DNA of 64,000 nucleotides. It comes from Sphingomonas sp. 28-66-16 (GTDB taxonomy: Bacteria > Pseudomonadota > Alphaproteobacteria > Sphingomonadales > Sphingomonadaceae). The translations under genes and the position numbers were made by a program. The notes beneath the pieces are model-generated. The model saw only the letters and a list, made by a program, of their open reading frames with translations, had not been told where the DNA came from and searched no databases. The stretch covers positions 1 to 64,000 of the forward strand of contig NCGF01000008.1 of NCBI GenBank assembly GCA_002281485.1, in the 5' to 3' direction. Positions 1 through 64,000 of this stretch are shown here, one piece after another; position 1 is the first letter of the stretch, and the number at the start of each line of letters is the position of its first letter.

Positions 1-497
1 CGATCGTGCTGATCGGCCTGATGGGGGTCGGCAAATCCACCGTCGGGCGCCGCCTGGCGGCGCGGCTCGGCTTGCCGTTCGTCGATGCCGACACCGAGAT
101 CGAGCGCGCCGCCGGCATGCCGATCACCGACATCTTCGAGCGCTTTGGCGAGCCCTATTTCCGCGATGGCGAGCGCCGCGTGATCGCCCGGCTGATCGAC
201 GGCAGGCCGAAGATCATCGCCACCGGCGGCGGCGCCTTCATCAATGAAGACACCCGCCAGCTGATTCTGGATGAGGCGCTCGCGATCTGGCTCGATGCGA
301 GTCCGGCGGTGCTCGCCGAGCGTGTGCGCCGTCGCGACACCCGCCCCTTGCTGCGCAACCGGGACCCCGAAGAAGTGCTCGCCGAGCTCGCAAAGACGCG
401 CAACCCGATCTACGCGCTGGCGCCGATCCACATATCGAGCCATCACGCGCCGCACGAATCGGCGGTCAACGCCATCATGAAGGCCATCGGCAAGTGA
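1..497 (+). CDS. aroK: Shikimate kinase (5' end outside window)
   Basis: Phosphorylates shikimate at the 3-hydroxyl with ATP, a step of the chorismate pathway in the cytoplasm. The reading frame is already open at the left edge; the first visible in-frame GTG (position 6) is only the residue before the Walker A motif GLMGVGKST, so the true start lies upstream. Visible family features are the DADTEIE stretch, the RFGEPYFRDGE shikimate-binding region, GGGAF and the lid arginine in RDTRPLL. The C terminus is complete. The stop overlaps the aroB start by 4 bp (GTGA), so the two consecutive aromatic pathway enzymes are translationally coupled, a common pairing in alphaproteobacteria. Confidence 0.95.
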   Translation, partial: IVLIGLMGVGKSTVGRRLAARLGLPFVDADTEIERAAGMPITDIFERFGEPYFRDGERRVIARLIDGRPKIIATGGGAFINEDTRQLILDEALAIWLDASPAVLAERVRRRDTRPLLRNRDPEEVLAELAKTRNPIYALAPIHISSHHAPHESAVNAIMKAIGK

Positions 498-1594
498 TCG
501 ACATCCCCGTTGAGCTCGGCGACCGTCGCTACCCGGTGCTCATCGAGCCCGGAATATTGGCAGACGCCGCCACCTGGCTGGCGCCGATCGCGCGCGGTCG
601 CCCGATGCCGATCGTCACCGATAGCAACGTATCGGCGCACGCCGCGACGCTCGACGCGGCGCTGTCGGCAGCCGGGATCGCGACGGCGTCGATCGTGCTG
701 GCCCCCGGCGAGGGGAGCAAGAACTGGCCGACGCTCGAATTTCTGGTCGAGCGGCTGCTCGCGCTGGGGGTCGAGCGCAGCGATCATGTCATCGCGGTCG
801 GCGGCGGCGTGATCGGCGATCTGGTGGGGTTCGCTTGCGCGATCCTCAAGCGCGGCTGCCGCTTCGTCCAGGTGCCGACGACTTTGCTCGCGCAGGTCGA
901 CTCCTCGGTCGGCGGCAAAACCGCGATCAACAGCCGGGCGGGCAAGAATCTGGTCGGCGCGTTCCACCAGCCCGCACTGGTGCTGATCGATCCCGATACG
1001 CTCGCGACTTTGCCGCCGCGTCAATTGCGGGCGGGCTATGCCGAAGTCGTGAAATATGGCCTGATCGACGACGCCGATTTCTTCGCCTGGTGCGAGCTGC
1101 ACGGCGCGGCGCTGCTGGCGGGCGACGGCGCGGCCCGGCAATATGCGATTGCCCACAGCGTCGCCGCCAAGGCCCGGATCGTCGCCGCCGACGAGCGCGA
1201 AACCACCGGCCAGCGCGCCCTGCTGAACCTCGGCCACACCTTTGGGCATGCACTCGAGGCCGCGACCGGTTTTTCGGACCGGCTGCTCCACGGTGAAGGC
1301 GTCGCCGCCGGCATGGCACTCGCCTTCGCCTATTCGGCGGATCGCGGCCTGTGCCCTGCCGGGGCCGCAGCGAGGGTCGCTGCCCATCTACGCGCGGTCG
1401 GGCTACCCGATGGCCTCGCGGCTGCGGGAATCGACGCGAGCGGCGCGGCGTTGGTCGAGCATATGCGCCACGATAAGAAAATGGCGGGCGGCACCCTGCC
1501 CTTCCTGCTCGCGTGCGGCATCGGCGAGAGCTATCTCGACGGCTCGGTCGACCTCGCCGATGTCGAGCGCTTTCTCGACGCACAGCCGCGCTAG
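494..1594 (+). CDS. aroB: 3-dehydroquinate synthase
   Basis: Converts DAHP to 3-dehydroquinate (NAD and divalent metal dependent), the second step of the shikimate pathway. The protein has 366 residues, normal for AroB. The sequence shows [11 protein letters not shown] (NAD binding), the signature [12 protein letters not shown] with the following [10 protein letters not shown], and the histidine-rich metal-site segments [11 protein letters not shown] and [11 protein letters not shown]. The GTG start is chosen because it gives the 4-bp overlap with aroK and the first residues (MIDIPVELG) match the family's start. Confidence 0.97.
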
Positions 1595-1598
1595 CCCG

Positions 1599-1751
1599 GT
1601 GCCCCGCGGCGTCGCCAAGGCCAATCTGCCGAGCAAGCTCTGCCCCGTCTGCGAGCGACCGTTCACCTGGCGCAAGAAATGGGAGCGGGACTGGGAGACG
1701 GTCGTCTATTGTTCGGATCGTTGCCGCTCGGCTGCAAAATCCAAGCGTTGA
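1599..1751 (+). CDS. DUF2256 family small zinc-ribbon-like protein
   Basis: A 50-residue basic protein with two CxxC-type pairs (CPVC and CSDRC) around a WRKKWERDW core, which is the DUF2256 pattern; no biochemical function is established. I place the start at the GTG 4 bp after the aroB stop, which gives the usual length. DUF2256 genes are often found beside, or fused to, photolyase/cryptochrome genes. Here the photolyase lies 1.3 kb away on the opposite strand, with a cyclopropane synthase between. A role linked to photolyase is inference from neighbourhood only. It ends 15 bp before the convergent stop of the cfa-like gene. Confidence 0.8.
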
Positions 1752-1766
1752 CGATCGCGCTGTCCG

Positions 1767-3005
1767 CTAGCGTTTGACCAGCGTCACCTGGGCGACATCT
1801 ATGCCGCCACCACGAAACCCGCCTTCGCAATACATCAAGTAAAAACGCCATAGATTGATGAATTCGGGGGTGAATTTACCGGGCACGGCACCGCGCTCGA
1901 TCGCTTCCTCGAACGCCATTCGCCAGCGACGCAGCGTTTCGGCGTAATCGGCGCCGAAGCGACGCTGATCCTGCCAGTCGAGGCCATGCTGTTCCGCGAG
2001 TGCGCGGAAGCGGCTTTCCGACAGCAGCATGCCGCCCGGAAAGACAAAGCGCTGGATGAAATCGACGTTGCGCGCATAACGATCGAAGATTGCATCATCG
2101 ATCGCGATATACTGGATCGCCGCCCGCCCGCCGGGCTTGAGCGCGCGGGCGATCGCCGCGAGGTAATCGGGCCAATAGGCCTGGCCGACCGCCTCGACCA
2201 TCTCGATGCTGGCGATGGCGTCATAGCGCCCCGTGACGTCACGATAATCGGTGAGGCTGACGCGGACCCCGGCAAGGTCGAGCCGATCGCAGCGCGCGAC
2301 GACGGCGTGCTGCTGTTCGGCCGACAAGGTGATCGCATGGACGCGCCGCCCCGCCTGTGCGGCAATCTCGACGAAGGAGCCCCATCCGCAGCCGATTTCG
2401 AGGATCTCGTCCCCCGGCGCGGTTGCGGTGCGCTCGAGAATCGCGGCGAGCTTGCGGCGTTGCGCGGTCTCGAGCGACTCGCCGGGCGCGGCAAACAGGG
2501 CGCTCGAATAGCTCAGCGTCGGATCGAGCCAGAGCCCATAGAAATCGTTGCCGAGATCGTAATGCGCCGCGATGTTCCGCCGCGCGCCGGCGCGGCTGTT
2601 GCGATGCCCGCGATTGATCGCCTGGCGAATGCGGCGGCCCAGCCCGCGCGACCGGCCCGCGTCCCCCAGTGTCAGCCGGTTGCGCATGAACAGGTCGAAC
2701 AGCACGACCGGATCGGGGCTCGACCATTCGCGCTCGGCCCAGGCGACATACCAACCCGCCGAGCCGCCATTGGCGAGCCGGATCAGCGCGCGCCAGCTGG
2801 CGACATCGACTCGCGCCGCCGGCCCCGGCGCGCGCCCGCCGAGCAGCCGCTGCGATCCGTCGGGCAGGCTGAGCTCGATCGAGCCGCTTGCCAGCCCGGC
2901 GTCGATGCGATCGAGCGCCTTGTGAAAAAAGGCGGCGAACACGCCCAGCCAGCCGGCTTTGCGTCGCCTCGCGGGTTGCTCCGCAGCCCATTGATGTGCG
3001 TTCAT
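1767..3005 (-). CDS. cfa: Cyclopropane-fatty-acyl-phospholipid synthase family methyltransferase
   Basis: SAM-dependent enzyme that methylenates unsaturated acyl chains in membrane phospholipids, or a close relative (COG2230). The 412-residue protein has the class I SAM motif ILEIGCGWGSF near residue 200, a preceding LSYSSALF segment typical of the family, IEMVEAVG and FIQRFVFPGG further on. The N-terminal 130 residues form the variable family-specific domain. The ATG start is preceded by AGGGTAGG. It lies 31 bp downstream of the photolyase gene on the same strand and is probably cotranscribed; phr and cfa are co-regulated in photo-oxidative stress regulons of other alphaproteobacteria (known there, inferred here). 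Confidence 0.88.
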   Translation of the reverse strand: MNAHQWAAEQPARRRKAGWLGVFAAFFHKALDRIDAGLASGSIELSLPDGSQRLLGGRAPGPAARVDVASWRALIRLANGGSAGWYVAWAEREWSSPDPVVLFDLFMRNRLTLGDAGRSRGLGRRIRQAINRGHRNSRAGARRNIAAHYDLGNDFYGLWLDPTLSYSSALFAAPGESLETAQRRKLAAILERTATAPGDEILEIGCGWGSFVEIAAQAGRRVHAITLSAEQQHAVVARCDRLDLAGVRVSLTDYRDVTGRYDAIASIEMVEAVGQAYWPDYLAAIARALKPGGRAAIQYIAIDDAIFDRYARNVDFIQRFVFPGGMLLSESRFRALAEQHGLDWQDQRRFGADYAETLRRWRMAFEEAIERGAVPGKFTPEFINLWRFYLMYCEGGFRGGGIDVAQVTLVKR

Positions 3006-3036
3006 CGCCTACCCTGCTGCCGGCCCCGCATCGCGC

Positions 3037-4410
3037 CTAGCCTATTTTCTTGACCGCTTCGAGAGCGCGTGCACGGGCCTCTCGGTGGCCGATGCGTTTT
3101 GGCGGATAGTCGCGCGGGCGGCAGCCGGCATCGTCGGGATCGTGGATGACGGCATCGCCGAGGCTGGCCAGTTCGGGCACCCAGCGCCGGATATAGTCCG
3201 CAGCATCGAATTTGGCCGACTGGCTGAGCGGCGCCATGATCCGCACGAACATGTTCGAATCGACCCCCGTCCCGGCATTCCACTGCCAGTTGACGGCATT
3301 CGACGCATAATCGGCGTCGACCAGCGTATCCCAGAACCAGCGCTCGCCCGCACGCCAATCGATCAGCAGGTGTTTGATCAGGAAGTTCGCGGTGATCATC
3401 CGCACGCGATTGTGCATCCAGCCGGTCGCCCACAGCTGGCGCATGCCGGCATCGACGATCGGGTAGCCGGTCTGGCCCTGTTGCCATGACGCCAGGTCGG
3501 CCTGCGCGTCGGCGCCGTCGCGCCAGGGAAAGGTGTCGAAGGTCGAGCGGGCGTTGGCCGATCCGTAATCGGGAAACTGGCCGATCACATTCTGCGCATA
3601 GTCGCGCCAGCCAAGCTCGCCGAGGAACTTGTCGACCGATCCCCCGGCACCGCGCGTCGCGTGCCAGACGGTCGCGGGCGACATCTCGCCGAAATGGAGG
3701 TGCGGCGAGAGCCGCGAACTTCCCTCGATCGACGGCAGATTGCGGCGCTCCTCATAGGTGGCGGCACGATCGAGGAAAGCATCGATTCGGGCGCGCGCGC
3801 CCGCCTCGCCGGGGCGCCATTCGTCGCGAAACCCGCAGGCCCAGTCCGGCTGCGTCGGCAGCAACGCCCATTGCTCGAGCCGATCGCTCGCCGGCCAATC
3901 CGCGGGCGACCCGATCGCTTCGGGACGCGGCAGCGGTGTCGCCGGCGGCATCGTCGCCTGCAATGCCCGCCAGAACGGGGTGTAGATCTTGTACTGCCCA
4001 CCGGCGCCGGTGGTGATCGATCCCGGCGGCGCCAGATAATTGCCGTCATGGAGGACGAGATCGAGCCGCCTGGCCAAAGCGCCCTGCGCGTGCCGCCACC
4101 ACGGCTCGTAGTGGCGGATCGCGTGCACGCGGGTCGCGCCCGCCGCTTCGGCGAGCGCCGCAAGCACCTCGTCCGACTTGCCCCGCCGCAGAATCAGCCG
4201 CGATCCCAGCCCATGCAGATCCCGATCGAGACTTGTCAGGCTGTGATGCAACCACCAGCGCGCGGCGGCGCCCATCTTTCGATGCTTTGGTGTCGCATCG
4301 TCGAGCACATAGACGGGTATTACCGGTCCCTCGCGCACCGCCGCCGACAAAGCGGCCTGATCGGCAAGCCGGAGATCGCGGCGGAACCAGAGGATGACGG
4401 GCGCGGTCAT
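3037..4410 (-). CDS. phrB: Deoxyribodipyrimidine photolyase
   Basis: Blue-light enzyme that splits cyclobutane pyrimidine dimers using reduced FAD. The protein begins with a Rossmann antenna domain (LWFRRDLRL) and ends with the FAD-binding helical domain: SRLSPHLHFGEMSP, then WQWNAGTGVDSNMF and AKFDAADYIRRWVPEL, all characteristic of class I photolyases. About 457 residues, normal length. I chose the ATG giving MTAPVILWF; an in-frame TTG at 4422 would add four residues and cannot be excluded. Neighbours are the cfa-like gene downstream and a divergently expressed hydrolase region upstream. DASH-type cryptochromes are less likely given the length and motifs. Confidence 0.93.
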   Translation of the reverse strand: MTAPVILWFRRDLRLADQAALSAAVREGPVIPVYVLDDATPKHRKMGAAARWWLHHSLTSLDRDLHGLGSRLILRRGKSDEVLAALAEAAGATRVHAIRHYEPWWRHAQGALARRLDLVLHDGNYLAPPGSITTGAGGQYKIYTPFWRALQATMPPATPLPRPEAIGSPADWPASDRLEQWALLPTQPDWACGFRDEWRPGEAGARARIDAFLDRAATYEERRNLPSIEGSSRLSPHLHFGEMSPATVWHATRGAGGSVDKFLGELGWRDYAQNVIGQFPDYGSANARSTFDTFPWRDGADAQADLASWQQGQTGYPIVDAGMRQLWATGWMHNRVRMITANFLIKHLLIDWRAGERWFWDTLVDADYASNAVNWQWNAGTGVDSNMFVRIMAPLSQSAKFDAADYIRRWVPELASLGDAVIHDPDDAGCRPRDYPPKRIGHREARARALEAVKKIG

Positions 4411-4512
4411 TTCCGGCAGCAATCGCTTTGGCGCCCGGCCGCATTCTGGCGAGGCGCCGGTCCGGGAAACGCGGTCGCCAACATTTTGTCTCGGCTCAAC
4501 ATCAAGGCCGCT

Positions 4513-5466
4513 CTAAGGCTGCGCCGGGCGCAACCCAAGCGGGAAAATGCCGTGCCCGCCAGCGCTCGCGCCTGCGAACGCCGCACCGAGCGTGAGGATC
4601 GAGGAGACGTGGCGTTCGGCCACCTCCATGGCGTCATGACCATAGCCGCCGCCAAGCGTGCTCGCGAGCGGAATTCCGCGGGTCGTGGCGAGGCGCGCGA
4701 TCAGGCGCTCGCGATCCGCGAGACCGGCATGGGTCAGCCTCAGCCTGCCGAGCCGGTCGCCCTCGAACGGATCGACGCCGGCCTGATAGAGGATCAGCTG
4801 CGGCCGATAAGCGTCGATCATCGGCACGAGCGTTTCGGTGAGCCGATCGAGATAGGCCGCGTCGCCGATACCATCGGGCAGCGCGACATCGAGGGTCGAG
4901 CGCGCCTTGCGGACCGGGAAATTCTTGTCGGCATGGATCGAATAGGTAGCGATGCCGGGCCTGCCTGCGGTGAGCATCGCGGTGCCATCGCCCTGGTGAA
5001 CGTCGCAGTCGACGATCAGCACCCGGGCGACGACTCGCTCTTCGACCAGCCGGACCGCCGTGATCGCGAGATCGTTGAAGACGCAAAACCCGGCGCCGGT
5101 ATCGGCGAGCGCATGATGGCTGCCGCCGGCGCTGTTCGCCGCAAAGCCGCGCTCGAGCGCGAGCGTCGCCGCCAGCCAGGTGCCGCCGGGCACGGATTGC
5201 GCCCGGCGCGCCACCTGCGGGGTGACGGGAAAGCCGATCCGGCGTTCCTTGGCGGCGGGCACGCGCGCCTCGAGCACTTCGGCGACATAATCGGGATCAT
5301 GGACCGCCTCGAGCCATGCGCGCGGCATCGGTGCGGGGAGATGCCAGTCGATCGGCGAAGCGCTTGCGACGAGCAGATCGCGGACCAGACCGTTCTTGTT
5401 CCACTGATAAGTCGAGTGCGCCGGTGCCGGCGCGACGTAATCGGGGTGATGGACGACAGCGAACAC
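4513..5466 (-). CDS. Histone deacetylase family protein (zinc amidohydrolase)
   Basis: Class II HDAC-like/acetylpolyamine amidohydrolase family member of 317 residues. Visible signatures are GGSHHALADTGAGF (tandem active-site histidines), FNDLAI, the metal-binding DCDVHQGDGT with HADKNFP after it, the late aspartate region QAGVDPFEGDRLG, and GGGYG near the C terminus. Bacterial members deacetylate small molecules or proteins; the substrate cannot be told from sequence. I place the start at GTG 5466, which gives the usual N terminus (MFAVVHHPDY) and leaves 54 bp to the divergent gene; an in-frame ATG at 5502 would add 12 residues and leave only 18 bp. No other protein gene is closely linked on this strand. 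Confidence 0.88.
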   Translation of the reverse strand: MFAVVHHPDYVAPAPAHSTYQWNKNGLVRDLLVASASPIDWHLPAPMPRAWLEAVHDPDYVAEVLEARVPAAKERRIGFPVTPQVARRAQSVPGGTWLAATLALERGFAANSAGGSHHALADTGAGFCVFNDLAITAVRLVEERVVARVLIVDCDVHQGDGTAMLTAGRPGIATYSIHADKNFPVRKARSTLDVALPDGIGDAAYLDRLTETLVPMIDAYRPQLILYQAGVDPFEGDRLGRLRLTHAGLADRERLIARLATTRGIPLASTLGGGYGHDAMEVAERHVSSILTLGAAFAGASAGGHGIFPLGLRPAQP

Positions 5467-5520
5467 GCGTCTTAGGTAGGGGCCGCGGCGGCGAAACGCC
5501 ATATTGCCAGGAGAGACTGC

Positions 5521-6468
5521 ATGACCGAGCATTACACCCGCCCCGACGTCGCGCAGTTCCTCGCCTTCCTGAACGCGATGCCCGGCCCCAAGATGCACGA
5601 ACTGCCCGCCGAGATGGGCCGCGCCATCTATGTCGCCAGCAAGGATGCCGCCGATCTCGAGGTGGGTGACCTCGCGGTGAGTCGCGACCTGGCCGCGCCA
5701 GGACCGGCGGGCGACATTCCGTTGCGGCTGTTCGATGCCCGCGCCGACCGCGGAGCAGGACCGGCGCTGGTGTTCTTCCATGGCGGCGGCTTCGTGATCG
5801 GCAATCTCGATACCCATGCCGGTATCTGCGCGGAAATGGCGCGCGAACTCGATCTGCCGGTGATCGCGGTCGATTATCGGCTCGCGCCCGAAAATCCGTT
5901 TCCGGCGGCGCCCGATGATTGCGAGGCGGTCGCCCGATGGGTCGCGAGCAGCCCCGCCGCGCTTGGCTTCGCGGTCACCGGCCTGGTGCTGTCGGGCGAC
6001 AGCGCGGGCGGCGCGCTGACCATCGTCACCGCGATGGCGCTGCGCGATGCGCCTGCCGAGGTGCCGGTGATCGCGCAATTCCCGATCTACCCCACGGTCG
6101 ACCGTGCCGAGGCCTATGCCTCGTTCGAGCATTTCGGCGAGGGGCGGTTGCTGACCAAAGACAGCATGACGTGGTTCGACAAGGCCTATGCCGCTGATGT
6201 CGCGCATTGGCGAGGGTCGCCGCTGAGCGGGGCGCATCATGACATGCCGCCGACGCTGGTGATGACCGCCGGACTCGATCCGCTGCGCGACCAGGGCCGC
6301 GCCTATGCCGCCGCGCTGATCGCCGAAGGGGTCCCGACGGTATACCGCGAGGCAGTCGGCAACATCCATGGCTTCGTGACGCTGCGCAAAGCCATCCCCT
6401 CCAGCCAGCAGGACGTCGCGGGGGCGCTCGCGGTGCTCAAGGGCATGATCGCCGAAGCGACCGCATGA
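5521..6468 (+). CDS. Alpha/beta hydrolase, hormone-sensitive-lipase-like esterase
   Basis: Carboxylesterase-type hydrolase of 315 residues (family IV/HSL). It shows the oxyanion motif HGGGF, the nucleophile elbow GDSAGG, and the late acid (TAGLDPLRDQ) and histidine (NIHGFVTL) in the expected order. No signal peptide, so probably cytoplasmic. The ATG has a good Shine-Dalgarno (CAGGAGAG). The stop overlaps the rppH start by 4 bp. The natural substrate is unknown; these enzymes act on short acyl esters. Confidence 0.9.
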   Translation: MTEHYTRPDVAQFLAFLNAMPGPKMHELPAEMGRAIYVASKDAADLEVGDLAVSRDLAAPGPAGDIPLRLFDARADRGAGPALVFFHGGGFVIGNLDTHAGICAEMARELDLPVIAVDYRLAPENPFPAAPDDCEAVARWVASSPAALGFAVTGLVLSGDSAGGALTIVTAMALRDAPAEVPVIAQFPIYPTVDRAEAYASFEHFGEGRLLTKDSMTWFDKAYAADVAHWRGSPLSGAHHDMPPTLVMTAGLDPLRDQGRAYAAALIAEGVPTVYREAVGNIHGFVTLRKAIPSSQQDVAGALAVLKGMIAEATA

Positions 6469-6953
6469 GCCAGCCCGACGACCTGCCCTACCGGCCCTGT
6501 GCGGGGATGATGATCGCCAATCCGCAGGGCCAGCTGTTCGTCGGATTGCGCATCGACACCAAGGCCGAGGCATGGCAACTCCCGCAGGGCGGCATCGATG
6601 ACGGCGAGGAAGCAGCGGCAGCGGCGCTGCGCGAACTCGGCGAGGAAACCGGCATCGCGCCCCGTCACGTGACGTTGATCGCCGAGGCACCGGGCGAATA
6701 TTTCTACGATCTGCCCCCCGAGCTGATCGGCAGGATGTGGAAGGGCAAGTGGCGCGGGCAGCGCATGCGCTGGTTTCTCTACCGATTTCTCGGGCAAGAC
6801 AGCGATATCGACATCGCCACCGCGCATCAGGAATTCCGCGCCTGGCGCTGGGCCGATCCGGACGAGGTGATCGCGCTGGCAGTGCCGTTCAAGCGCGACA
6901 TCTACGCCGCGGTGTTCAGGGAACTCGGCCCGCATCTCCGCCCGGCCGACTAG
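6465..6953 (+). CDS. rppH: RNA pyrophosphohydrolase (Nudix)
   Basis: Removes pyrophosphate from the 5' triphosphate end of mRNA and so primes decay by RNases. The 162-residue protein carries a full Nudix box: GGIDDGEE, then RELGEETGI. The N terminus YRPCAGMMIAN and the LPQGGID context match RppH/NudH rather than ADP-ribose or dNTP pyrophosphatases; WKGKWRGQRMRWFLYRF is also typical. It starts inside the stop of the preceding esterase gene (ATGA overlap), so the two are cotranscribed, although no functional link is obvious. Confidence 0.92.
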   Translation: MSQPDDLPYRPCAGMMIANPQGQLFVGLRIDTKAEAWQLPQGGIDDGEEAAAAALRELGEETGIAPRHVTLIAEAPGEYFYDLPPELIGRMWKGKWRGQRMRWFLYRFLGQDSDIDIATAHQEFRAWRWADPDEVIALAVPFKRDIYAAVFRELGPHLRPAD

Positions 6954-6960
6954 CGGGCGC

Positions 6961-7428
6961 TCAGTAGGGCTTGGCCACCATCAGCCACACGGCGGCGACC
7001 AGCGGCACCGTGCCGATCAGCCCCCAGACGATCCAGTTGCGGCTGTCGCGCTTATAGGCCTCGGGAATCGTGCCGCCCCGCGCAAAGGTCTTGGCGACCT
7101 TGGCCTGGCGAATCTGGATCGGCACCAGCAGGCACAGCCAGATCGTGCCGGCGACCGCGAACATCACCTGGCTCCAGATCAGCCAGCCCGAGCCGAACGG
7201 GCTGACCCCGGCGATCCACAGCGCCCCATAGCCACCACCGATCGTCAGGATGATGCCCCAGAAGGTCAGGCTCCAGTCGGTGATCGTCACCAGCCGCTGG
7301 GCGAAGCCGACGATCAGCGGATTGCCCGTACGATCGGCGAAGACCTTCCAGAACGCCGTCGCGGTGATGTTGCCCATCAACATCACGATGCCGGTAATGT
7401 GAAGAAACTTCGCGATGTCATAGGCCAT
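6961..7428 (-). CDS. DUF2269 family integral membrane protein
   Basis: 155 residues with four hydrophobic segments: around residues 5-25, 52-75, 85-105 and 132-152. The N terminus MAYDIAKFLHITGIVMLMGN and the pattern of helices resemble the DUF2269 family of predicted inner membrane proteins, which has no known function. It is convergent with rppH, its stop lying 7 bp from the rppH stop, and its start is 159 bp from the divergent M20 hydrolase gene. I cannot assign a substrate or partner. Confidence 0.8.
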   Translation of the reverse strand: MAYDIAKFLHITGIVMLMGNITATAFWKVFADRTGNPLIVGFAQRLVTITDWSLTFWGIILTIGGGYGALWIAGVSPFGSGWLIWSQVMFAVAGTIWLCLLVPIQIRQAKVAKTFARGGTIPEAYKRDSRNWIVWGLIGTVPLVAAVWLMVAKPY

Positions 7429-7587
7429 GGGCGCGCTTCAAGCGGCTGCCCGGGGCGGCGTCAAGAGCAGGTTTTGCCACATCGTTGTCGGTCGCCGGTC
7501 CTCGCCGTTGCGGCCGATCGCGCCGGAAAGCCCTAATTCGATGCCAATTCGGTGGAGAAGCGCGTCCGAAGCGGCTAGACCCCGGCC

Positions 7588-8796
7588 ATGTCGAGCCTTT
7601 CCAATGGCGAACGCGCAGCCGTCGATGTCGCGCGATCGCAGCCGATGCTCGATCAGGTGCTGGCCTGGTCGGCGATCAATTCGGGCACCCGCAATCTCGC
7701 CGGCGTCACCGCAATGGCCGATCGGCTCGCCGATGCCTTCGCCGTGCTGCCCGGAGATGTGGCGCTCGACCCACCCGCGCCGGTGACCGCCGTCCTTGCC
7801 GATGGCAGCCTGACCGAGATCGACCATGGCGCGCATCTGGTGGTGACGGTGCGCGCCGATGCGCCGCGGCAATTGCTGCTGACGGGGCACATGGACACGG
7901 TTTTTCCCGTCGATCACCCGTTCCAGGGAACGCGCTGGCTTGATGACCGCACGCTCAACGGCCCCGGCGTGGCCGACATGAAGGGCGGCATTGCGGTGAT
8001 GCTGGCCGCGCTTGGTGCGATCGAAGCCAGCCCCGTGGCCGCGCAGATCGGCTATCAGGTGATGATCAATTCGGACGAGGAAACCGGGTCGCTCTCGTCG
8101 GCGCCGCTGATCGAGCGGCTCGCGCGCGGCAAGGCGGCGGCGCTCACCTATGAACCGGCGCTCCCCGACGGGACGCTTGCCGGGGCACGCGGCGGCACCG
8201 GCAATTTCTCGATCATCTTCCGCGGCAAGAGCGCGCATGCCGGCCGCAACCCCGAAGACGGTCGCAACGCGCTGGTCGCCGCTGCCGATGTCGCGGTGCG
8301 CCTCAGCCGGGGGCGGACGACGGGCCTGTCGGTCAATCCGGCCCGGATCGAAGGCGGCGGGCCGAACAACGTCGTGCCCGATCTGGCGGTGCTGCGCGTC
8401 AACTTTCGCCCCGCCGGCCCCGACGACATCACCCGTGCCCAGGCTCTGCTCGACGTGACGGTGGCCACCGTCGCCGCCGAGCATGACGTCTCGATCAGCG
8501 TCGAGGGCAGGTTCAACCGGCCACCCAAGCCGCTCGATGCCGGCGCGGAAAAACTGTTCGCGCTCGTCAAGCAGGCCGGCGCCGATCTTGGCCTCGAAAT
8601 CGGCTGGCGCGCGACCGGCGGCGTTTGCGACGGCAACAACATCGCCGCCTGCGGGGTGCCCGTCGTCGATACGATGGGCGCGCGCGGCGGCGCGATCCAT
8701 TCGGCCGACGAATTCCTGCTGGTCGACAGCCTCGCCGAACGCGCGGCGCTTTCGGCGCTGACGATTCTTCGCCTGGCCGAAAGGGGGCATCAGTGA
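7588..8796 (+). CDS. M20 family metallopeptidase/amidohydrolase linked to astAB
   Basis: 402-residue zinc hydrolase of the glutamate carboxypeptidase/ArgE-DapE-like group. Metal-site motifs are in order: TGHMDTVF (His about 101, Asp about 103), GPGVADMKGG, NSDEETGS with the catalytic glutamate pair, and a late histidine in GGAIHSADEF; the middle segment KSAHAGRNPEDGRNA is the dimerisation domain histidine region. No signal peptide. Its stop overlaps the astA start (GTGA), so it belongs to the arginine succinyltransferase operon. A plausible inference is that it hydrolyses an N-succinyl amino acid, standing in for the unrelated desuccinylase AstE, but the sequence alone does not prove this. 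Confidence 0.85.
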   Translation: MSSLSNGERAAVDVARSQPMLDQVLAWSAINSGTRNLAGVTAMADRLADAFAVLPGDVALDPPAPVTAVLADGSLTEIDHGAHLVVTVRADAPRQLLLTGHMDTVFPVDHPFQGTRWLDDRTLNGPGVADMKGGIAVMLAALGAIEASPVAAQIGYQVMINSDEETGSLSSAPLIERLARGKAAALTYEPALPDGTLAGARGGTGNFSIIFRGKSAHAGRNPEDGRNALVAAADVAVRLSRGRTTGLSVNPARIEGGGPNNVVPDLAVLRVNFRPAGPDDITRAQALLDVTVATVAAEHDVSISVEGRFNRPPKPLDAGAEKLFALVKQAGADLGLEIGWRATGGVCDGNNIAACGVPVVDTMGARGGAIHSADEFLLVDSLAERAALSALTILRLAERGHQ

Positions 8797-9809
8797 CGTT
8801 TCGAATCCGCGCCGCGCGCGATAGCGATCTGCAGCCGCTTTATGAAATGGCGAAGCTGACCGGGGGCGGCTTCACCAATTTGCCCCCCGATCGCGCCTCG
8901 CTCAGGGCCAAGCTCGATCGCAGCCACGCGGCCTTTGCCAACGAGAGCGATGCGATCGGCGACGATCTGTTCGTGCTGGTGCTCGAAAACGGCACGACCG
9001 GCGATGTCCGGGGCACCTGCCAGATTTTCACCACCGTCGGGAAACGCTTTCCTTTCTACAGCTACCGGATGGGCACGCTGACCCAGCACAGCAAGGAGCT
9101 CAATCGCACCTTCCGCGCCGATCTGCTCAGCCTGACGACCGATCTCGAAGGGTGCAGCGAGGTCGGCGGACTATTCCTGCATCCCGGCGAGCGCGCCGGC
9201 GGGCTCGGCATGTTGCTCGCGCGCAGCCGCTACCTTTTCATCGCCCAGCACCGCGCGCGCTTCGCCGACCGGATCCTCGCCGAATTGCGCGGCATCATCG
9301 ACGAGGCGGGCGGATCGCCTTTCTGGGACGGGCTTGCCGGGCGCTTCTTCGGGATGAATTTTCAGGACGCCGATCAGTTCAACGCGATCCAGGGGCATCA
9401 GTTCATCGCCGATCTGTTCCCAAAGCATCCGATCTATGTCGCGATGCTGAGCGAGGCCGCCCGGGCGGCGATCGGGATGCCGCATCCCTCGGGCCGTGCA
9501 GCGATGCGAATGCTGGAAAATGAAGGGTTTGCCTTTGAAAATTACATCGATATCTTCGATGGTGGCCCGACCATGACGGCGCGCACCGATCAGGTCCGCT
9601 CGATCCGCGAGACCCAGACCAGCCGGATCGAGACGATCGACGACAAGGGCGGTGAGGCGGCGCTGGTCGCCGCGGGCAGGCTGGCGGACTTCCGGTGCTG
9701 CTATGCCAGGGTCCGGTCGCTCGACGATGGCATCGCGCTCGACAGCGAGGCCGCCGCAGCGCTCGGTCTGCACCCCGGCGACAGCGTCGCCCATGTCGGG
9801 CGCGGGTGA
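8793..9809 (+). CDS. astA: Arginine N-succinyltransferase
   Basis: Transfers succinyl from succinyl-CoA to the alpha-amino group of arginine, the first step of the AST arginine catabolic pathway. The 338-residue length is normal. The N terminus FRIRAARDSDLQPLYEMA begins a GNAT-like fold; TGGGFTNLPPDR, GLFLHPGERAGGLGMLL and FWDGLAGRFFGM are typical of AstA. The GTG start overlaps the stop of the M20 hydrolase gene by 4 bp, and the stop overlaps the astB start (TGATG), so translation is coupled through the three genes. Confidence 0.95.
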   Translation: MTFRIRAARDSDLQPLYEMAKLTGGGFTNLPPDRASLRAKLDRSHAAFANESDAIGDDLFVLVLENGTTGDVRGTCQIFTTVGKRFPFYSYRMGTLTQHSKELNRTFRADLLSLTTDLEGCSEVGGLFLHPGERAGGLGMLLARSRYLFIAQHRARFADRILAELRGIIDEAGGSPFWDGLAGRFFGMNFQDADQFNAIQGHQFIADLFPKHPIYVAMLSEAARAAIGMPHPSGRAAMRMLENEGFAFENYIDIFDGGPTMTARTDQVRSIRETQTSRIETIDDKGGEAALVAAGRLADFRCCYARVRSLDDGIALDSEAAAALGLHPGDSVAHVGRG

Positions 9810-11074
9810 TGCGCACCGAAATCAACTTCGACGGGCTGATCGGCCCCAGCCACAACTATGCCGGCCTCAGCCCGGGCAATCTCGCCGCGACGCGCAACGC
9901 CGGCAAAACCTCGCACCCGCGCGCCGCCGCGCTGCAGGGCATCGCCAAGATGCGCGCCAACCTCGATCTCGGGCTCGTCCAAGGCCTGTTGCTCCCGCAT
10001 CCGCGCCCCGACCTGCGCTGGCTCGCCGCGCTCGCGAGCGACTATGCCGATGCCCCGATGCACCTTCAGGCGCAGGCGATGTCGGCGTCGGCAATGTGGG
10101 CGGCCAACGCCGCCACCGTATCGCCCGCGCCCGATTGCGCCGACGGCCGCTGCCATCTGACCGTCGCCAATCTGGTGACGATGCCGCACCGCAGCCATGA
10201 GTGGCCGGCGACGCTGGCGCAGCTCGAGATCGCCTTCGCCAACCCCGCCTTTGCCGTCCATCGGCCGATCCCCGCGCCCTTTGGCGACGAAGGCGCGGCC
10301 AATCACATGCGAATGGCGCCCGCTCACGATCAACCCGGTGTCGAAATCTTCGTCTACGGCGTCACCGGCGGCCCCTTCCCCGCCCGCCAGCACCCCGAGG
10401 CGAGCGCAGCTGTCGCCCGGCGCCACCGCCTCGCGCCCGAACGCACCCTGTTCGTCGCGCAATCGGAAGCAGCGATCGCGGCGGGCGCGTTTCACAATGA
10501 CGTCGTCGCGGTCGCCAATGGCGACGTCTTGTTCGCCCACGAACAGGCGTTCGCCGATCGCAACGGGTTCTACACTGCGTTGCTCGATCGCCTGCCGACC
10601 GCGACGATCGTCGAGGTGCCTGCGGCGGCGGTCAGCCTCGAGGACGCGATCGGCTCCTATCTGTTCAACGCGCAGCTCGTCACGCTGCCCGATGGCACCA
10701 TGGCGCTGATCCTCCCCGAAGAAGCGCGCGCCAATCCCCGCGTCTGGGGCTGGCTTCAGGCGATGATCGCCGGCAACGGGCCGATCCGACGGCTCGAGAT
10801 CGTCGATGTCCGCGAATCGATGGCGAATGGCGGCGGCCCCGCCTGCTTGCGGCTCCGCGTGGTCGCCGATCCGGCAACGATCGACCCGCGTTTCCTGATC
10901 GATCACGCCCGGCTCGATGCGATCGCCGCGATCGTCGAGCGGCACTGGCCCGAGGCGATCGACCCCGATGCGATCGGCAACCCGGCGCTGGTGCGCGATA
11001 TCGTCGCAGCACGGGCAAGCTTGCTCGGTGCGCTCGATCTTGTCGGATTAATTGACAGTTTACCACGATCGTAA
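9809..11074 (+). CDS. astB: N-succinylarginine dihydrolase
   Basis: Hydrolyses N2-succinylarginine to N2-succinylornithine, CO2 and two ammonia, the second AST step. The 421-residue protein begins with the near-invariant INFDGLIGPSHNYAGLS and has the catalytic cysteine near the C terminus (GGGPACLRLRV, about residue 346). It is a pentein-fold amidinohydrolase-like enzyme. The later AST genes (astC transaminase, astD dehydrogenase) are not in this window. A short perfect palindrome lies over the stop codon (11057-11077). Confidence 0.95.
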   Translation: MRTEINFDGLIGPSHNYAGLSPGNLAATRNAGKTSHPRAAALQGIAKMRANLDLGLVQGLLLPHPRPDLRWLAALASDYADAPMHLQAQAMSASAMWAANAATVSPAPDCADGRCHLTVANLVTMPHRSHEWPATLAQLEIAFANPAFAVHRPIPAPFGDEGAANHMRMAPAHDQPGVEIFVYGVTGGPFPARQHPEASAAVARRHRLAPERTLFVAQSEAAIAAGAFHNDVVAVANGDVLFAHEQAFADRNGFYTALLDRLPTATIVEVPAAAVSLEDAIGSYLFNAQLVTLPDGTMALILPEEARANPRVWGWLQAMIAGNGPIRRLEIVDVRESMANGGGPACLRLRVVADPATIDPRFLIDHARLDAIAAIVERHWPEAIDPDAIGNPALVRDIVAARASLLGALDLVGLIDSLPRS

Positions 11075-11077
11075 ACT
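11057..11077. repeat. Palindrome AGTTTAC-N7-GTAAACT at the end of astB
   Basis: Perfect 7-bp inverted repeat with a 7-nt centre, overlapping the astB stop and immediately after a TTGACA hexamer (11052-11057). It could be an operator or a weak hairpin; there is no T tract, so a terminator is unlikely. The next gene, a small membrane protein, starts 51 bp downstream. Confidence 0.4.
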
Positions 11078-11127
11078 TGCAAACGGCTGATTTCAGGCGT
11101 TGGCCCGTGACTTGCTTAAGCAAAGCC

Positions 11128-11346
11128 ATGTGGCAGAAGATGACCCGGCTGTTCGTGATCAAGACCAAGTTCGAGGCGTTCCTCGTCATCTACGGGCTCG
11201 GGGTCGGGGCGGTCGAACGCGGCGTCCATTATCTTCAGCAATATCCCGGCGTCGGCGGCTGGCTGCTGTTTTCGGTGTGCCCGATCGCGGTCTTCATGGC
11301 GGGCGCGCGGATCCTCGATTCGGTCGAACGCCAAAGCGGCGATTGA
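11128..11346 (+). CDS. Small putative membrane protein
   Basis: About 72 residues with one clear hydrophobic helix near the C-terminal half (WLLFSVCPIAVFMAGARIL) and a weaker one around FEAFLVIYGLGVGAV. I do not recognise a named family; small proteins of this kind occur in sphingomonads. I chose the ATG giving MWQKMTRLFVIK because the upstream extension (to an ATT/ATG-poor region from 11077) is not protein-like. It lies between astB and cysQ on the same strand; no function can be inferred. Confidence 0.6.
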   Translation: MWQKMTRLFVIKTKFEAFLVIYGLGVGAVERGVHYLQQYPGVGGWLLFSVCPIAVFMAGARILDSVERQSGD

Positions 11347-11397
11347 TCGGTCGGCTTTGACCTCGCCGAACGCGCCGTAACGTGGCAAGCTGCGCCG

Positions 11398-12177
11398 ATG
11401 TCCGCTGTCAATCCCGCAACACTGAGCGATCACGCGCTGGCCCGATCGATCGCTGAAGCGGCGGCGGCGCTGCTCCGCGACGTCCTGGCGCGCGCCGACT
11501 GCTCGGCAAGGATCCTCGGCGACCGCGGCGATCGCCAGGCAAATCGGCTGATCCTCGACTGGCTTCATCGTGCCCGCCCGGACGACTTCATCCTGTCGGA
11601 GGAATCGCCCGACGACGGCCGCCGCTGCGCCGCCCGGCGCGTGTGGATCATCGATCCGCTCGACGGCACGCGCGAATTTTCGGATGGTCTGGACGATTGG
11701 GCGGTCCATATCGGGCTGGCGGTCGATGGGGTGCCTCAAGTGGGCGCCGTCGCCCTGCCCGCAAGGGGACGGCTGTTTGCGAGTGACGATCCGGTCACGC
11801 CGCTGCCGCCGCATGTCGGGCGCCCGCGAATCGTCGTCAGCCGGACCCGTCCCCCGGCCATCGCCGGGCAGGTCGCCGAGGCGATCGGCGGCGATCTGGT
11901 GCCGATGGGATCGGCGGGCGCAAAGGCGATGGCGGTGCTGGCCGGCGACGCCGAGATCTATCTCCACGACGGCGGCCAATATGAGTGGGACAATTGCGCG
12001 CCCGCAGCCGTGGTGCTCGCAGCCGGGCTGCATGCATCGCGGATCGATGGCGCGCCGCTCGTCTACAATTGCGCCGATCCGGCGATGCCCGATCTGCTGA
12101 TCTGCCGGCGCGAATGGGCCGGGCCCGTGCTGGCCGCGCTCGGCGTCGCCGTCCCGCCCGGGGACGCCAGCCAGTGA
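11398..12177 (+). CDS. cysQ: 3'(2'),5'-bisphosphate nucleotidase, inositol monophosphatase superfamily
   Basis: Mg-dependent phosphatase that removes the 3' phosphate of PAP/PAPS, by-products of sulfate assimilation. 259 residues with the family hallmarks: the first metal motif EESPDD, WIIDPLDGTREF (metal motif DPLDGT), and the C-terminal WDNCAPAAVVLAAG. The short N terminus and GDRGDRQAN segment fit CysQ better than SuhB, but substrate assignment within this superfamily is always uncertain. It stands alone between a small membrane protein and a sensor kinase. Confidence 0.85.
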   Translation: MSAVNPATLSDHALARSIAEAAAALLRDVLARADCSARILGDRGDRQANRLILDWLHRARPDDFILSEESPDDGRRCAARRVWIIDPLDGTREFSDGLDDWAVHIGLAVDGVPQVGAVALPARGRLFASDDPVTPLPPHVGRPRIVVSRTRPPAIAGQVAEAIGGDLVPMGSAGAKAMAVLAGDAEIYLHDGGQYEWDNCAPAAVVLAAGLHASRIDGAPLVYNCADPAMPDLLICRREWAGPVLAALGVAVPPGDASQ

Positions 12178-12258
12178 CATAAACCTGTATCAAGTTTCGT
12201 CTAGCAGCTGTTAAGGATAGTTTCAGCCTATCCGCCGGGGGAATCGGGGAGCGCGATC

Positions 12259-13341
12259 TTGAAGCTGTTCAACGGCTTGTTTCTGCTGCTTGCAGCCCAG
12301 GCCTTGCTGTGCACGACGTTGCCCGCGGCAATTCTGCTCTGGACGCTCTCCGCGCAGTTTCAGACCTATCTCGCCGCGCATCATCTGGCGATCGGGGCGG
12401 CGGACGAGCGATCGCCCGAAACGATGTTCATGGAAGGCCGCGTCATCCTGATCGCGGCGGCTTTTGTCGTCCAGCTGATCGTGCTGCTGATCGCTGCCTG
12501 GGTCATCGCGCGGCGCTGGTCCGCCCCGCAGCGGCGCCTTTACGAGGCGAGTTGCGCCTTGGCCGAGGGCAATTTCGGGGCCGAGTTCGAAGAGGCCGGA
12601 CCGCGCGAAACGATCATCACGATGCGCAATCTGCGGCGGATCGCGCAACGTTTCGATCGGCTCGAAACGGCGCGCCGTACCTGGCTCGTCGCGATCGCCG
12701 AAGAGCTGCGCAAGCCAGTCGCCGCGATCGACGCCGAACTTGCGGCAACGCGCGCGGCCAGCGGCACGGTGTCCGAAGACTCGATCGACAATGTCGGTCG
12801 ATTGATCGATATCGCCCGCGATCTCGAAGCGGTCGCGCTCGCCGATCTCGGGCGCCTGCCGGTGACGTTCGCCACGGTCGATCCCTGCGCGCTGATCCAC
12901 AACGCGATCTGGATGAACAAGCGCAAGGCCGAGCGCGCGGGGGTTTCGCTCGAATCGGGCAATCTGCCGGCCACCACGGTGATCGTGAAATGGGACGGCG
13001 CGCGCATCGAACAGCTTTTCACGGCGCTGATCGAAAACAGCCTGCGCTACACCCCGCCCGGCGGGCGGATCGTGCTCGGGCTCGAAGGCAGCAAAAATGC
13101 CTGGCGGCTCAACGTCGATGACAGCGCGCCCGGGGTCGATGTCGATCTTGCCCAGCGGTTGTTCGAACCCTTTTACCGGACAACGACCTCGCCGGGCGAA
13201 TCGGTGACCAGCTCGGGGCTCGGACTCGCCACGGCGCAGGCGATCGTGGAAGCGCATCATGGCAGGATCCAGGCGGGAACATCGCCGATCGGCGGCCTTC
13301 GCGTGACCGTGGTGCTGCCGGCCAGCCCGCCGACCGCCTGA
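12259..13341 (+). CDS. Sensor histidine kinase-like protein lacking the phospho-acceptor His
   Basis: 360 residues. TM helix at about 5-30, short periplasmic loop, second TM at about 67-90, HAMP-like linker, then a dimerisation/phosphotransfer-like helix and a HATPase domain. The H-box reads AEELRKP where kinases have SHELRTP: the histidine position is Glu148. The ATPase side keeps an N-box (ENSLRYT), a changed G1 (DSAPGV instead of DxGPG) and a good G2 (SGLGLA). It may bind ATP but cannot autophosphorylate in the usual way, so it may be a pseudokinase that modulates a partner. The start is TTG after GGGGA. No response regulator gene is adjacent. Confidence 0.8.
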   Translation: MKLFNGLFLLLAAQALLCTTLPAAILLWTLSAQFQTYLAAHHLAIGAADERSPETMFMEGRVILIAAAFVVQLIVLLIAAWVIARRWSAPQRRLYEASCALAEGNFGAEFEEAGPRETIITMRNLRRIAQRFDRLETARRTWLVAIAEELRKPVAAIDAELAATRAASGTVSEDSIDNVGRLIDIARDLEAVALADLGRLPVTFATVDPCALIHNAIWMNKRKAERAGVSLESGNLPATTVIVKWDGARIEQLFTALIENSLRYTPPGGRIVLGLEGSKNAWRLNVDDSAPGVDVDLAQRLFEPFYRTTTSPGESVTSSGLGLATAQAIVEAHHGRIQAGTSPIGGLRVTVVLPASPPTA

Positions 13342-13344
13342 CGA

Positions 13345-14499
13345 TCAGCGACGGCGATCGGCGCCCCAGACCTCGAGATTGTTCACGCGTTCTACCGGGC
13401 GATGGGTCCGCAGCGTCGCGAGGCTGGCGAGTCCGGTCGCTTGGAGCAGCGCGCTCGCCGTGGCTTGCGCTGGTCCTGCCTCGGCGAGCGCCGCCTGCAC
13501 GCGCTGCAACAGATAGAAGCGATAGGGCATCACCATCGTCGCGAGATTATGCCCGCGCCATGCGAAGCTGGCGCGGCCGATCACCCGGGTCATCGGATCG
13601 GGCAAGCCGCTGGTGCCGGTCTCGAGATCGGGATGCGCATCGATCCAGGCGTTGGCGAAGGCGACATGCGCAGCCAGTTCGGGCAGATAGTCCTCGGCGA
13701 TGAACGCCATCAGCGCCTTGAGCGTCGGCGGGATCGCATCGTCGTCGATCAGCGCCTCGCCCGCCGCCAGATGGCCGCCGAGCAACGCCCCGGGGGCATT
13801 CATCCGCTCGACCCAGCGCCAGACATGATAGGCGCGCTGCTTCATCAGCATCGCTGGATAGGGGTCGCGCGCGAGATGCGGATAAAGCGGCCCGATCAGC
13901 CCGTAATCGCCGATCGTCGGCCGACCGCCGAGCAGATAGGGGGAATGCGCGAAATGGGCATCGAGCAGGTCGAGGAAAGCGAGATAGCTTGCCTCGATGG
14001 CGGGGATCGTCTCGGTCGAGATGCCGAAGCCCGACGCCGCCTTGCGCATCCGGCCGCTGGCGGCGCCGAATACCGCGTCACGCGCACCATCATCGGCGCC
14101 GGGCATCAGCGCCGCGACGAAATCGGTTTTCAAAAAGGCGAGGTTCGCCGCATCGAAGTTCCAGCGATAATGCATCGCCGGACGCAGCAACCCCTCCCCG
14201 CCGAACAGTTCGAACAGCAGCGACACGAGCCGGTGGATCGGCGTTTCGGGATAGGCTGAAAGCCGCGCGAGGCCCTTTGCCTCGACATGATCGATGATCG
14301 CGGCGCCGTCCTGGATGATTTCGCCGGCGGGGGTTTGCAGCACCGGGATGATCCAGCGCCCGGTCGCGGCGGTGATCGCCGGCCAGGCCGGATCGGCGGG
14401 AATGGCCTCTTCGAAATCGATCCGCTGCTTGATGAGATAGCTGCGCGCCTTGGCGGTGTAGAGCGAGCCGGGCATCCCGAACAGGCGATAGGCAGTCAT
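13345..14499 (-). CDS. Glutathione S-transferase family protein
   Basis: 384 residues, longer than the usual 200-230 of bacterial GSTs. The N-terminal thioredoxin-like domain is recognisable (MPGSLYTAKARSYL, IPVLQTPAGE, QDGAAIIDHVEAKG), as is a C-terminal GST helical domain with YLLGGRPTIGDYGLIGPLYPHLARDP. The remainder extends the C-terminal domain. The usual catalytic Ser/Cys position (SLYTAKA) is not a classic CPYC. The ATG after GAAGGG is preferred to an upstream start at 14538. It is convergent with the sensor kinase gene, 3 bp apart. Substrate unknown; detoxification or non-catalytic binding are both possible. Confidence 0.8.
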   Translation of the reverse strand: MTAYRLFGMPGSLYTAKARSYLIKQRIDFEEAIPADPAWPAITAATGRWIIPVLQTPAGEIIQDGAAIIDHVEAKGLARLSAYPETPIHRLVSLLFELFGGEGLLRPAMHYRWNFDAANLAFLKTDFVAALMPGADDGARDAVFGAASGRMRKAASGFGISTETIPAIEASYLAFLDLLDAHFAHSPYLLGGRPTIGDYGLIGPLYPHLARDPYPAMLMKQRAYHVWRWVERMNAPGALLGGHLAAGEALIDDDAIPPTLKALMAFIAEDYLPELAAHVAFANAWIDAHPDLETGTSGLPDPMTRVIGRASFAWRGHNLATMVMPYRFYLLQRVQAALAEAGPAQATASALLQATGLASLATLRTHRPVERVNNLEVWGADRRR

Positions 14500-14611
14500 C
14501 GGATTCCCTTCGGGCGGCGTCACTGCCGCGAACGGCAACTGCTTGGCCCAAAGATACGGTCGATTTCAAACAATTTGCACATTGCGCGCCTAATTCAGGC
14601 GGATCACAAGG

Positions 14612-15136
14612 TCAGGCAGCGGCCTTGCGCTGCTTGGCGAGCTTCTTGAGCACCATCTCGCGCTTCAGACGCGAGAGGTGATCGATGAAGATCACGCCCT
14701 CGAGATGGTCCATCTCGTGCTGGATGCAGGTGGCGATCAGCCCGTCGAGCTGCTCGTCGTGCGCCGCGCCATCGGCATCGAGCCAGCGCACCCGGCAGCT
14801 TGCGGGGCGTTCGACCTCGGCATATTGATCGGGGACCGACAGGCAGCCCTCGTTGTAGATATTCGCCGCGTCGTCTGCCGTGACGATCTCGGGATTGATG
14901 AACACCCGCGGCGCGCGCACCTGCTTGCCGTCTTCGTCCTCTTCCTGAAGATCGATCACCAGCACGCGCTTGGGAACGCCGATCTGGATAGCGGCAAGGC
15001 CGATCCCGCGCGCGGCATACATCGTGTCGAACATGTCTTCGATCAGCGCCCGCACCGATTCGTCGACCGTCTCCACGGGCGTGGAGATGGTGCGCAGACG
15101 CGGATCGGGCACTTCGATGATCGGAAGAACGGCCAT
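14612..15136 (-). CDS. def: Peptide deformylase
   Basis: Removes the N-formyl group from nascent proteins; metal (usually Fe2+) enzyme. The 174-residue protein has all three motifs: GIGLAAIQIG (motif 1, with I for V), EGCLS (motif 2, Cys metal ligand) and HEMDH (motif 3, His ligands and catalytic Glu). Its functional partner fmt lies about 0.7 kb away on the other strand, beyond recR, so the formylation and deformylation genes are neighbours without being in one operon. Confidence 0.96.
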   Translation of the reverse strand: MAVLPIIEVPDPRLRTISTPVETVDESVRALIEDMFDTMYAARGIGLAAIQIGVPKRVLVIDLQEEDEDGKQVRAPRVFINPEIVTADDAANIYNEGCLSVPDQYAEVERPASCRVRWLDADGAAHDEQLDGLIATCIQHEMDHLEGVIFIDHLSRLKREMVLKKLAKQRKAAA

Positions 15137-15167
15137 GGCTCTCAGCTAGGAAAGCGCCCGGCTTTCG

Positions 15168-15764
15168 TCAAGTAACCGGGCGCCGCGCGCGGAGCGCCTG
15201 AGCGAGCGTTCCTTCGTCGAGATAATCGAGCTCACCACCGACAGGGAGACCGTGGGCGAGCTGGGTGACGCGGACCGGAAAGCGCTCGATCCGTTCGGCG
15301 ACGTAATGGGCGGTGGTCTGCCCCTCGAGCGTCGCGTTCATCGCGAGCACGACCTCATCGATCCCCCCCGCCTCGATCCGGCGGACCAGCGAGTCGATGG
15401 CGAGATCTTCGGGGCGGACGCCGTCGAGCGCCGACAGCCGCCCGCCCAGCACATGGAACCGCCCGGGAAACAGCCGCGATCGATCGAGCGCCCACAGATC
15501 GGCGACCTCCTCGACCACGCACAACGCGCGCGGATCGCGGCGCGGGTCAGCGCAGATGCCGCAGGGATCGACGGTGTCGACATTGCCGCAGATCGCGCAG
15601 TCGGTCAGCCGCTCGCCGACCGTCGCCAGCGCGCTGAGCAAAGGCTCGAGCGCGGTCTCGCGCTTCTTGAGCAGATGCAACACCGCGCGGCGCGCCGATC
15701 GCGGCCCCAGTCCCGGCAGCCGGGCCAGCGCCTGGGTGAGCGCATCGATTTCGGAAGAAGCCAT
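15168..15764 (-). CDS. recR: Recombination mediator protein RecR
   Basis: Works with RecO/RecF to load RecA on gapped DNA. 198 residues: N-terminal helix-hairpin-helix ([14 protein letters not shown]), a four-cysteine zinc finger (CAICGNVD and CGIC), then the Toprim domain ([26 protein letters not shown]) and the C-terminal [19 protein letters not shown]. The ATG start (MASSEIDAL) is at the normal distance from the HhH motif. It is separated by 31 bp from def downstream and is divergent from fmt by 54 bp. Confidence 0.95.
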
Positions 15765-15818
15765 GCCCAGACAGATAGGGGGTTGCATGGGCATCTGCCA
15801 AGCGGCCAGAGAGCCCCC

Positions 15819-16736
15819 ATGGCGCCGCACTCCCTCAGGATCGTCTTCATGGGCACGCCGGCCTTTTCGGTGCCGGTGCTCGAAGCGCTCGTCGATGCCG
15901 GGCATGACGTGGTCGCCGCCTATTGCCAGCCCCCGCGCCGCGCCGGGCGCGGCAAGACGCTGACCCCCTCGCCGGTCCAGGCGCGTGCCGAAGCGCTGGG
16001 GATTGACGTCATGACGCCCGTCAGCCTGCGCGACGCCGACGCGCAGGCAGCCTTCGCCGGGCTCCGCGCCGATATCGCGGTCGTCGCCGCCTATGGCCTG
16101 ATCCTGCCGCGCGCGATCCTCGATGCGCCGCGCCATGGCTGCCTCAACGTTCATGCCTCGCTATTGCCCCGCTGGCGCGGCGCGGCGCCGATCCAGCGCG
16201 CGATCCTCGCCGGCGACGCCGAGACGGGGGTGTGCATCATGGCGATGGAAGCCGGGCTGGATACCGGTCCGGTGCTGTTGACGGGCAAGACCATGATCGA
16301 CGGCAAGACGGCGGGCGCGCTCACCGACGAGCTGAGTGCAATGGGGGCGGCGCTGATGGTCGCGGTGCTAGGCGATCTCGCTGCTCATCCCGCGCTCCCC
16401 CAGCCCGAAGACGGCATCACCTATGCCGCCAAGATCGACAAGGCCGAGGCGCGGATCGACTGGACGCTGAGCGCCACTGCGATCGAACGCCAGGTCCGCG
16501 CCTTCAATCCCGTCCCCGGCGCTTTTTTCGAGCATGATGGCGAGCGCATCCGAATCCTCGACGCCGCCATCGATCGGGGCAGTGATCAGCCCGGTCGCGT
16601 GGTCGATGCGGGTCTCGGCATCGGCTGCGGCGAGGGGATTCTCCGACCACGGCTCGTCCAGCGCGCGGGGCGGGGCGTCATGAACGTCGCCGACCTGTTG
16701 CGGGGGTTCCCGATCCCGGCGGATACCCGGCTTTGA
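15819..16736 (+). CDS. fmt: Methionyl-tRNA formyltransferase
   Basis: Formylates initiator Met-tRNA using 10-formyl-THF. 305 residues with [15 protein letters not shown] at the N terminus, the catalytic [18 protein letters not shown] (Asn/His), [17 protein letters not shown], and a C-terminal OB-like domain for tRNA binding. The ATG is preceded by AGAGAG. The last 4 bp overlap the truA start. Together with def nearby, this covers the N-formyl cycle of translation. Confidence 0.95.
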
Positions 16737-17488
16737 CGCGCTTTGCGCTGACCATCGAATATGACGGGCGCCCCTTCATGGGGTGGCAGCGCCAGGCGCA
16801 CGGGCCGAGCGTGCAGGAGACGATCGAGACGGCCGCCGCCCGGATCGTTCACGAAGGCGTCGCGGTCCATGCCGCCGGGCGCACCGACGCGGGGGTCCAT
16901 GCCCGCGGCATGCGCGCCCATCTCGACGTCGCCCGGTCGATCACGCCCTTCCGGCTGATGGAAGGGCTCAATGCGCTCGTCCGGCCCGCACCGATCGCGA
17001 TTCTCGACTGCCGCGTCGTCCCCGACGACTGGCACGCGCGCTTCTCCTGCATCGCGCGCCATTATGAATTCCGCCTGATCAACCGCCGCGCGCCGCTGAC
17101 GGTCGAGCAGGGCCTGGCGTGGCGCGTGCCGGTGCCGCTCGATGCCGACGCGATGGCCGAAGGCGCTGCGCGGCTGATCGGGCGGCATGACTTCACCACG
17201 TTCCGCTCGGCGCATTGCCAGGCCGACAGCCCTATCCGCACGCTCGACCGGCTCGACGTCGCCCGCGATGGCGATGTCATCGCCGTGCGCGCCTCGGCCC
17301 GCTCGTTCCTCCACCATCAGGTGCGCTCGATGGTCGGCTGCCTCGTGCTCGTCGGCCAGCGAAAATGGATGCCCGACGCCATGACGTCAGCGCTCGAGGC
17401 GCGCGACCGGGCCGCGCTCGGCCTCAACGCCCCGCCCGATGGCCTTTATTTCCTGCGCGCCGATTATCCTGAGGCGATCAGCGACTGA
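16733..17488 (+). CDS. truA: tRNA pseudouridine(38-40) synthase
   Basis: Isomerises uridines 38-40 of the tRNA anticodon arm. 251 residues; N terminus [14 protein letters not shown], catalytic aspartate motif [24 protein letters not shown], and C-terminal [13 protein letters not shown] are all typical. The TTG start is supported by the 4-bp overlap with the fmt stop and by the immediate family N terminus. Its 3' end overlaps the convergent rlmD stop by 11 bp. Confidence 0.95.
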
Positions 17489-18677
17489 ACCGCGCGACCA
17501 GCTCGACATGCGTCGACCAGCGAAACTGGCCGACCGGCTGGATCCAGTCGAGCAAATAGCCGCCTTCACAGATCGTCTTCGCATCGCGCGCGAAGGTACC
17601 GGGATTACAGGAAACATAGGCAATCACCGGCGCCTTGCTTCCGGCCAGCGCCTCGGCCTGTTCGCGCGCGCCGGCGCGCGGCGGATCGAGCACGATCGCG
17701 TCGAAGCGATCGAGTTCGGCCACCGTCAACGGGCGGCGATAGAGATCGCGGTGCTCGGCGAACACCGGGCGCTGCGCCAGCCCCGCTGCCGCTTTGAGCG
17801 CAAAATGCGCGTCGCGCCCCGCCTCGGCGGCATAGACCTTGGCCGGGCCAGCGAGCGCCAGCGCGAAGGTGCCGAGGCCTGCGAACAGATCGGCGACCAG
17901 CGCCGACGGCCCGATCGCCTCCTTGACGCTCGCGACCAGCGCCGCCTCGCCGTCAGCCGTCGCCTGCAGGAATGCCGCCGTTGGAAAGCCAACCGGGACC
18001 TCGCCAAGCACGATCGTCGCGCCAACGGGTTCCCAGCGGGTTTCGGGTCCAAGGCCATTGTCGATCGACAGTCGCGCGATGCCGTTGGCCGCGCCGAACG
18101 CCGAGATCGCCTCGGCGGCCTCCAGCCCGGCGGCGTCGACCCCGCTGATCAAGACATCGACGCCCTGGTCGATCAGGCTCAGCGTGATCTCGACCCGGCG
18201 CTTGCCGGTGATCAGCCCGGCGAGCAGCCGCCGCAACGGCCGCAGCGTCGCGAACAGCGCGCGATCGAGGATCACGCACTCGGCAATGTCGATCAACTGG
18301 TGGCTGCCCGCCTCGCTGAACCCGAGCAATATCTGTTTGCCGAGCCGCTCGGCATGGAAGGTAGCGCGCCGCCGGCTGTATGCGGGCGAGAGCAACGGCG
18401 GCCGAATCGCCGTGGCGAGCCCCTGCGCCGTCAGCGCGCCCGCGATCCGATCGACGATGAAGCCCGCATAGCTTGCGTCGTCGAGATGTTGGAGCTGGCA
18501 TCCGCCGCAGCGCGGGAAATGTCGACACGGCGGGGACTGGTGATGCGGCCCGCGCATGATGCTGCCATCGGCGCACAGCTGATCGCCAGGCGCGGTCAGC
18601 GCGCGATAGCGCCCGTCGCTGGTCACCCCTTCGCCGCGCCCGGCGATCCGCACGATCAGATCGGCATCACTCATCAT
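17478..18677 (-). CDS. rlmD: 23S rRNA (uracil-C5)-methyltransferase, RlmD/TrmA family
   Basis: Class I SAM RNA methyltransferase of 399 residues. An early cysteine cluster ([15 protein letters not shown]) suggests a [4Fe-4S] cluster; the N-terminal TRAM-like part is short. The SAM site is [13 protein letters not shown], followed by [13 protein letters not shown] and the catalytic cysteine in [12 protein letters not shown]. These fit RlmD/RumA-like enzymes acting on U1939 or a nearby 23S uridine; the exact site is inferred. Its start overlaps the nnr stop by 4 bp, making it the last gene of the lipoprotein-nnr-rlmD run. Confidence 0.88.
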
Positions 18678-20047
18678 CCGCCCCTGACATGGCTGAGCGC
18701 TGAAGCGAGATCATCGGCGATGAACGCGCCGCCACAACGCCTCGCGGCCTCGCCGTGCAGCCAGACGCCGCCACAGGCCGCGTCGAAAGGTGCCGCCCCG
18801 CCCGCGAGCAGCGCCGCGATGCCCCCGGCCAGAACATCGCCCGTCCCGGCGGTCGAGAGCCAGCTGCTCGCCGGCAGCGCGATCCCGACGCGACCGTCGG
18901 GCGCGGCCACCACGGTATCCGCGCCCTTGAAGACGATCACCGCGCCGGCTGCGGCAGCGGCGGCAAGCGCACGCTCGATCTTGCTGCCCTCATTCGTGCC
19001 GAAGGCCGCATCGAATTCGCCGCCATGCGGCGTCAGGATGGTGGCGCTCTGCCGCCCGGCCAGTCGCGCCGGATCGATCAGATGCAGCGCATCGCCATCG
19101 ATCACGGTTGGCCTGTCGAGCGCGAGCACCGCATCGAGCCGCGCGCGCGCGATTGCATCGCGGCCAAGACCCGGCCCGATCAGGATCGCGCCGATCCTTG
19201 GATCGGCCAGGCTCGCGGCCACGAAGGGCTTGTGGACGATGGCCAACGGGCCGCCGCCCGCCCCACCGAGCACCAGCGCATAGCCCGCCCCCGCCCGCAG
19301 CGCCGCCGTCGCCGCGAGCAGCGCCGCGCCGGGCATCGACCCGGCGCAAACCGCGACCATTCCTCGATTATATTTGTGCGCCTCCGGCCCCGGCAGGGCG
19401 AGATCGGGCCGCGCGATGATCGACCAGCGATCGTCGCCAGGCACGCCGATATCGACGACCCGCAGCGCCCCGACATGCCGTGCGGCGGGCTGGAGCAGGT
19501 GCGACGGCTTGGCGGCACCCAAGGCGAGGGTGACATCGAAGCACGGCACATCCCCCAGCATCGCGCCGTCATCGCTGGCGAGGCCGCTCGGCACGTCGAC
19601 CGCAATCGCCAGCGAGGCCGCCGCGACCAGCGCCCCAAGGCGCGCCGACAGCACTGGGTCCAACGGGCGCGACAGCCCGGTGCCGAACAGCGCATCGACG
19701 ACGACCGGCGCCGGGCCGGCATCGGCGAGCGCCGCAACGGGCCCGTCCCAGCCTTGCCGCGCGCGCGAAGCCGCCGCCGATCCGGGATCGCCGCTCGCCG
19801 CGATCCGTACCCGGCAACCGGAGGCCTTGAGCGCGCAGGCCGCGACATAGCCGTCGCCGCCATTGTTGCCAGGGCCGCACAGCACCAGAATCGCATGATC
19901 GCCGGCCAGCCGCCGCACCCATTCGGCAACCCCCGCGCCGGCGCGCGCCATCAGGCCGTCGACGCTGGCCCCGGCGGCGATGGCCGTCGCTTCGGCGCGG
20001 CGCATCGCCTCGGCCGTCAGGATAGGCGCGCCTTCGGGGGTGATCAC
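18674..20047 (-). CDS. nnr: Bifunctional NAD(P)H-hydrate epimerase / ADP-dependent dehydratase
   Basis: Repairs hydrated NAD(P)H. The 457-residue protein is a fusion: an N-terminal YjeF epimerase domain (MRRAEATAI, LCGPGNNGGDGYVAA, VVDALFGTGLSR) and a C-terminal ribokinase-like dehydratase domain (VCAGSMPGAALLAATAALRAGAGY, ILTPHGGEFDAAFG, STAGTGDVLAGGIAALLAGG). Both active-site regions look intact. It is flanked by a lipoprotein gene and rlmD with 4-bp overlaps on both sides, so expression is coupled to them although the functions are unrelated. Confidence 0.93.
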   Translation of the reverse strand: MITPEGAPILTAEAMRRAEATAIAAGASVDGLMARAGAGVAEWVRRLAGDHAILVLCGPGNNGGDGYVAACALKASGCRVRIAASGDPGSAAASRARQGWDGPVAALADAGPAPVVVDALFGTGLSRPLDPVLSARLGALVAAASLAIAVDVPSGLASDDGAMLGDVPCFDVTLALGAAKPSHLLQPAARHVGALRVVDIGVPGDDRWSIIARPDLALPGPEAHKYNRGMVAVCAGSMPGAALLAATAALRAGAGYALVLGGAGGGPLAIVHKPFVAASLADPRIGAILIGPGLGRDAIARARLDAVLALDRPTVIDGDALHLIDPARLAGRQSATILTPHGGEFDAAFGTNEGSKIERALAAAAAAGAVIVFKGADTVVAAPDGRVGIALPASSWLSTAGTGDVLAGGIAALLAGGAAPFDAACGGVWLHGEAARRCGGAFIADDLASALSHVRGG

Positions 20048-20448
20048 GGCGCCGGCTTGTCCTGGCCACGCACCGTCGCCGGCAGTCGATAGCGGTCCCC
20101 GCCCAGCGCCACTTCGATCTCGGCGGGGCCAAGCACCTGGACGATCGCCGGTTCGGCGCCATCGGCGGCGATCACGCCGCGCCCGTCGCCGGTGACGAGC
20201 AGCCGGTGAAAGGCCCCGTCAGGGTGGCGGACGGTGAGCGTCAGCCCGGCTGCCGAGGTCGCCCGGTCGAGCGTGCACACCCTGGCGAAATCGCTCGATC
20301 CGTTGCGCGCGCAGACGATGCGGCCATCGTCGCTCGCCGCGTCGCGCTGCGCCGCCTCGGCCTTGGCCAGCCCCTCGGTTTTCGGCGGTGATTCGCCACA
20401 GCCAGCGAGCAGGGCCAGCGCCAGGATGATCAAAGGGGGGTGCGTCAT
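20044..20448 (-). CDS. Putative lipoprotein
   Basis: 134 residues with a lipoprotein signal: short hydrophobic stretch LIILALALLAGC, lipobox LAGC, cysteine at about residue 16. The mature part has one cysteine pair (CARN and CTLD) and a beta-rich sequence ending in RLPATVRGQDKPAP. I do not recognise a named domain. The ATG giving MTHPPLIIL is preferred over longer frames because it puts the signal peptide at the N terminus. It overlaps the nnr start (ATGA). Confidence 0.75.
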   Translation of the reverse strand: MTHPPLIILALALLAGCGESPPKTEGLAKAEAAQRDAASDDGRIVCARNGSSDFARVCTLDRATSAAGLTLTVRHPDGAFHRLLVTGDGRGVIAADGAEPAIVQVLGPAEIEVALGGDRYRLPATVRGQDKPAP

Positions 20449-20468
20449 GGGGCCTCGAAATGCGTTGC

Positions 20469-21215
20469 TCACGCCTCCCATAGGCGCCGCCGGGCGTTCG
20501 CGGCTAGCCCGGCGTCGATATCGGTCAAGATCGCCGCCAGCCGATCGGCCCAACGCGCAACGCCGTCGGGATGATCGATCAGGTCGTTGCGGACCTCGAT
20601 TGCGAGGCTGGCGATGCCGTTCCCCTCGCCGTGGCGGTTGAGCGTCGCGTTGAGCAGGCGACCCGAATAGGGTTCGTTGTCGCCGGTGACGACCCCGGCC
20701 CGGCGCAGCAGATCGAGCGCCAGCGCCGCCGCCCGGCGATCGCGATTGTAGAGGATGCCGATTTCCCAGGGGCGCGGCGCATCGCCGGTCTCGAGCGCGG
20801 GGGTGAAGCTGTGGATGCTCGCGATCAGCCGGGGCCGATGCCGCGCGATCTCGCGCGCGAGCATGCGGTGATAGGGCGCATGGAAGCGCGCGATCCGGTC
20901 CGACCGGTCGGCGCCGATATTGCCGGGGATCGCATGGCCATCGCTGATCCGGGGCATGAGACCCGGATGATCGGCCTGGCGGTGGAGATCGATCACCAGC
21001 CGCGACACCGTGGCGAGCACCGCTGGCGCACCGAGTCGCTCGGCCAGCGCCCGCGTCAGATCGGCAGCGCCGATGTCGATCGCGATATGCCGGGTCAGCA
21101 GTCCGGGCGCGATCCCGAGGTCGATGTCGGCGGGCACGGCGTTCGACGCATGGTCGCAGACGAGAAAAATATCGCCCTGACCCTCAATAATATCGGGGAC
21201 TAGCGGCTCAGCCAT
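20469..21215 (-). CDS. N-formylglutamate amidohydrolase family protein
   Basis: 248 residues of the FGase family (HutG type 2-like fold, zinc dependent). Recognisable are FLVCDHASNAVPADIDLG, the RHIAIDIGAADL stretch, SRLVIDLHRQADHPGLMPRISDG, YHRMLAREIARHRP, and IHSFTPALETG. In histidine catabolism such enzymes release glutamate from N-formylglutamate, but no hut genes are nearby, so the physiological role here is open. The ATG giving MAEPLVPDIIEG is preferred. It sits between ispE upstream and a lipoprotein gene downstream on the same strand. Confidence 0.85.
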   Translation of the reverse strand: MAEPLVPDIIEGQGDIFLVCDHASNAVPADIDLGIAPGLLTRHIAIDIGAADLTRALAERLGAPAVLATVSRLVIDLHRQADHPGLMPRISDGHAIPGNIGADRSDRIARFHAPYHRMLAREIARHRPRLIASIHSFTPALETGDAPRPWEIGILYNRDRRAAALALDLLRRAGVVTGDNEPYSGRLLNATLNRHGEGNGIASLAIEVRNDLIDHPDGVARWADRLAAILTDIDAGLAANARRRLWEA

Positions 21216-21233
21216 CGCCGGGCACGCCGATGA

Positions 21234-21268
21234 GGCGAAGGGTGGCGCGCCGGGCGCCGCCCTTCGCC
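21234..21268. repeat. Intergenic stem-loop between ispE and the FGase gene
   Basis: Inverted repeat with 14-bp arms (21234-21247 and 21255-21268) and a 7-nt loop; only one pair is imperfect (T opposite G). There is no adjacent T tract on either strand, so it is not a canonical terminator. It lies between two minus-strand genes and may be an mRNA processing or stability hairpin. Confidence 0.6.
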
Positions 21269-21380
21269 CATAATGGCGCCCGGGGTAACCGGGGACCACC
21301 GACGGACGAGTCGCCCGATGCGACGGACCCGCTGCGATCAGTATCGGCCAACACTGCTACCAAAGCGTAAAACCCGCGTG

Positions 21381-22211
21381 TCATGCCAGGGTCGATTCGA
21401 GCAGCCACCAGCCGGGCCGCGCGTGGCGGATCGTCGCCGCCGCTGCCGCGCGATCGGCGAGGCGTTCGAACAGCGCAAAGCACGTCGCGCCCGATCCCGA
21501 CATCCGCGCCAGCATCACCCCCGTTTGTCCGGCGAGCATCGCCACCACCTCGCCGATCACCGGCGCCATCGCCCGCGCCGGCGCCTCGAGGTCGTTGCGT
21601 CCCGCCAGCGCGCGCTCGATCAGCGCGCCATCGGGGAGCGGCCCGCGATCGATCCCGTCCCACGCGGCAAATACCGCGCCGGTCGATATCGCGACGCCCG
21701 GGTTGACGAGCAGCACCGGCGTTCCGCCCAGCCCCTCGACCGCCGCGAGCTGCTCGCCCTTGCCGCTGCCGAAGGCGCTGCGCCCGAGCAGGCACGCCGG
21801 GACATCGGCGCCCAGTTCCTCTGCAATCTTGAACAGCGCCGGTTGGTCAGCGGCGATGCCGTGGAGACGCGCGAGCGCCCGGATCGTCGCCGCCGCATCC
21901 GCCGAGCCGCCGCCGATCCCCGACGCAATCGGCAGCCTCTTGTCGAGGACGATCTCGAGCGCGGCGGGCAGCGCGTAGTGCGCGGTCACCAGCGCCGCCG
22001 CGCGGGTGACCAGATTGTCGCCCTCCCCCGACAAGCCGTCTGCAAACGGCCCCGTCACCGTGAAGCGCGCCTGTGCCGCAGGCGCCACGCTGACCGTATC
22101 GCCATCGGTCAGGAACGCGAACAGCGTTTCGAGCGCGTGATAGCCATCGGCGCGGCGATGGCGAACGTGCAGCGCAAGGTTGATCTTGGCGGGGGCAAGC
22201 TCGACGATCAT
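21381..22211 (-). CDS. ispE: 4-diphosphocytidyl-2-C-methyl-D-erythritol kinase
   Basis: GHMP kinase of the MEP isoprenoid pathway; phosphorylates CDP-ME at the 2-hydroxyl. 276 residues: ELAPAKINLALHV, the DGYHALETLFAFL segment, the glycine-rich ATP loop LPIASGIGGGSADAAA, and a C-terminal MSGSGATCFALF. The start is 7 bp beyond the stop of the TPR gene upstream. Adjacency of ispE to a TPR protein and ETF-QO is usual in sphingomonads, to my recollection. Confidence 0.94.
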   Translation of the reverse strand: MIVELAPAKINLALHVRHRRADGYHALETLFAFLTDGDTVSVAPAAQARFTVTGPFADGLSGEGDNLVTRAAALVTAHYALPAALEIVLDKRLPIASGIGGGSADAAATIRALARLHGIAADQPALFKIAEELGADVPACLLGRSAFGSGKGEQLAAVEGLGGTPVLLVNPGVAISTGAVFAAWDGIDRGPLPDGALIERALAGRNDLEAPARAMAPVIGEVVAMLAGQTGVMLARMSGSGATCFALFERLADRAAAAATIRHARPGWWLLESTLA

Positions 22212-22218
22212 CACGCGA

Positions 22219-23799
22219 TCAGTTCCGGGCAAGCCCGTCGGCGATCTTGGTCGCGAGCCGCGCGGCATCGGCACCTTCGGCGGTGATCGCGGCGGCCCGC
22301 CAGGCATAGCGCGCCTCATAGCGTCGGCCGGTGCGCCAATAGGCATCGCCGAGATGTTCGCTGATCGTCTCGTTGGCGGGTTCGCCGGCGGCGGCGCGTT
22401 CGAGCAGCGGCAGCGCCTTGGCATCGTCGCCGGCCTTGAAATAGGCCCAGGCGAGCGAATCGAGGATCGACAGATTGTCGGGCTTCAGGCTGCTCGCCTT
22501 TTCGAGCAGCCGGCGTGCAGTGGCGACGTCGCCGCCATGATCGAGCTGGCCATAGCCGAGATAGTTGAGCGCGATCGGCTGATCGGGCGCGAGCGCCACC
22601 GCCTTTTCGAGCAAGGGCAGCGCCTCGTCCCACTTGCCGGCCTGGTCGAGCGCGCCGCCGAGCTGCAGGTAGAGCACCCAGTCGACCGCTGGCCCCGCCT
22701 GGTCGATCGCCTGGCGATAGACCGCGGCGGCCTCGTCGAAGCGCGCAGCCGCCACCAGCCGGTCGCCGTAACGCTGCAGATCGGCAACCCCGGCATCGCT
22801 CGAACGCGCAATCGCCGCCGATTCCTTCAGCGCGTCGTCGTCGCGACCTGCCTTCTCGAGCAGTTCGACCCGTTCTACGCGCGCCGCTGGCGCATAGGGA
22901 CTCGCCGGTTTGATCTCGTCGAGCACCGCCAGCGCGCTCGGCAACGCCTCTTCGCTGGTCAGTGCGGCAGCCAGCAACAGACGGGCGCGATCATTGCCGG
23001 GATCGACCCGCAACGCCGAACGCGTCAGCACGATCGACAGCGGTGCGGTCTCGTCGTCGCCGAGATCGGCAGCCAGCCGGGTCAGAATATAGGAGACGCC
23101 GAAGCCGAAATCGGGCTTTGCGCCCTTGCCCAGCGTCGCGCGCTGGCGGCGGATCAGCGGCTCATCGCCCGCCAGCAAGCTGGCGGCGAGATCGCCGCGA
23201 CCCTGCCCGACAAGCAGCCGGGCTGCCGCCATCCTGAGCTCGAGCCCGCCGCGATCGACCCCGAGCAACACGCGCAGCAAGGCGACTCCATCGTCGATGC
23301 GGCCATCGCCGATCATCAACAACGCACGGGTTTCGGTCGCGTAATGCAGCCCGATCGGGTTCTTGCCGGTCAGCTCGAGCAAGCCGAGCGCGCGCTTGGG
23401 ATCGGTCTGGCCGACCGACCAGGCGCGCAGCGGCGGCACCAGAAACGACAGCGGTCCGGCGCCCAGCCGCGCGAGCGCTTTGTCGACCTCGGCACTCGGA
23501 GCGGGCTTGGCGACGGCCGCCTCGGCAAGCGCCAGCACCGCCGAATCGGCTGGCGCGACCCCTGCCCGCTCGAGCACCACCCGGGCCCGGTTTGCCAGCG
23601 GGGCATCGCCCGCCGCCAGCGCGGCGCGATAGGCACGCACCGCGATCACCGGATCGTCAGGTGTCTTCGCGAGCGCCTCGGCATAGCCCGTCGCGGCGCG
23701 ATCGACCTTGCCATCGGCATCGGCGGCGCGCGCGCGGACATAGGCCGCAAGGCTGGCCGGATCGCTCTCGGCGAAGGCGGGGGTGGCCGGCGCCAGCAA
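22219..23799 (-). CDS. Exported tetratricopeptide repeat protein
   Basis: About 526 residues after the first standard start codon, mostly TPR-like alpha-alpha repeats, clearest at the C terminus (ALPLLEKAVALAPDQPIALNYLGYGQLDHG, continuing as two further units). No enzyme motif is visible. The N terminus is odd: the TTG at 23799 falls inside a signal-peptide-like segment (SAVAFAVLVVALLAPATPAFA) that continues in frame upstream with no ATG, GTG or TTG, so the true start may be a rare ATC/ATT at about 23848-23853, preceded by GGAGGG. The upstream extension overlaps the ETF-QO stop, suggesting coupling. Likely periplasmic scaffold; function unknown. Confidence 0.8.
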   Translation of the reverse strand: MLAPATPAFAESDPASLAAYVRARAADADGKVDRAATGYAEALAKTPDDPVIAVRAYRAALAAGDAPLANRARVVLERAGVAPADSAVLALAEAAVAKPAPSAEVDKALARLGAGPLSFLVPPLRAWSVGQTDPKRALGLLELTGKNPIGLHYATETRALLMIGDGRIDDGVALLRVLLGVDRGGLELRMAAARLLVGQGRGDLAASLLAGDEPLIRRQRATLGKGAKPDFGFGVSYILTRLAADLGDDETAPLSIVLTRSALRVDPGNDRARLLLAAALTSEEALPSALAVLDEIKPASPYAPAARVERVELLEKAGRDDDALKESAAIARSSDAGVADLQRYGDRLVAAARFDEAAAVYRQAIDQAGPAVDWVLYLQLGGALDQAGKWDEALPLLEKAVALAPDQPIALNYLGYGQLDHGGDVATARRLLEKASSLKPDNLSILDSLAWAYFKAGDDAKALPLLERAAAGEPANETISEHLGDAYWRTGRRYEARYAWRAAAITAEGADAARLATKIADGLARN

Positions 23800-23836
23800 G
23801 GCGACGACAAGGACAGCGAACGCGACGGCAGAAGGA

Positions 23837-25492
23837 TTACATGTTGGGATAATTCGGCCCTCCGCCGCCTTCGGGGACGACCCAGTTGATGTTCTGGGTC
23901 GGATCCTTGATGTCGCATGTCTTGCAGTGGACGCAATTCTGGGCGTTGATCACGAATTTCGGATCGCCCGTCTCCTGGCCGACCACCTCGTAAACGCCGG
24001 CCGGACAATAACGCTGCGCCGGCTCGTCATACATCGGCAGATTATACGCGATCGGCACCGATGCGTCCTTGAGGGTCAGATGGCACGGCTGATCTTCCTC
24101 GTGATTGGTGTTCGAGACGAACACCGAGGATAGCCGGTCGAAGGTCAGGACACCGTCGGGCTTGGGATAATAGATCTTCGGCATCAGATCCTGGCGCCAG
24201 AGGTCTTCATGATTGGGGTGATGGCCGAGCGTGAAGGGCATCCTGATCCCCCAGCTCTCCAGCCACATCGTCGCCGTCGCCAGCGCGGCGCCGACGATCA
24301 TCCCGAATTTCTCGATCAGCGGCAGCGCGTTGCGGACGATCGACAGCTCCTTGTAGAGCCAGCTCTTTTCGAACGCTGCGGGGTAAGCGGTGAGTTCGTC
24401 CCCCGTCCGCCCCGCGCCGATCGCAGCGACGGCGGCTTCGGCGGCCAGCATGCCCGATTTCATCGCGGTATGCGTGCCCTTGATCCGCGGCACGTCGAGG
24501 AAACCCGCCGAGCAGCCGATCAACGCGCCGCCCGGAAAGACCAGCTTGGGGATCGCCTGCAGCCCGCCGTCGCTGATCGCGCGGGCGCCGTAGGAAACCC
24601 GCTTCGCTCCCTTCAGGATGGCGGCGATGTCGGGATGGGTCTTCCAGCGCTGCATCTCGTTGAAGGGCGACAGATGCGGGTTCTTGTAGCTGAGCCAGGT
24701 CACCAGCCCCAGCGCGACCTGATTGTTCGCCTGATGATAGAGGAATGCCCCGCCATGGGCATTGTCGTCGAGCGGCCATCCCTGCGTGTGAAGCACGCGG
24801 CCCGGCACATGCTGGGCAGGATCGATGTCCCAGAGTTCCTTGATGCCGATCCCGTAAACCTGCGGTTGCGAATCCTTGGCCAGGTCGAACAGGCGGATGA
24901 GTTGCTTCGAGAGATGCCCGCGCACCCCTTCGGCGAAGAAGGTGTATTTGGCGTGGAGTTCGAGCCCCGGCTGATAATCGGGCTTGCGCGTGCCGTCACG
25001 CGCAACGCCCATGTCGCCGGTCGCGACCCCCTTGACCGACCCATCCTCGTTGAACAGCACCTCGGCGGCGGCAAAGCCCGGGAAGATCTCCACCCCCAAT
25101 CCCTCGGCCTGCTCCGCCAGCCAGCGGCACAGATTGCCGAGGCTGCCCGTATAAGTGCCCTTGTTCTGAAGGAACGGGGGCAGCAACCAGTGCGGCACCT
25201 CGCGATGGCCCTTTTTGGTGAGAATCCAGTGGTGATTCTCGGTCACCGGCGTTTCCGCCATCGGGCAGCCGCTGGTCTTCCAGTCGGGCAGCAACTCGTC
25301 GAGCGACTTGGGATCGATGACCGCCCCCGACAGGATATGCGCGCCAACCTCTGAGCCCTTTTCGAGCACGCAGACCGAGATTTCCTGCTCTTTTTCCGCC
25401 GCCAGCTGTTTGAGCCGGATCGCCGCCGCGAGGCCGGCAGGCCCCGCACCAACGATCACAACATCATACGGCATTGACTCGCGTTCGCTCAT
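23837..25492 (-). CDS. etfD: Electron transfer flavoprotein-ubiquinone oxidoreductase
   Basis: Inner-membrane-associated flavoprotein that passes electrons from ETF (acyl-CoA and amino acid dehydrogenases) to ubiquinone. 551 residues: N-terminal FAD site VVIVGAGPAGLAAAIRLKQ, GSEVGAHILSGAVIDP, GVRGHLSKQLI, and a C-terminal [4Fe-4S] ferredoxin-like domain with CPAGVYEV and NCVHCKTCDIKDPTQNINW. The ATG giving MSERESMPYD is preceded by GGAG with 6-7 nt spacing. An 11-bp perfect inverted repeat lies just upstream (25509-25544). Confidence 0.96.
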   Translation of the reverse strand: MSERESMPYDVVIVGAGPAGLAAAIRLKQLAAEKEQEISVCVLEKGSEVGAHILSGAVIDPKSLDELLPDWKTSGCPMAETPVTENHHWILTKKGHREVPHWLLPPFLQNKGTYTGSLGNLCRWLAEQAEGLGVEIFPGFAAAEVLFNEDGSVKGVATGDMGVARDGTRKPDYQPGLELHAKYTFFAEGVRGHLSKQLIRLFDLAKDSQPQVYGIGIKELWDIDPAQHVPGRVLHTQGWPLDDNAHGGAFLYHQANNQVALGLVTWLSYKNPHLSPFNEMQRWKTHPDIAAILKGAKRVSYGARAISDGGLQAIPKLVFPGGALIGCSAGFLDVPRIKGTHTAMKSGMLAAEAAVAAIGAGRTGDELTAYPAAFEKSWLYKELSIVRNALPLIEKFGMIVGAALATATMWLESWGIRMPFTLGHHPNHEDLWRQDLMPKIYYPKPDGVLTFDRLSSVFVSNTNHEEDQPCHLTLKDASVPIAYNLPMYDEPAQRYCPAGVYEVVGQETGDPKFVINAQNCVHCKTCDIKDPTQNINWVVPEGGGGPNYPNM

Positions 25493-25508
25493 AATCGTCT
25501 CCAGGCGG

Positions 25509-25544
25509 GACGTTGCCGGGCTGTCGTCGCGTTCCGGCAACGTC
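25509..25544. promoter_or_regulatory. 11-bp perfect inverted repeat upstream of etfD
   Basis: GACGTTGCCGG and its exact complement CCGGCAACGTC, separated by 14 nt, 17 bp before the etfD ATG and 62 bp before the divergent UDG-like gene. The location fits a repressor operator or a leader hairpin that could reach close to the ribosome binding site. Which of these applies cannot be told from sequence. Confidence 0.45.
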
Positions 25545-25606
25545 TTGTCCAATCACGCGTGCCCGCGAATTGACCGCGCCGTCAACAGGGGACTCTATGC
25601 AAATCC

Positions 25607-26350
25607 ATGGGGGCTGACCAAAATATCGACTGGAAACCGGTCGCAGCGAGCGCGCTGGCGTGGTGGCACGAGGCGGGCGTCGACGCGCTGGTCGGCGAAA
25701 CCCCTCGGCGCTGGCTGATCGACGACGCGACGCCACGCAGCGCTGCAACGGCGCCGGCCGCGGCCGCGCGCGCGGCGCCCGCCCCGCCGACGCTGGCCAT
25801 GCCCGGCACGCTGGCCGAATTCGAAGCCTGGCGGCTCGGCCCGCAGGCGCCCGATGCTGGCTGGAGCGGCGCGCGTATCGGCGCGCAGGGCAACGCCGCA
25901 TCCGGCCTTGTGATAATCGTCGAGACCCCGGAACGCGATGATGCGGAAACGGGCCGACTCCTGTCCGGCCCTGCGGGTCGCATTTTCGATCGCATGCTCG
26001 CCGCCATCGGTCGCGATCGGCAGTCCATCTATCTTGCGCCGATGGCAGTGGTCAGGCCGGCCACCGGCCGCCTTCCCGGCGACGTCGAGGGGTTGCTCGG
26101 TCTCGCGCTGCGCCATCAGATCGGGCTCGCAGCGCCGCGCGGGGTCCTGCTGTTCGGTAATGCGGCGAGCCGTGCGGTGCTCGGGGCGGACGTCTCCGAG
26201 ATGCGCGGCGGTTTACGCAGCTTTAACCATGACGGTCGAAAGATGGCGGTCGTCACCAGCCATCACCCGCGGTTTTTGTTGGAGCGACCAGCCGCCAAGC
26301 TCGACGTGTGGAAGGATTTGCAGTTGCTGAACCAAGGCCTCACCGCATGA
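25607..26350 (+). CDS. Family-4-like uracil-DNA glycosylase, cysteine-free divergent member
   Basis: 247 residues. The C-terminal 150 residues resemble the UDG superfamily fold: VIIVETPERDDAETGRLLSG then PAGRIFDRML at the place of motif A, YLAPMAVVRP, LLFGNAASRAVLG, and TSHHPRFLLERP at motif B. The usual motif A (GEAPG) reads VETPERD, and the protein has no cysteine at all, so the four-Cys iron-sulfur cluster of family 4 is absent. Catalytic activity is therefore doubtful. The ATG gives MGADQNIDWKP. Its last 4 bp overlap the start of the lytic transglycosylase gene. Confidence 0.72.
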   Translation: MGADQNIDWKPVAASALAWWHEAGVDALVGETPRRWLIDDATPRSAATAPAAAARAAPAPPTLAMPGTLAEFEAWRLGPQAPDAGWSGARIGAQGNAASGLVIIVETPERDDAETGRLLSGPAGRIFDRMLAAIGRDRQSIYLAPMAVVRPATGRLPGDVEGLLGLALRHQIGLAAPRGVLLFGNAASRAVLGADVSEMRGGLRSFNHDGRKMAVVTSHHPRFLLERPAAKLDVWKDLQLLNQGLTA

Positions 26351-28119
26351 GCAGAACGTTGCTGATAGTTGCCGCGCTGGCCTTGTCGCCGGCGGCAGCG
26401 GCGCTGGCGGCCGACCCGATCCTGCCGGTGGCGCGCGAAGCGCGTGCAGCCGATATCATTCCCGCGCAGCTCGATGCCGCCCAGCGGGCAGACTATCGCA
26501 AGGTTTTTGCGAGCATCGACGCCGGCAAGTGGACCGAAGCCCGGTTGCAGCTGGCAACGATGGCGAAAGGGCCGCTCCACGCGATTGCGCTGGCCGAAAT
26601 CCTCACGGCCAGAGGCTCGCCAAAGGCCAGCGCCGAGGATCTCGCCCGGGTCCTCGCCGAGGCGCCTGATCTGCCCCAGGCCGAACAGATCGCGCGGCTC
26701 GCGAAAATGCGCGGCGTTGCCGAACTGCCCGATCTGCCCTTCACCCGCGCCTTGAGCTGGAATCGCGGCGCGCCGGTTCGTGCCCGTGCCAAGAGCTCGA
26801 GAAGCGATCAGGTCGCCGCCGAGCTCGCCGTCAAGATGCAGCCGTTCATCAAGGACGATCTGGGTGCCCCTGCCCAGGTGTTGCTCGAATCGACCGACGG
26901 CCTGTCTCCCGAAGCGCAAACCGAATGGCAGCAGAAGGTCGCGTGGATCTATTATCTGTCGGGCGACGATGCCAATGCCCGGGCCATGGCCGCCAAGGCG
27001 TGCCTGGGTTCGGGCGATTGGGCCATTCAGGCCGATTGGGTCGCGGGGCTCGCCAGTTGGCGTCAGAAGGATTTTGGCAGCGCCGAAGACAAGTTCAGCG
27101 CCGTCGCCAGCCGATCGAGCGACGTCGAATTACGCGCGGCCGCCTTGTTCTGGGCGGCGCGCGCCGACATGGCCGCCGGCCATCCCGAACGGATCACCCC
27201 GCGCCTGAAAAGCGCGGCCCAATATGAGGAAACATTCTACGGGCTGTTGGCGCGGCAGACGCTTGGCATCCGATCGCCCGACAACGGCCACGAGAATCAG
27301 CTCGCAGCCGATTGGGCAGCGCTGTCGCGGCGGCCGAACGTCAGGGTTGCCGCCGCGCTCGTCGAAATCGGCGAGACCGGGCTCGCCGACGAAGTGCTCA
27401 AGCGCGAAGCCAGGATCGGCGATGTCGGTGCTTTCCCCGCGCTCTTGCGGCTGACCGGCGCGCTCGATCTGCCCTCGACCCAGCTGTGGCTCGCGCACAA
27501 TCCGCCTGCCGGCGCCTCCACCCCGGCGATGGCGCGTTATCCGGCGCCGAACTGGACTCCCGACGGCGGCTGGCGGGTCGACAAGGCGCTGGTGTTTGCC
27601 CACACGCTCCAGGAATCGAAATTCCAGACCGATGTCGTGAGTTCGGCCGGCGCCTATGGCCTGATGCAGATCCGCCCGGCGGCGGCGTCCGATATCGCCC
27701 GGCAACGCGGGATGCGGTTCGATCGTGCGGCCCTGACCAATCCCTCGACCAATATCGAGATCGGCCAGAGCTATCTCGAACTGTTGCGCGACATGGCGAG
27801 CACCGGCGGTCTCCTGCCCAAGGTGATCGCTGCCTATAACGCCGGCCCGGTGCCGGTCGAGGCGTGGAACGCTCAGGTCCGCGACGATGGCGATCCGTTG
27901 CTCTACATCGAATCGATCCCCTTCTGGGAGACGCGTGGCTATGTCGTGACGGTTCTGCGCAACTATTGGGTGTATGAGCGCGAGGTCGGCAAGGCCGCTT
28001 CGTCGAGCCGGGCAGCGCTGGCACAGGGGCTCTGGCCACGCTTTCCCGGCTTGCCCGGCGCGACCGCCGTCCGGATCGCCTCGCGCCCGCAACCGAATGT
28101 GACGGCCAGTGCCAATTGA
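26347..28119 (+). CDS. slt: Soluble lytic murein transglycosylase
   Basis: Periplasmic enzyme that cleaves MurNAc-GlcNAc bonds to form anhydro-muropeptides. 590 residues: signal peptide ([17 protein letters not shown]), a long helical superhelix region, then the SLT domain with catalytic Glu about 423 in [20 protein letters not shown] and [15 protein letters not shown]. Length and layout match the Slt70 type. The start ATG is the one overlapping the UDG-like stop (ATGA), which also places the signal peptide at the N terminus. moaB begins inside the last 11 bp. Confidence 0.94.
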
Positions 28120-28636
28120 TCAATCGGCGGTTTTTCTGCCCGTCCGGATCGCCGTTCTGACCGTTTCTGATACCCGATCGCTCGCTGACGACCGGTCGGG
28201 CGACACGCTTGCGGCGCGGATCGACGCGGCGGGCCATATCCTCGCCGATCGCGCGATCGTTCGCGATGACGTGCCGGCGATCGTCGATCGGCTGACTCGG
28301 TGGATCGACGACAAGCAAGTGGACTGCGTCATCACGACCGGCGGCACCGGCGTGACCGGGCGCGACGTCACGCCCGAGGCGATCGAACAGGTGCAAGACA
28401 AGGCGATCCCGGGCTTCGGCGAGCTGTTTCGGTGGCTCAGCTATCGGACGATCGGCACCTCGACCGTGCAGTCGCGCGCCTGCGCCTGCGTGACGCGCGG
28501 GACCTATATCTTCGCACTCCCGGGATCGACCGGGGCCGTCAAGGATGGCTGGGACGGGATTTTGCAGGACCAGCTCGACAGCCGTCACAAGCCCTGCAAC
28601 TTCGTCGAGCTGATGCCCCGCCTGATGGAACGCTGA
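28109..28636 (+). CDS. moaB: Molybdenum cofactor biosynthesis protein B
   Basis: 175-residue MogA/MoaB-type molybdopterin adenylyltransferase-like protein. Motifs visible: [40 protein letters not shown], and [16 protein letters not shown]. Assignment to MoaB rather than MogA rests on length and the TGRDVTPEA sequence. Start is GTG, overlapping slt by 11 bp. No other Mo-cofactor gene is in the window. Confidence 0.92.
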
Positions 28637-28640
28637 GGCG

Positions 28641-29138
28641 CTATTTCGCCCCTTTGGCGGCGTCGCGCTTCTCCTTCACGAACCTGGCGAGATTGGCGTC
28701 CATCGTGACATACCAGTCGATCAGGTCGGCGAAATTGGCCTTGGTCAGCTTGCCGAGCGTGTCGATGTCGAACCACTCGCGCAACTGTCCCTTCTCGTTG
28801 AGCGACACCTTTAGAAACCGGTTGTTCTGGTTCCAGTCGTTCACCATCGCGTTGGTGAAGAGCGGCTCTGCTTCGTAATAGCTCTGAATGCTCAGGCCGT
28901 TGCATTTCAATGCCTTGCAATCGGTCATATCGACCGTGAAGCCGCTGCCGTTGGCGGCGCTCAGAATGTAGAAGGCCCCTTCGTCGTTCTTCTTCATCTC
29001 GGCCTTGTAGCCGGCACCCTGCAACGCGCTCGCGACCTGCTCCGGCGTCGATAGATCGATCAGCACGTCCTGCGCATTCGCCGCGCCTGTCAACGTCGCC
29101 AGGACCAGCGCGGTCATGGCCATTTTGCGATATCGCAT
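28641..29138 (-). CDS. Exported YbjN domain-containing protein
   Basis: 165 residues with a signal peptide (MAMTALVLATLTGAANAQ) and a YbjN-like domain: STPEQVASALQGAGYKAEM, FYILSAANGSGFTVDM, a cysteine pair in DCKALKC, WNQNNRFLKVSLNEKG. YbjN proteins resemble type III secretion chaperones in fold and are linked to stress responses in enterics, but the role in sphingomonads is unknown. It is convergent with moaB (4 bp apart) and divergent from the radical SAM gene. Confidence 0.78.
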   Translation of the reverse strand: MRYRKMAMTALVLATLTGAANAQDVLIDLSTPEQVASALQGAGYKAEMKKNDEGAFYILSAANGSGFTVDMTDCKALKCNGLSIQSYYEAEPLFTNAMVNDWNQNNRFLKVSLNEKGQLREWFDIDTLGKLTKANFADLIDWYVTMDANLARFVKEKRDAAKGAK

Positions 29139-29234
29139 CGAATTCCTCCCCCTCGTGGCAGCGCCAGTCTATCGCCGGATTGGCGTTACTCAACCGTGAT
29201 TCATCGCACCGACATGCTCGCCCGCGCGTCAAAT

Positions 29235-29249
29235 GTTCCTTGTTGGTTC
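29235..29249 (+). promoter_or_regulatory. Probable LexA (SOS) box upstream of the radical SAM gene
   Basis: GTTC-N7-GTTC, which is exactly the SOS box described for alphaproteobacteria. It lies 24 bp before the ATG of the downstream gene. A plausible -10 hexamer (TATGCT, 29257-29262) follows 7 bp after the box, so bound LexA would cover the -35/spacer region. The leader would be only a few nucleotides long. Confidence 0.65.
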
Positions 29250-29273
29250 TATTCGTTATGCTAAGCGGCCGGG

Positions 29274-30356
29274 ATGGCAGTCAAACCCCGTTCGACTCGC
29301 GGCGCCACCAACAATGCGACCAGCGCCCGCTTCAACGTGCCGCAGACCGAGGCCGATGGCGACTGGCTCGACGCGCGCGAAGCGATTGACGGCGCCGCGC
29401 TGCCGCTCCGCACCCGTGTCACGATCGAGACCCCGCGGACGATCATCACCCGCAATCAATCGCCGGATATTCCGTTCGATCGCTCGATCAATCCTTATCG
29501 CGGCTGCGAGCATGGCTGCATTTACTGTTTCGCCCGCCCCACCCACGCCTTCCATGATCTGTCTCCCGGGCTCGATTTCGAGACGCGGCTGTTTGCCAAG
29601 CCTGACGCTTCGGCGCTGCTGAGGAGCGAACTCGCCAGGCCCGGCTATCGATGCGCCCCGATCGCCTTCGGGACCAATACCGATCCCTACCAACCGATCG
29701 AACGCGACTGGCGCATCACCCGGGCGTGTCTCGAGGTGCTGGCAGAATGCCGCCATCCGCTGACGATCACCACCAAATCGGATCGTGTGCTGCGCGATCT
29801 CGATATTCTCGTGCCGATGGCGACCAGGGGGCTGGCGGCGGTAGCGATGTCGATCACCTCGCTCGATCCGGAGATCGCGATGACGCTCGAACCGCGCGCG
29901 CCCAGCCCGGCGAAGCGGATGGCGGCGGTCAGGAAGCTCAGCGAGGCGGGCGTTCCGGTCTATGTCTCGATCGCGCCGGTGATCCCGGCGATTACCGACC
30001 ATGAGATCGAACACATTCTCGAGCGCGCTGCCGAGGCGGGGGCGCTGGGGGCATTTTACCTGCCGGTGCGGCTGCCATGGGAGGTCGCGCCGCTGTTCAA
30101 GGCCTGGCTCGACGCGCATTTCCCCGATCGCGCGGCAAAGGTGATGGGGATCATCCGCGACCTTCGCGGCGGGCGCGAGAACGATCCCGATTTTCACACG
30201 CGGTTCCAGGGCCAGGGCCCGTGGGCGGCGCTGTTGCGCACCCGATTCGAGCTTGCCTGCCGAAAGCACCAACTCGGCAAAGCGCGCCTGAACCTGCGGT
30301 GCGACCTGTTCCGGCCCCCGCCGGGCCGACAGGGGGAGTTGTTCGGCGGCGATTGA
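29274..30356 (+). CDS. PA0069/Rv2578c-family radical SAM protein
   Basis: 360-residue radical SAM enzyme. The [4Fe-4S] motif is CEHGCIYC (Cys about 78, 82, 85) with ARPTHAF after it; NPYRGCEHGC and TNTDPYQPIER are characteristic of this family, which is related to spore photoproduct lyase but has no proven substrate. The rest is a partial TIM barrel (LTITTKSDRVLRDLDIL, GVPVYVSIAPVIPAITD). The gene follows a near-perfect LexA box, suggesting a DNA damage role (inference). The ATG is the first after the predicted promoter. Confidence 0.87.
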   Translation: MAVKPRSTRGATNNATSARFNVPQTEADGDWLDAREAIDGAALPLRTRVTIETPRTIITRNQSPDIPFDRSINPYRGCEHGCIYCFARPTHAFHDLSPGLDFETRLFAKPDASALLRSELARPGYRCAPIAFGTNTDPYQPIERDWRITRACLEVLAECRHPLTITTKSDRVLRDLDILVPMATRGLAAVAMSITSLDPEIAMTLEPRAPSPAKRMAAVRKLSEAGVPVYVSIAPVIPAITDHEIEHILERAAEAGALGAFYLPVRLPWEVAPLFKAWLDAHFPDRAAKVMGIIRDLRGGRENDPDFHTRFQGQGPWAALLRTRFELACRKHQLGKARLNLRCDLFRPPPGRQGELFGGD

Positions 30357-30438
30357 GATCGCCTGCCGCGAGGCCTTTTCGAACCGGCGCAATTGAGCCA
30401 TCCTGTCGGCGCCGCGACCGGCACCGGGGAATGGGGCA

Positions 30439-31113
30439 GTGTTCACGACCAGCGCACTGATGCTTCAGGCGGCCTTTGGCTGCATTTTGGCAGCCGCTAT
30501 CGCCAGCCGCGGGCCGCGACCGCGCGTGCTGATCGCGATCGGCGCGGCACTGCTCGCCGCGCGCGCGGCCATGCCGCCCCGCGATCCGGTGACGATGGTC
30601 TGGACGGCGATCATCATCCTCGTCTGCGGGTATCTGCTCGGGCGGCGGCTGTTCGCCAATGCCGCCGTGCGCTTCAGCGACGAAGAATCGATGTTGCGGG
30701 CGGCGATCCTCGCCGATGTTCTCCCCAGCGCTGCGCGGCACCTGATCGATCAGGGCTGGTGGCTGGACGTCGCCGCTGGCGAGACGCTCACGCGCCAGGG
30801 CATGGCGATCGAGACCGTCGTCTTCCTGAGCAAGGGCAGCGCGCGCGTGCTGGTCGACGATTGCGACGTCGGCACGTGCACCAAAGGCGACCTGATCGGC
30901 GAGGCCACCGCACTGACCGGCGCGCCGGCGACGGCAACGGTGGAACTGACGTCGCCGGCGCGCCTCTGGTGCATCAAGGCATCGACCTTGCGCGCCTATA
31001 TCGCCGCCAATCCGGAGATCGGCCCGCCCCTCGAGCGCAGCTTCCGCAACGCCCTGCGCGCCAAGCTGGTCGCCAGCAATCAGGCGGTCGCCGGCCGACG
31101 CGGCGGCGGCTGA
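30439..31113 (+). CDS. Membrane protein with C-terminal cyclic-nucleotide-binding-like domain
   Basis: 224 residues: three hydrophobic segments (about 5-22, 27-45 and 52-70), then a cNMP-binding fold from about residue 80 (LIDQGWWLDVAAGETLTRQG, VVFLSKGSARVLVDD, KGDLIGEATALTG, ATVELTSPARLWCIKASTLR). In the phosphate-binding cassette the usual arginine is missing (GEATALTGAPATATV), so ligand binding is uncertain. The three-TM plus cNMP layout recalls bacterial relatives of Popeye proteins. No HTH is present, so it is not a CRP-type regulator. The GTG start follows GGGGAATGGGG. Confidence 0.75.
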   Translation: MFTTSALMLQAAFGCILAAAIASRGPRPRVLIAIGAALLAARAAMPPRDPVTMVWTAIIILVCGYLLGRRLFANAAVRFSDEESMLRAAILADVLPSAARHLIDQGWWLDVAAGETLTRQGMAIETVVFLSKGSARVLVDDCDVGTCTKGDLIGEATALTGAPATATVELTSPARLWCIKASTLRAYIAANPEIGPPLERSFRNALRAKLVASNQAVAGRRGGG

Positions 31114-31140
31114 CCATCGGCCGTCGGCGACCGGGCAGGC

Positions 31141-32733
31141 TCAGCCCGCGACCAGCTGGTAATCCTTATATTGCGCCCTGAGCGCGGTCTTGAGCAATTT
31201 TCCCGTAGCGGTGTGCGGCAGTTCGTCGACGAACAAGATCTCGTCCGGCAGCCACCATTTGGCGACATGATGCATCAGATGCGCGTTGATCTCGGCCGGA
31301 GTGACGTCGCTGCCGGGCTTCCTGACGATCAGCAGCAACGGGCGTTCGTCCCATTTCGGATGATGAACGCCGATCGCCGCTGCCTCGGCCACGCCGGGGC
31401 AGCCGACGGCAGCGTTTTCGAGATCGACCGACGAAATCCACTCGCCGCCCGATTTGATGACGTCCTTGGCGCGATCGGTGATCTGCATCGTGCCATCGGC
31501 ATGGATCACCGCGACGTCGCCGGTATCGAACCAGTTGTCGGCGTCGATGCAATCTTGCTCGGCCTTGAAATAGCGTTTGATCACCCAGGGACCCCGGATC
31601 TGGAGCCTGCCCGAGCTCACGCCATCGCGCGGCTGCTCGACGTCATCGTCGTCGACGACGCGGAGTTCGACGCCAAAGGGGATCTGGCCCTGCTTGCTGA
31701 CCATGTCGAGCTGCTCGCCGAGGCTCAGCGAGTCCCAATGCGGCGGCGGCGCGCCGGCGGTGCCGATCGGCGAGGTCTCGGTCATTCCCCACAGATGCGC
31801 GACCCGTGCGCCCATCTTCATGATCCGCTCGATCATCGCGCGCGGCGCGGCCGATCCGCCGATCGTGACCTGCTTGAGATATTGGGGAATCTCGCCGGTC
31901 GCATCGATATGCTGGAACATCGCCAGCCAGACCGTCGGCACGCCCGCCGAATGCGTCACCTTTTCCTGGTTCATCAGTCGACACAGCACCGCCGGATCGT
32001 TGACGCACGCATAGACGAACTTCGCCCCCGAGAGCGCACCGGCGAACGGCAGCCCCCACGCGGCCGCGTGGAACATCGGCACCACCGGCAGGATCACCGC
32101 CTGCGACGAGATGTTGAGCAACCATGGCGCCACGCCGGCCATGGCGTGGAGCATCGTCGAGCGGTGCTCGTAAAGCACCCCCTTGGGGTTGCCCGTCGTC
32201 CCGCTGGTGTAGCACAACATGCACGGGTCGCGCTCGGGCCCCTCATGCCATTGATAATGGCCGTCGTGCACCGCGATGAGGCCTTCGAAACTGTCGGGGC
32301 CGTCGCCGTCGAAGCAGATATAGTGTTCGACGCTCGTCCAGTGCGGCTTCAGCCGGTCGACGATCGGCTGGAACTGCTTGTCGTAGAGCAGCACGCGGTC
32401 CTCGGCATGGTTGACGATATAGATCAGTTGCTCGTCGAACAGGCGCGGGTTGACGGTGTGGATGACGCCGCCCATCCCGATCGCGCCGTACCAGCTCGCA
32501 AGATGCCGGCTGTGGTTCATCGCAAGGGTCGCGACCCGGTCGCCCGGCTCGATACCCAGCGATTCAAGCGCTTGCGCGAGTTTCTTCGCATCGCGGGCGA
32601 TCCCCGCCCAGCTCGTCCGGGTCTCCTGTCCGTCAGCCCAATGCGTGACGATTTCACGCGCGCCATGTTCGCGTGCGGCATGATCGAGCAGTCGCGGCAC
32701 CCGCAACTCGAAATCCTGCATTCCACCCAGCAT
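31141..32733 (-). CDS. Fatty acid--CoA ligase (AMP-dependent synthetase)
   Basis: Activates a carboxylic acid as acyl-AMP and transfers it to CoA. About 530 residues: P-loop-like [31 protein letters not shown] (A5), [14 protein letters not shown] (A7) and the A10 region [16 protein letters not shown] with the catalytic Lys. The sequence resembles medium/long-chain FACS-like enzymes, exact chain length unknown. Two adjacent ATG codons follow AGGAG; the second (32733) has the better spacing (5 nt). The gene is 8 bp downstream of dnaE, probably cotranscribed. Confidence 0.9.
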
Positions 32734-32741
32734 CATCGCTC

Positions 32742-35700
32742 CTATCCGACGAGCGCCAGCCGCTTCGTCTCGGCGGTCTTGAGCGCTACCTCGGTGACAC
32801 CCTGCATCGTCTCGATCCGGCTCGCAAGTTCGCCGTCGAGCAGGAAGTCGCGACCGAGCAGCAATTCGGCCTCGCCGCCGCCGGGCAACGTCGCACGCAG
32901 ATAGACTTCGCCGCGCGCGCCGCGCGCCTCGGCGATCAGCGCGCCCAATTCGGCAATCACGGCGGGGGTCTCGACGGCGATCTCCATCACCATCCGGGCA
33001 TGGTTGGCGAGCGAGGCAAATGGCTGGAGCCGCTTGACCGTCACCCGCGGGGTTTCCTCCCCCGCGCGACGATCGAGTTCGACCGTGGCGATGCCGCAAT
33101 CCCCAGTGCGCGCCGCATCCTCAAGATCGGCCGATACGGCATCGTCGAAACAGGTCGCCACGAACTGGCCCGAGGCATCCGACAGCGTCGCCATCAGATA
33201 GCGCCGCCCCTTCGCCGAGGTGCGCCACTTCGCCTCCTCGACGAGCACCGCCATCGTCGCCCCGACCCGCCCCTCGGACGGAATGTTGAGCTCGCCCAGC
33301 GCCGCATAGCTTCGCGCGCCGTGCATCCGCGCGAGATGGCGGTGGCGATCGACCGGATGGGCCGAAAAATAGAAGCCGAACGCCTCGCGCTCCTGATCCA
33401 TCCGCTGCGCCAGCGTCCAGCGCGCCGACAGCGGCAACTGGATCGATGCGCCCGACGAGGGCTCGCTTTCTCCGAACAGCCCGCCCTGCCCGCTGGTGCG
33501 CTGATCGTGCAGTCGCGCGGCTACCGCCAGGATCGTCTCGGCCGCCGCAAAGATTCCCGCCCGGTTGAGATCGATGCCGTCGAAAGCGCCCGCTGCCGCC
33601 AGCGTTTCGAGCTGCCGCTTGTTGAGCAGGCGAGGATCGACGCGGGTCGCCAGATCGTCGAGCGAGGCGAACGGGCCACGCTCGACGCGTTCGGCCACCA
33701 GCCGCTCCATCGCGCCTTCGCCGACGCTCTTCAGCGCGGCCAGCGCGTAGCGGACGGCAAGCCCGTCGGCGGTCGCCTCGACCGTGAACTCGGCGTCGCT
33801 GGCATTGATGCACGGTGGCAGGATCGCCACCCCCATCCGCCGCATATCATCGGTGAACACGCCGAGCTTGTCGGTCAGCGTCATGTCGAAGCACATCGAC
33901 GCCGCGAAGAATTCATGCGGATAATGCGCCTTGAGCCACGCGGTCTGGTAGGTCAGGAGGGCATACGCGGCGGCGTGGCTCTTGTTGAAACCATAGCCGG
34001 CGAACTTGTCGATCAAATCGAACAGCTCATTGGCCTTGGCGGCGGGAATGCCGTTGGTCTTGAGGCAGCCATCGACGAAACCGGCGCGCTGGGCGTCCAT
34101 CTCGGCCTTGATCTTCTTGCCCATCGCCCGGCGCAGCATGTCGGCGCCGCCAAGGCTGTACCCGGCGAGCACCTGCGCGGCCTGCATCACCTGTTCCTGA
34201 TAGACGAAGATTCCATAGGTCTCGGCGAGGATCGGCGCGAGCAGCGGATGGGGGTATTCGATCTTTTCCTGGCCGTTCTTGCGCCGGCCGAACATCGGGA
34301 TATTGTCCATCGGGCCTGGCCGATAGAGCGCGCCGAGCGCGATGATGTCCTCGAACACCGTCGGCTTGACCGCCGACAGCGTGCGCCGCATCCCCTCCGA
34401 TTCGACCTGGAACACGCCGACGGTATTGCCGCTCTGGAGCAGGCGATAGGTGGCCTCGTCATCCCATTCGAGCGTCGACAGATCGATTTGAATGTTGCGC
34501 AGGGCAAGCATCTGCACGGCCTTCTTCAGCACCGACAGCGTCTTGAGGCCGAGAAAGTCGAATTTCACCAGCCCCGCCGCCTCGACATATTTCATGTCGA
34601 ACTGGGTGACCGGCATGTCGGATCGGGGGTCACGGTAGAGCGGGACCAGTTCGGCGAGCGGGCGATCGCCGATGACGACGCCCGCCGCGTGGGTGGAGGA
34701 ATGGCGCGGCAGGCCCTCGAGCTTCATCGCCAGATCGAGCAGGTGCTTGACGCCGCTGTCGGTGCGATATTCGGCGGCCAGCTCCGAGACGCCGTTGAGC
34801 GCGCGATCGAGCGTCCAGGGATCGGTCGGATGGTTGGGGATGAGCTTGGCGAGCCGGTCGACCTGGCCATAACCCATCTGAAGGACGCGTCCCGTGTCCT
34901 TGAGCACCGCGCGCGCCTTCAGTCGCCCGAAGGTGATGATTTGTGCGACATGATCGGTGCCATATTTGCGCTGGACGTAGCGGATCACCTCCTCGCGCCG
35001 GGTTTCGCAGAAATCGATGTCGAAATCGGGCATCGACACGCGTTCGGGGTTGAGGAAGCGTTCGAACAGCAGCCCGAGTTTCATCGGATCGAGATCGGTG
35101 ATCGTCAGCGCCCAGGCAACCACCGAACCGGCGCCCGAACCGCGCCCCGGGCCGACCGGAATGTCGTTGTCCTTGGCCCATTTGATGAAATCCGCGACGA
35201 TCAGGAAATAGCCGGGAAAACCCATCTTGATGATGACGTCGAGCTCGAATTCGAGCCGGTCGCGATAGGGCTGCGCCCAGTCGGCCTCCGCTTCTTCCCG
35301 CCCGCTTGGGCGAGGGGCCGGCGGTGCGCCTTCCGCCGCGAGAACCGCGCCTGAGGCAACGCCCACCCCTAACCCGGTTTCGGTTGAACGATGCCCCGCA
35401 TCGTTCAGGTCAGGCTGGGAGCCTGACCGTTCTGAACCTCGCGAGCGGGCGGGGGATCGGAGCGCGGCGATCTTCGCCAGCCGCATCTCCAGCCCGGCGC
35501 GCGCGTCACGGCGCAGGGCCTCGGCCTCGGCGACGGTGTCGCCGGCGAGGCTCGGCAGAATCGGCTTGCGCTTGGGCGCGGCGATCGCGCAGCGCTGCGC
35601 GACCACCAGCGTGTTGGCGATCGCCTCGGGAAGATCGTCGAACAGCGCCCGCATCTCCTTGGCCGGCTTCATCCACGCATCGGGGCAGCTTTTCGGGCGA

Positions 35701-36398
35701 TCGTCGCTGGCGATATAAGTCGAATTGGCGATGCACAGCATTGCGTCATGCGCTTCGCCGAAGCTCTGCTCGGCAAAGCAGCATGGATTGGTCGCGACGA
35801 TCGGCAGGTTGCGATCATAGGCGAGATCGAGCAGCGCCGCTTCGGCCCTGCCCTCGATCTCGTCGAGCCGCCGGGTCAGCTCGATATAGAGCCGGTCGGG
35901 GAACAACGCCTCGAGCCGATCGGCATAGGCCAGCGCGGCATCGGGCTGGTCCTCGGCGAACAGCCGGGCGAGCCCGCCCTCGCGCCCGGCGGTCAGCGCG
36001 ATCAGGCCGTCGGTCTTCCCCTCGAGCGCGGCAAAATCGACGTGCGGGGCAAGCTCGAGCGGTCGCGCGAGATGCGCTCGCGACACCAGTCCGCACAAAT
36101 TCTGATAGCCGGTCTCGTCCTGCGCATAGAGCGCAAGCCAATCGAGCGGCGCGGCAACGCCTTCGGGCATGTCGGGCCGCGCGACGCCGAGCATCGCGCC
36201 GATGATCGGCTGCACCCCCGCCCCGCGCGCCGCCTCGGCAAAGGCCATCGCGGCATAGAGCCCGTTGCGGTCGGTCAGCGCCGCCGCCGGAAAGCCGAGT
36301 TCCTGCGCGCGCTTGGCGATCGCCTTGGGCTCGATCGCCCCGTCGAGCATCGTGAACGAGGAGAAGATACGAAGGGGCACGAAACCGGCATGGGGCAT
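32742..36398 (-). CDS. dnaE: DNA polymerase III subunit alpha, with in-frame insertion
   Basis: Replicative polymerase, 1218 residues. Order: N-terminal PHP domain (FVPLRIFSSFTMLDGA, metal histidines changed, so probably no PHP exonuclease), polymerase core with GPGRGSGAGSVVAWAL and catalytic aspartates in PDFDIDF (about 458-463), HSSTHAAGVVIGD, FNKSHAAAYALLTYQ, then the beta-clamp/OB region. Residues about 314-373 do not match DnaE: a Ser/Gly/Pro-rich stretch between GLEMRLAKIAAL and YRDRLEFELDVI, encoded by a palindromic element (see the repeat entry). It keeps the reading frame. The following gene is an acyl-CoA ligase; upstream is glutathione peroxidase. Confidence 0.96.
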   Translation of the reverse strand: MPHAGFVPLRIFSSFTMLDGAIEPKAIAKRAQELGFPAAALTDRNGLYAAMAFAEAARGAGVQPIIGAMLGVARPDMPEGVAAPLDWLALYAQDETGYQNLCGLVSRAHLARPLELAPHVDFAALEGKTDGLIALTAGREGGLARLFAEDQPDAALAYADRLEALFPDRLYIELTRRLDEIEGRAEAALLDLAYDRNLPIVATNPCCFAEQSFGEAHDAMLCIANSTYIASDDRPKSCPDAWMKPAKEMRALFDDLPEAIANTLVVAQRCAIAAPKRKPILPSLAGDTVAEAEALRRDARAGLEMRLAKIAALRSPARSRGSERSGSQPDLNDAGHRSTETGLGVGVASGAVLAAEGAPPAPRPSGREEAEADWAQPYRDRLEFELDVIIKMGFPGYFLIVADFIKWAKDNDIPVGPGRGSGAGSVVAWALTITDLDPMKLGLLFERFLNPERVSMPDFDIDFCETRREEVIRYVQRKYGTDHVAQIITFGRLKARAVLKDTGRVLQMGYGQVDRLAKLIPNHPTDPWTLDRALNGVSELAAEYRTDSGVKHLLDLAMKLEGLPRHSSTHAAGVVIGDRPLAELVPLYRDPRSDMPVTQFDMKYVEAAGLVKFDFLGLKTLSVLKKAVQMLALRNIQIDLSTLEWDDEATYRLLQSGNTVGVFQVESEGMRRTLSAVKPTVFEDIIALGALYRPGPMDNIPMFGRRKNGQEKIEYPHPLLAPILAETYGIFVYQEQVMQAAQVLAGYSLGGADMLRRAMGKKIKAEMDAQRAGFVDGCLKTNGIPAAKANELFDLIDKFAGYGFNKSHAAAYALLTYQTAWLKAHYPHEFFAASMCFDMTLTDKLGVFTDDMRRMGVAILPPCINASDAEFTVEATADGLAVRYALAALKSVGEGAMERLVAERVERGPFASLDDLATRVDPRLLNKRQLETLAAAGAFDGIDLNRAGIFAAAETILAVAARLHDQRTSGQGGLFGESEPSSGASIQLPLSARWTLAQRMDQEREAFGFYFSAHPVDRHRHLARMHGARSYAALGELNIPSEGRVGATMAVLVEEAKWRTSAKGRRYLMATLSDASGQFVATCFDDAVSADLEDAARTGDCGIATVELDRRAGEETPRVTVKRLQPFASLANHARMVMEIAVETPAVIAELGALIAEARGARGEVYLRATLPGGGEAELLLGRDFLLDGELASRIETMQGVTEVALKTAETKRLALVG
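35280..35459. repeat. Palindromic repeat-like element inserted within dnaE
   Basis: About 180 bp, a multiple of three, that interrupts conserved DnaE sequence. It contains two perfect hairpins placed back to back: arms 35385-35394/35398-35407 (10 bp, 3-nt loop CCC) and arms 35408-35416/35420-35428 (9 bp, 3-nt loop GGG). The flanks are C/G-rich (CCCGCCCGCTTGGG at one side, CGAGCGGGCGGGGG at the other) and partly complementary, as in intergenic repeats. Boundaries are my estimate from where DnaE similarity stops. Confidence 0.75.
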
Positions 36399-36466
36399 GG
36401 CGAAGACTATGCGGCCTTCATCCGATTCGCGAAACCGTCATAAAGCTTCGTCGCGACAAATCGTCC

Positions 36467-36952
36467 TCAGGCGGCGAGCAGCTTCTCGATATCGGCCCGC
36501 AGGCTCTCGGGCGTGTCGTTGGGGGCATAGCGGCGCACGGTCTTGCCGCTGCGGTCGACGAGGAATTTTGTGAAATTCCATTTGATCGAGGTCGTGCCCA
36601 TCAGCCCCGGCGCGTCCTTGCGCAGCCGCTCGAACAACGGATCGGCGCCTGATCCGTTGACGTCGATCTTGGCGAAGACGGGGAAGGTCACGTCATAATT
36701 GACCGTGCAGAAATCGGCGATCTCGGCCGCATCGCCGGGCTCCTGCGCGCCGAACTGGTTGCACGGGAAGCCAAGCACCTCGAACCCCTGGTCGGCATAG
36801 TCGCGGTGCAGCGCCTCGAGCCCCTTATATTGCGGGGTGAAGCCGCATTTCGACGCGGTGTTGACGATCAGCAACACCTTGCCGGCATAGGCCGAGAGGT
36901 CGACCGGCTTGCCGTCGGCGCCCTTGACCTGAAAATCGGTGATCGCGGTCAT
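36467..36952 (-). CDS. Glutathione peroxidase family protein
   Basis: 161-residue thiol peroxidase. The peroxidatic cysteine is in NTASKCGFTPQY, followed by LGFPCNQFGAQEPG and KWNFTKFLVD (Gln, Trp, Asn tetrad). Bacterial members of this type usually use thioredoxin rather than glutathione (known of the family). Cytoplasmic, no signal peptide. ATG with GAGGAACA just ahead; the stop of the upstream GNAT gene overlaps the start (ATGA). Confidence 0.94.
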   Translation of the reverse strand: MTAITDFQVKGADGKPVDLSAYAGKVLLIVNTASKCGFTPQYKGLEALHRDYADQGFEVLGFPCNQFGAQEPGDAAEIADFCTVNYDVTFPVFAKIDVNGSGADPLFERLRKDAPGLMGTTSIKWNFTKFLVDRSGKTVRRYAPNDTPESLRADIEKLLAA

Positions 36953-37548
36953 TGTTCCTCCCCGTGCCGGCTGAGCAGATAGCGCAGATTCTGCTTCACC
37001 CCGGCCCATTCGCCGGCGATGATGGAATAGACGACGATATCGCGGATTCGTCCATCGATCACCTGATGATTGCGCAACACACCGTCGCGCTTGGCGCCGA
37101 GCCGCTCGATCGCCGTCTGCGAGCGCTTGTTGAACCAGTCGGTGCGGATCTGGACCACGTTGCAGTCCATCGCCTCGAACGCCTGGGTCAGCAGCAGCAG
37201 CTTGGCCTCGGTGTTGATGCCAGTGCGCTGGACCGATCTGGCGTAAAAGGTGCCGCCGATTTCCAGCCGCCGATGGTTTTGGTTCATCCGCATGAACCGG
37301 GTGAGCCCAACCAGCCTTGCGTCGGCGGCAATGACCGCGAACGGCATCGCCCGGCCAAAGTCGCGCTCGCGGAACGTCGCGGCCATGAAGGCGTCGGGGT
37401 CGGCCAGCCCCGAGACGTTGGTGAAAAACAGATCGGTCAGCGCCCCATCGGCCGCTGCGGCGACCAGCGCGTCGCGATCATCGCTCGCCAACGGCCGCAG
37501 CGTGACATGGCGGCCGACCAGCGTCGGCTGGTCGAGCCACGCGCTCAT
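36949..37548 (-). CDS. GNAT family N-acetyltransferase, RimJ/RimL-like
   Basis: 199 residues. Typical RimJ-like features: [41 protein letters not shown], and [26 protein letters not shown], the acetyl-CoA-binding and C-terminal region. The acceptor could be a protein N terminus or a small molecule; this cannot be told. It is coupled by 4-bp overlaps to lolD upstream and to the peroxidase gene downstream. Confidence 0.85.
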
Positions 37549-38270
37549 TCGAGCCGTCCCTCGTGCAGCCGCACCACTCGATCGACCTTGCGTGCCAGCC
37601 GTTCGTTATGCGTGGCGATCAGCGCCGAGGAGCCTTCGCCGCGCACCAGCCGGAGCAGTTCGGCGAGGACGATATCGGCGGTGTGTTCGTCGAGATTGCC
37701 CGTGGGTTCGTCGGCGAGCACCAGCGCCGGCCGGTTGGCGAGCGCGCGGGCGACCGCGACGCGCTGCTGTTCGCCGCCCGACAGCTGGCTCGGGCGGTGC
37801 GTCAGCCGATGGCCAAGGCCAAGCGCCGTCAACAGGTCGCGCGCGCGCGCCTCCGCCGCCGCGTGGGTGGCGCCGTGGATCAGGCAGGGCAGCACGACAT
37901 TCTCGGTCGCGTTGAAATCGGGCAGCAGGTGGTGGAACTGGTAGACGAAGCCGAGCTGGTCGCGGCGGACGAGGGTGCGCCCGTGGCTGTCGAGCTTGGC
38001 TGCCTCGACCCCGGCGATCAGGATCGACCCGCCGAAGCCGCCTTCGAGCAACCCGACCGCCTGGAGCAGCGTCGACTTGCCCGAACCCGACGGCCCGAGC
38101 AGCGCGACGACCTCGCCTCGGGCGATCGTCAGATCGACGCCGCGCAACACCTCGATCGTCGCGTCGCCCTGGACGAAGCTGCGCGTCAGCCCGGTGATGC
38201 CGAGCACCGGCGTGACATCCGACGCGGCGAGAGCGTGCGGCACGGGCGCCGCTGCGCTGGCGTCATTCAT
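37545..38270 (-). CDS. lolD: Lipoprotein-releasing ABC transporter ATPase
   Basis: ATPase of the Lol system that releases outer-membrane lipoproteins from the inner membrane to LolA. 241 residues: Walker [11 protein letters not shown]-loop [18 protein letters not shown], signature LSGGEQQR, Walker [14 protein letters not shown]-loop ATHNERLA. The FHHLLPDF sequence is typical of LolD within the MacB/FtsE group. The start overlaps the stop of the permease gene by 8 bp. Confidence 0.93.
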
Positions 38271-39513
38271 AGCGCAGCACCTGTACGGGATCGGTATTCG
38301 CCGCCTTGAATGCCGGATAAAGCGTTGCGAGGAAGCTGAAGATCAGCGCCATCAGCGCGATCACGGTGATCTCGACGGGGTTGGGCTTCGAGGGCAATTC
38401 GGTGAGATAGCGGATCGACGGGTCCCAGAGATTCTGCCCGGTCACGAGCTGGATGAAATTCACCACGCTCTGCCGGTAGAACAGAAAGACGAAACCGAGC
38501 GCGAGCCCGGCGATCATGCCGAGGGCGCCGATCGTCGTGCCGACCACCATGAAGATCCGGATCAAGCCGCCGCGGGTGGCGCCCATCGTCCGCAGGATGG
38601 CGATGTCACGCGTCTTGGCGCGGACCAGCATGATCAGCGAGGACAGAATGTTGAACACCGCGACCAGGATGATGATCGACAGCACGGTGAACATCGCGAT
38701 CCGTTCGACCTCGAGCGCTTCGAACAATTGCGCATTCATCTGACGCCAGTCGGACAACAAGCCGCGAGTGCCGACCTTGGCCGCAAGCGGCGCCAGAATC
38801 GTCCCGACCCGATCGGCATCGACGGTGTTGAGTTCGACCATCCCCACCGAATCGCCCATCAGCAGCAAGGTCTGGGCGTCCTCCATCGGCATCAGCACAT
38901 AGGCCTTGTCGTAATCATAGACGCCGATCTCGAAGATGGCGCCGACGGTGTAGCTGACGATCCGGGGGACCGTGCCGAAGGGCGTCGTCTGGCCCTGCGG
39001 GCTGATCAGCGATATTTCGCTGCCCACCTGGGCGCCAAGCGCTTCGGCGAGCCGCGACCCGATCGCGACGCGACCGCTGCCCGGCGTCAGCGCACCGAGC
39101 GTGCCGCTCAGGACCTTGCCCTTGAGCGTGGGGTTGGCGCGAATGTCCTGAACGCGCATGCCGCGTACCAGAACCGCCTCGACGCGGCCGTTGAAGCTCG
39201 ACATCAGCGGCTGTTCGATCAGCGGCGTCGCCTCGGTAACCCCCGGGGTCGCACGGGCTTCCCTGATGATCTCGCGCCAGTCGGTGAGCTGACCGCCATA
39301 GCCCTGGATCACCGCATGGCCATTGAGCCCGACGATCTTGTCGAACAGTTCGGCGCGAAAGCCGTTCATCACGCTCATCACGATGACCAGCGCCGCGACG
39401 CCGAGCATCACGGCGGCCAGGCTGATGCCGGCGACCAGGAAAATGAAGGCCTCGCCCTTGCCGGGGAGCAGATAGCGCCGCGCGATCATGCGTTCGTAGC
39501 GCGATAGGAGCAT
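38263..39513 (-). CDS. lolC: Lipoprotein-releasing ABC transporter permease (LolC/LolE family)
   Basis: 416 residues: N-terminal cytoplasmic [21 protein letters not shown]1 ([23 protein letters not shown]), a large periplasmic domain, and three C-terminal TM segments with the ABC permease FtsX-like fold ([29 protein letters not shown]). Only one permease gene is present; alphaproteobacteria often use a single LolC/E-type protein, so a homodimer is likely. I chose the ATG giving [15 protein letters not shown]; a longer frame would add 47 non-conserved residues. Confidence 0.9.
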
Positions 39514-39682
39514 GAGCAGCTTTTCCAGCCCCGCCCGGGATTGGGCAAGTCGCTCTACGGCGGGCGCTCGGCGCTGGCAACCATGTCTGGGCTGTTGCGC
39601 ATTCGCCACAGGGTGCGTCCAATCGTGGGGGCGAGCGGGATTTGGCGATGACAAATAGCCTCGCAGAACCTAGCGTTATCGG

Positions 39683-39823
39683 ACTGACACACAGGCAAGG
39701 CCGTGGTTCGGGGAAAGTGTCCGGGGCTCGTCATCAGGGGCGGCGAAGGACCGGAGACAATTCAAGGGGGCTGACGAGCAATCGTCACGCAGGCGCCCGG
39801 GCTGTAGTTCAGCCCGGGCGTTT
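39683..39823 (+). ncRNA. Candidate small RNA
   Basis: About 140 nt. Upstream is ATGACA-N17-TAGCGT (39648-39676), a passable sigma70-type promoter. Within it lies a 6-bp hairpin TGACGA-GCAA-TCGTCA (39772-39787) capped by a GNRA tetraloop, then an 11-bp GC hairpin (arms 39794-39804 and 39810-39820) and TTT. No protein frame fits. I do not recognise the RNA; it does not match SRP RNA, 6S or RNase P as far as I can see. Confidence 0.35.
39794..39823 (+). terminator. Terminator-like hairpin
   Basis: Perfect 11-bp stem CGCCCGGGCTG/CAGCCCGGGCG with a 5-nt loop TAGTT, followed by TTT and then CGC. The T tract is short, so termination may be partial. No protein gene on the plus strand ends before it, which is the main argument for an upstream RNA gene. 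Confidence 0.5.
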
Positions 39824-39864
39824 CGCATATCCGGCCTTGCGCTTTTTTTGCCAGCGATCCCTCT

Positions 39865-39894
39865 TGACCCGTCGTCAGGCGATCCCAAATTATT
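39865..39894 (+). promoter_or_regulatory. Candidate sigma-32 heat shock promoter of hsp20
   Basis: CTTGAC (39865-39870), then 15 nt, then CCCAAAT (39886-39892), close to the RpoH pattern CTTG-N17/18-CYTATNT of alphaproteobacteria. It would start transcription near 39900, at the first base of the first leader hairpin. The match of the -10 part is moderate. Confidence 0.5.
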
Positions 39895-39897
39895 GCC

Positions 39898-39994
39898 ATG
39901 ACGCAGTGCCTTTTGCGGGCTGCGTCATCAGGCGTCGCGCAATTGCGGACGCCGGAAATCGACAACGATCATTTTGCTCATTGGAGGATTTGAC
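39898..39994 (+). promoter_or_regulatory. ROSE-type RNA thermometer in the hsp20 leader
   Basis: The predicted 97-nt leader folds into three hairpins in a row: 39898-39906/39920-39928 (9 bp), 39931-39936/39948-39953 with an inner CGC-AATT-GCG, and a last one that pairs TGCTC (39975-39979) with GAGGA (39984-39988), including a G-G opposition. That last hairpin holds the Shine-Dalgarno GGAGGA. The sequence TTTTGCTCATTGGAGGAT is very close to the ROSE core known from rhizobial small heat shock genes, where melting at high temperature frees the ribosome site. Confidence 0.7.
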
Positions 39995-40462
39995 ATGCGT
40001 CAGTTTGATTTGACCCCCTATCGCCGCTCGGCCATCGGCTTCGACCGGCTGTTCGACATGCTGGAGGCCAGTTCGCGGCAGACCGCGACCGAAAATTACC
40101 CGCCGTTCAATCTCGAACGGGTGGCCGATAATCATTATCGGATCACCATCGCCGTCGCCGGTTTCAGCCGCGACGAGATCGAGATCACCGCGCAGCAGAA
40201 TCTGCTGCTGGTGAAGGGCAAGAAGGATGAGCAGGCGACCAATGCCAGCGCCTTCCTCCACCTCGGCATCGCCAATCGCAGCTTCGAGCGCCGTTTCGAG
40301 CTCGCCGATTTCGTGCGTGTCGACGATGCCCGGCTGAACGACGGGCTGCTGACGGTCGATCTCGTCCGCGAGGTGCCCGAAGCGATGAAGCCGAAGACGA
40401 TCGCGATCAAGAGCGGTGCCCCGCTCACCGCGATCGAAGGCGGAACCGCCGAGGCCGCGTAA
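39995..40462 (+). CDS. hsp20: Small heat shock protein, Hsp20/IbpA family
   Basis: ATP-independent holdase that binds unfolding proteins. 155 residues: N-terminal RQFDLTPYRRSAIGFDRLFDML as in IbpA-type proteins, then the alpha-crystallin domain (YPPFNLERVADNHYRITIAVAGF, RDEIEITAQQNLLLVKGKK, FLHLGIANRSFERRF, DARLNDGLLTVDLVREVPE). ATG is preceded by GGAGGA with 6-nt spacing. Control is probably double: an RpoH promoter and a ROSE thermometer in the leader. Confidence 0.95.
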   Translation: MRQFDLTPYRRSAIGFDRLFDMLEASSRQTATENYPPFNLERVADNHYRITIAVAGFSRDEIEITAQQNLLLVKGKKDEQATNASAFLHLGIANRSFERRFELADFVRVDDARLNDGLLTVDLVREVPEAMKPKTIAIKSGAPLTAIEGGTAEAA

Positions 40463-40495
40463 GCGCGCGGCGCTTCAACGCTTCGACGGCGTCGA

Positions 40496-41266
40496 TCATG
40501 GGGTGTCCGGGCCTTGCCCGGGCACCTCTTCTGTATCCGGGGGCGGGCGATCGACGACCCAGGTATGATCCTCGACGATGACGCTGGGAATCGGCTTGCC
40601 GGCAGCATTGCGGCGCGGCTTGAAGCGGAACCGTTCGGTGATCAGCCGGCAGGTGACGCCATCAAGCTCGGCATTGCCGCTCGACCGCACCACCGTGCAG
40701 TCGGTTACCCTGCCCTTCACCCCGACGACATAGCGGACAAAGAGCGTCCCGCCGATCCCCGCTTCGAATGGACCCCGGGGATAATCGCGACCGGTGATCC
40801 GGCCGCCGGTCCGGCGCAGGGGCGTGCCGCTTCCCCCGCCATCGCCGTCGCCGCGCCCGCCGCTGCCGGAGCCGTCTCCCGAGCCGCCGCTGCCGGTACC
40901 CGGTCCGCGGACCAGACTGGCGCCGGCGTCGGGGGCGGCGTCATTGCCCGCCTCGAGCGCCACGGCCACCGGCGGCGGTGTCGGCGGCAGGATCACGGGC
41001 GGCGGCGCCACCACCTCGGTCGGCTTCGCCTTCAGATTGGCCGGCGACGCGGCCCCCTGCGGCTTCGGCGCGGCCTGATGTTTCGGTCGCGGCGGATCGA
41101 TCGCGGGCGTCGGCGGGGGAGTGACGACGAACAGCTTCAGCGCGTCCGGCAGCTGGCGGGGAAAGCCGACCGTCAGCCCCACGACCAGCAGGTAGCCGAG
41201 CGTCAGCTGGAGCAGAATGGCCGCCAGCGCGGCCTTCCAACGATCATGATCGGCCGACAAGTCCAT
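40496..41266 (-). CDS. tonB: TonB-like energy transducer
   Basis: 256 residues: one N-terminal TM helix (AILLQLTLGYLLVVGLTVGF), a proline-rich linker (TPPPTPAIDPPRPKHQ, APPPVILPPTPPPVAV), a Gly/Ser-rich stretch (GSGGSGDGSGSGGRGDGDGG), and a C-terminal TonB domain (YPRGPFEAGIGGTLFVRYVV, GRVTDCTVVRSSGNAELDG, RFRFKPRRNAAGKPI). It would link proton motive force to TonB-dependent receptors. exbB/exbD are not adjacent. It is convergent with hsp20, 33 bp apart. Confidence 0.88.
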   Translation of the reverse strand: MDLSADHDRWKAALAAILLQLTLGYLLVVGLTVGFPRQLPDALKLFVVTPPPTPAIDPPRPKHQAAPKPQGAASPANLKAKPTEVVAPPPVILPPTPPPVAVALEAGNDAAPDAGASLVRGPGTGSGGSGDGSGSGGRGDGDGGGSGTPLRRTGGRITGRDYPRGPFEAGIGGTLFVRYVVGVKGRVTDCTVVRSSGNAELDGVTCRLITERFRFKPRRNAAGKPIPSVIVEDHTWVVDRPPPDTEEVPGQGPDTP

Positions 41267-41346
41267 GGCAATCCAACGCGATATCCTGCTGCACAGGACG
41301 ACTAGCTATCGCATGCCGGATGAACCCGGCGTTGCTCGCGCGGCTG

Positions 41347-42981
<1,635 letters not shown>

Positions 42982-43082
42982 GGGAGAAAATGCCTAGCGT
43001 TGATTGCGCCACAGGGGCAAGCGCGCGACTCCGTTCGGGCGCGCAAAAAAATGACATTCGACGAGCGGTGGTCGCGCGGCGA

Positions 43083-43496
43083 TCAGCGCTCGAGCGGGAC
43101 GCTGCTGTTGCCCGCAGGCGCGGCGACGTTGCCCTGAGCATCGGCGGCGGCGGCGACCGCGGCGGCCGATTGCGGCGCGCCGGCCAGTGGCGCGGGCGCT
43201 GCCGGTGCGGCCCCCGGGATTGCAGTCGGCGCGGGCGCCTGGCGTGCCAATGCCGGATCGATCGACTGCGAATGACGCATCGCAGCGAGGAAGGCGAGCA
43301 AAATGCTGAGCCCGACGAACAGCGACGCCAGCACCGATGTCGCCCGCGTCAGAAAATCGGCTGCCCCTCGCGCCGACATCAGCCCCGACGGGCTACCGCC
43401 CATACCGAGCCCGCCGCCTTCTGAGCGCTGCATCAGGATCACGCCGACGAGCGCGGCGGCAATGATGGCGTGAACCACAAGCAGGAAGGTGAACAT
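43083..43496 (-). CDS. secG: Preprotein translocase subunit SecG
   Basis: 137 residues. First TM helix at 3-23 (LLVVHAIIAAALVGVILMQ), the characteristic RSEGGGLGMGG loop, ADFLTRATSVLASLFVGLSILLAFLA as second TM, and a long Ala/Pro-rich tail (APAPTAIPGAAPAAPAPLAGA) common in alphaproteobacterial SecG. Helps protein export through SecYEG. The ATG is the family start. Upstream is the 178-bp divergent region shared with marR. Confidence 0.94.
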   Translation of the reverse strand: MFTFLLVVHAIIAAALVGVILMQRSEGGGLGMGGSPSGLMSARGAADFLTRATSVLASLFVGLSILLAFLAAMRHSQSIDPALARQAPAPTAIPGAAPAAPAPLAGAPQSAAAVAAAADAQGNVAAPAGNSSVPLER

Positions 43497-43674
43497 GGGT
43501 TTGAAATTTTTCCGTCAACAGCGAAGGCGGGCACATAGGCGACCCGTCGCCGGCGATCAACCTCCCTGCCGGCGCCGCGCCGCAAAACTATTCGTTGCAT
43601 GGCTGAAACCGTCGGCCTGTCGAGGCGTTGTCTTCAAGCAACCACGCTTCATTTATAGTTAGTTAACCCAGGCC

Positions 43675-44046
43675 ATGTCGATGACCCTTGTCAATTCAAC
43701 CACCGGACAATCGCTGTCCCGCTGGATGTCGGCCCTGATCGACTATGTCCGGTCGGGCGAGCCCGATCTCACCAACCGTCAGATGGCGCTGCTGATGCTC
43801 GTCTATCTCGATCCTGGGCCCCATACCGTGCGCGGGCTGGCCCATCAGCTCGACGTTTCGAAGCCCGTCATCACTCGCGCCTTGAACAGACTTGGTAGCC
43901 TCGGCTATCTGCGCCGACAACGTGACGATCGCGACCGCCGCAATATCTATGTCGCGCGCACGGCTGAAGGGGCACATTTTCTTGAAGATTTCGGGCAATT
44001 TCTCGCCAATGAGGGAGCCTCCGGGGCCCGAACGGCCAACGCGTAG
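43675..44046 (+). CDS. MarR family transcriptional regulator
   Basis: 123 residues with a winged helix: TNRQMALLMLVYLDPGPHTV, RGLAHQLDVSKPVITRALNRLGSLGYLRRQ (recognition helix), RDDRDRRNIYVARTAEG (wing). It starts a co-directional run of SH3 protein, argC, zwf and the Entner-Doudoroff genes, but whether it controls them is inference. A TATAGT (43654-43659) -10-like hexamer and an AT-rich stretch with GTTAAC lie just upstream and could include its own operator. The next gene overlaps its 3' end by 38 bp. Confidence 0.9.
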   Translation: MSMTLVNSTTGQSLSRWMSALIDYVRSGEPDLTNRQMALLMLVYLDPGPHTVRGLAHQLDVSKPVITRALNRLGSLGYLRRQRDDRDRRNIYVARTAEGAHFLEDFGQFLANEGASGARTANA

Positions 44047-44386
44047 GAGTTTTTCCCTGGCCGGACCAAGCGCCACGCTCGATCCGCTGGTCAATGCCGT
44101 GCGCGACGATCTCGCCGACATTCGCCTCGCTGAATACGTATTCGCTCCGCATTATGCCGCGCCGCTCGCTATGGTGGCGACAAGACCCGCTGTGCTGCGG
44201 TCGGCGGCGTCGAAGGATGCATCGGTGATCACGCAACTTCAGGCCGGTGCCGCCTTCGAAGCGCTCGATTTCGCCAAGGGGTTCGCCTGGGGGATCGCGC
44301 GGGGCGCGGGCCGCGTGGGCTATGTCGATCAGGCGTCGCTGGCGATGGCGTCCGATGCGGCCGACGGAGGGCCGGCCGCGCCATGA
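44009..44386 (+). CDS. SH3-like domain protein
   Basis: 125 residues. The recognisable part (DDLADIRLAEYVFAPHYAAPLAMVATRPAVLRS, then GAAFEALDFAKGFAWGIARGAGRVGYVD) resembles the N-terminal SH3 domain of NlpC/P60 endopeptidases, but no NlpC catalytic domain follows. It could be a stand-alone SH3 adaptor. The ATG lies inside marR, in another frame; no signal peptide is seen. Its stop overlaps argC (ATGA). Confidence 0.75.
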   Translation: MREPPGPERPTRRSFSLAGPSATLDPLVNAVRDDLADIRLAEYVFAPHYAAPLAMVATRPAVLRSAASKDASVITQLQAGAAFEALDFAKGFAWGIARGAGRVGYVDQASLAMASDAADGGPAAP

Positions 44387-45315
44387 CCGTCGCGATCTTC
44401 ATCGACGGGGCGGTCGGTACGACCGGGCTCGAAATCGCCGATCGGCTTGGTGGACGCCCCGAGATCGCGCTGATCGCGCTCGCCGACAACGATCGGAAGG
44501 ACCCGGCAAAGCGCGCCGAAGCGCTCAATGCCGCCGAGTTCGTGATCCTCTGCCTGCCCGACGACGCCGCCCGTGAGGCCGTGGCGATGATCGACAATCC
44601 GCGCACGCGCGTCATCGATGCCTCGACCGCGCACCGCACTGCCGATGGCTGGACCTACGGCTTTGCCGAAGTCGAACCCGGCCAGACCACGGCGATCGCC
44701 GAGGCGCCGCGAGTCAGCAACCCAGGCTGTTATCCGACCGGCTTCCTCGCCCTGGTGCGCCCGCTCGTGCGCGCCGGGATCGTGCCGCACGACTGGCCGC
44801 TGACCGTCAACGCGGTATCGGGCTATTCGGGCGGCGGCAAATCGATGATCGCCGAGTTCGAGACGGGGGCCGCAGCGACCGCCTATCGCGCCTACGCGCT
44901 CAGGCTGGCCCACAAGCATGTCGCCGAAATGCAGAAGCACGCCCGGATCGCGCACCCGCCGATCTTCACCCCCGCCGTCGCCAACAGCTATCGCGGCATG
45001 ATCGTCGAGGTGCCGCTGCCGCTGCACGCGCTGCCGCGCCGGCCGACGCTGGCGGCGTGCGAGGCGGCGCTGCGCGAAGCCTATCGCGACAGTCCGCTCA
45101 TCACTGTCGCCGATTCGGGCGATCTCGCGCTGGTGACGATCGAGGCCGATGCCGCCACCGATCGCATGACGCTGCGCGTCTGCGGCAATGCCGAGAGCGG
45201 CCAGGCGCGGCTGATCGCGACGCTCGACAATCTCGGCAAGGGCGCGAGCGGCGCGGCGGTGCAGAATCTGAACATCATGGCGGGGCTCGATCCGGTCGCC
45301 GGCCTCATCCTGTGA
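44383..45315 (+). CDS. argC: N-acetyl-gamma-glutamyl-phosphate reductase (type 2)
   Basis: NADPH-dependent reduction of N-acetylglutamyl phosphate in arginine biosynthesis. 310 residues, the short type-2 form. N terminus FIDGAVGTTGLEIADRL (Rossmann), LPDDAAREAV, DASTAHR, and the catalytic cysteine in SNPGCYPTGFLALVRPL. It is in a row with zwf (13 bp gap). Its presence in front of sugar genes has no metabolic reason that I see. Confidence 0.94.
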   Translation: MTVAIFIDGAVGTTGLEIADRLGGRPEIALIALADNDRKDPAKRAEALNAAEFVILCLPDDAAREAVAMIDNPRTRVIDASTAHRTADGWTYGFAEVEPGQTTAIAEAPRVSNPGCYPTGFLALVRPLVRAGIVPHDWPLTVNAVSGYSGGGKSMIAEFETGAAATAYRAYALRLAHKHVAEMQKHARIAHPPIFTPAVANSYRGMIVEVPLPLHALPRRPTLAACEAALREAYRDSPLITVADSGDLALVTIEADAATDRMTLRVCGNAESGQARLIATLDNLGKGASGAAVQNLNIMAGLDPVAGLIL

Positions 45316-45328
45316 AGGGGAAAGCGGC

Positions 45329-46792
45329 ATGACTCGTCAGCCTTTCGGTCAATTGCTGCTGTTCGGCGCGACCGGCGATCTGGCCCAGCGGATGCTGTTG
45401 CCGTCGCTGTTCGGGCTGCACGCCGACGGCTTGTTGCCGGCGAGCCTGTCGATCACCGGCACCGCCCGATCGGCGCTGGATGATGCCGGCTATCGTGCCT
45501 TCGTCGCGAAGGCGCTCGACACTTTTCTGCCCGCCGATCGCGCGCAAAGCGATGCGATCGCATCGTTTCTCGATCGGGTGCACTATCAGCCGCTCGATGC
45601 CTCGACGATCGAGGGATTCGACGCGCTGGCCGAGAAGCTCGGCGATATATCGGGCGGGCTCGCCATTTTCCTGTCGACCGCACCATCGCTGTTCCGGCCG
45701 ACGATCAAGGGGCTCGAATCGGCCGGGCTTGCCGGCCCCAACGTCCGGATCGGGCTCGAAAAGCCGCTCGGCCACGATCTGAGCTCGAGCCGCGACATCA
45801 ACGATGCCGTGGCCGAGGTCTTTCCCGAGGAGCGGACGTTCAGGATCGATCACTATCTGGGCAAGGAGACAGTCCAGAACATTCTTGCCCTTCGCTTCGG
45901 CAATACGTTGTTCGAGCCGATCTGGAACGCCCAGGCGATCGATCATGTTCAGATCACGATCGCCGAAACCGTCGGGCTCGAGGGACGCGCCGGCTATTAT
46001 GACGGATCGGGCGCGCTGCGCGACATGGTCCAGAACCATATGCTGCAGCTGCTCGCGCTGATCGCGATGGAGCCCCCTGCCCGCTTCGACGGCACCGCGA
46101 TCCGCGACGAAAAGGTCAAGGTGCTGCGCTCGCTCCGCCCGATCAGCGAGGCCGATGCGCCGACGCTGACGGTCACCGGCCAATATACCGCCGGGGCGGT
46201 GAAGGGCGAGATCGTGCGTGGCTATATCGACGAACTCGAAGGCCCTTCGATCACCGAGACATTCGTCGCGATCAAGGCCAATGTCGACAACTGGCGCTGG
46301 CAGGGCGTGCCCTTCTATCTGCGGACGGGCAAACGATTGCCGGCGCGGCACTCCGAAATCGCGATCCAGTTCAAGCCGGTACCGCATTCGATGTTCGCCG
46401 CGCGCGGTGGCAAGCTGCAACCCAACACGCTGGTCATCCGTTTGCAGCCCGAGGAATATATCCGCTTGCTGGTGATGGCCAAGGAGCCGGGCCTCGATCG
46501 TGACGGCGTGCGGCTGCGCGAAGTGCCGCTCGATCTCAGCCTCGACACCCAGTTCGCGGGCTCGCGGCGCCGGATTGCTTACGAACGGCTGCTGCTCGAC
46601 CTGATCGAGGGAGACCCGACCTTGTTCGTGCGGCGCGACGAGGTCGAGGCGCAGTGGGAATGGATCGATGCGATCCGGGCCGGATGGGAGGCGAACGACG
46701 TGAAGCCCAAAGCCTATGCTTCGGGTAGCTGGGGACCATCGGCCGCGATCGCGCTGACCGAACGCGATGGTGTGACCTGGCACGACGAGTGA
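45329..46792 (+). CDS. zwf: Glucose-6-phosphate 1-dehydrogenase
   Basis: Oxidises glucose-6-phosphate to 6-phosphogluconolactone, the entry to the Entner-Doudoroff pathway. 487 residues: LLLFGATGDLAQRMLLPSLF (NADP site), EKPLGHDL, the active-site RIDHYLGKETVQNILALRFGN, and the C-terminal domain with WQGVPFYLRTGKRLP. ATG start after GGGAAAGCGGC. It opens the contiguous zwf-pgl-edd-glk-eda set. Confidence 0.97.
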   Translation: MTRQPFGQLLLFGATGDLAQRMLLPSLFGLHADGLLPASLSITGTARSALDDAGYRAFVAKALDTFLPADRAQSDAIASFLDRVHYQPLDASTIEGFDALAEKLGDISGGLAIFLSTAPSLFRPTIKGLESAGLAGPNVRIGLEKPLGHDLSSSRDINDAVAEVFPEERTFRIDHYLGKETVQNILALRFGNTLFEPIWNAQAIDHVQITIAETVGLEGRAGYYDGSGALRDMVQNHMLQLLALIAMEPPARFDGTAIRDEKVKVLRSLRPISEADAPTLTVTGQYTAGAVKGEIVRGYIDELEGPSITETFVAIKANVDNWRWQGVPFYLRTGKRLPARHSEIAIQFKPVPHSMFAARGGKLQPNTLVIRLQPEEYIRLLVMAKEPGLDRDGVRLREVPLDLSLDTQFAGSRRRIAYERLLLDLIEGDPTLFVRRDEVEAQWEWIDAIRAGWEANDVKPKAYASGSWGPSAAIALTERDGVTWHDE

Positions 46793-46871
46793 CCACTGAC
46801 GGCAACCCGATCGCGACCCGACGGACGTGAGCCGGGCTCTCGCGGGCGGGCCGGCGGTGGGTGGGGCAGGT

Positions 46872-46888
46872 GCCGGATCGAGTCCGGC
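46872..46888. repeat. Hairpin in the zwf-pgl spacer
   Basis: GCCGGA-TCGAG-TCCGGC, 6-bp perfect stem with 5-nt loop, in the 125-bp spacer between zwf and pgl. No T tract follows, so it may mark an mRNA processing point or nothing. The rest of the spacer is GC-rich and has a GGAG site at 46909-46912 for pgl. Confidence 0.4.
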
Positions 46889-46917
46889 CTGACGACGATT
46901 GATCCAATGGAGTTTGT

Positions 46918-47622
46918 ATGACCGAGATCGAATGGTGGGACTATGACAGCGCCGACGAGATGGCGGATGCCGTCGCGGGTGACGCGGGCTTCATCATCGA
47001 AAGCGCGATCGACGCCCGCGGCGGCGCGGTGATCGCATTGCCGGGCGGCAAGACTCCGCTCGCCATCTATGAAAAGCTCGCCAGGGCCAAGCTCGACTGG
47101 AAACGCGTGACGATCCTGCCGACCGACGACCGGCTGGTGCCGATGGGCGATGCGCTGTCGAACATCACCGCGATCGCCAAGGTGTTCCTGCCCAAGGGCG
47201 TCCGGGTCCTGCCGATCACCAGCGAAGCCGCCGCCGATTACAAGGCCGCCGGGCGCGCGGCCGATGCGCGTCTGCAGGACGTGCATTGGCCGCTCGATCT
47301 TTGCGTGTTGGGGGTCGGCGCCGACGGACATACCGCCTCGATCTTCCCCGGCGCCGATTTCGACGAAGCGGTCAACGGTCCCAAGGAGCGCCGCGCGGTC
47401 GGCGTGATGCCGGCCGACCTGCCGAGCGAAGCCCCGGTCGCGCGCGTCACGCTGACGCGCCAGGCGATCGTGGCGAGCCGCGCGCTGATGCTCGCCGTGA
47501 CGGGGCAGGCCAAGCGCGACGTGATCGAACGCGCGATCATGGACGGGCCGATGTCCCCCTATCCGATCGGTCGGGTGCTCGCCGATGTCGAGCTGCCGAT
47601 CGACATTCACTGGAGCGCATGA
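46918..47622 (+). CDS. pgl: 6-phosphogluconolactonase (DevB type)
   Basis: Hydrolyses 6-phosphogluconolactone. 234 residues with [30 protein letters not shown] and [17 protein letters not shown], all typical of the SugarP-isomerase-like lactonase. The ATG follows GGAG at 6 nt. It stops 1 bp before the edd start. Confidence 0.95.
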
Positions 47623-47623
47623 A

Positions 47624-49437
<1,814 letters not shown>

Positions 49438-49441
<4 letters not shown>

Positions 49442-50409
49442 GCCAGGTCGTCGCGGTCGATATCGGCGGCACCCACGCGCGCTTCGCGATTGCCGAGATC
49501 GAGGGTGGCCGCGTCGTCTCGCTGGGCGAGCCCGTCACGCAGAAAACCGCCGAGCATGCCAGCCTGCAGACCGCGTGGCAGGCATTCGGCGCGCAGCACG
49601 GCAGCCCCCTGCCCCGCGCCGCAGCGATTGCCGTCGCCTCGCCGATCGGCGGCGAGATCATCAAGCTCACCAACAACCCCTGGATCATCCGTCCCGCGCT
49701 GGTGAAGGAACGGCTCGAGGTCGACGATTTCATCCTGATCAACGATTTCGGCGCGATCGGCCATGCCGTCGCCCAGATCGACGCCGGTGATCTTCTCCAT
49801 GTCTGCGGCCCCGATCAGCCCTTGCCCGATCACGGATCGATCACGGTCTGCGGTCCCGGCACCGGGCTGGGCGTCGCGCAGGTGCTGCGGGTGCCCGGCG
49901 GCTATCACGTCATCGAGACCGAGGGCGGGCACATGGACTTCGCCCCGCTCGACGGCCTCGAAGATGCGATCCTCAAGCGGCTCCGCAAGACCTTCACCCG
50001 CGTATCGGCCGAACGGATCTGCTCGGGCCCGGGAATCGTCGCCATTTACGAGACGCTGGCGGAGATCGAGGGGCGCGCGGTGCAGCGGCTCGACGACAAG
50101 ACGATCTGGACCAGGGCGCTCGACGGCAGCGACAGCCTGGCGCTCGCCGCGCTCGACCGCTTCTGCCTCGCGCTCGGCGCGGTGGCGGGCGATCTCGCGC
50201 TGGCGCACGGCCCGCACGGCGTGGTGATCGCGGGCGGGCTCGGGCTCCGCCTCAAGGATCGTCTCGTCAATTCGGGGTTCGAGCAGCGTTTCACCGCCAA
50301 GGGGCGGTTCCAGAATCTGATGCGCTCAATCCCGGTCAAGCTCATCACTCACCCGCAACCGGGCCTGTACGGCGCGGCGGCGGCCTTTGCGCAAAGGTTT
50401 GCCCAATGA
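49438..50409 (+). CDS. glk: Glucokinase
   Basis: ATP-dependent phosphorylation of glucose. 323 residues of the Glk (ROK-unlike) family: [14 protein letters not shown] (phosphate 1), [38 protein letters not shown] and [14 protein letters not shown]. The ATG gives [11 protein letters not shown] at the overlap with edd. With zwf, pgl, edd and eda this makes a complete glucose to pyruvate set. Confidence 0.96.
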
Positions 50410-51026
50410 CCGACAACGCGACGATAGAAGAGATCATGCGTACCAGCGCGGTCATTCCCGTGCTCGTGATCGACGATGCCGCCACCGCGCGTCCGCTTGC
50501 CGAGGCCTTGGTCGCGGGCGGGCTGCGCGTGCTCGAGGTGACGATGCGCACCCCCGCCGCGATCGCCGCGATCCGCGCGATGAAGCAGGTGCCCGGCGCG
50601 ATCGTCGGCGCCGGGACGGTGGTCAATGCCGACCAGTTCGAACAGGTGATGGACGCCGGCGCCGAATTCATCGTCTCCCCCGGGCTGACCGAGCGGCTCG
50701 CCCGCCCGATCATCGACAGCGGCGTCGCCTTCCTGCCCGGCATCGCCAATGCGGCGGACATCATGACGGGACTTGACCTCGGCCTCACCCATTTCAAATT
50801 CTTCCCCGCCGAGGCGAATGGCGGGCTGAAGGCGCTGAAGGCGCTCGCCGCGCCCTTCTACCAGTGCAAATTCTGCCCAACGGGCGGGATCACCGAGGCG
50901 AGCGCCCCCGAATGGCTGGCGTTCGCGCCGGTGCTGTGTGTCGGCGGCAGCTGGGTGACGCCGAAGGGCGCGACCATGGCCGAGGTGGAGGCGCTTGCGC
51001 GGGCGGCGAGCGGGTTGCGTGACTAA
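50406..51026 (+). CDS. eda: 2-dehydro-3-deoxyphosphogluconate aldolase
   Basis: Splits KDPG to pyruvate and glyceraldehyde-3-phosphate. 206 residues: the catalytic Glu is in LRVLEVTMRTPAA, GAGTVVNADQFEQVMDAGAEFIVSPG, the Schiff-base Lys about 131 in THFKFFPAEANGG, and CPTGGITEASAPEW. The start overlaps the glk stop (ATGA). It is the last gene of the run. Confidence 0.97.
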   Translation: MTDNATIEEIMRTSAVIPVLVIDDAATARPLAEALVAGGLRVLEVTMRTPAAIAAIRAMKQVPGAIVGAGTVVNADQFEQVMDAGAEFIVSPGLTERLARPIIDSGVAFLPGIANAADIMTGLDLGLTHFKFFPAEANGGLKALKALAAPFYQCKFCPTGGITEASAPEWLAFAPVLCVGGSWVTPKGATMAEVEALARAASGLRD

Positions 51027-51085
51027 CCGCCGATCGCGCCAGCATCGATACCCTTGCCGAGGGTGAAGCGCCAGTTCAGCACACC

Positions 51086-52054
51086 CTACCGCTCCCCGCG
51101 CGCATGCCGGATCGCATACCATTTCTGCACATTGGCGTTATGCTGTTCGAGCGTGTCGGCGAACACATGGCCGCCAGTGCCGTCGGCAACGAAATAGAGC
51201 GCGCTCGATGGCGCCGGATCGAGCACCGCATCGATGCTCGCGCGCCCCGGATTGCAGATCGGCCCCGCCGGCAGGCCGACCATCGCGTAGGTGTTATACG
51301 CATTCACCGCCTGGACTTCGGAGCGCAGGATGCGCCGGCCGAGCGGGCGGCCCTTGGTGATCGGGTAGATGATCGTCGGATCGGCCTGCAGCATCATCCC
51401 GCGCTTGAGCCGGTTCGAATAAACGGCGGCGACGGTGCGGCGTTCGTCGGCCTTGCCGGTTTCCTTCTCGACGATCGATGCCAGGATCAGCGCCTCGCGC
51501 GGCGTCGTCACCGCGATGCCCGGTTTGCGATTTTCCCACGCCTTGGCGAGATATTTGAGCATCGCCCGCTGCATCCGATCGAGCACGCTCTGGCGGCTAT
51601 CGCCGCGCTGGAAGCTGTAGCTGTCGGGCAGCACCGTTCCCTCGATCGGCACATCGACCTGCCCCGTCAGCCCCTGCGCCGCCATCAGCCGGTCGCGGAC
51701 CATCACCGAGGGCAGGCCTTCGGGGATCGTCACGAAGCGTTGGAGCGTCTTGCCGCCCTGAAGCATCTTGAGAATGTCGGCCTGGCTGAGGTGCGCAGGA
51801 ATGCGATATTCGCCCGCCTTGATCGGCGTGCCCGCGCCGAACACCTTGGCGAGCAACCTGAACCGGCTCGCCGAGGGGATCGCGCCCGCCTGCTCGAGCC
51901 GCTCGGCGGTCGATGCAACCGAGGCGCCTTCGGGCACGGTGAAGGTCATGTTGCGGGGCGCCGGGCCGCGGCCGCCCCAATCCTGCACCAGCACGAACAG
52001 CCCGACGATCGCCGCCAGCACGAGGATCAGGCCAAGGCACCCAAGTTTGCGCAT
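51086..52054 (-). CDS. mltG: Endolytic transglycosylase
   Basis: Membrane-bound YceG-like enzyme that cuts nascent glycan strands. 322 residues: N-terminal TM helix (LGLILVLAAIVGLFVLVQ), LysM-like region (FTVPEGASVASTAERLEQAG), and the catalytic core LILASIVEKETGKADERRTVAAVYSNRL with Glu, then MLQADPTIIY and PAGPICNPGRASIDAVL. It is downstream of fabF by 23 bp; the same pairing (acpP-fabF-mltG) is common. Confidence 0.95.
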   Translation of the reverse strand: MRKLGCLGLILVLAAIVGLFVLVQDWGGRGPAPRNMTFTVPEGASVASTAERLEQAGAIPSASRFRLLAKVFGAGTPIKAGEYRIPAHLSQADILKMLQGGKTLQRFVTIPEGLPSVMVRDRLMAAQGLTGQVDVPIEGTVLPDSYSFQRGDSRQSVLDRMQRAMLKYLAKAWENRKPGIAVTTPREALILASIVEKETGKADERRTVAAVYSNRLKRGMMLQADPTIIYPITKGRPLGRRILRSEVQAVNAYNTYAMVGLPAGPICNPGRASIDAVLDPAPSSALYFVADGTGGHVFADTLEQHNANVQKWYAIRHARGER

Positions 52055-52077
52055 GCGTGCCCCTTACCCCGAAAAGA

Positions 52078-53337
52078 TCAGATCGCCTTCATCACCAGGC
52101 TGGCATTGGTACCGCCAAAGCCGAAGCTATTGTTGAGCACCGCCTTGACGCGGCGCTGCTTGGCGACGTGCGGTACCAGATCGACGCCTTCGCACCCCTC
52201 GCTCGGATCGTCGAGGTTGAGTGTCGGCGGCACGACCTGATCGCGCATCGCGAGGATGCAAAAGATGCTCTCGACCGCGCCGGCACCGCCGAGCAGATGC
52301 CCGATCGCCGATTTGGTCGAGCTCATCGACAGCGTGCCGATCGCGTTGCCGAACAACCGGCGGACCGCGCCCAGCTCGAGCTCGTCGCCGAGCGGGGTGG
52401 AGGTGCCGTGCGCGTTGATATAGTCGATGTCGCCGAACGACAGGCCGGAGCGCTGCATCGCCTGCTGCATCGATCGGAAGGCGCCCGCGCCCTCGGGATG
52501 CGGCGCGGTGACGTGATAGGCATCGCCCGACATGCCATAGCCGACGATCTCGGCATAGATTTTGGCGCCGCGCGCCTTGGCATGCTCATATTCCTCGAGG
52601 CAGACGACGCCCGCGCCTTCGCCCATCACGAAACCATCGCGGCCCTTGTCCCACGGGCGGCTGCCCTTTTCGGGGCAATCGTTGAAGCCGGTCGACATCG
52701 CGCGGGCCTGCGAAAAGCCGGCGATGCCGATCGGGCAGATCGCCCCTTCGGCGCCGCCCGCGAGCATGACGTCGGCATCGTCGAGCATGATCATCCGCGC
52801 GGCATCGCCGATCGAATGCGCGCCGGTCGAACACGCCGTCACGACCGCATGGTTGGGGCCCATCAGCCCGTATTTGATCTGCACCTGACCCGAGATCAGG
52901 TTGATCAGCCGCCCGTGCACGAAATGCGGCGATACGCGGCGCGGGCCCTTTTCGTGGAGCACGATCGATTCGCTGGCAATGCCCGGCAGCCCGCCGATTC
53001 CCGAACCGATCGAGCACCCCGTGCGAAGCCGCTCGGCCTCACTCATGTCGGTGAGCCCGGCGTCCTCGAGCGCCTGACCGGCGGCATCGATGCCGTAGAT
53101 GATGAACGGATCGACCTGGCGCTGGACCTTGTGATCGACGCGCTTGGACGGATCAAACCCATAGGCGTGATCGGCGGGCTTCACCTCGCACGCATAGCGG
53201 CACACATAATCGCTCGCATCGAAACGCGTGATCGTGGCGGCGCCCGATCGGGAGGCCAGAATATTGGCCCATGCCGTTTCAACATCGGCGCCCAGCGGGG
53301 TCACCAGTCCCAGCCCGGTTACGACAACGCGGCGCAT
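52078..53337 (-). CDS. fabF: Beta-ketoacyl-ACP synthase II
   Basis: Condensing enzyme that elongates acyl-ACP with malonyl-ACP. 419 residues; N terminus RRVVVTGLGLVTPLG, active-site Cys169 in VTACSTGAHS, histidines in NAHGTSTPLGDE and IGHLLGGAGAVE, and GFGGTNASLVM at the end. Lies 142 bp after acpP; the spacer contains a terminator-like hairpin. Confidence 0.97.
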   Translation of the reverse strand: MRRVVVTGLGLVTPLGADVETAWANILASRSGAATITRFDASDYVCRYACEVKPADHAYGFDPSKRVDHKVQRQVDPFIIYGIDAAGQALEDAGLTDMSEAERLRTGCSIGSGIGGLPGIASESIVLHEKGPRRVSPHFVHGRLINLISGQVQIKYGLMGPNHAVVTACSTGAHSIGDAARMIMLDDADVMLAGGAEGAICPIGIAGFSQARAMSTGFNDCPEKGSRPWDKGRDGFVMGEGAGVVCLEEYEHAKARGAKIYAEIVGYGMSGDAYHVTAPHPEGAGAFRSMQQAMQRSGLSFGDIDYINAHGTSTPLGDELELGAVRRLFGNAIGTLSMSSTKSAIGHLLGGAGAVESIFCILAMRDQVVPPTLNLDDPSEGCEGVDLVPHVAKQRRVKAVLNNSFGFGGTNASLVMKAI

Positions 53338-53364
53338 GGCAGTCTCCGTTCCTCAACTAAAACC

Positions 53365-53407
53365 AAAACGGCCCCCCGCCCCGGATATCGCCCGGGAAGG
53401 GGAGCCG
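53365..53407 (-). terminator. Terminator-like hairpin between acpP and fabF
   Basis: On the minus strand a GC-rich stem (arms 53399-53407 and 53369-53377, one mismatch) encloses CCGG/CCCGGG and is followed by TTTTGGTTTTAG. It sits after acpP, in front of fabF. This would let acpP be made in excess of fabF (inference); ACP is one of the most abundant proteins in many bacteria. Confidence 0.55.
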
Positions 53408-53479
53408 CTCAGTCATTATCGGCCCGCGCGGGCCCCTTGGCTGATCGGGCGTCTCGCAAGCGCGATCCGGCCCGCAAGA

Positions 53480-53716
53480 TCAGCCCTTATGCTCGTCGAT
53501 ATAGGTGATCGCATCCTTGACGGTGCCGATTTTTTCAGCGGCATCGTCGGGGATTTCCACACCGAATTCTTCCTCGAACGCCATCACCAGCTCGACGATG
53601 TCAAGGCTGTCGGCGCCCAGATCATCGATGAAGCTCGCATCTTCGGTCACCTTGTCGGCTTCGACACCGAGATGCTCGACGACGATCTTCTTCACGCGAT
53701 CGGCAGTCTCGCTCAT
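53480..53716 (-). CDS. acpP: Acyl carrier protein
   Basis: 78 residues, acidic. The phosphopantetheine serine is Ser37 in [18 protein letters not shown]. The start ATG ([12 protein letters not shown]) has GAGAGGGAAGA before it. Carries the growing acyl chain for the fab enzymes around it and lipid A/other acyl pathways. Confidence 0.97.
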
Positions 53717-53794
53717 GCTATCTTCCCTCTCGTAGCTTTCGGGGTTCGTATTCCTCATCGCACCTAGAACGCGGGGGGTGCCGTGACAAGAGGG

Positions 53795-54535
53795 TCAGAG
53801 CATCGCCATGCCGCCATTGACGTGGATCGTCTGGCCGGTGACGTAACCGGCCTCGCGGCTGGCGAGATAAACCACCGCCGCAGCGACATCGGCGCCCGTT
53901 CCCATATGCCCCGCCGGAATGCGCGCATTGAGCGCGGCCTTCTGGGCATCGGGCAAAGCATCGGTCATCGCCGAGGCGATGAAGCCCGGCGCGACGCAGT
54001 TGACGGTGATTCCCCGCGTCGCCAGTTCCTGCGCCAGCGCCTTCGACATCGCCGTCAATCCGCCTTTCGAGGCCGCGTAATTGGCCTGGCCCGGATTGCC
54101 CGTCGCGCCGACGACCGACGTGATCGAGACGATCCGGCCGTGCCGCGCCTTCATCATCGGGCGCGCCGCCGCCCGCGCCAGGCGAAAAGCGGCCTCGAGG
54201 TTGACGCGGATCACCTGGTCCCATTCGTCATCCTTCATCCGCATGACCAGATTGTCGCGCGTCACCCCGGCATTGTTGACGAGGATGTCGAGCTTGCCGC
54301 CGAGCGCCTCGACCGCCGCCGGGACGAGCGCATCGACCGCTGCGCCGTCGGAAAGATCGCAGGGCAAGGCGGCATGATCGCCGCCGAGCACGTCGCGAAA
54401 GGCCGAGAGCTTGTCAGCATTCGACCCCGACACCGCAAGCCGCGCGCCCTGCGCCGCCAGCGCCTGCGCGATCGCCGAACCGATCCCCCCCGAGGCGCCG
54501 GTAACGAGCGCGGTCATGCCAGTCAGATCGAACAT
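53795..54535 (-). CDS. fabG: 3-oxoacyl-ACP reductase
   Basis: NADPH-dependent short-chain dehydrogenase of fatty acid elongation. 246 residues: TGASGGIGSAIAQ (cofactor loop), LVNNAGVTRDNLVMRM, ITSVVG with the active Ser, NYAASKGG (YxxxK), and APGFIASAMTD. The ATG giving MFDLTGMTALVTG has AAGGAG at 6 nt. The gene between fabD and acpP is in the usual order. Confidence 0.97.
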   Translation of the reverse strand: MFDLTGMTALVTGASGGIGSAIAQALAAQGARLAVSGSNADKLSAFRDVLGGDHAALPCDLSDGAAVDALVPAAVEALGGKLDILVNNAGVTRDNLVMRMKDDEWDQVIRVNLEAAFRLARAAARPMMKARHGRIVSITSVVGATGNPGQANYAASKGGLTAMSKALAQELATRGITVNCVAPGFIASAMTDALPDAQKAALNARIPAGHMGTGADVAAAVVYLASREAGYVTGQTIHVNGGMAML

Positions 54536-54618
54536 TCGAAGCTCCTTCAGTTTGTTCGCGCAGAGGCGAAGAGGCCGCACAGGGGTGGCGATTGCTGGCA
54601 AATACGCATTGCTACATC

Positions 54619-54676
54619 GGGCAGGTCTGGAGGGATGACATCGATATCCTCCAAAGATTCCCTGCGTGCCCTGCCC
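54619..54676. repeat. Two-level inverted repeat between fabD and fabG
   Basis: Outer arms GGGCAGG/CCTGCCC (54619-54625, 54670-54676) and inner arms TGGAGG/CCTCCA (54628-54633, 54648-54653) in the 151-bp spacer. Both neighbours are on the minus strand. No T run follows; it could be a processing hairpin or an operator. I see no gene in the spacer. Confidence 0.4.
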
Positions 54677-54686
54677 CAACCAACTC

Positions 54687-55622
54687 CTACATCACTTTAG
54701 CCAGCGCCTCGATGTCGTCCATCGTCACGATGCTCGTCGCCGCCGCGTCGGGGACGGTGCGCTTGACCATCGGGGCGAGCAATTTGGCGCCGAATTCGAC
54801 GAACGTGTCGACCCCCGCCTCCGCCATGTTGAGCATCGTTTCGCGCCAGCGGACGATTCCCGTCGTCTGCTCGACGAGGCGGGCGCGGATCTGATCGGGA
54901 TCGGTGATCGGCGCCGCCAGCACATTGGCGTAGAGCGCGACGAGCGGCGTCTCGATCCGGGCGGCCTTGAGGCGGTGAAACATCTGATCGGCGGCCGGCT
55001 GCATCAGCGCGCAGTGGAACGGCGCCGAGACGTTGAGAATCATGCCGCGCTTGGCGCCCATATCCTTGGCCATGGCGACGGCGCGCTCGATCGCGCCGAT
55101 ATGGCCAGAGAGCACGACCTGCCCGGCGGCATTGTCATTGGCGACCGCACAGACCTCCCCCTGCGCCGCCGCCTCGGCAATCGCCTGCGCCTGCTCGAGC
55201 GTCGCGCCGAGCAGCGCCGCCATCCCGCCGACGCCGACCGGCACCGCGTGCTGCATCGCCCGCCCGCGCAGCTTGAGCAGCTTGGCGGTGGTGGCCAGAT
55301 CGATGCCGCCAGCCGCACACAGCGCCGTATATTCGCCCAGCGAATGCCCCGCGACGAAATGGGCCTTTTCGGAAATCCGGATCCCGCCCTCGCGCTCGAG
55401 CACCCGCAGCGTGGCGATCGCATTGGCCATGATCGCGGGCTGGGCATTTTCGGTGAGGGTCAGTTCGTCTTCGGGCCCTTCGGTCATCAGCCGGAAAAGA
55501 TTTTGGCCGATCGCCTCGTCGATCTCCTGAAAGACGTCGCGGGCGACCGCACTGGAGTCGGCGAGCGCCTTGCCCATGCCGACCGCCTGGCTGCCCTGAC
55601 CCGGGAAGAGAAAAGCGCGCAT
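54687..55622 (-). CDS. fabD: Malonyl-CoA-ACP transacylase
   Basis: Loads malonate onto ACP. 311 residues: FLFPGQGSQAVGMG, nucleophile Ser94 in VAGHSLGEYTAL, and the catalytic His in LNVSAPFHCALM. First gene of the fabD-fabG-acpP-fabF-mltG run. Confidence 0.96.
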   Translation of the reverse strand: MRAFLFPGQGSQAVGMGKALADSSAVARDVFQEIDEAIGQNLFRLMTEGPEDELTLTENAQPAIMANAIATLRVLEREGGIRISEKAHFVAGHSLGEYTALCAAGGIDLATTAKLLKLRGRAMQHAVPVGVGGMAALLGATLEQAQAIAEAAAQGEVCAVANDNAAGQVVLSGHIGAIERAVAMAKDMGAKRGMILNVSAPFHCALMQPAADQMFHRLKAARIETPLVALYANVLAAPITDPDQIRARLVEQTTGIVRWRETMLNMAEAGVDTFVEFGAKLLAPMVKRTVPDAAATSIVTMDDIEALAKVM

Positions 55623-55691
55623 GATTTGCTCCCTATTGCGCGTGGAGGCGTGTCGTTAGGAGCGTGCCAGCGGCGTGGCAAGGTCCAGCGC

Positions 55692-57149
55692 TCAGGGCGC
55701 GGGCGGCGTGCGGATCAGCAGCATCGTCGGATTGGGGGCGAACATCCGCCGCCGAATCGATGCCGGCACCGTCGATTCTAGGCCGATCGTCTCGATCAGC
55801 GCACCGAGCCGGGTCGGCGGCGAGGGATAGCGCGCCAGTACCGCCCCCGCCGGCGCCTCGTCCGCTGGCGTGACCAGAAGACCGCCGGGGGTAGCAGGCG
55901 CATAGGCCGCATTGGCGAGCTGATCGAAGCGAAGCGGGATGCTCGCGCGGCGGACCGATACCGGATCGCCATGGACAATCTCGCCAGGATGGCTGCGGCA
56001 GGCCGCGATCAGCGATTCCATCGCCCAGCGCGGATGGGCGTTGCCGACGCTCATCAGCAGCAGGTTGGAGGCGACGATCGCACCGATCACGCCCCAGCGC
56101 AGTCGCGGTCCGACCCGACCGAGCCAGAGCGCCGCAATCGCCACCGCCAGGATCGCCGGCAGCGTGAAATAGCGCGGATTGAGCACGAGCTTGTTGACCA
56201 GCACCGCGACGAGCAGGAAATCGGCGAGCGCCATCGCGCCGAGCACGGCGAGCGGCTCGGCGCCGGGGTGTCGCCAGAAGGTGAGCCCGGTAATCCCAAG
56301 CGCCAGCGCCGCGATCCAGAAGATCAGGCCGAAATCATCGTTGATGAGCAAAACCAGCAACGGATCGATCGCCGGATGGATCAGGAAATTGCCTTCCATG
56401 TTTGCGGCGCGATCGATGTGCGAATCATGATGGAAAGCGATATCGTACCGCCGCAGCGGCACGCCCGTCTGCCACCATTGGAACAGCGCCTCGCCCCCCA
56501 GCACGATCGCCAGCCCGACGCCAGCCGCGATCAACGTGCCCCGCGACACCGGCTTGCCGATCAGGAACAGCGGCCCGAAGGCGAGCATCGCCAGCAACGA
56601 CGTTTCGCGACAGATGATCGCCATCCCGAAGCACAAGCCCGCCGCCACACCGCCACGCCAGCCGCCGCGCGCGCCATCGGCATCGCCCAGCAGCCATGCG
56701 CCGCCCAGAAGCAGGGCGGCTTCGAGCAGATCGACGCTGACGGTGGTGGCGTTGCCGACGATCACGGGCATGGTGCCGACCAGCAGTGCCGCGATCCAGC
56801 CCGCCCGATCGCCGCCAAGCCGCCGCACGAACAGCCCGACCAGCAGCACCAGCACGCCGTACCAGAGGATCGCGGTCGCCGCGAACGCGACGAAGTTTCG
56901 CCCTAAAAGCGCGAGCATCGCGGCAAAGCTCCACAACAGCGGAAAGCGCGTTGCCCAGTGATTGTCTCCGGCAAAGGGCGGGGCGACCAGCCAGCGCTCC
57001 GCGGCGACCGCATAAAGCGAATCGTCCGAGGCGATGAAGCCGACCCAGCCGACCCACAGCGCCACCGCGAGCAGCACGACGAGTGCCGCGACCGGGACGA
57101 TCAATCCCCCTCGCGCTTCCTGCGCTGCCGAGCCCCGCATACCGTGCAT
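55692..57149 (-). CDS. GT39-like membrane glycosyltransferase
   Basis: 485 residues, about 10 or more TM helices. N-terminal ASDDSLYAVAAERWL and DNHWATRFPLLWSF contain the early acidic residues typical of PMT/ArnT family polyprenol-sugar-dependent transferases (GT-C fold). The C-terminal domain is soluble. The acceptor (lipid A, protein or polysaccharide) cannot be predicted. It is 69 bp upstream of fabD on the same strand, but the functional relation is not evident. Confidence 0.78.
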   Translation of the reverse strand: MHGMRGSAAQEARGGLIVPVAALVVLLAVALWVGWVGFIASDDSLYAVAAERWLVAPPFAGDNHWATRFPLLWSFAAMLALLGRNFVAFAATAILWYGVLVLLVGLFVRRLGGDRAGWIAALLVGTMPVIVGNATTVSVDLLEAALLLGGAWLLGDADGARGGWRGGVAAGLCFGMAIICRETSLLAMLAFGPLFLIGKPVSRGTLIAAGVGLAIVLGGEALFQWWQTGVPLRRYDIAFHHDSHIDRAANMEGNFLIHPAIDPLLVLLINDDFGLIFWIAALALGITGLTFWRHPGAEPLAVLGAMALADFLLVAVLVNKLVLNPRYFTLPAILAVAIAALWLGRVGPRLRWGVIGAIVASNLLLMSVGNAHPRWAMESLIAACRSHPGEIVHGDPVSVRRASIPLRFDQLANAAYAPATPGGLLVTPADEAPAGAVLARYPSPPTRLGALIETIGLESTVPASIRRRMFAPNPTMLLIRTPPAP

Positions 57150-57318
57150 GGTCGGGGATGCTAGCGCCGATTGGTGCAGGCTTCCTTAAGCGCCCCCTCC
57201 GCCGGTTACGTCTTGCGACGATTTGGGCCCCAATTCGGCAGAACCCTGCGACAATCCCACCCTAGATTGATCTTCGACGCCAAGAGACGGCGCCGAATTT
57301 CTCCGGGAGTCGAATATC

Positions 57319-57717
57319 ATGAAGAAGATCATCCTGAGCGCCCTCGCGCTGTCGCTGCTCGCCACCCCCGCGCTGGCCGCCGATCGGCATGACGACCGCC
57401 GCGATACCAATCAGCGCACCGTGATCGTCCAGAAGCAGCCGCCGCAGCGCACCGTGATCGTGCAGCAGAGGCCGACCTATCAGGCGCCGCGCTACCAGGC
57501 ACCCCGCTATCAGGCGCAGCAGCAGCGCAACTGGCGCCGGGGCGAGCGGTTCGATTATCGCCAGGCGCGCAACTACCGCGTGATCAACGATTACCGGGCA
57601 CGCCACCTGAAGGCCCCGCCGCGCGGCTATCGCTATGTCCAGTCGGGCAATGATGCGGTGCTGGTCGGCATCACCTCCGGCCTGATCGCCGCCGTCATCG
57701 CCGGCGCGATCCACTAA
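57319..57717 (+). CDS. RcnB family periplasmic protein
   Basis: 132 residues: signal peptide ([20 protein letters not shown]), a Gln/Pro/Arg-rich middle with repeated PRYQAPRYQ, and a C-terminal RcnB-like domain ([39 protein letters not shown]). RcnB in E. coli helps nickel/cobalt homeostasis; in sphingomonads such genes are numerous and their role unproven. A strong terminator follows at 57730. Confidence 0.82.
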
Positions 57718-57729
57718 ACCGGCGAGAAT

Positions 57730-57761
57730 CCGGGCGGGAGGCTTGCCTTCTGCCCGGTTTT
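57730..57761 (+). terminator. Rho-independent terminator after the rcnB-like gene
   Basis: 12-bp stem (57730-57741 with 57746-57757, including two G-T pairs) followed by TTTT. It lies 13 bp after the stop and separates the gene from the ribosomal operon leader. Confidence 0.7.
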
Positions 57762-57782
57762 CGTTATGGCAACCGGATCGCC

Positions 57783-57809
57783 GGGGTAAAGCGCGCGTCG
57801 CTTTGCCCC
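57783..57809 (+). promoter_or_regulatory. Leader hairpin upstream of rpsF
   Basis: 11-bp stem GGGGTAAAGCG/CGCTTTGCCCC (one G-T pair) with a 5-nt loop CGCGT, followed 10 nt later by CTTTTT. It lies 96 bp before the rpsF ATG. A second small hairpin CCGCA-TGG-TGCGG (57857-57869) follows. Possibly an attenuator or an S6:S18-binding leader; not proven. Confidence 0.4.
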
Positions 57810-57904
57810 TGCTTTGCTTTTTACGACGACGCTTACGACGACAGCCGGAGGGGCCCCCGCATGGTGCGGTGCGGTCAGCAATCGGCCAAGATGAAGGACA
57901 AGAC

Positions 57905-58342
57905 ATGGCTCTATACGAGCACGTGTTCCTTGCGCGCCAGGATCTGGCACAGGCGCAGGTGGACGCGCTGGCGGAAACCGCCACCAAGATCATCGAAGAC
58001 AACAAGGGCAAGGTCACCAAGACCGAGACCTGGGGTCTCCGCTCGATCGCTTACCGCATCGCGAAGAACCGCAAGGCGCATTATGTGATGCTCGAAATCG
58101 ACGCGCCCGCGGGTGTCGTCGCCGAGCTCGAGCGCCAGACCCAGATCAACGAAGACATCATCCGCTACATGACCGTCAAGGTCGATGCGCTGGAAGCCGG
58201 CCCGTCGGCGATGATGCGCAAGGGCGATCGTGACCGTGACAGCCGCCGTGGCGGTGAGCGCGGCGACCGTCCGGATCGTGGTGATCGTGGCGACCGCCCG
58301 GATCGCGGCGACCGCCCCCGTCGTGACTTCGACGGCGAATAA
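57905..58342 (+). CDS. rpsF: 30S ribosomal protein S6
   Basis: 145 residues. Core as usual ([53 protein letters not shown]) binds S18 in the 30S platform. From residue about 105 there is a charged tail with repeated RPDRGDR units, longer than in E. coli. The ATG has AAGGA upstream. First gene of rpsF-rpsR-rplI. Confidence 0.97.
58262..58325 (+). repeat. Short tandem-like repeat in the rpsF tail
   Basis: GGCGACCGtCCGGATCGt (58262-58279) recurs as GGCGACCGcCCGGATCGc (58289-58306) and partly again at 58307. It encodes the RPDRGDR repeats of the S6 tail and may expand or contract by slippage. Confidence 0.6.
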
Positions 58343-58356
58343 GGAGCTTATAGACA

Positions 58357-58581
58357 ATGGCACGCCCATTTTTCCGCCGCCGCAAGAGCTGCCCCTTCTC
58401 CGCGAAGGACGCCCCCCGGATCGATTACAAGGACGTCCGCCTGCTGCAGGGCTTCGTGTCCGAACGCGGCAAGATCGTTCCGTCGCGCATCACCTCGGTG
58501 AGCGCGAAGAAGCAGCGCGAACTCGCCCAGGCGATCAAGCGCGCCCGTCATCTGGGCCTGCTGCCCTATATCGTTAAGTAA
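58357..58581 (+). CDS. rpsR: 30S ribosomal protein S18
   Basis: 74 residues, basic: [58 protein letters not shown]. It pairs with S6. It follows rpsF by 14 bp and keeps the cysteine of the N-terminal CPF motif. Confidence 0.98.
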
Positions 58582-58593
58582 GGAAGGACTGAC

Positions 58594-59208
58594 ATGGAAG
58601 TCATCCTGCTCGAGCGCGTCGAGAAGCTCGGCGCCATCGGCGACGTCGTCAAGGTGAAGGACGGGTTCGCCCGGAATTTCCTGCTCCCCAACAAGAAGGC
58701 GCTGCGGTCGAACGCCGCCAACCGCAAGGTGTTCGAAACCAACCGCGAGCGGATCGTGGCCGAAAATGCCGCGCGTCGCGCGGTTGCCGAGGAAGAGGCC
58801 AAGTCGGTCGACGGCGTCACCGTCACGATGATCCGTCAGTCGTCGAACACCGGCCAGCTCTACGGTTCGGTTGCCGTGCGCGATCTGGTCGAGGCGCTCG
58901 ATGCCGAAGGGCACAAGGTCCCGAAGAACGCGATCGTGCTCAACAAGCCGATCAAGGCGATCGGCATCTATGACGTCAAGGTCTCGCTCCATGCCGAAGT
59001 CGCGGTGATGATCAAGGTCAACATCGCCCGCTCGCCGGAGGAGGCCGAGATGCAGGCCAAGGGCGTCAACGTGATGGAGGCGATGTTCGAAAAGGACGAA
59101 GCCGGCTTCACCGAGGATTACGACCCCAATGCCGAGCCGGGCGAGATCGCTGGCGACGCGCCGGCGGCCGAAGCGTCTGCAGAAGCCGACGATACCGCTC
59201 AGGGCTGA
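58594..59208 (+). CDS. rplI: 50S ribosomal protein L9
   Basis: 204 residues. N-terminal domain VILLERVEKLGAIGDVVKVKDGFARNFLLPNKKAL is highly conserved; then the long helix (ENAARRAVAEEEAK) and C-terminal rRNA-binding domain. The last ~50 residues are an acidic extension (ETF/EDYDPNAEPGEIAG, AAEASAEADDTAQG) beyond the E. coli length. A strong terminator follows. Confidence 0.97.
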   Translation: MEVILLERVEKLGAIGDVVKVKDGFARNFLLPNKKALRSNAANRKVFETNRERIVAENAARRAVAEEEAKSVDGVTVTMIRQSSNTGQLYGSVAVRDLVEALDAEGHKVPKNAIVLNKPIKAIGIYDVKVSLHAEVAVMIKVNIARSPEEAEMQAKGVNVMEAMFEKDEAGFTEDYDPNAEPGEIAGDAPAAEASAEADDTAQG

Positions 59209-59226
59209 TCGCAAGCAAGAAACGAC

Positions 59227-59262
59227 AAAGGGCCGTCCGGAACAATCCGGGCGGCCCTTTTT
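59227..59262 (+). terminator. Rho-independent terminator of the rpsF-rpsR-rplI operon
   Basis: 15-bp stem (59227-59241 with 59246-59260, one G-T pair) with loop ACAA, starting in an A run and ending in TTTTT. Starts 18 bp after the rplI stop. Because of the A run, it could also act on the minus strand for mutL (ends 59309). Confidence 0.85.
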
Positions 59263-59308
59263 CGTCGCTCCCGGCGCCGTGTCGCCGCATCGACGCCGAT
59301 ATCAGAAG

Positions 59309-61084
59309 CTATTTCCGCCCGAACAGCTTCTCGATGTCGCCGTGCGCCAGCTTCACCCAGGTCGGGCGGCCATGGTTGCACTGGCCCGAATGCGGCGTGA
59401 CCTCCATCTCGCGGAGCAGTGCGTTCATCTCGGCGACCGAGAGCACCCGCCCTGCCCTGACCGATCCGTGGCACGCCATCGTCGCGGCGACATGGTCGAG
59501 ACGTTCCCTGAGGCTCAGCGCCTCGTCATAGGCGGCGAGTTCGTCGGCGAGATCGGTGACGAGCCCCACGACATCGCCCTGTCCCAGCATCGCCGGCACG
59601 CCGCGCACCAGCATCGCGCGCGGACCGAAGCGTTCGAGCTCGAGGCCGAAGTCGGCGAGCTCGGCCGCGCGCGTCTCGAGCCGATCGCAGGCGGTCTCTT
59701 CCAGTTCGATCACTTCGGGCAGCAGCAGTGCCTGCGACGCGATCCCGCCACCCGCGCCGTCACTGGCAAGACCGCGCCGCATCCGTTCGAGCACCAGCCG
59801 TTCGTGCGCGGCATGCTGATCGACGATCACCAGCCCGTCCTCGGCTTCGGCGACGATATAGGTCTTGGCGACCTGACCCCGCGCGACGCCGAGCGGGAAG
59901 GAAATCGTCTCGGGCGGCGGGGCATGAGCGGGCTCGGCGCGGCCCTGGGGTGGCGGGGCGATGAAGCTGGGGCGTCGATCATAGACTGCTGCGCGCGGCC
60001 CGGACGGATCTGCGCGTTCCCATATCGTTGACTGGGCGGGCGCAACGGGCTCGCTCGTCCACATCGCCAGCGCCGCCGCGTCGGGGCGCTGCATGCTGCG
60101 ATGTCCCGCCTCGCCGAGCGCCCGCTTCAGCCCGCTGACGATCAGCCCGCGGACCAAGGCCGGATCGCGAAAGCGCACCTCGGTCTTCGCCGGGTGGACG
60201 TTCACATCGACCATGTCGGCGGGCACATCGAGAAACAGCGCAACGACGGCATGGCGATCGCGCGCCAGCACATCGGCATAGGCGCCGCGCACTGCGCCGA
60301 CGAGCAGCCTGTCCTTCACCGGCCGGCCGTTGACGAACAGATATTGATGATCGGCGATGCCGCGGTTGAAGGTCGGCAGCCCCGCGACCCCGCCCAGCAC
60401 GATCCCTTCGCGCTCGAGGTCGACCGCCACGCTGTTCTCGATCAGCGCCCGATCGGTGAGCGCGGCGACGCGGGCGGGCCGGTCGGCGTCGGGCGATACA
60501 TTGAGCGCCAGCCGGCCGTCATGCTCGAGCGTGAAGCCGATATCGGGGCGCGCCATCGCCAGCCGCTTCACGACATCGACGCAGGCCGCATATTCGGCGC
60601 GCGGGCTGCGCAGGAATTTGCGCCGCGCCGGCACCCGCTCGAACAGCGCCTCGACGCGCACCCGGGTGCCCGGCGGGATGCCGGCGGGCCCTTCGCCGAG
60701 CAGCGCGCCATTGTCGAGCCGCCGCGCCCAGCCCTCGGCGCCGCGCACCCGACTTTCGAGCGTCAGCCGCGCGACACTTGCGATCGACGGCAACGCCTCG
60801 CCACGAAAACCGAGCGTCACGACCTGGTCGATCGCCTCATCGGGCAATTTCGAGGTGGCATGGCGTTCGAGCGCGAGCGCCATCTCGCCCCGGGTCATGC
60901 CGCTGCCGTCGTCGGCGACCTCGATCAGATCGATGCCGCCCCCGGCCAGCTTGACCGCGATCCGCCGAGCCCCCGCATCGATCGCGTTTTCGACGAGTTC
61001 CTTCAGCGCGCTGGCGGGTCGTTCGACCACTTCACCGGCAGCGATGCGATTGACGAGATGTTCGGGCAGGCGGCGTATTGACAT
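59309..61084 (-). CDS. mutL: DNA mismatch repair protein MutL with endonuclease motif
   Basis: 591 residues. GHKL ATPase: LKELVENAIDAGA, EVADDGSGM, TLGFRGEALPSIA. The C-terminal domain has the metal-binding DQHAAHERLVLE (422-433, the DQHA(x)2E(x)4E motif) with ACHGSVRAG and QCNHGRP near the end. Thus this MutL should nick DNA itself, as in bacteria without MutH. Divergent from mreB with 147 bp between. Confidence 0.96.
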   Translation of the reverse strand: MSIRRLPEHLVNRIAAGEVVERPASALKELVENAIDAGARRIAVKLAGGGIDLIEVADDGSGMTRGEMALALERHATSKLPDEAIDQVVTLGFRGEALPSIASVARLTLESRVRGAEGWARRLDNGALLGEGPAGIPPGTRVRVEALFERVPARRKFLRSPRAEYAACVDVVKRLAMARPDIGFTLEHDGRLALNVSPDADRPARVAALTDRALIENSVAVDLEREGIVLGGVAGLPTFNRGIADHQYLFVNGRPVKDRLLVGAVRGAYADVLARDRHAVVALFLDVPADMVDVNVHPAKTEVRFRDPALVRGLIVSGLKRALGEAGHRSMQRPDAAALAMWTSEPVAPAQSTIWERADPSGPRAAVYDRRPSFIAPPPQGRAEPAHAPPPETISFPLGVARGQVAKTYIVAEAEDGLVIVDQHAAHERLVLERMRRGLASDGAGGGIASQALLLPEVIELEETACDRLETRAAELADFGLELERFGPRAMLVRGVPAMLGQGDVVGLVTDLADELAAYDEALSLRERLDHVAATMACHGSVRAGRVLSVAEMNALLREMEVTPHSGQCNHGRPTWVKLAHGDIEKLFGRK

Positions 61085-61231
61085 GCCCCCCGCTCTAGCC
61101 CAAGCGGCGGCATTCCGCGACCCGCATCAGCATCAAGCCCGAGCGTGGATTCGTCCAGGCTTTGCCCGAGCGGTTGGAATAGTGCGCATCGCCGTCTGCC
61201 CGATCGGGCGCGGCCAGAGACGGAAATATAG

Positions 61232-62272
<1,041 letters not shown>

Positions 62273-62288
62273 ACGGGGGAGTTGGGCC

Positions 62289-63158
62289 GTGGTGTCGTCT
62301 CGCACCAGACGACCGGGTTTTTCGCGCCGGGCGCAATACGGCCTGTTCATCACTTATGTCATCACCGTCGCGGGAGCGCTGGTGGCCGCCATCCTCGTCG
62401 CGATCGCAACGCTCGATCCGTCCACCTTCGCCACCATCCGCGCCGGCGCCGCCGAGGTCACCACCCCGGTGTCGTCGGTGCTGGCCAGCATCACGCGGGG
62501 CATCGCCGCGATTCCCGGCTCGATCGGCGATCATTTCGCGATCCGGCAGCGCAACGCAGCGCTCCGCAAGCAGATCGAGGACGAGCACGCGCTGATGCAG
62601 CGCGCGCGGGCGATTTCCTATGAAAATCGCCGGCTCAAAACGTTGCTGGCCGTCCGCGAACGGATCAGCGAACCCGTGCTCGCCGCGCGGCTGGTGAGTT
62701 CGACCGGCTCGTCGACGCGCCGGTTCGCGATGCTCAACGCGGGCTTTCGCCAGGGGGTGCGCGTCGGCCAGCCCGTGCGCGGCCCCGAAGGGCTGATCGG
62801 ACGAATCCTCGAAGCGGGTCCCGATAGCGCGCGGGTGCTGCTGCTCTCCGATCCCGAGAGCGTGGTCCCGGTTCGGCGCACGCGTGATGGCTTGCCGGCA
62901 ATCGCCGCCGGGCGCGGCGACGGGTTGATCGAGGTCCGCTCGGTCAGCATGGCCAATGCCGTCTTCCTGCCCGGCGACGTCTTCATGACATCGGGGATCG
63001 GCGGGATCTACGCGCCCAACATCCCGGTCGCCCGCATCCTGCGCCGGTCGCGCGACACGGCGCTGGCGCGAACCTTCGCCCAGCCCGACACGCTCGACTT
63101 CGCGCTCGTCCAGCGCGCCTTCATGCCCTTGCCCGAAGAACAGGGCCGAAGGCCGTAA
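62289..63158 (+). CDS. mreC: Rod shape-determining protein MreC
   Basis: 289 residues: N-terminal TM (YGLFITYVITVAGALVAAILV), coiled coil (LRKQIEDEHALMQRARAISYENRRLK), then beta domains (ARLVSSTGSSTRRFAMLNAG, GVRVGQPVRGPEGLIGRI). Links MreB and PBP2. GTG start 16 bp after mreB; its TAA overlaps the mreD ATG. Confidence 0.95.
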   Translation: MVSSRTRRPGFSRRAQYGLFITYVITVAGALVAAILVAIATLDPSTFATIRAGAAEVTTPVSSVLASITRGIAAIPGSIGDHFAIRQRNAALRKQIEDEHALMQRARAISYENRRLKTLLAVRERISEPVLAARLVSSTGSSTRRFAMLNAGFRQGVRVGQPVRGPEGLIGRILEAGPDSARVLLLSDPESVVPVRRTRDGLPAIAAGRGDGLIEVRSVSMANAVFLPGDVFMTSGIGGIYAPNIPVARILRRSRDTALARTFAQPDTLDFALVQRAFMPLPEEQGRRP

Positions 63159-63667
63159 TGGCAAAGGTTCGCGGTCCCTTCGATCCGGAACCGCCATCGA
63201 TCGCGTCATGGCTGATCCCGGCGGGATCGATCATGCTGGGATCGATGGTCACGCTGCTGCCGGTGGTGGCGACCTTCCCGATCCTGCCGCCGCTCGGCCT
63301 GATGATGCTGGTCGGCTGGCGGCTGGGCCGGGCCGAGGCGCTGCCGATCTGGTCGGCGTTGCTGCTCGGGCTGTTCGATGATCTGTTCAGCGGCCAGCCC
63401 TTCGGCAGCGCGATGCTGTTCTGGACGCTGACCGTGCTGATCATCGATCTGTTCGACCAGCGGCTCGTTTCGCGCGATTTCTGGCAAGACTGGTTGCTGG
63501 CGTCAGGCGCGATTGCCGGATGCCTGATCGCCGGGCGCATGATCGCCGTCCCGATCGGGGCCCATGTCGATACCGTGCTGTTGCTCCAGGCGGCGGCATC
63601 CGTCATGCTCTATCCGGCCATTGCGCGGCTTTGCGCGTGGCTCGACGAGAAACGGACCCCGGAATGA
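63158..63667 (+). CDS. mreD: Rod shape-determining protein MreD
   Basis: 169 residues, four or five TM helices (SIMLGSMVTLLPVVATFPIL, LPIWSALLLGLFDDLFSG, AMLFWTLTVLIIDLF). The FDDLFSGQPFG segment is typical of MreD. Overlaps mreC by 1 bp and mrdA by 4 bp. Confidence 0.93.
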   Translation: MAKVRGPFDPEPPSIASWLIPAGSIMLGSMVTLLPVVATFPILPPLGLMMLVGWRLGRAEALPIWSALLLGLFDDLFSGQPFGSAMLFWTLTVLIIDLFDQRLVSRDFWQDWLLASGAIAGCLIAGRMIAVPIGAHVDTVLLLQAAASVMLYPAIARLCAWLDEKRTPE

Positions 63668-64000
63668 ATCGCCCGACGCGCATCGTCACCGAGGCGCATC
63701 AATCCTACAGCTTTTCGCGGCGCGCCATCGTGATGGGCGCGGCCCAGGGTGCCGTCGGCCTGGTGCTGGCGGGGCGGATGACGTGGCTCGCCGTCGCCGA
63801 AAACGCGCATTACCAGATGATGTCGGAGAGCAATCGCGTCAACATGACGCTGATGCCGCCCCGCCGCGGCTGGATCGTCGACCGCAATGGCGCTCCGATC
63901 GCCAATAATCGCACCGATTTCCGCGTCGACATCATCCCCGATCGCCTCCAGAACAAGGGGCGGGTGCTCACGCTGTTGCGCGAAATCCTCGGTCTCGAGC
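63664..64000 (+). CDS. mrdA: Penicillin-binding protein 2 (3' end outside window)
   Basis: Transpeptidase of the elongasome. Only the first ~112 residues are seen: a TM helix (RAIVMGAAQGAVGLVLAGRM) and the start of the PBP dimerisation domain (AENAHYQMMSESNRVN, PPRRGWIVDRNGAPIANN). The active site (SxxK) is beyond the right edge. ATG overlaps the mreD stop (ATGA). Confidence 0.93.
   Translation, partial: MNRPTRIVTEAHQSYSFSRRAIVMGAAQGAVGLVLAGRMTWLAVAENAHYQMMSESNRVNMTLMPPRRGWIVDRNGAPIANNRTDFRVDIIPDRLQNKGRVLTLLREILGLE

Follow-up and report, generated by a model that had tools for sequence, protein, structure and literature searches.

A palindromic repeat with a covarying three-way junction lies in frame within the dnaE gene of a Sphingomonas

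The gene for the replicative DNA polymerase of Sphingomonas sp. 28-66-16 carries, within an uninterrupted reading frame, an insertion that belongs to a covarying family of structured repeats. The insertion lies in a protein linker that is occupied by repeats of several types in other sphingomonads, and further copies of the same family stand in frame inside other genes. The most likely explanation is that dnaE received, in frame, a copy of a dispersed, non-autonomous repeat belonging to the Sphingomonas lineage, and that this copy is tolerated and translated while its structure slowly decays. All coordinates given below refer to the window, by which we mean the whole stretch of 64,000 nucleotides that was analyzed.

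The dnaE gene is located at 32742..36398 on the minus strand and encodes the alpha subunit of DNA polymerase III (1218 aa); an open-frame check found 1218 codons without interruption. A family model search identified the product by the NF004226 equivalog (1302 bits versus a cut-off of 1002), and it matches the E. coli alpha subunit (5fku_A) with 806 bits. The in-frame insert comprises about residues 315–370 and has no counterpart in L068, the closest relative fetched, which is 90% identical over the tree columns and is the sister of the window gene in the tree. A previous reading of this DNA, made from the sequence alone, had described an insert extending over 35280..35459. The insert is real, but its boundaries are better placed at about 35289..35456 (minus strand). 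The linker that contains it is 70 residues long in the window DnaE versus 13 in L068, a net difference of 57 codons or 171 nt, in agreement with the earlier statement that the segment is open in frame. When aligned with E. coli alpha, window residue 310 corresponds to residue 307 and window residue 375 to residue 318, and the insert site is the ten-residue connection formed by E. coli residues 308–317. This linker presumably joins the PHP domain to the palm of alpha. In an AlphaFold model of DnaE, which was built from a shallow alignment and was poor overall (mean pLDDT of 55), residues 317–370 appeared as an unstructured stretch with pLDDT <50 between helices 288–314 and 376–392. Judging from this model, the ≈57 insert residues are probably disordered. 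A search of an anti-phage defense library with DnaE returned no match.

Comparison of full-length copies showed that the insert is a composite repeat, consisting of inverted REP-like ends (CCCTCCCGC...GCGGGAGGG), a spacer and a 69-bp unit that forms a three-way junction, in the order REP-like left end, junction, spacer, REP-like right end (minus strand). By eye, one REP of the composite has the 69-bp unit in its 3' arm, and the unit is also found within REPs of other sequence, such as the CCCCTCCCCTTCAGG and CCCTCTCCC types. In the window, the outer inverted arms are present as REP-like ends that read AGCGGGCGGG (35444..35453) and CCCGCCCGCT (35297..35306) on the plus strand, and the junction splits the left hairpin. 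The pairing of these two arms over 10 bp (35297–35306 with 35444–35453) accounts for the partly complementary flanks that had been noticed earlier. The second REP half and the spacer (35307..35372, minus strand) were delimited by eye beside four other full-length copies of the composite, L089, L090, L091 and L107, which were found in relatives by BLASTN and are 72–77% identical to the insert. Intact inverted pairs of REP hairpins are seen in L012, L031, L056 and others.

We compared DnaE in the window with that from 80 fetched loci, giving a set of 81 genes. At the linker occupied by the window insert (site 1), REP-like palindromic pairs were found in 14 of the 81 genes. By eye, these could be assigned to at least four sequence types: the CCCTCCCGC type in the window, L032, L010, L012, L050 and L064; the CTCTCCCC type in L013 and L056; a GTTCGT type in L008, L020, L023 and L031; and a fourth type in L070 and L076. 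The alignment of sphingomonad DnaE that the sequence-only reading had suggested placed the composite of the window itself in two of the 81 genes, the window and L032 (S. psychrolutea), and found it absent from L068. A second loop (site 2), near window residue 877 and equivalent to about E. coli residues 826–831, carries REP-like inserts in five of the 81 genes (L027, L030, L040, L042 and L046). All 14 inserts at site 1 and all five at site 2 keep the frame open. The native linker at site 1 is 12–25 residues long in most of the genes; long, non-palindromic segments in L009, L067, L083 and L087 at site 1, and the segment in L081 at site 2, were not counted as REP inserts. The pattern missed L036, which was read separately, has no insert, and was left out of the tree. 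Throughout the resulting 80-row alignment of the whole protein, all rare-column runs of at least eight residues fall at sites 1 and 2. Here, "hotspot" denotes this recurrence at two loops within DnaE and implies no comparison with other genes.

A quick maximum-likelihood tree was calculated from the 80 rows with both insert sites excluded. Parsimony on this tree requires the presence of an insert to change 11 times at site 1 and five times at site 2, each change being a gain or a loss. The composite of the window recurs in L032 at the same position and in the same orientation, yet the two genes are not sisters in the tree, which may reflect independent insertion, an ancestral insertion followed by loss, or exchange of dnaE. 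In the S. faeni group, L040, L042 and L046 have a recent-looking 50-bp palindromic pair at site 2 that is missing from their close relatives L028 and L029. The L060 record, titled Arthrobacter sp. TPD3018, was placed among Sphingomonas in the tree and is probably mislabeled. In a wider sample of the order (69 DnaE sequences fetched from 137 matching non-window genomes and judged from their peptides), three were REP-like at site 1: L202, L256 and L240, the last of which is a remnant; one of the three comes from another genus. Some species of the 80-locus set recur in this sample, and the two counts are not additive. Insertions near window residues 85, 535 and 855 were also seen in the order sample and were not REP-like by eye.

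Selection is the best explanation for the hotspot: in an essential protein, an insert can persist only if it contains no stop codon, preserves the frame and falls in a flexible loop. The two loops would thus mark what selection tolerates and not where insertion is targeted. An alternative is that the dnaE linker serves as a sequence-specific landing site for an enzyme that moves REPs, as might be suggested by the four or more repeat types situated within a few codons of each other and by the similar GAAGAAG codons that follow several of the inserts. However, the linker DNA is divergent between species, the inserts in CarA, UvrA, IleS and site 2 of DnaE lie in other sequences, and selection for tolerance accounts for the pattern without any targeting. 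We therefore consider a landing site unlikely.

In-frame copies with the gene continuing on both sides were found in seven genes besides dnaE, in line with the likeness to the palindromic elements inside Rickettsia genes that had been proposed earlier. Apart from DnaE, represented by the window (L156) and by S. psychrolutea (L032, the same sequence as L130), junction copies are located in IleS (L089, at the same place as L131), CarA (L132 and L163, in one linker from two species), UvrA (L166), squalene-hopene cyclase (L173), MetH (L133), GlyS (L104) and MutL (L098, in the opposite orientation). The identity of each of these host genes is supported by family models, although for MetH, owing to an incomplete fetched frame, the best matches do not reach the curated cut-off. 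By eye, GlyS (L104) has a second REP-like insert too.

In-gene copies of the junction are a minority. Eight of the 49 loci that were viewed (the 29 loci of L130–L159 other than L155, and 20 further loci) are in genes, namely L156 (the window), L130, L131, L132, L133, L163, L166 and L173; the remaining 41 look intergenic, lie at gene ends or fall in spurious frames. A long open frame is weak evidence that a copy is inside a gene. L137 was rejected as an in-gene copy since its frame looks spurious, as was L148, where the end of the element coincides with the beginning of a frame that resembles biotin synthase by eye; L105 and L109 are ambiguous in location and are not among the in-gene copies listed. 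Three of the six reading frames are stop-free in 8 of 11 copies, two in 2 of 11 and one in 1 of 11. The frame that is read in genes is nearly always identical, a preference that is biased because the search query was in that frame. When 20 copies were sampled regardless of frame (three from the source genome, nine from G010 and eight from G436), none was judged to be in a gene, on the basis of open frames and third-position GC only and with L192 and L199 left unsettled. L182, L192 and L199 overlap long frames; in L182, the element is upstream of the likely start.

It could also be argued that the insert has been domesticated and alters the behavior of the polymerase, for example its fidelity. 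Several repeat types occur at one DnaE linker and at a second loop, and UvrA and MutL are among the other targets; the available text of PMC3733652 also stresses replication and repair genes, and its authors speculate on changed function. However, the unrelated repeat types encode unrelated peptides in one and the same loop, the sister L068 has no insert, and IleS, CarA, GlyS, MetH and hopene cyclase are targets as well. With unrelated peptides, an insert-free sister and such varied targets, tolerance fits better than a common function. We regard domestication as quite improbable, and the tolerated insert is presumably neutral or harmless.

The DNA of the insert was described in the sequence-only reading as two perfect, adjacent hairpins with 3-nt loops. 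Both are exact: the 10-bp hairpin pairs 35385–35394 with 35398–35407, and the 9-bp hairpin, which directly adjoins it, pairs 35408–35416 with 35420–35428. They are not separate, however, but belong to one three-way junction with a closing stem, located at 35373..35441. The 9-bp hairpin corresponds to stem P2 (35408..35428), with a CCC loop on the coding strand, and the 10-bp hairpin to stem P3 (35385..35407), with a GGG loop on the coding strand, while the closing stem P1 is formed by a 5' half at 35431..35439 and a 3' half at 35376..35384, all on the minus strand. The window copy keeps 24 of the 28 junction pairs; the four non-pairs are all in P1, which is partly decayed, and P2 and P3 are intact. 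The covariance model (R1) matches it with 80.5 bits (E = 1.4e-20 in the window), a score for a copy that was itself part of the model. The pattern of the 10-bp hairpin with up to three mismatches did not arise in any of 100 window shuffles. That of the 9-bp hairpin (8-bp arms, up to three mismatches) arose in 19 of 100, and this hairpin is therefore weak when taken alone. The 180-nt segment folds more stably than all of 200 shuffles on either strand, with z-scores of −3.2 and −4.0, the latter for the coding strand. Rfam 15 yielded no family at its gathering score within 35100–35650, and three matches of 15–20 bits versus gathering scores of 45–50.

Altogether, 59 distinct copies of the 69-bp unit were recovered, of which 58 are exactly 69 nt long and could be aligned without gaps. 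The consensus comprises a P1 of 9 bp, a P2 of 9 bp with the loop CCC (54/58) and a P3 of 10 bp with the loop GGG (54/58). Across the 58 copies, pairing is kept in 98.4% of the 1,624 pair cells, compared to 87.3% when shuffled, and compensatory changes on both sides occur at 19 of the 28 pairs. Double changes were observed in 166 cells versus 35.5 in the shuffles, and none of 500 shuffles scored as high on any of these measures; controls in which the partners were slid gave only 25–39% pairing. The model found 20 further copies, two of which (L196 and L199) were dropped for their length; in the 18 of standard length, 483 of 504 pairs are kept, with 136 double changes. The junction is thus a real structured repeat family. 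The loops of P2 and P3 (alignment columns 23–25 and 45–47) are nearly invariant and mutually complementary, which suggests a loop–loop contact between CCC and GGG. In the few loop variants, no compensation is apparent. In G010, the copies L188, L189 and L190 lie beside sequence resembling CCTCCCCCGCCAGG, together with longer mosaic repeats; this may be another REP host family.

The strong fold of the coding strand (z = −4.0), the closed junction and the complementary flanks might be taken to mean that the segment is removed after transcription, as an intervening sequence, or is skipped in translation by ribosome bypass. This is highly improbable, since all of the site 1 and site 2 inserts are open in frame. 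Moreover, the departures from pairing counted from the alignment include 11 G–T versus 16 A–C, in small numbers and among copies related to one another. With G–T not above A–C, nothing points to a fold that is read at the RNA level, and this fits maintenance of the fold as DNA.

BLASTN of the insert against 60 relatives and the source genome gave matches in 11 of the 61, with up to eight per genome. The covariance model detected the junction (E ≤ 1e-5) in at least 214 of 295 Sphingomonas genomes and in at least 22 of 196 genomes of the order. All 22 belong to one family and represent 6 of 63 genera; four of them match weakly, with best E-values of 4.9e-10 to 5.1e-6. These genome counts are lower bounds, since no more than 17 or 26 candidates were scored in each genome. 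The sequence-only reading had asked for recurrence by BLASTN, and this was found in the relatives. In the source genome, BLASTN gave only weak partial matches and no second copy, nor did a search with the hairpin pattern find one; what looked like evidence against dispersal was overturned by three copies from the structure model. The source genome thus has at least four junction copies, in dnaE and at C9:22225, C48:76200 and C1:80446. The three outside dnaE are identical to the consensus at 46–49 of 69 positions, keep 25–26 of the 28 pairs and look intergenic, the C1 copy being just upstream of a likely gene start. Together with the copies in related genomes, they uphold the original idea of an intergenic repeat that has inserted into an essential gene. 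The source genome has plain REP palindromes of the CCCTCCCGC type at one place, the same number as in the control. We also searched 15 carrier genomes and found at least 42–62 scored repeat matches in each, from 117–523 candidates of which 25 were scored. Among the matches listed, there are further copies of the carrier's own insert type in the genomes of L056, L012, L020 and L023, further copies in the L008 genome via the L020 type, and none of the own insert type for the other ten carriers.

That the segment is native, fast-evolving DnaE sequence and repetitive by chance, as the natural variability of the linker and the long, non-palindromic linkers of L009, L067, L083 and L087 might allow, is refuted by the homologous copies that other genomes carry at unrelated loci, and by the three additional junction copies in the source genome.

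Events of this kind are already known; the junction family and the DnaE hotspot appear to be new. Among the closest parallels, judged by described features, are the palindromic elements (RPE) of Rickettsia, repeats of about 100–150 bp that, in the available text of PMC10969869, PMC2229807 and PMC3767692, occur in intergenic regions as well as in frame within conserved genes, where they encode a conserved peptide. The dnaE repeat differs from RPE in its host lineage and in its core, a three-way junction that covaries and is housed within a REP. With GTAG and CGTC REPs and REPINs, it shares two inverted hairpin units with a spacer, a large number of copies and a mostly intergenic location with some copies in genes. 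It differs in that one REP carries the 69-bp junction and in that no RAYT gene was found in the source genome; according to the part of PMC3733652 available, CGTC REPs in general have no dedicated transposase. Dispersal of the REP/REPIN kind is seen across the relatives, and in the source genome as the four or more junction copies and the single, control-level plain palindrome. MITEs such as ERIC, Correia and QMITE1 are likewise small and non-autonomous, with inverted-repeat ends and open frames (available portions of PMC10969869 and PMC2229807). Terminal inverted repeats of this type measure 10 bp in the dnaE insert, for which, unlike MITEs, no parent transposase was seen; a target-site duplication could not be read from the diverged flanks.

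The sequence-only reading knew of no description for sphingomonad dnaE. In the open-licence literature, we found no title or abstract start naming a repeat with a three-way junction in Sphingomonas, or any repeat inside dnaE of sphingomonads, and the term "sphingo" is absent from the main text of PMC12306157. S. alaskensis and 'E. lithoralis' are species that we take to be sphingomonads. REPs have been reported in tRNA synthetase and truB genes of these two species, and inside genes of several species more widely, many of them replication and repair genes (PMC3733652, as far as its available text goes). The same text describes a REP in dnaE of R. conorii, whose intragenic repeats correspond to RPE-4 and RPE-6, as well as REPs that occupy roughly matching positions in the recB genes of two species of Xanthomonas; to this extent, REPs inside genes, including dnaE, had been published. 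It discusses both neutral loop insertion and altered activity. An insert-bearing guanylate kinase is active with a changed affinity for its substrate (Abergel 2006, cited in the available part of PMC2229807).

Dispersed, junk-like repeats can in this way supply proteins with new segments, and in-frame repeat insertion, best known from Rickettsia, is seen here in free-living bacteria. With repeats of several unrelated types at the same two loops, this essential polymerase amounts to a dense natural experiment, in which the question of tolerance or function can be addressed directly by comparing occupied and empty alleles. The junction, whose CCC and GGG loops hardly vary, offers a defined substrate for seeking the mobilizing enzyme.

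In the mechanism that we propose, two inverted REP ends that form a REPIN-like pair, one end bearing the 69-bp junction, would have been copied into dnaE, perhaps via folded single-stranded DNA and by an enzyme supplied in trans. It would have landed in frame within the linker that matches residues 308–317 of E. coli alpha. As additional residues are presumably tolerated in this loop and several frames of the element contain no stop, the insert would not have been purged; it would be translated as the predicted disordered segment, and its DNA structure would be slowly lost after insertion, as in stem P1. More broadly, and tentatively, the 69-bp junction may be a new kind of non-autonomous mobile element that moves as folded single-stranded DNA with the help of an enzyme and uses several REP families as landing sites. 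Because of its stop-free frames, it may, along with its host REPINs, repeatedly give rise to new loops in essential sphingomonad proteins of replication, repair, metabolism and translation.

No Y1 transposase (PF01797, RAYT-type) was found in the source genome, which is 86% complete, and this family was detected in 2 of the 23 genus genomes searched, a set that contains the source genome. The two 3-kb loci around these Y1 genes (L117 and L118) contain inverted repeats with arms of at least 10 bp, but neither CCCTCCCGC nor CCCTCTCC. A RAYT route is thus without support here, because Y1 is absent from the source genome and neither principal REP motif occurs at the Y1 loci. Inspection of the insert by eye gave no readable target-site duplication, the flanks being too diverged or the empty and filled sites too unlike. 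In L117, a long inverted repeat around 1884–1956 lies beside the Y1 transposase gene and is probably the end of that insertion sequence.
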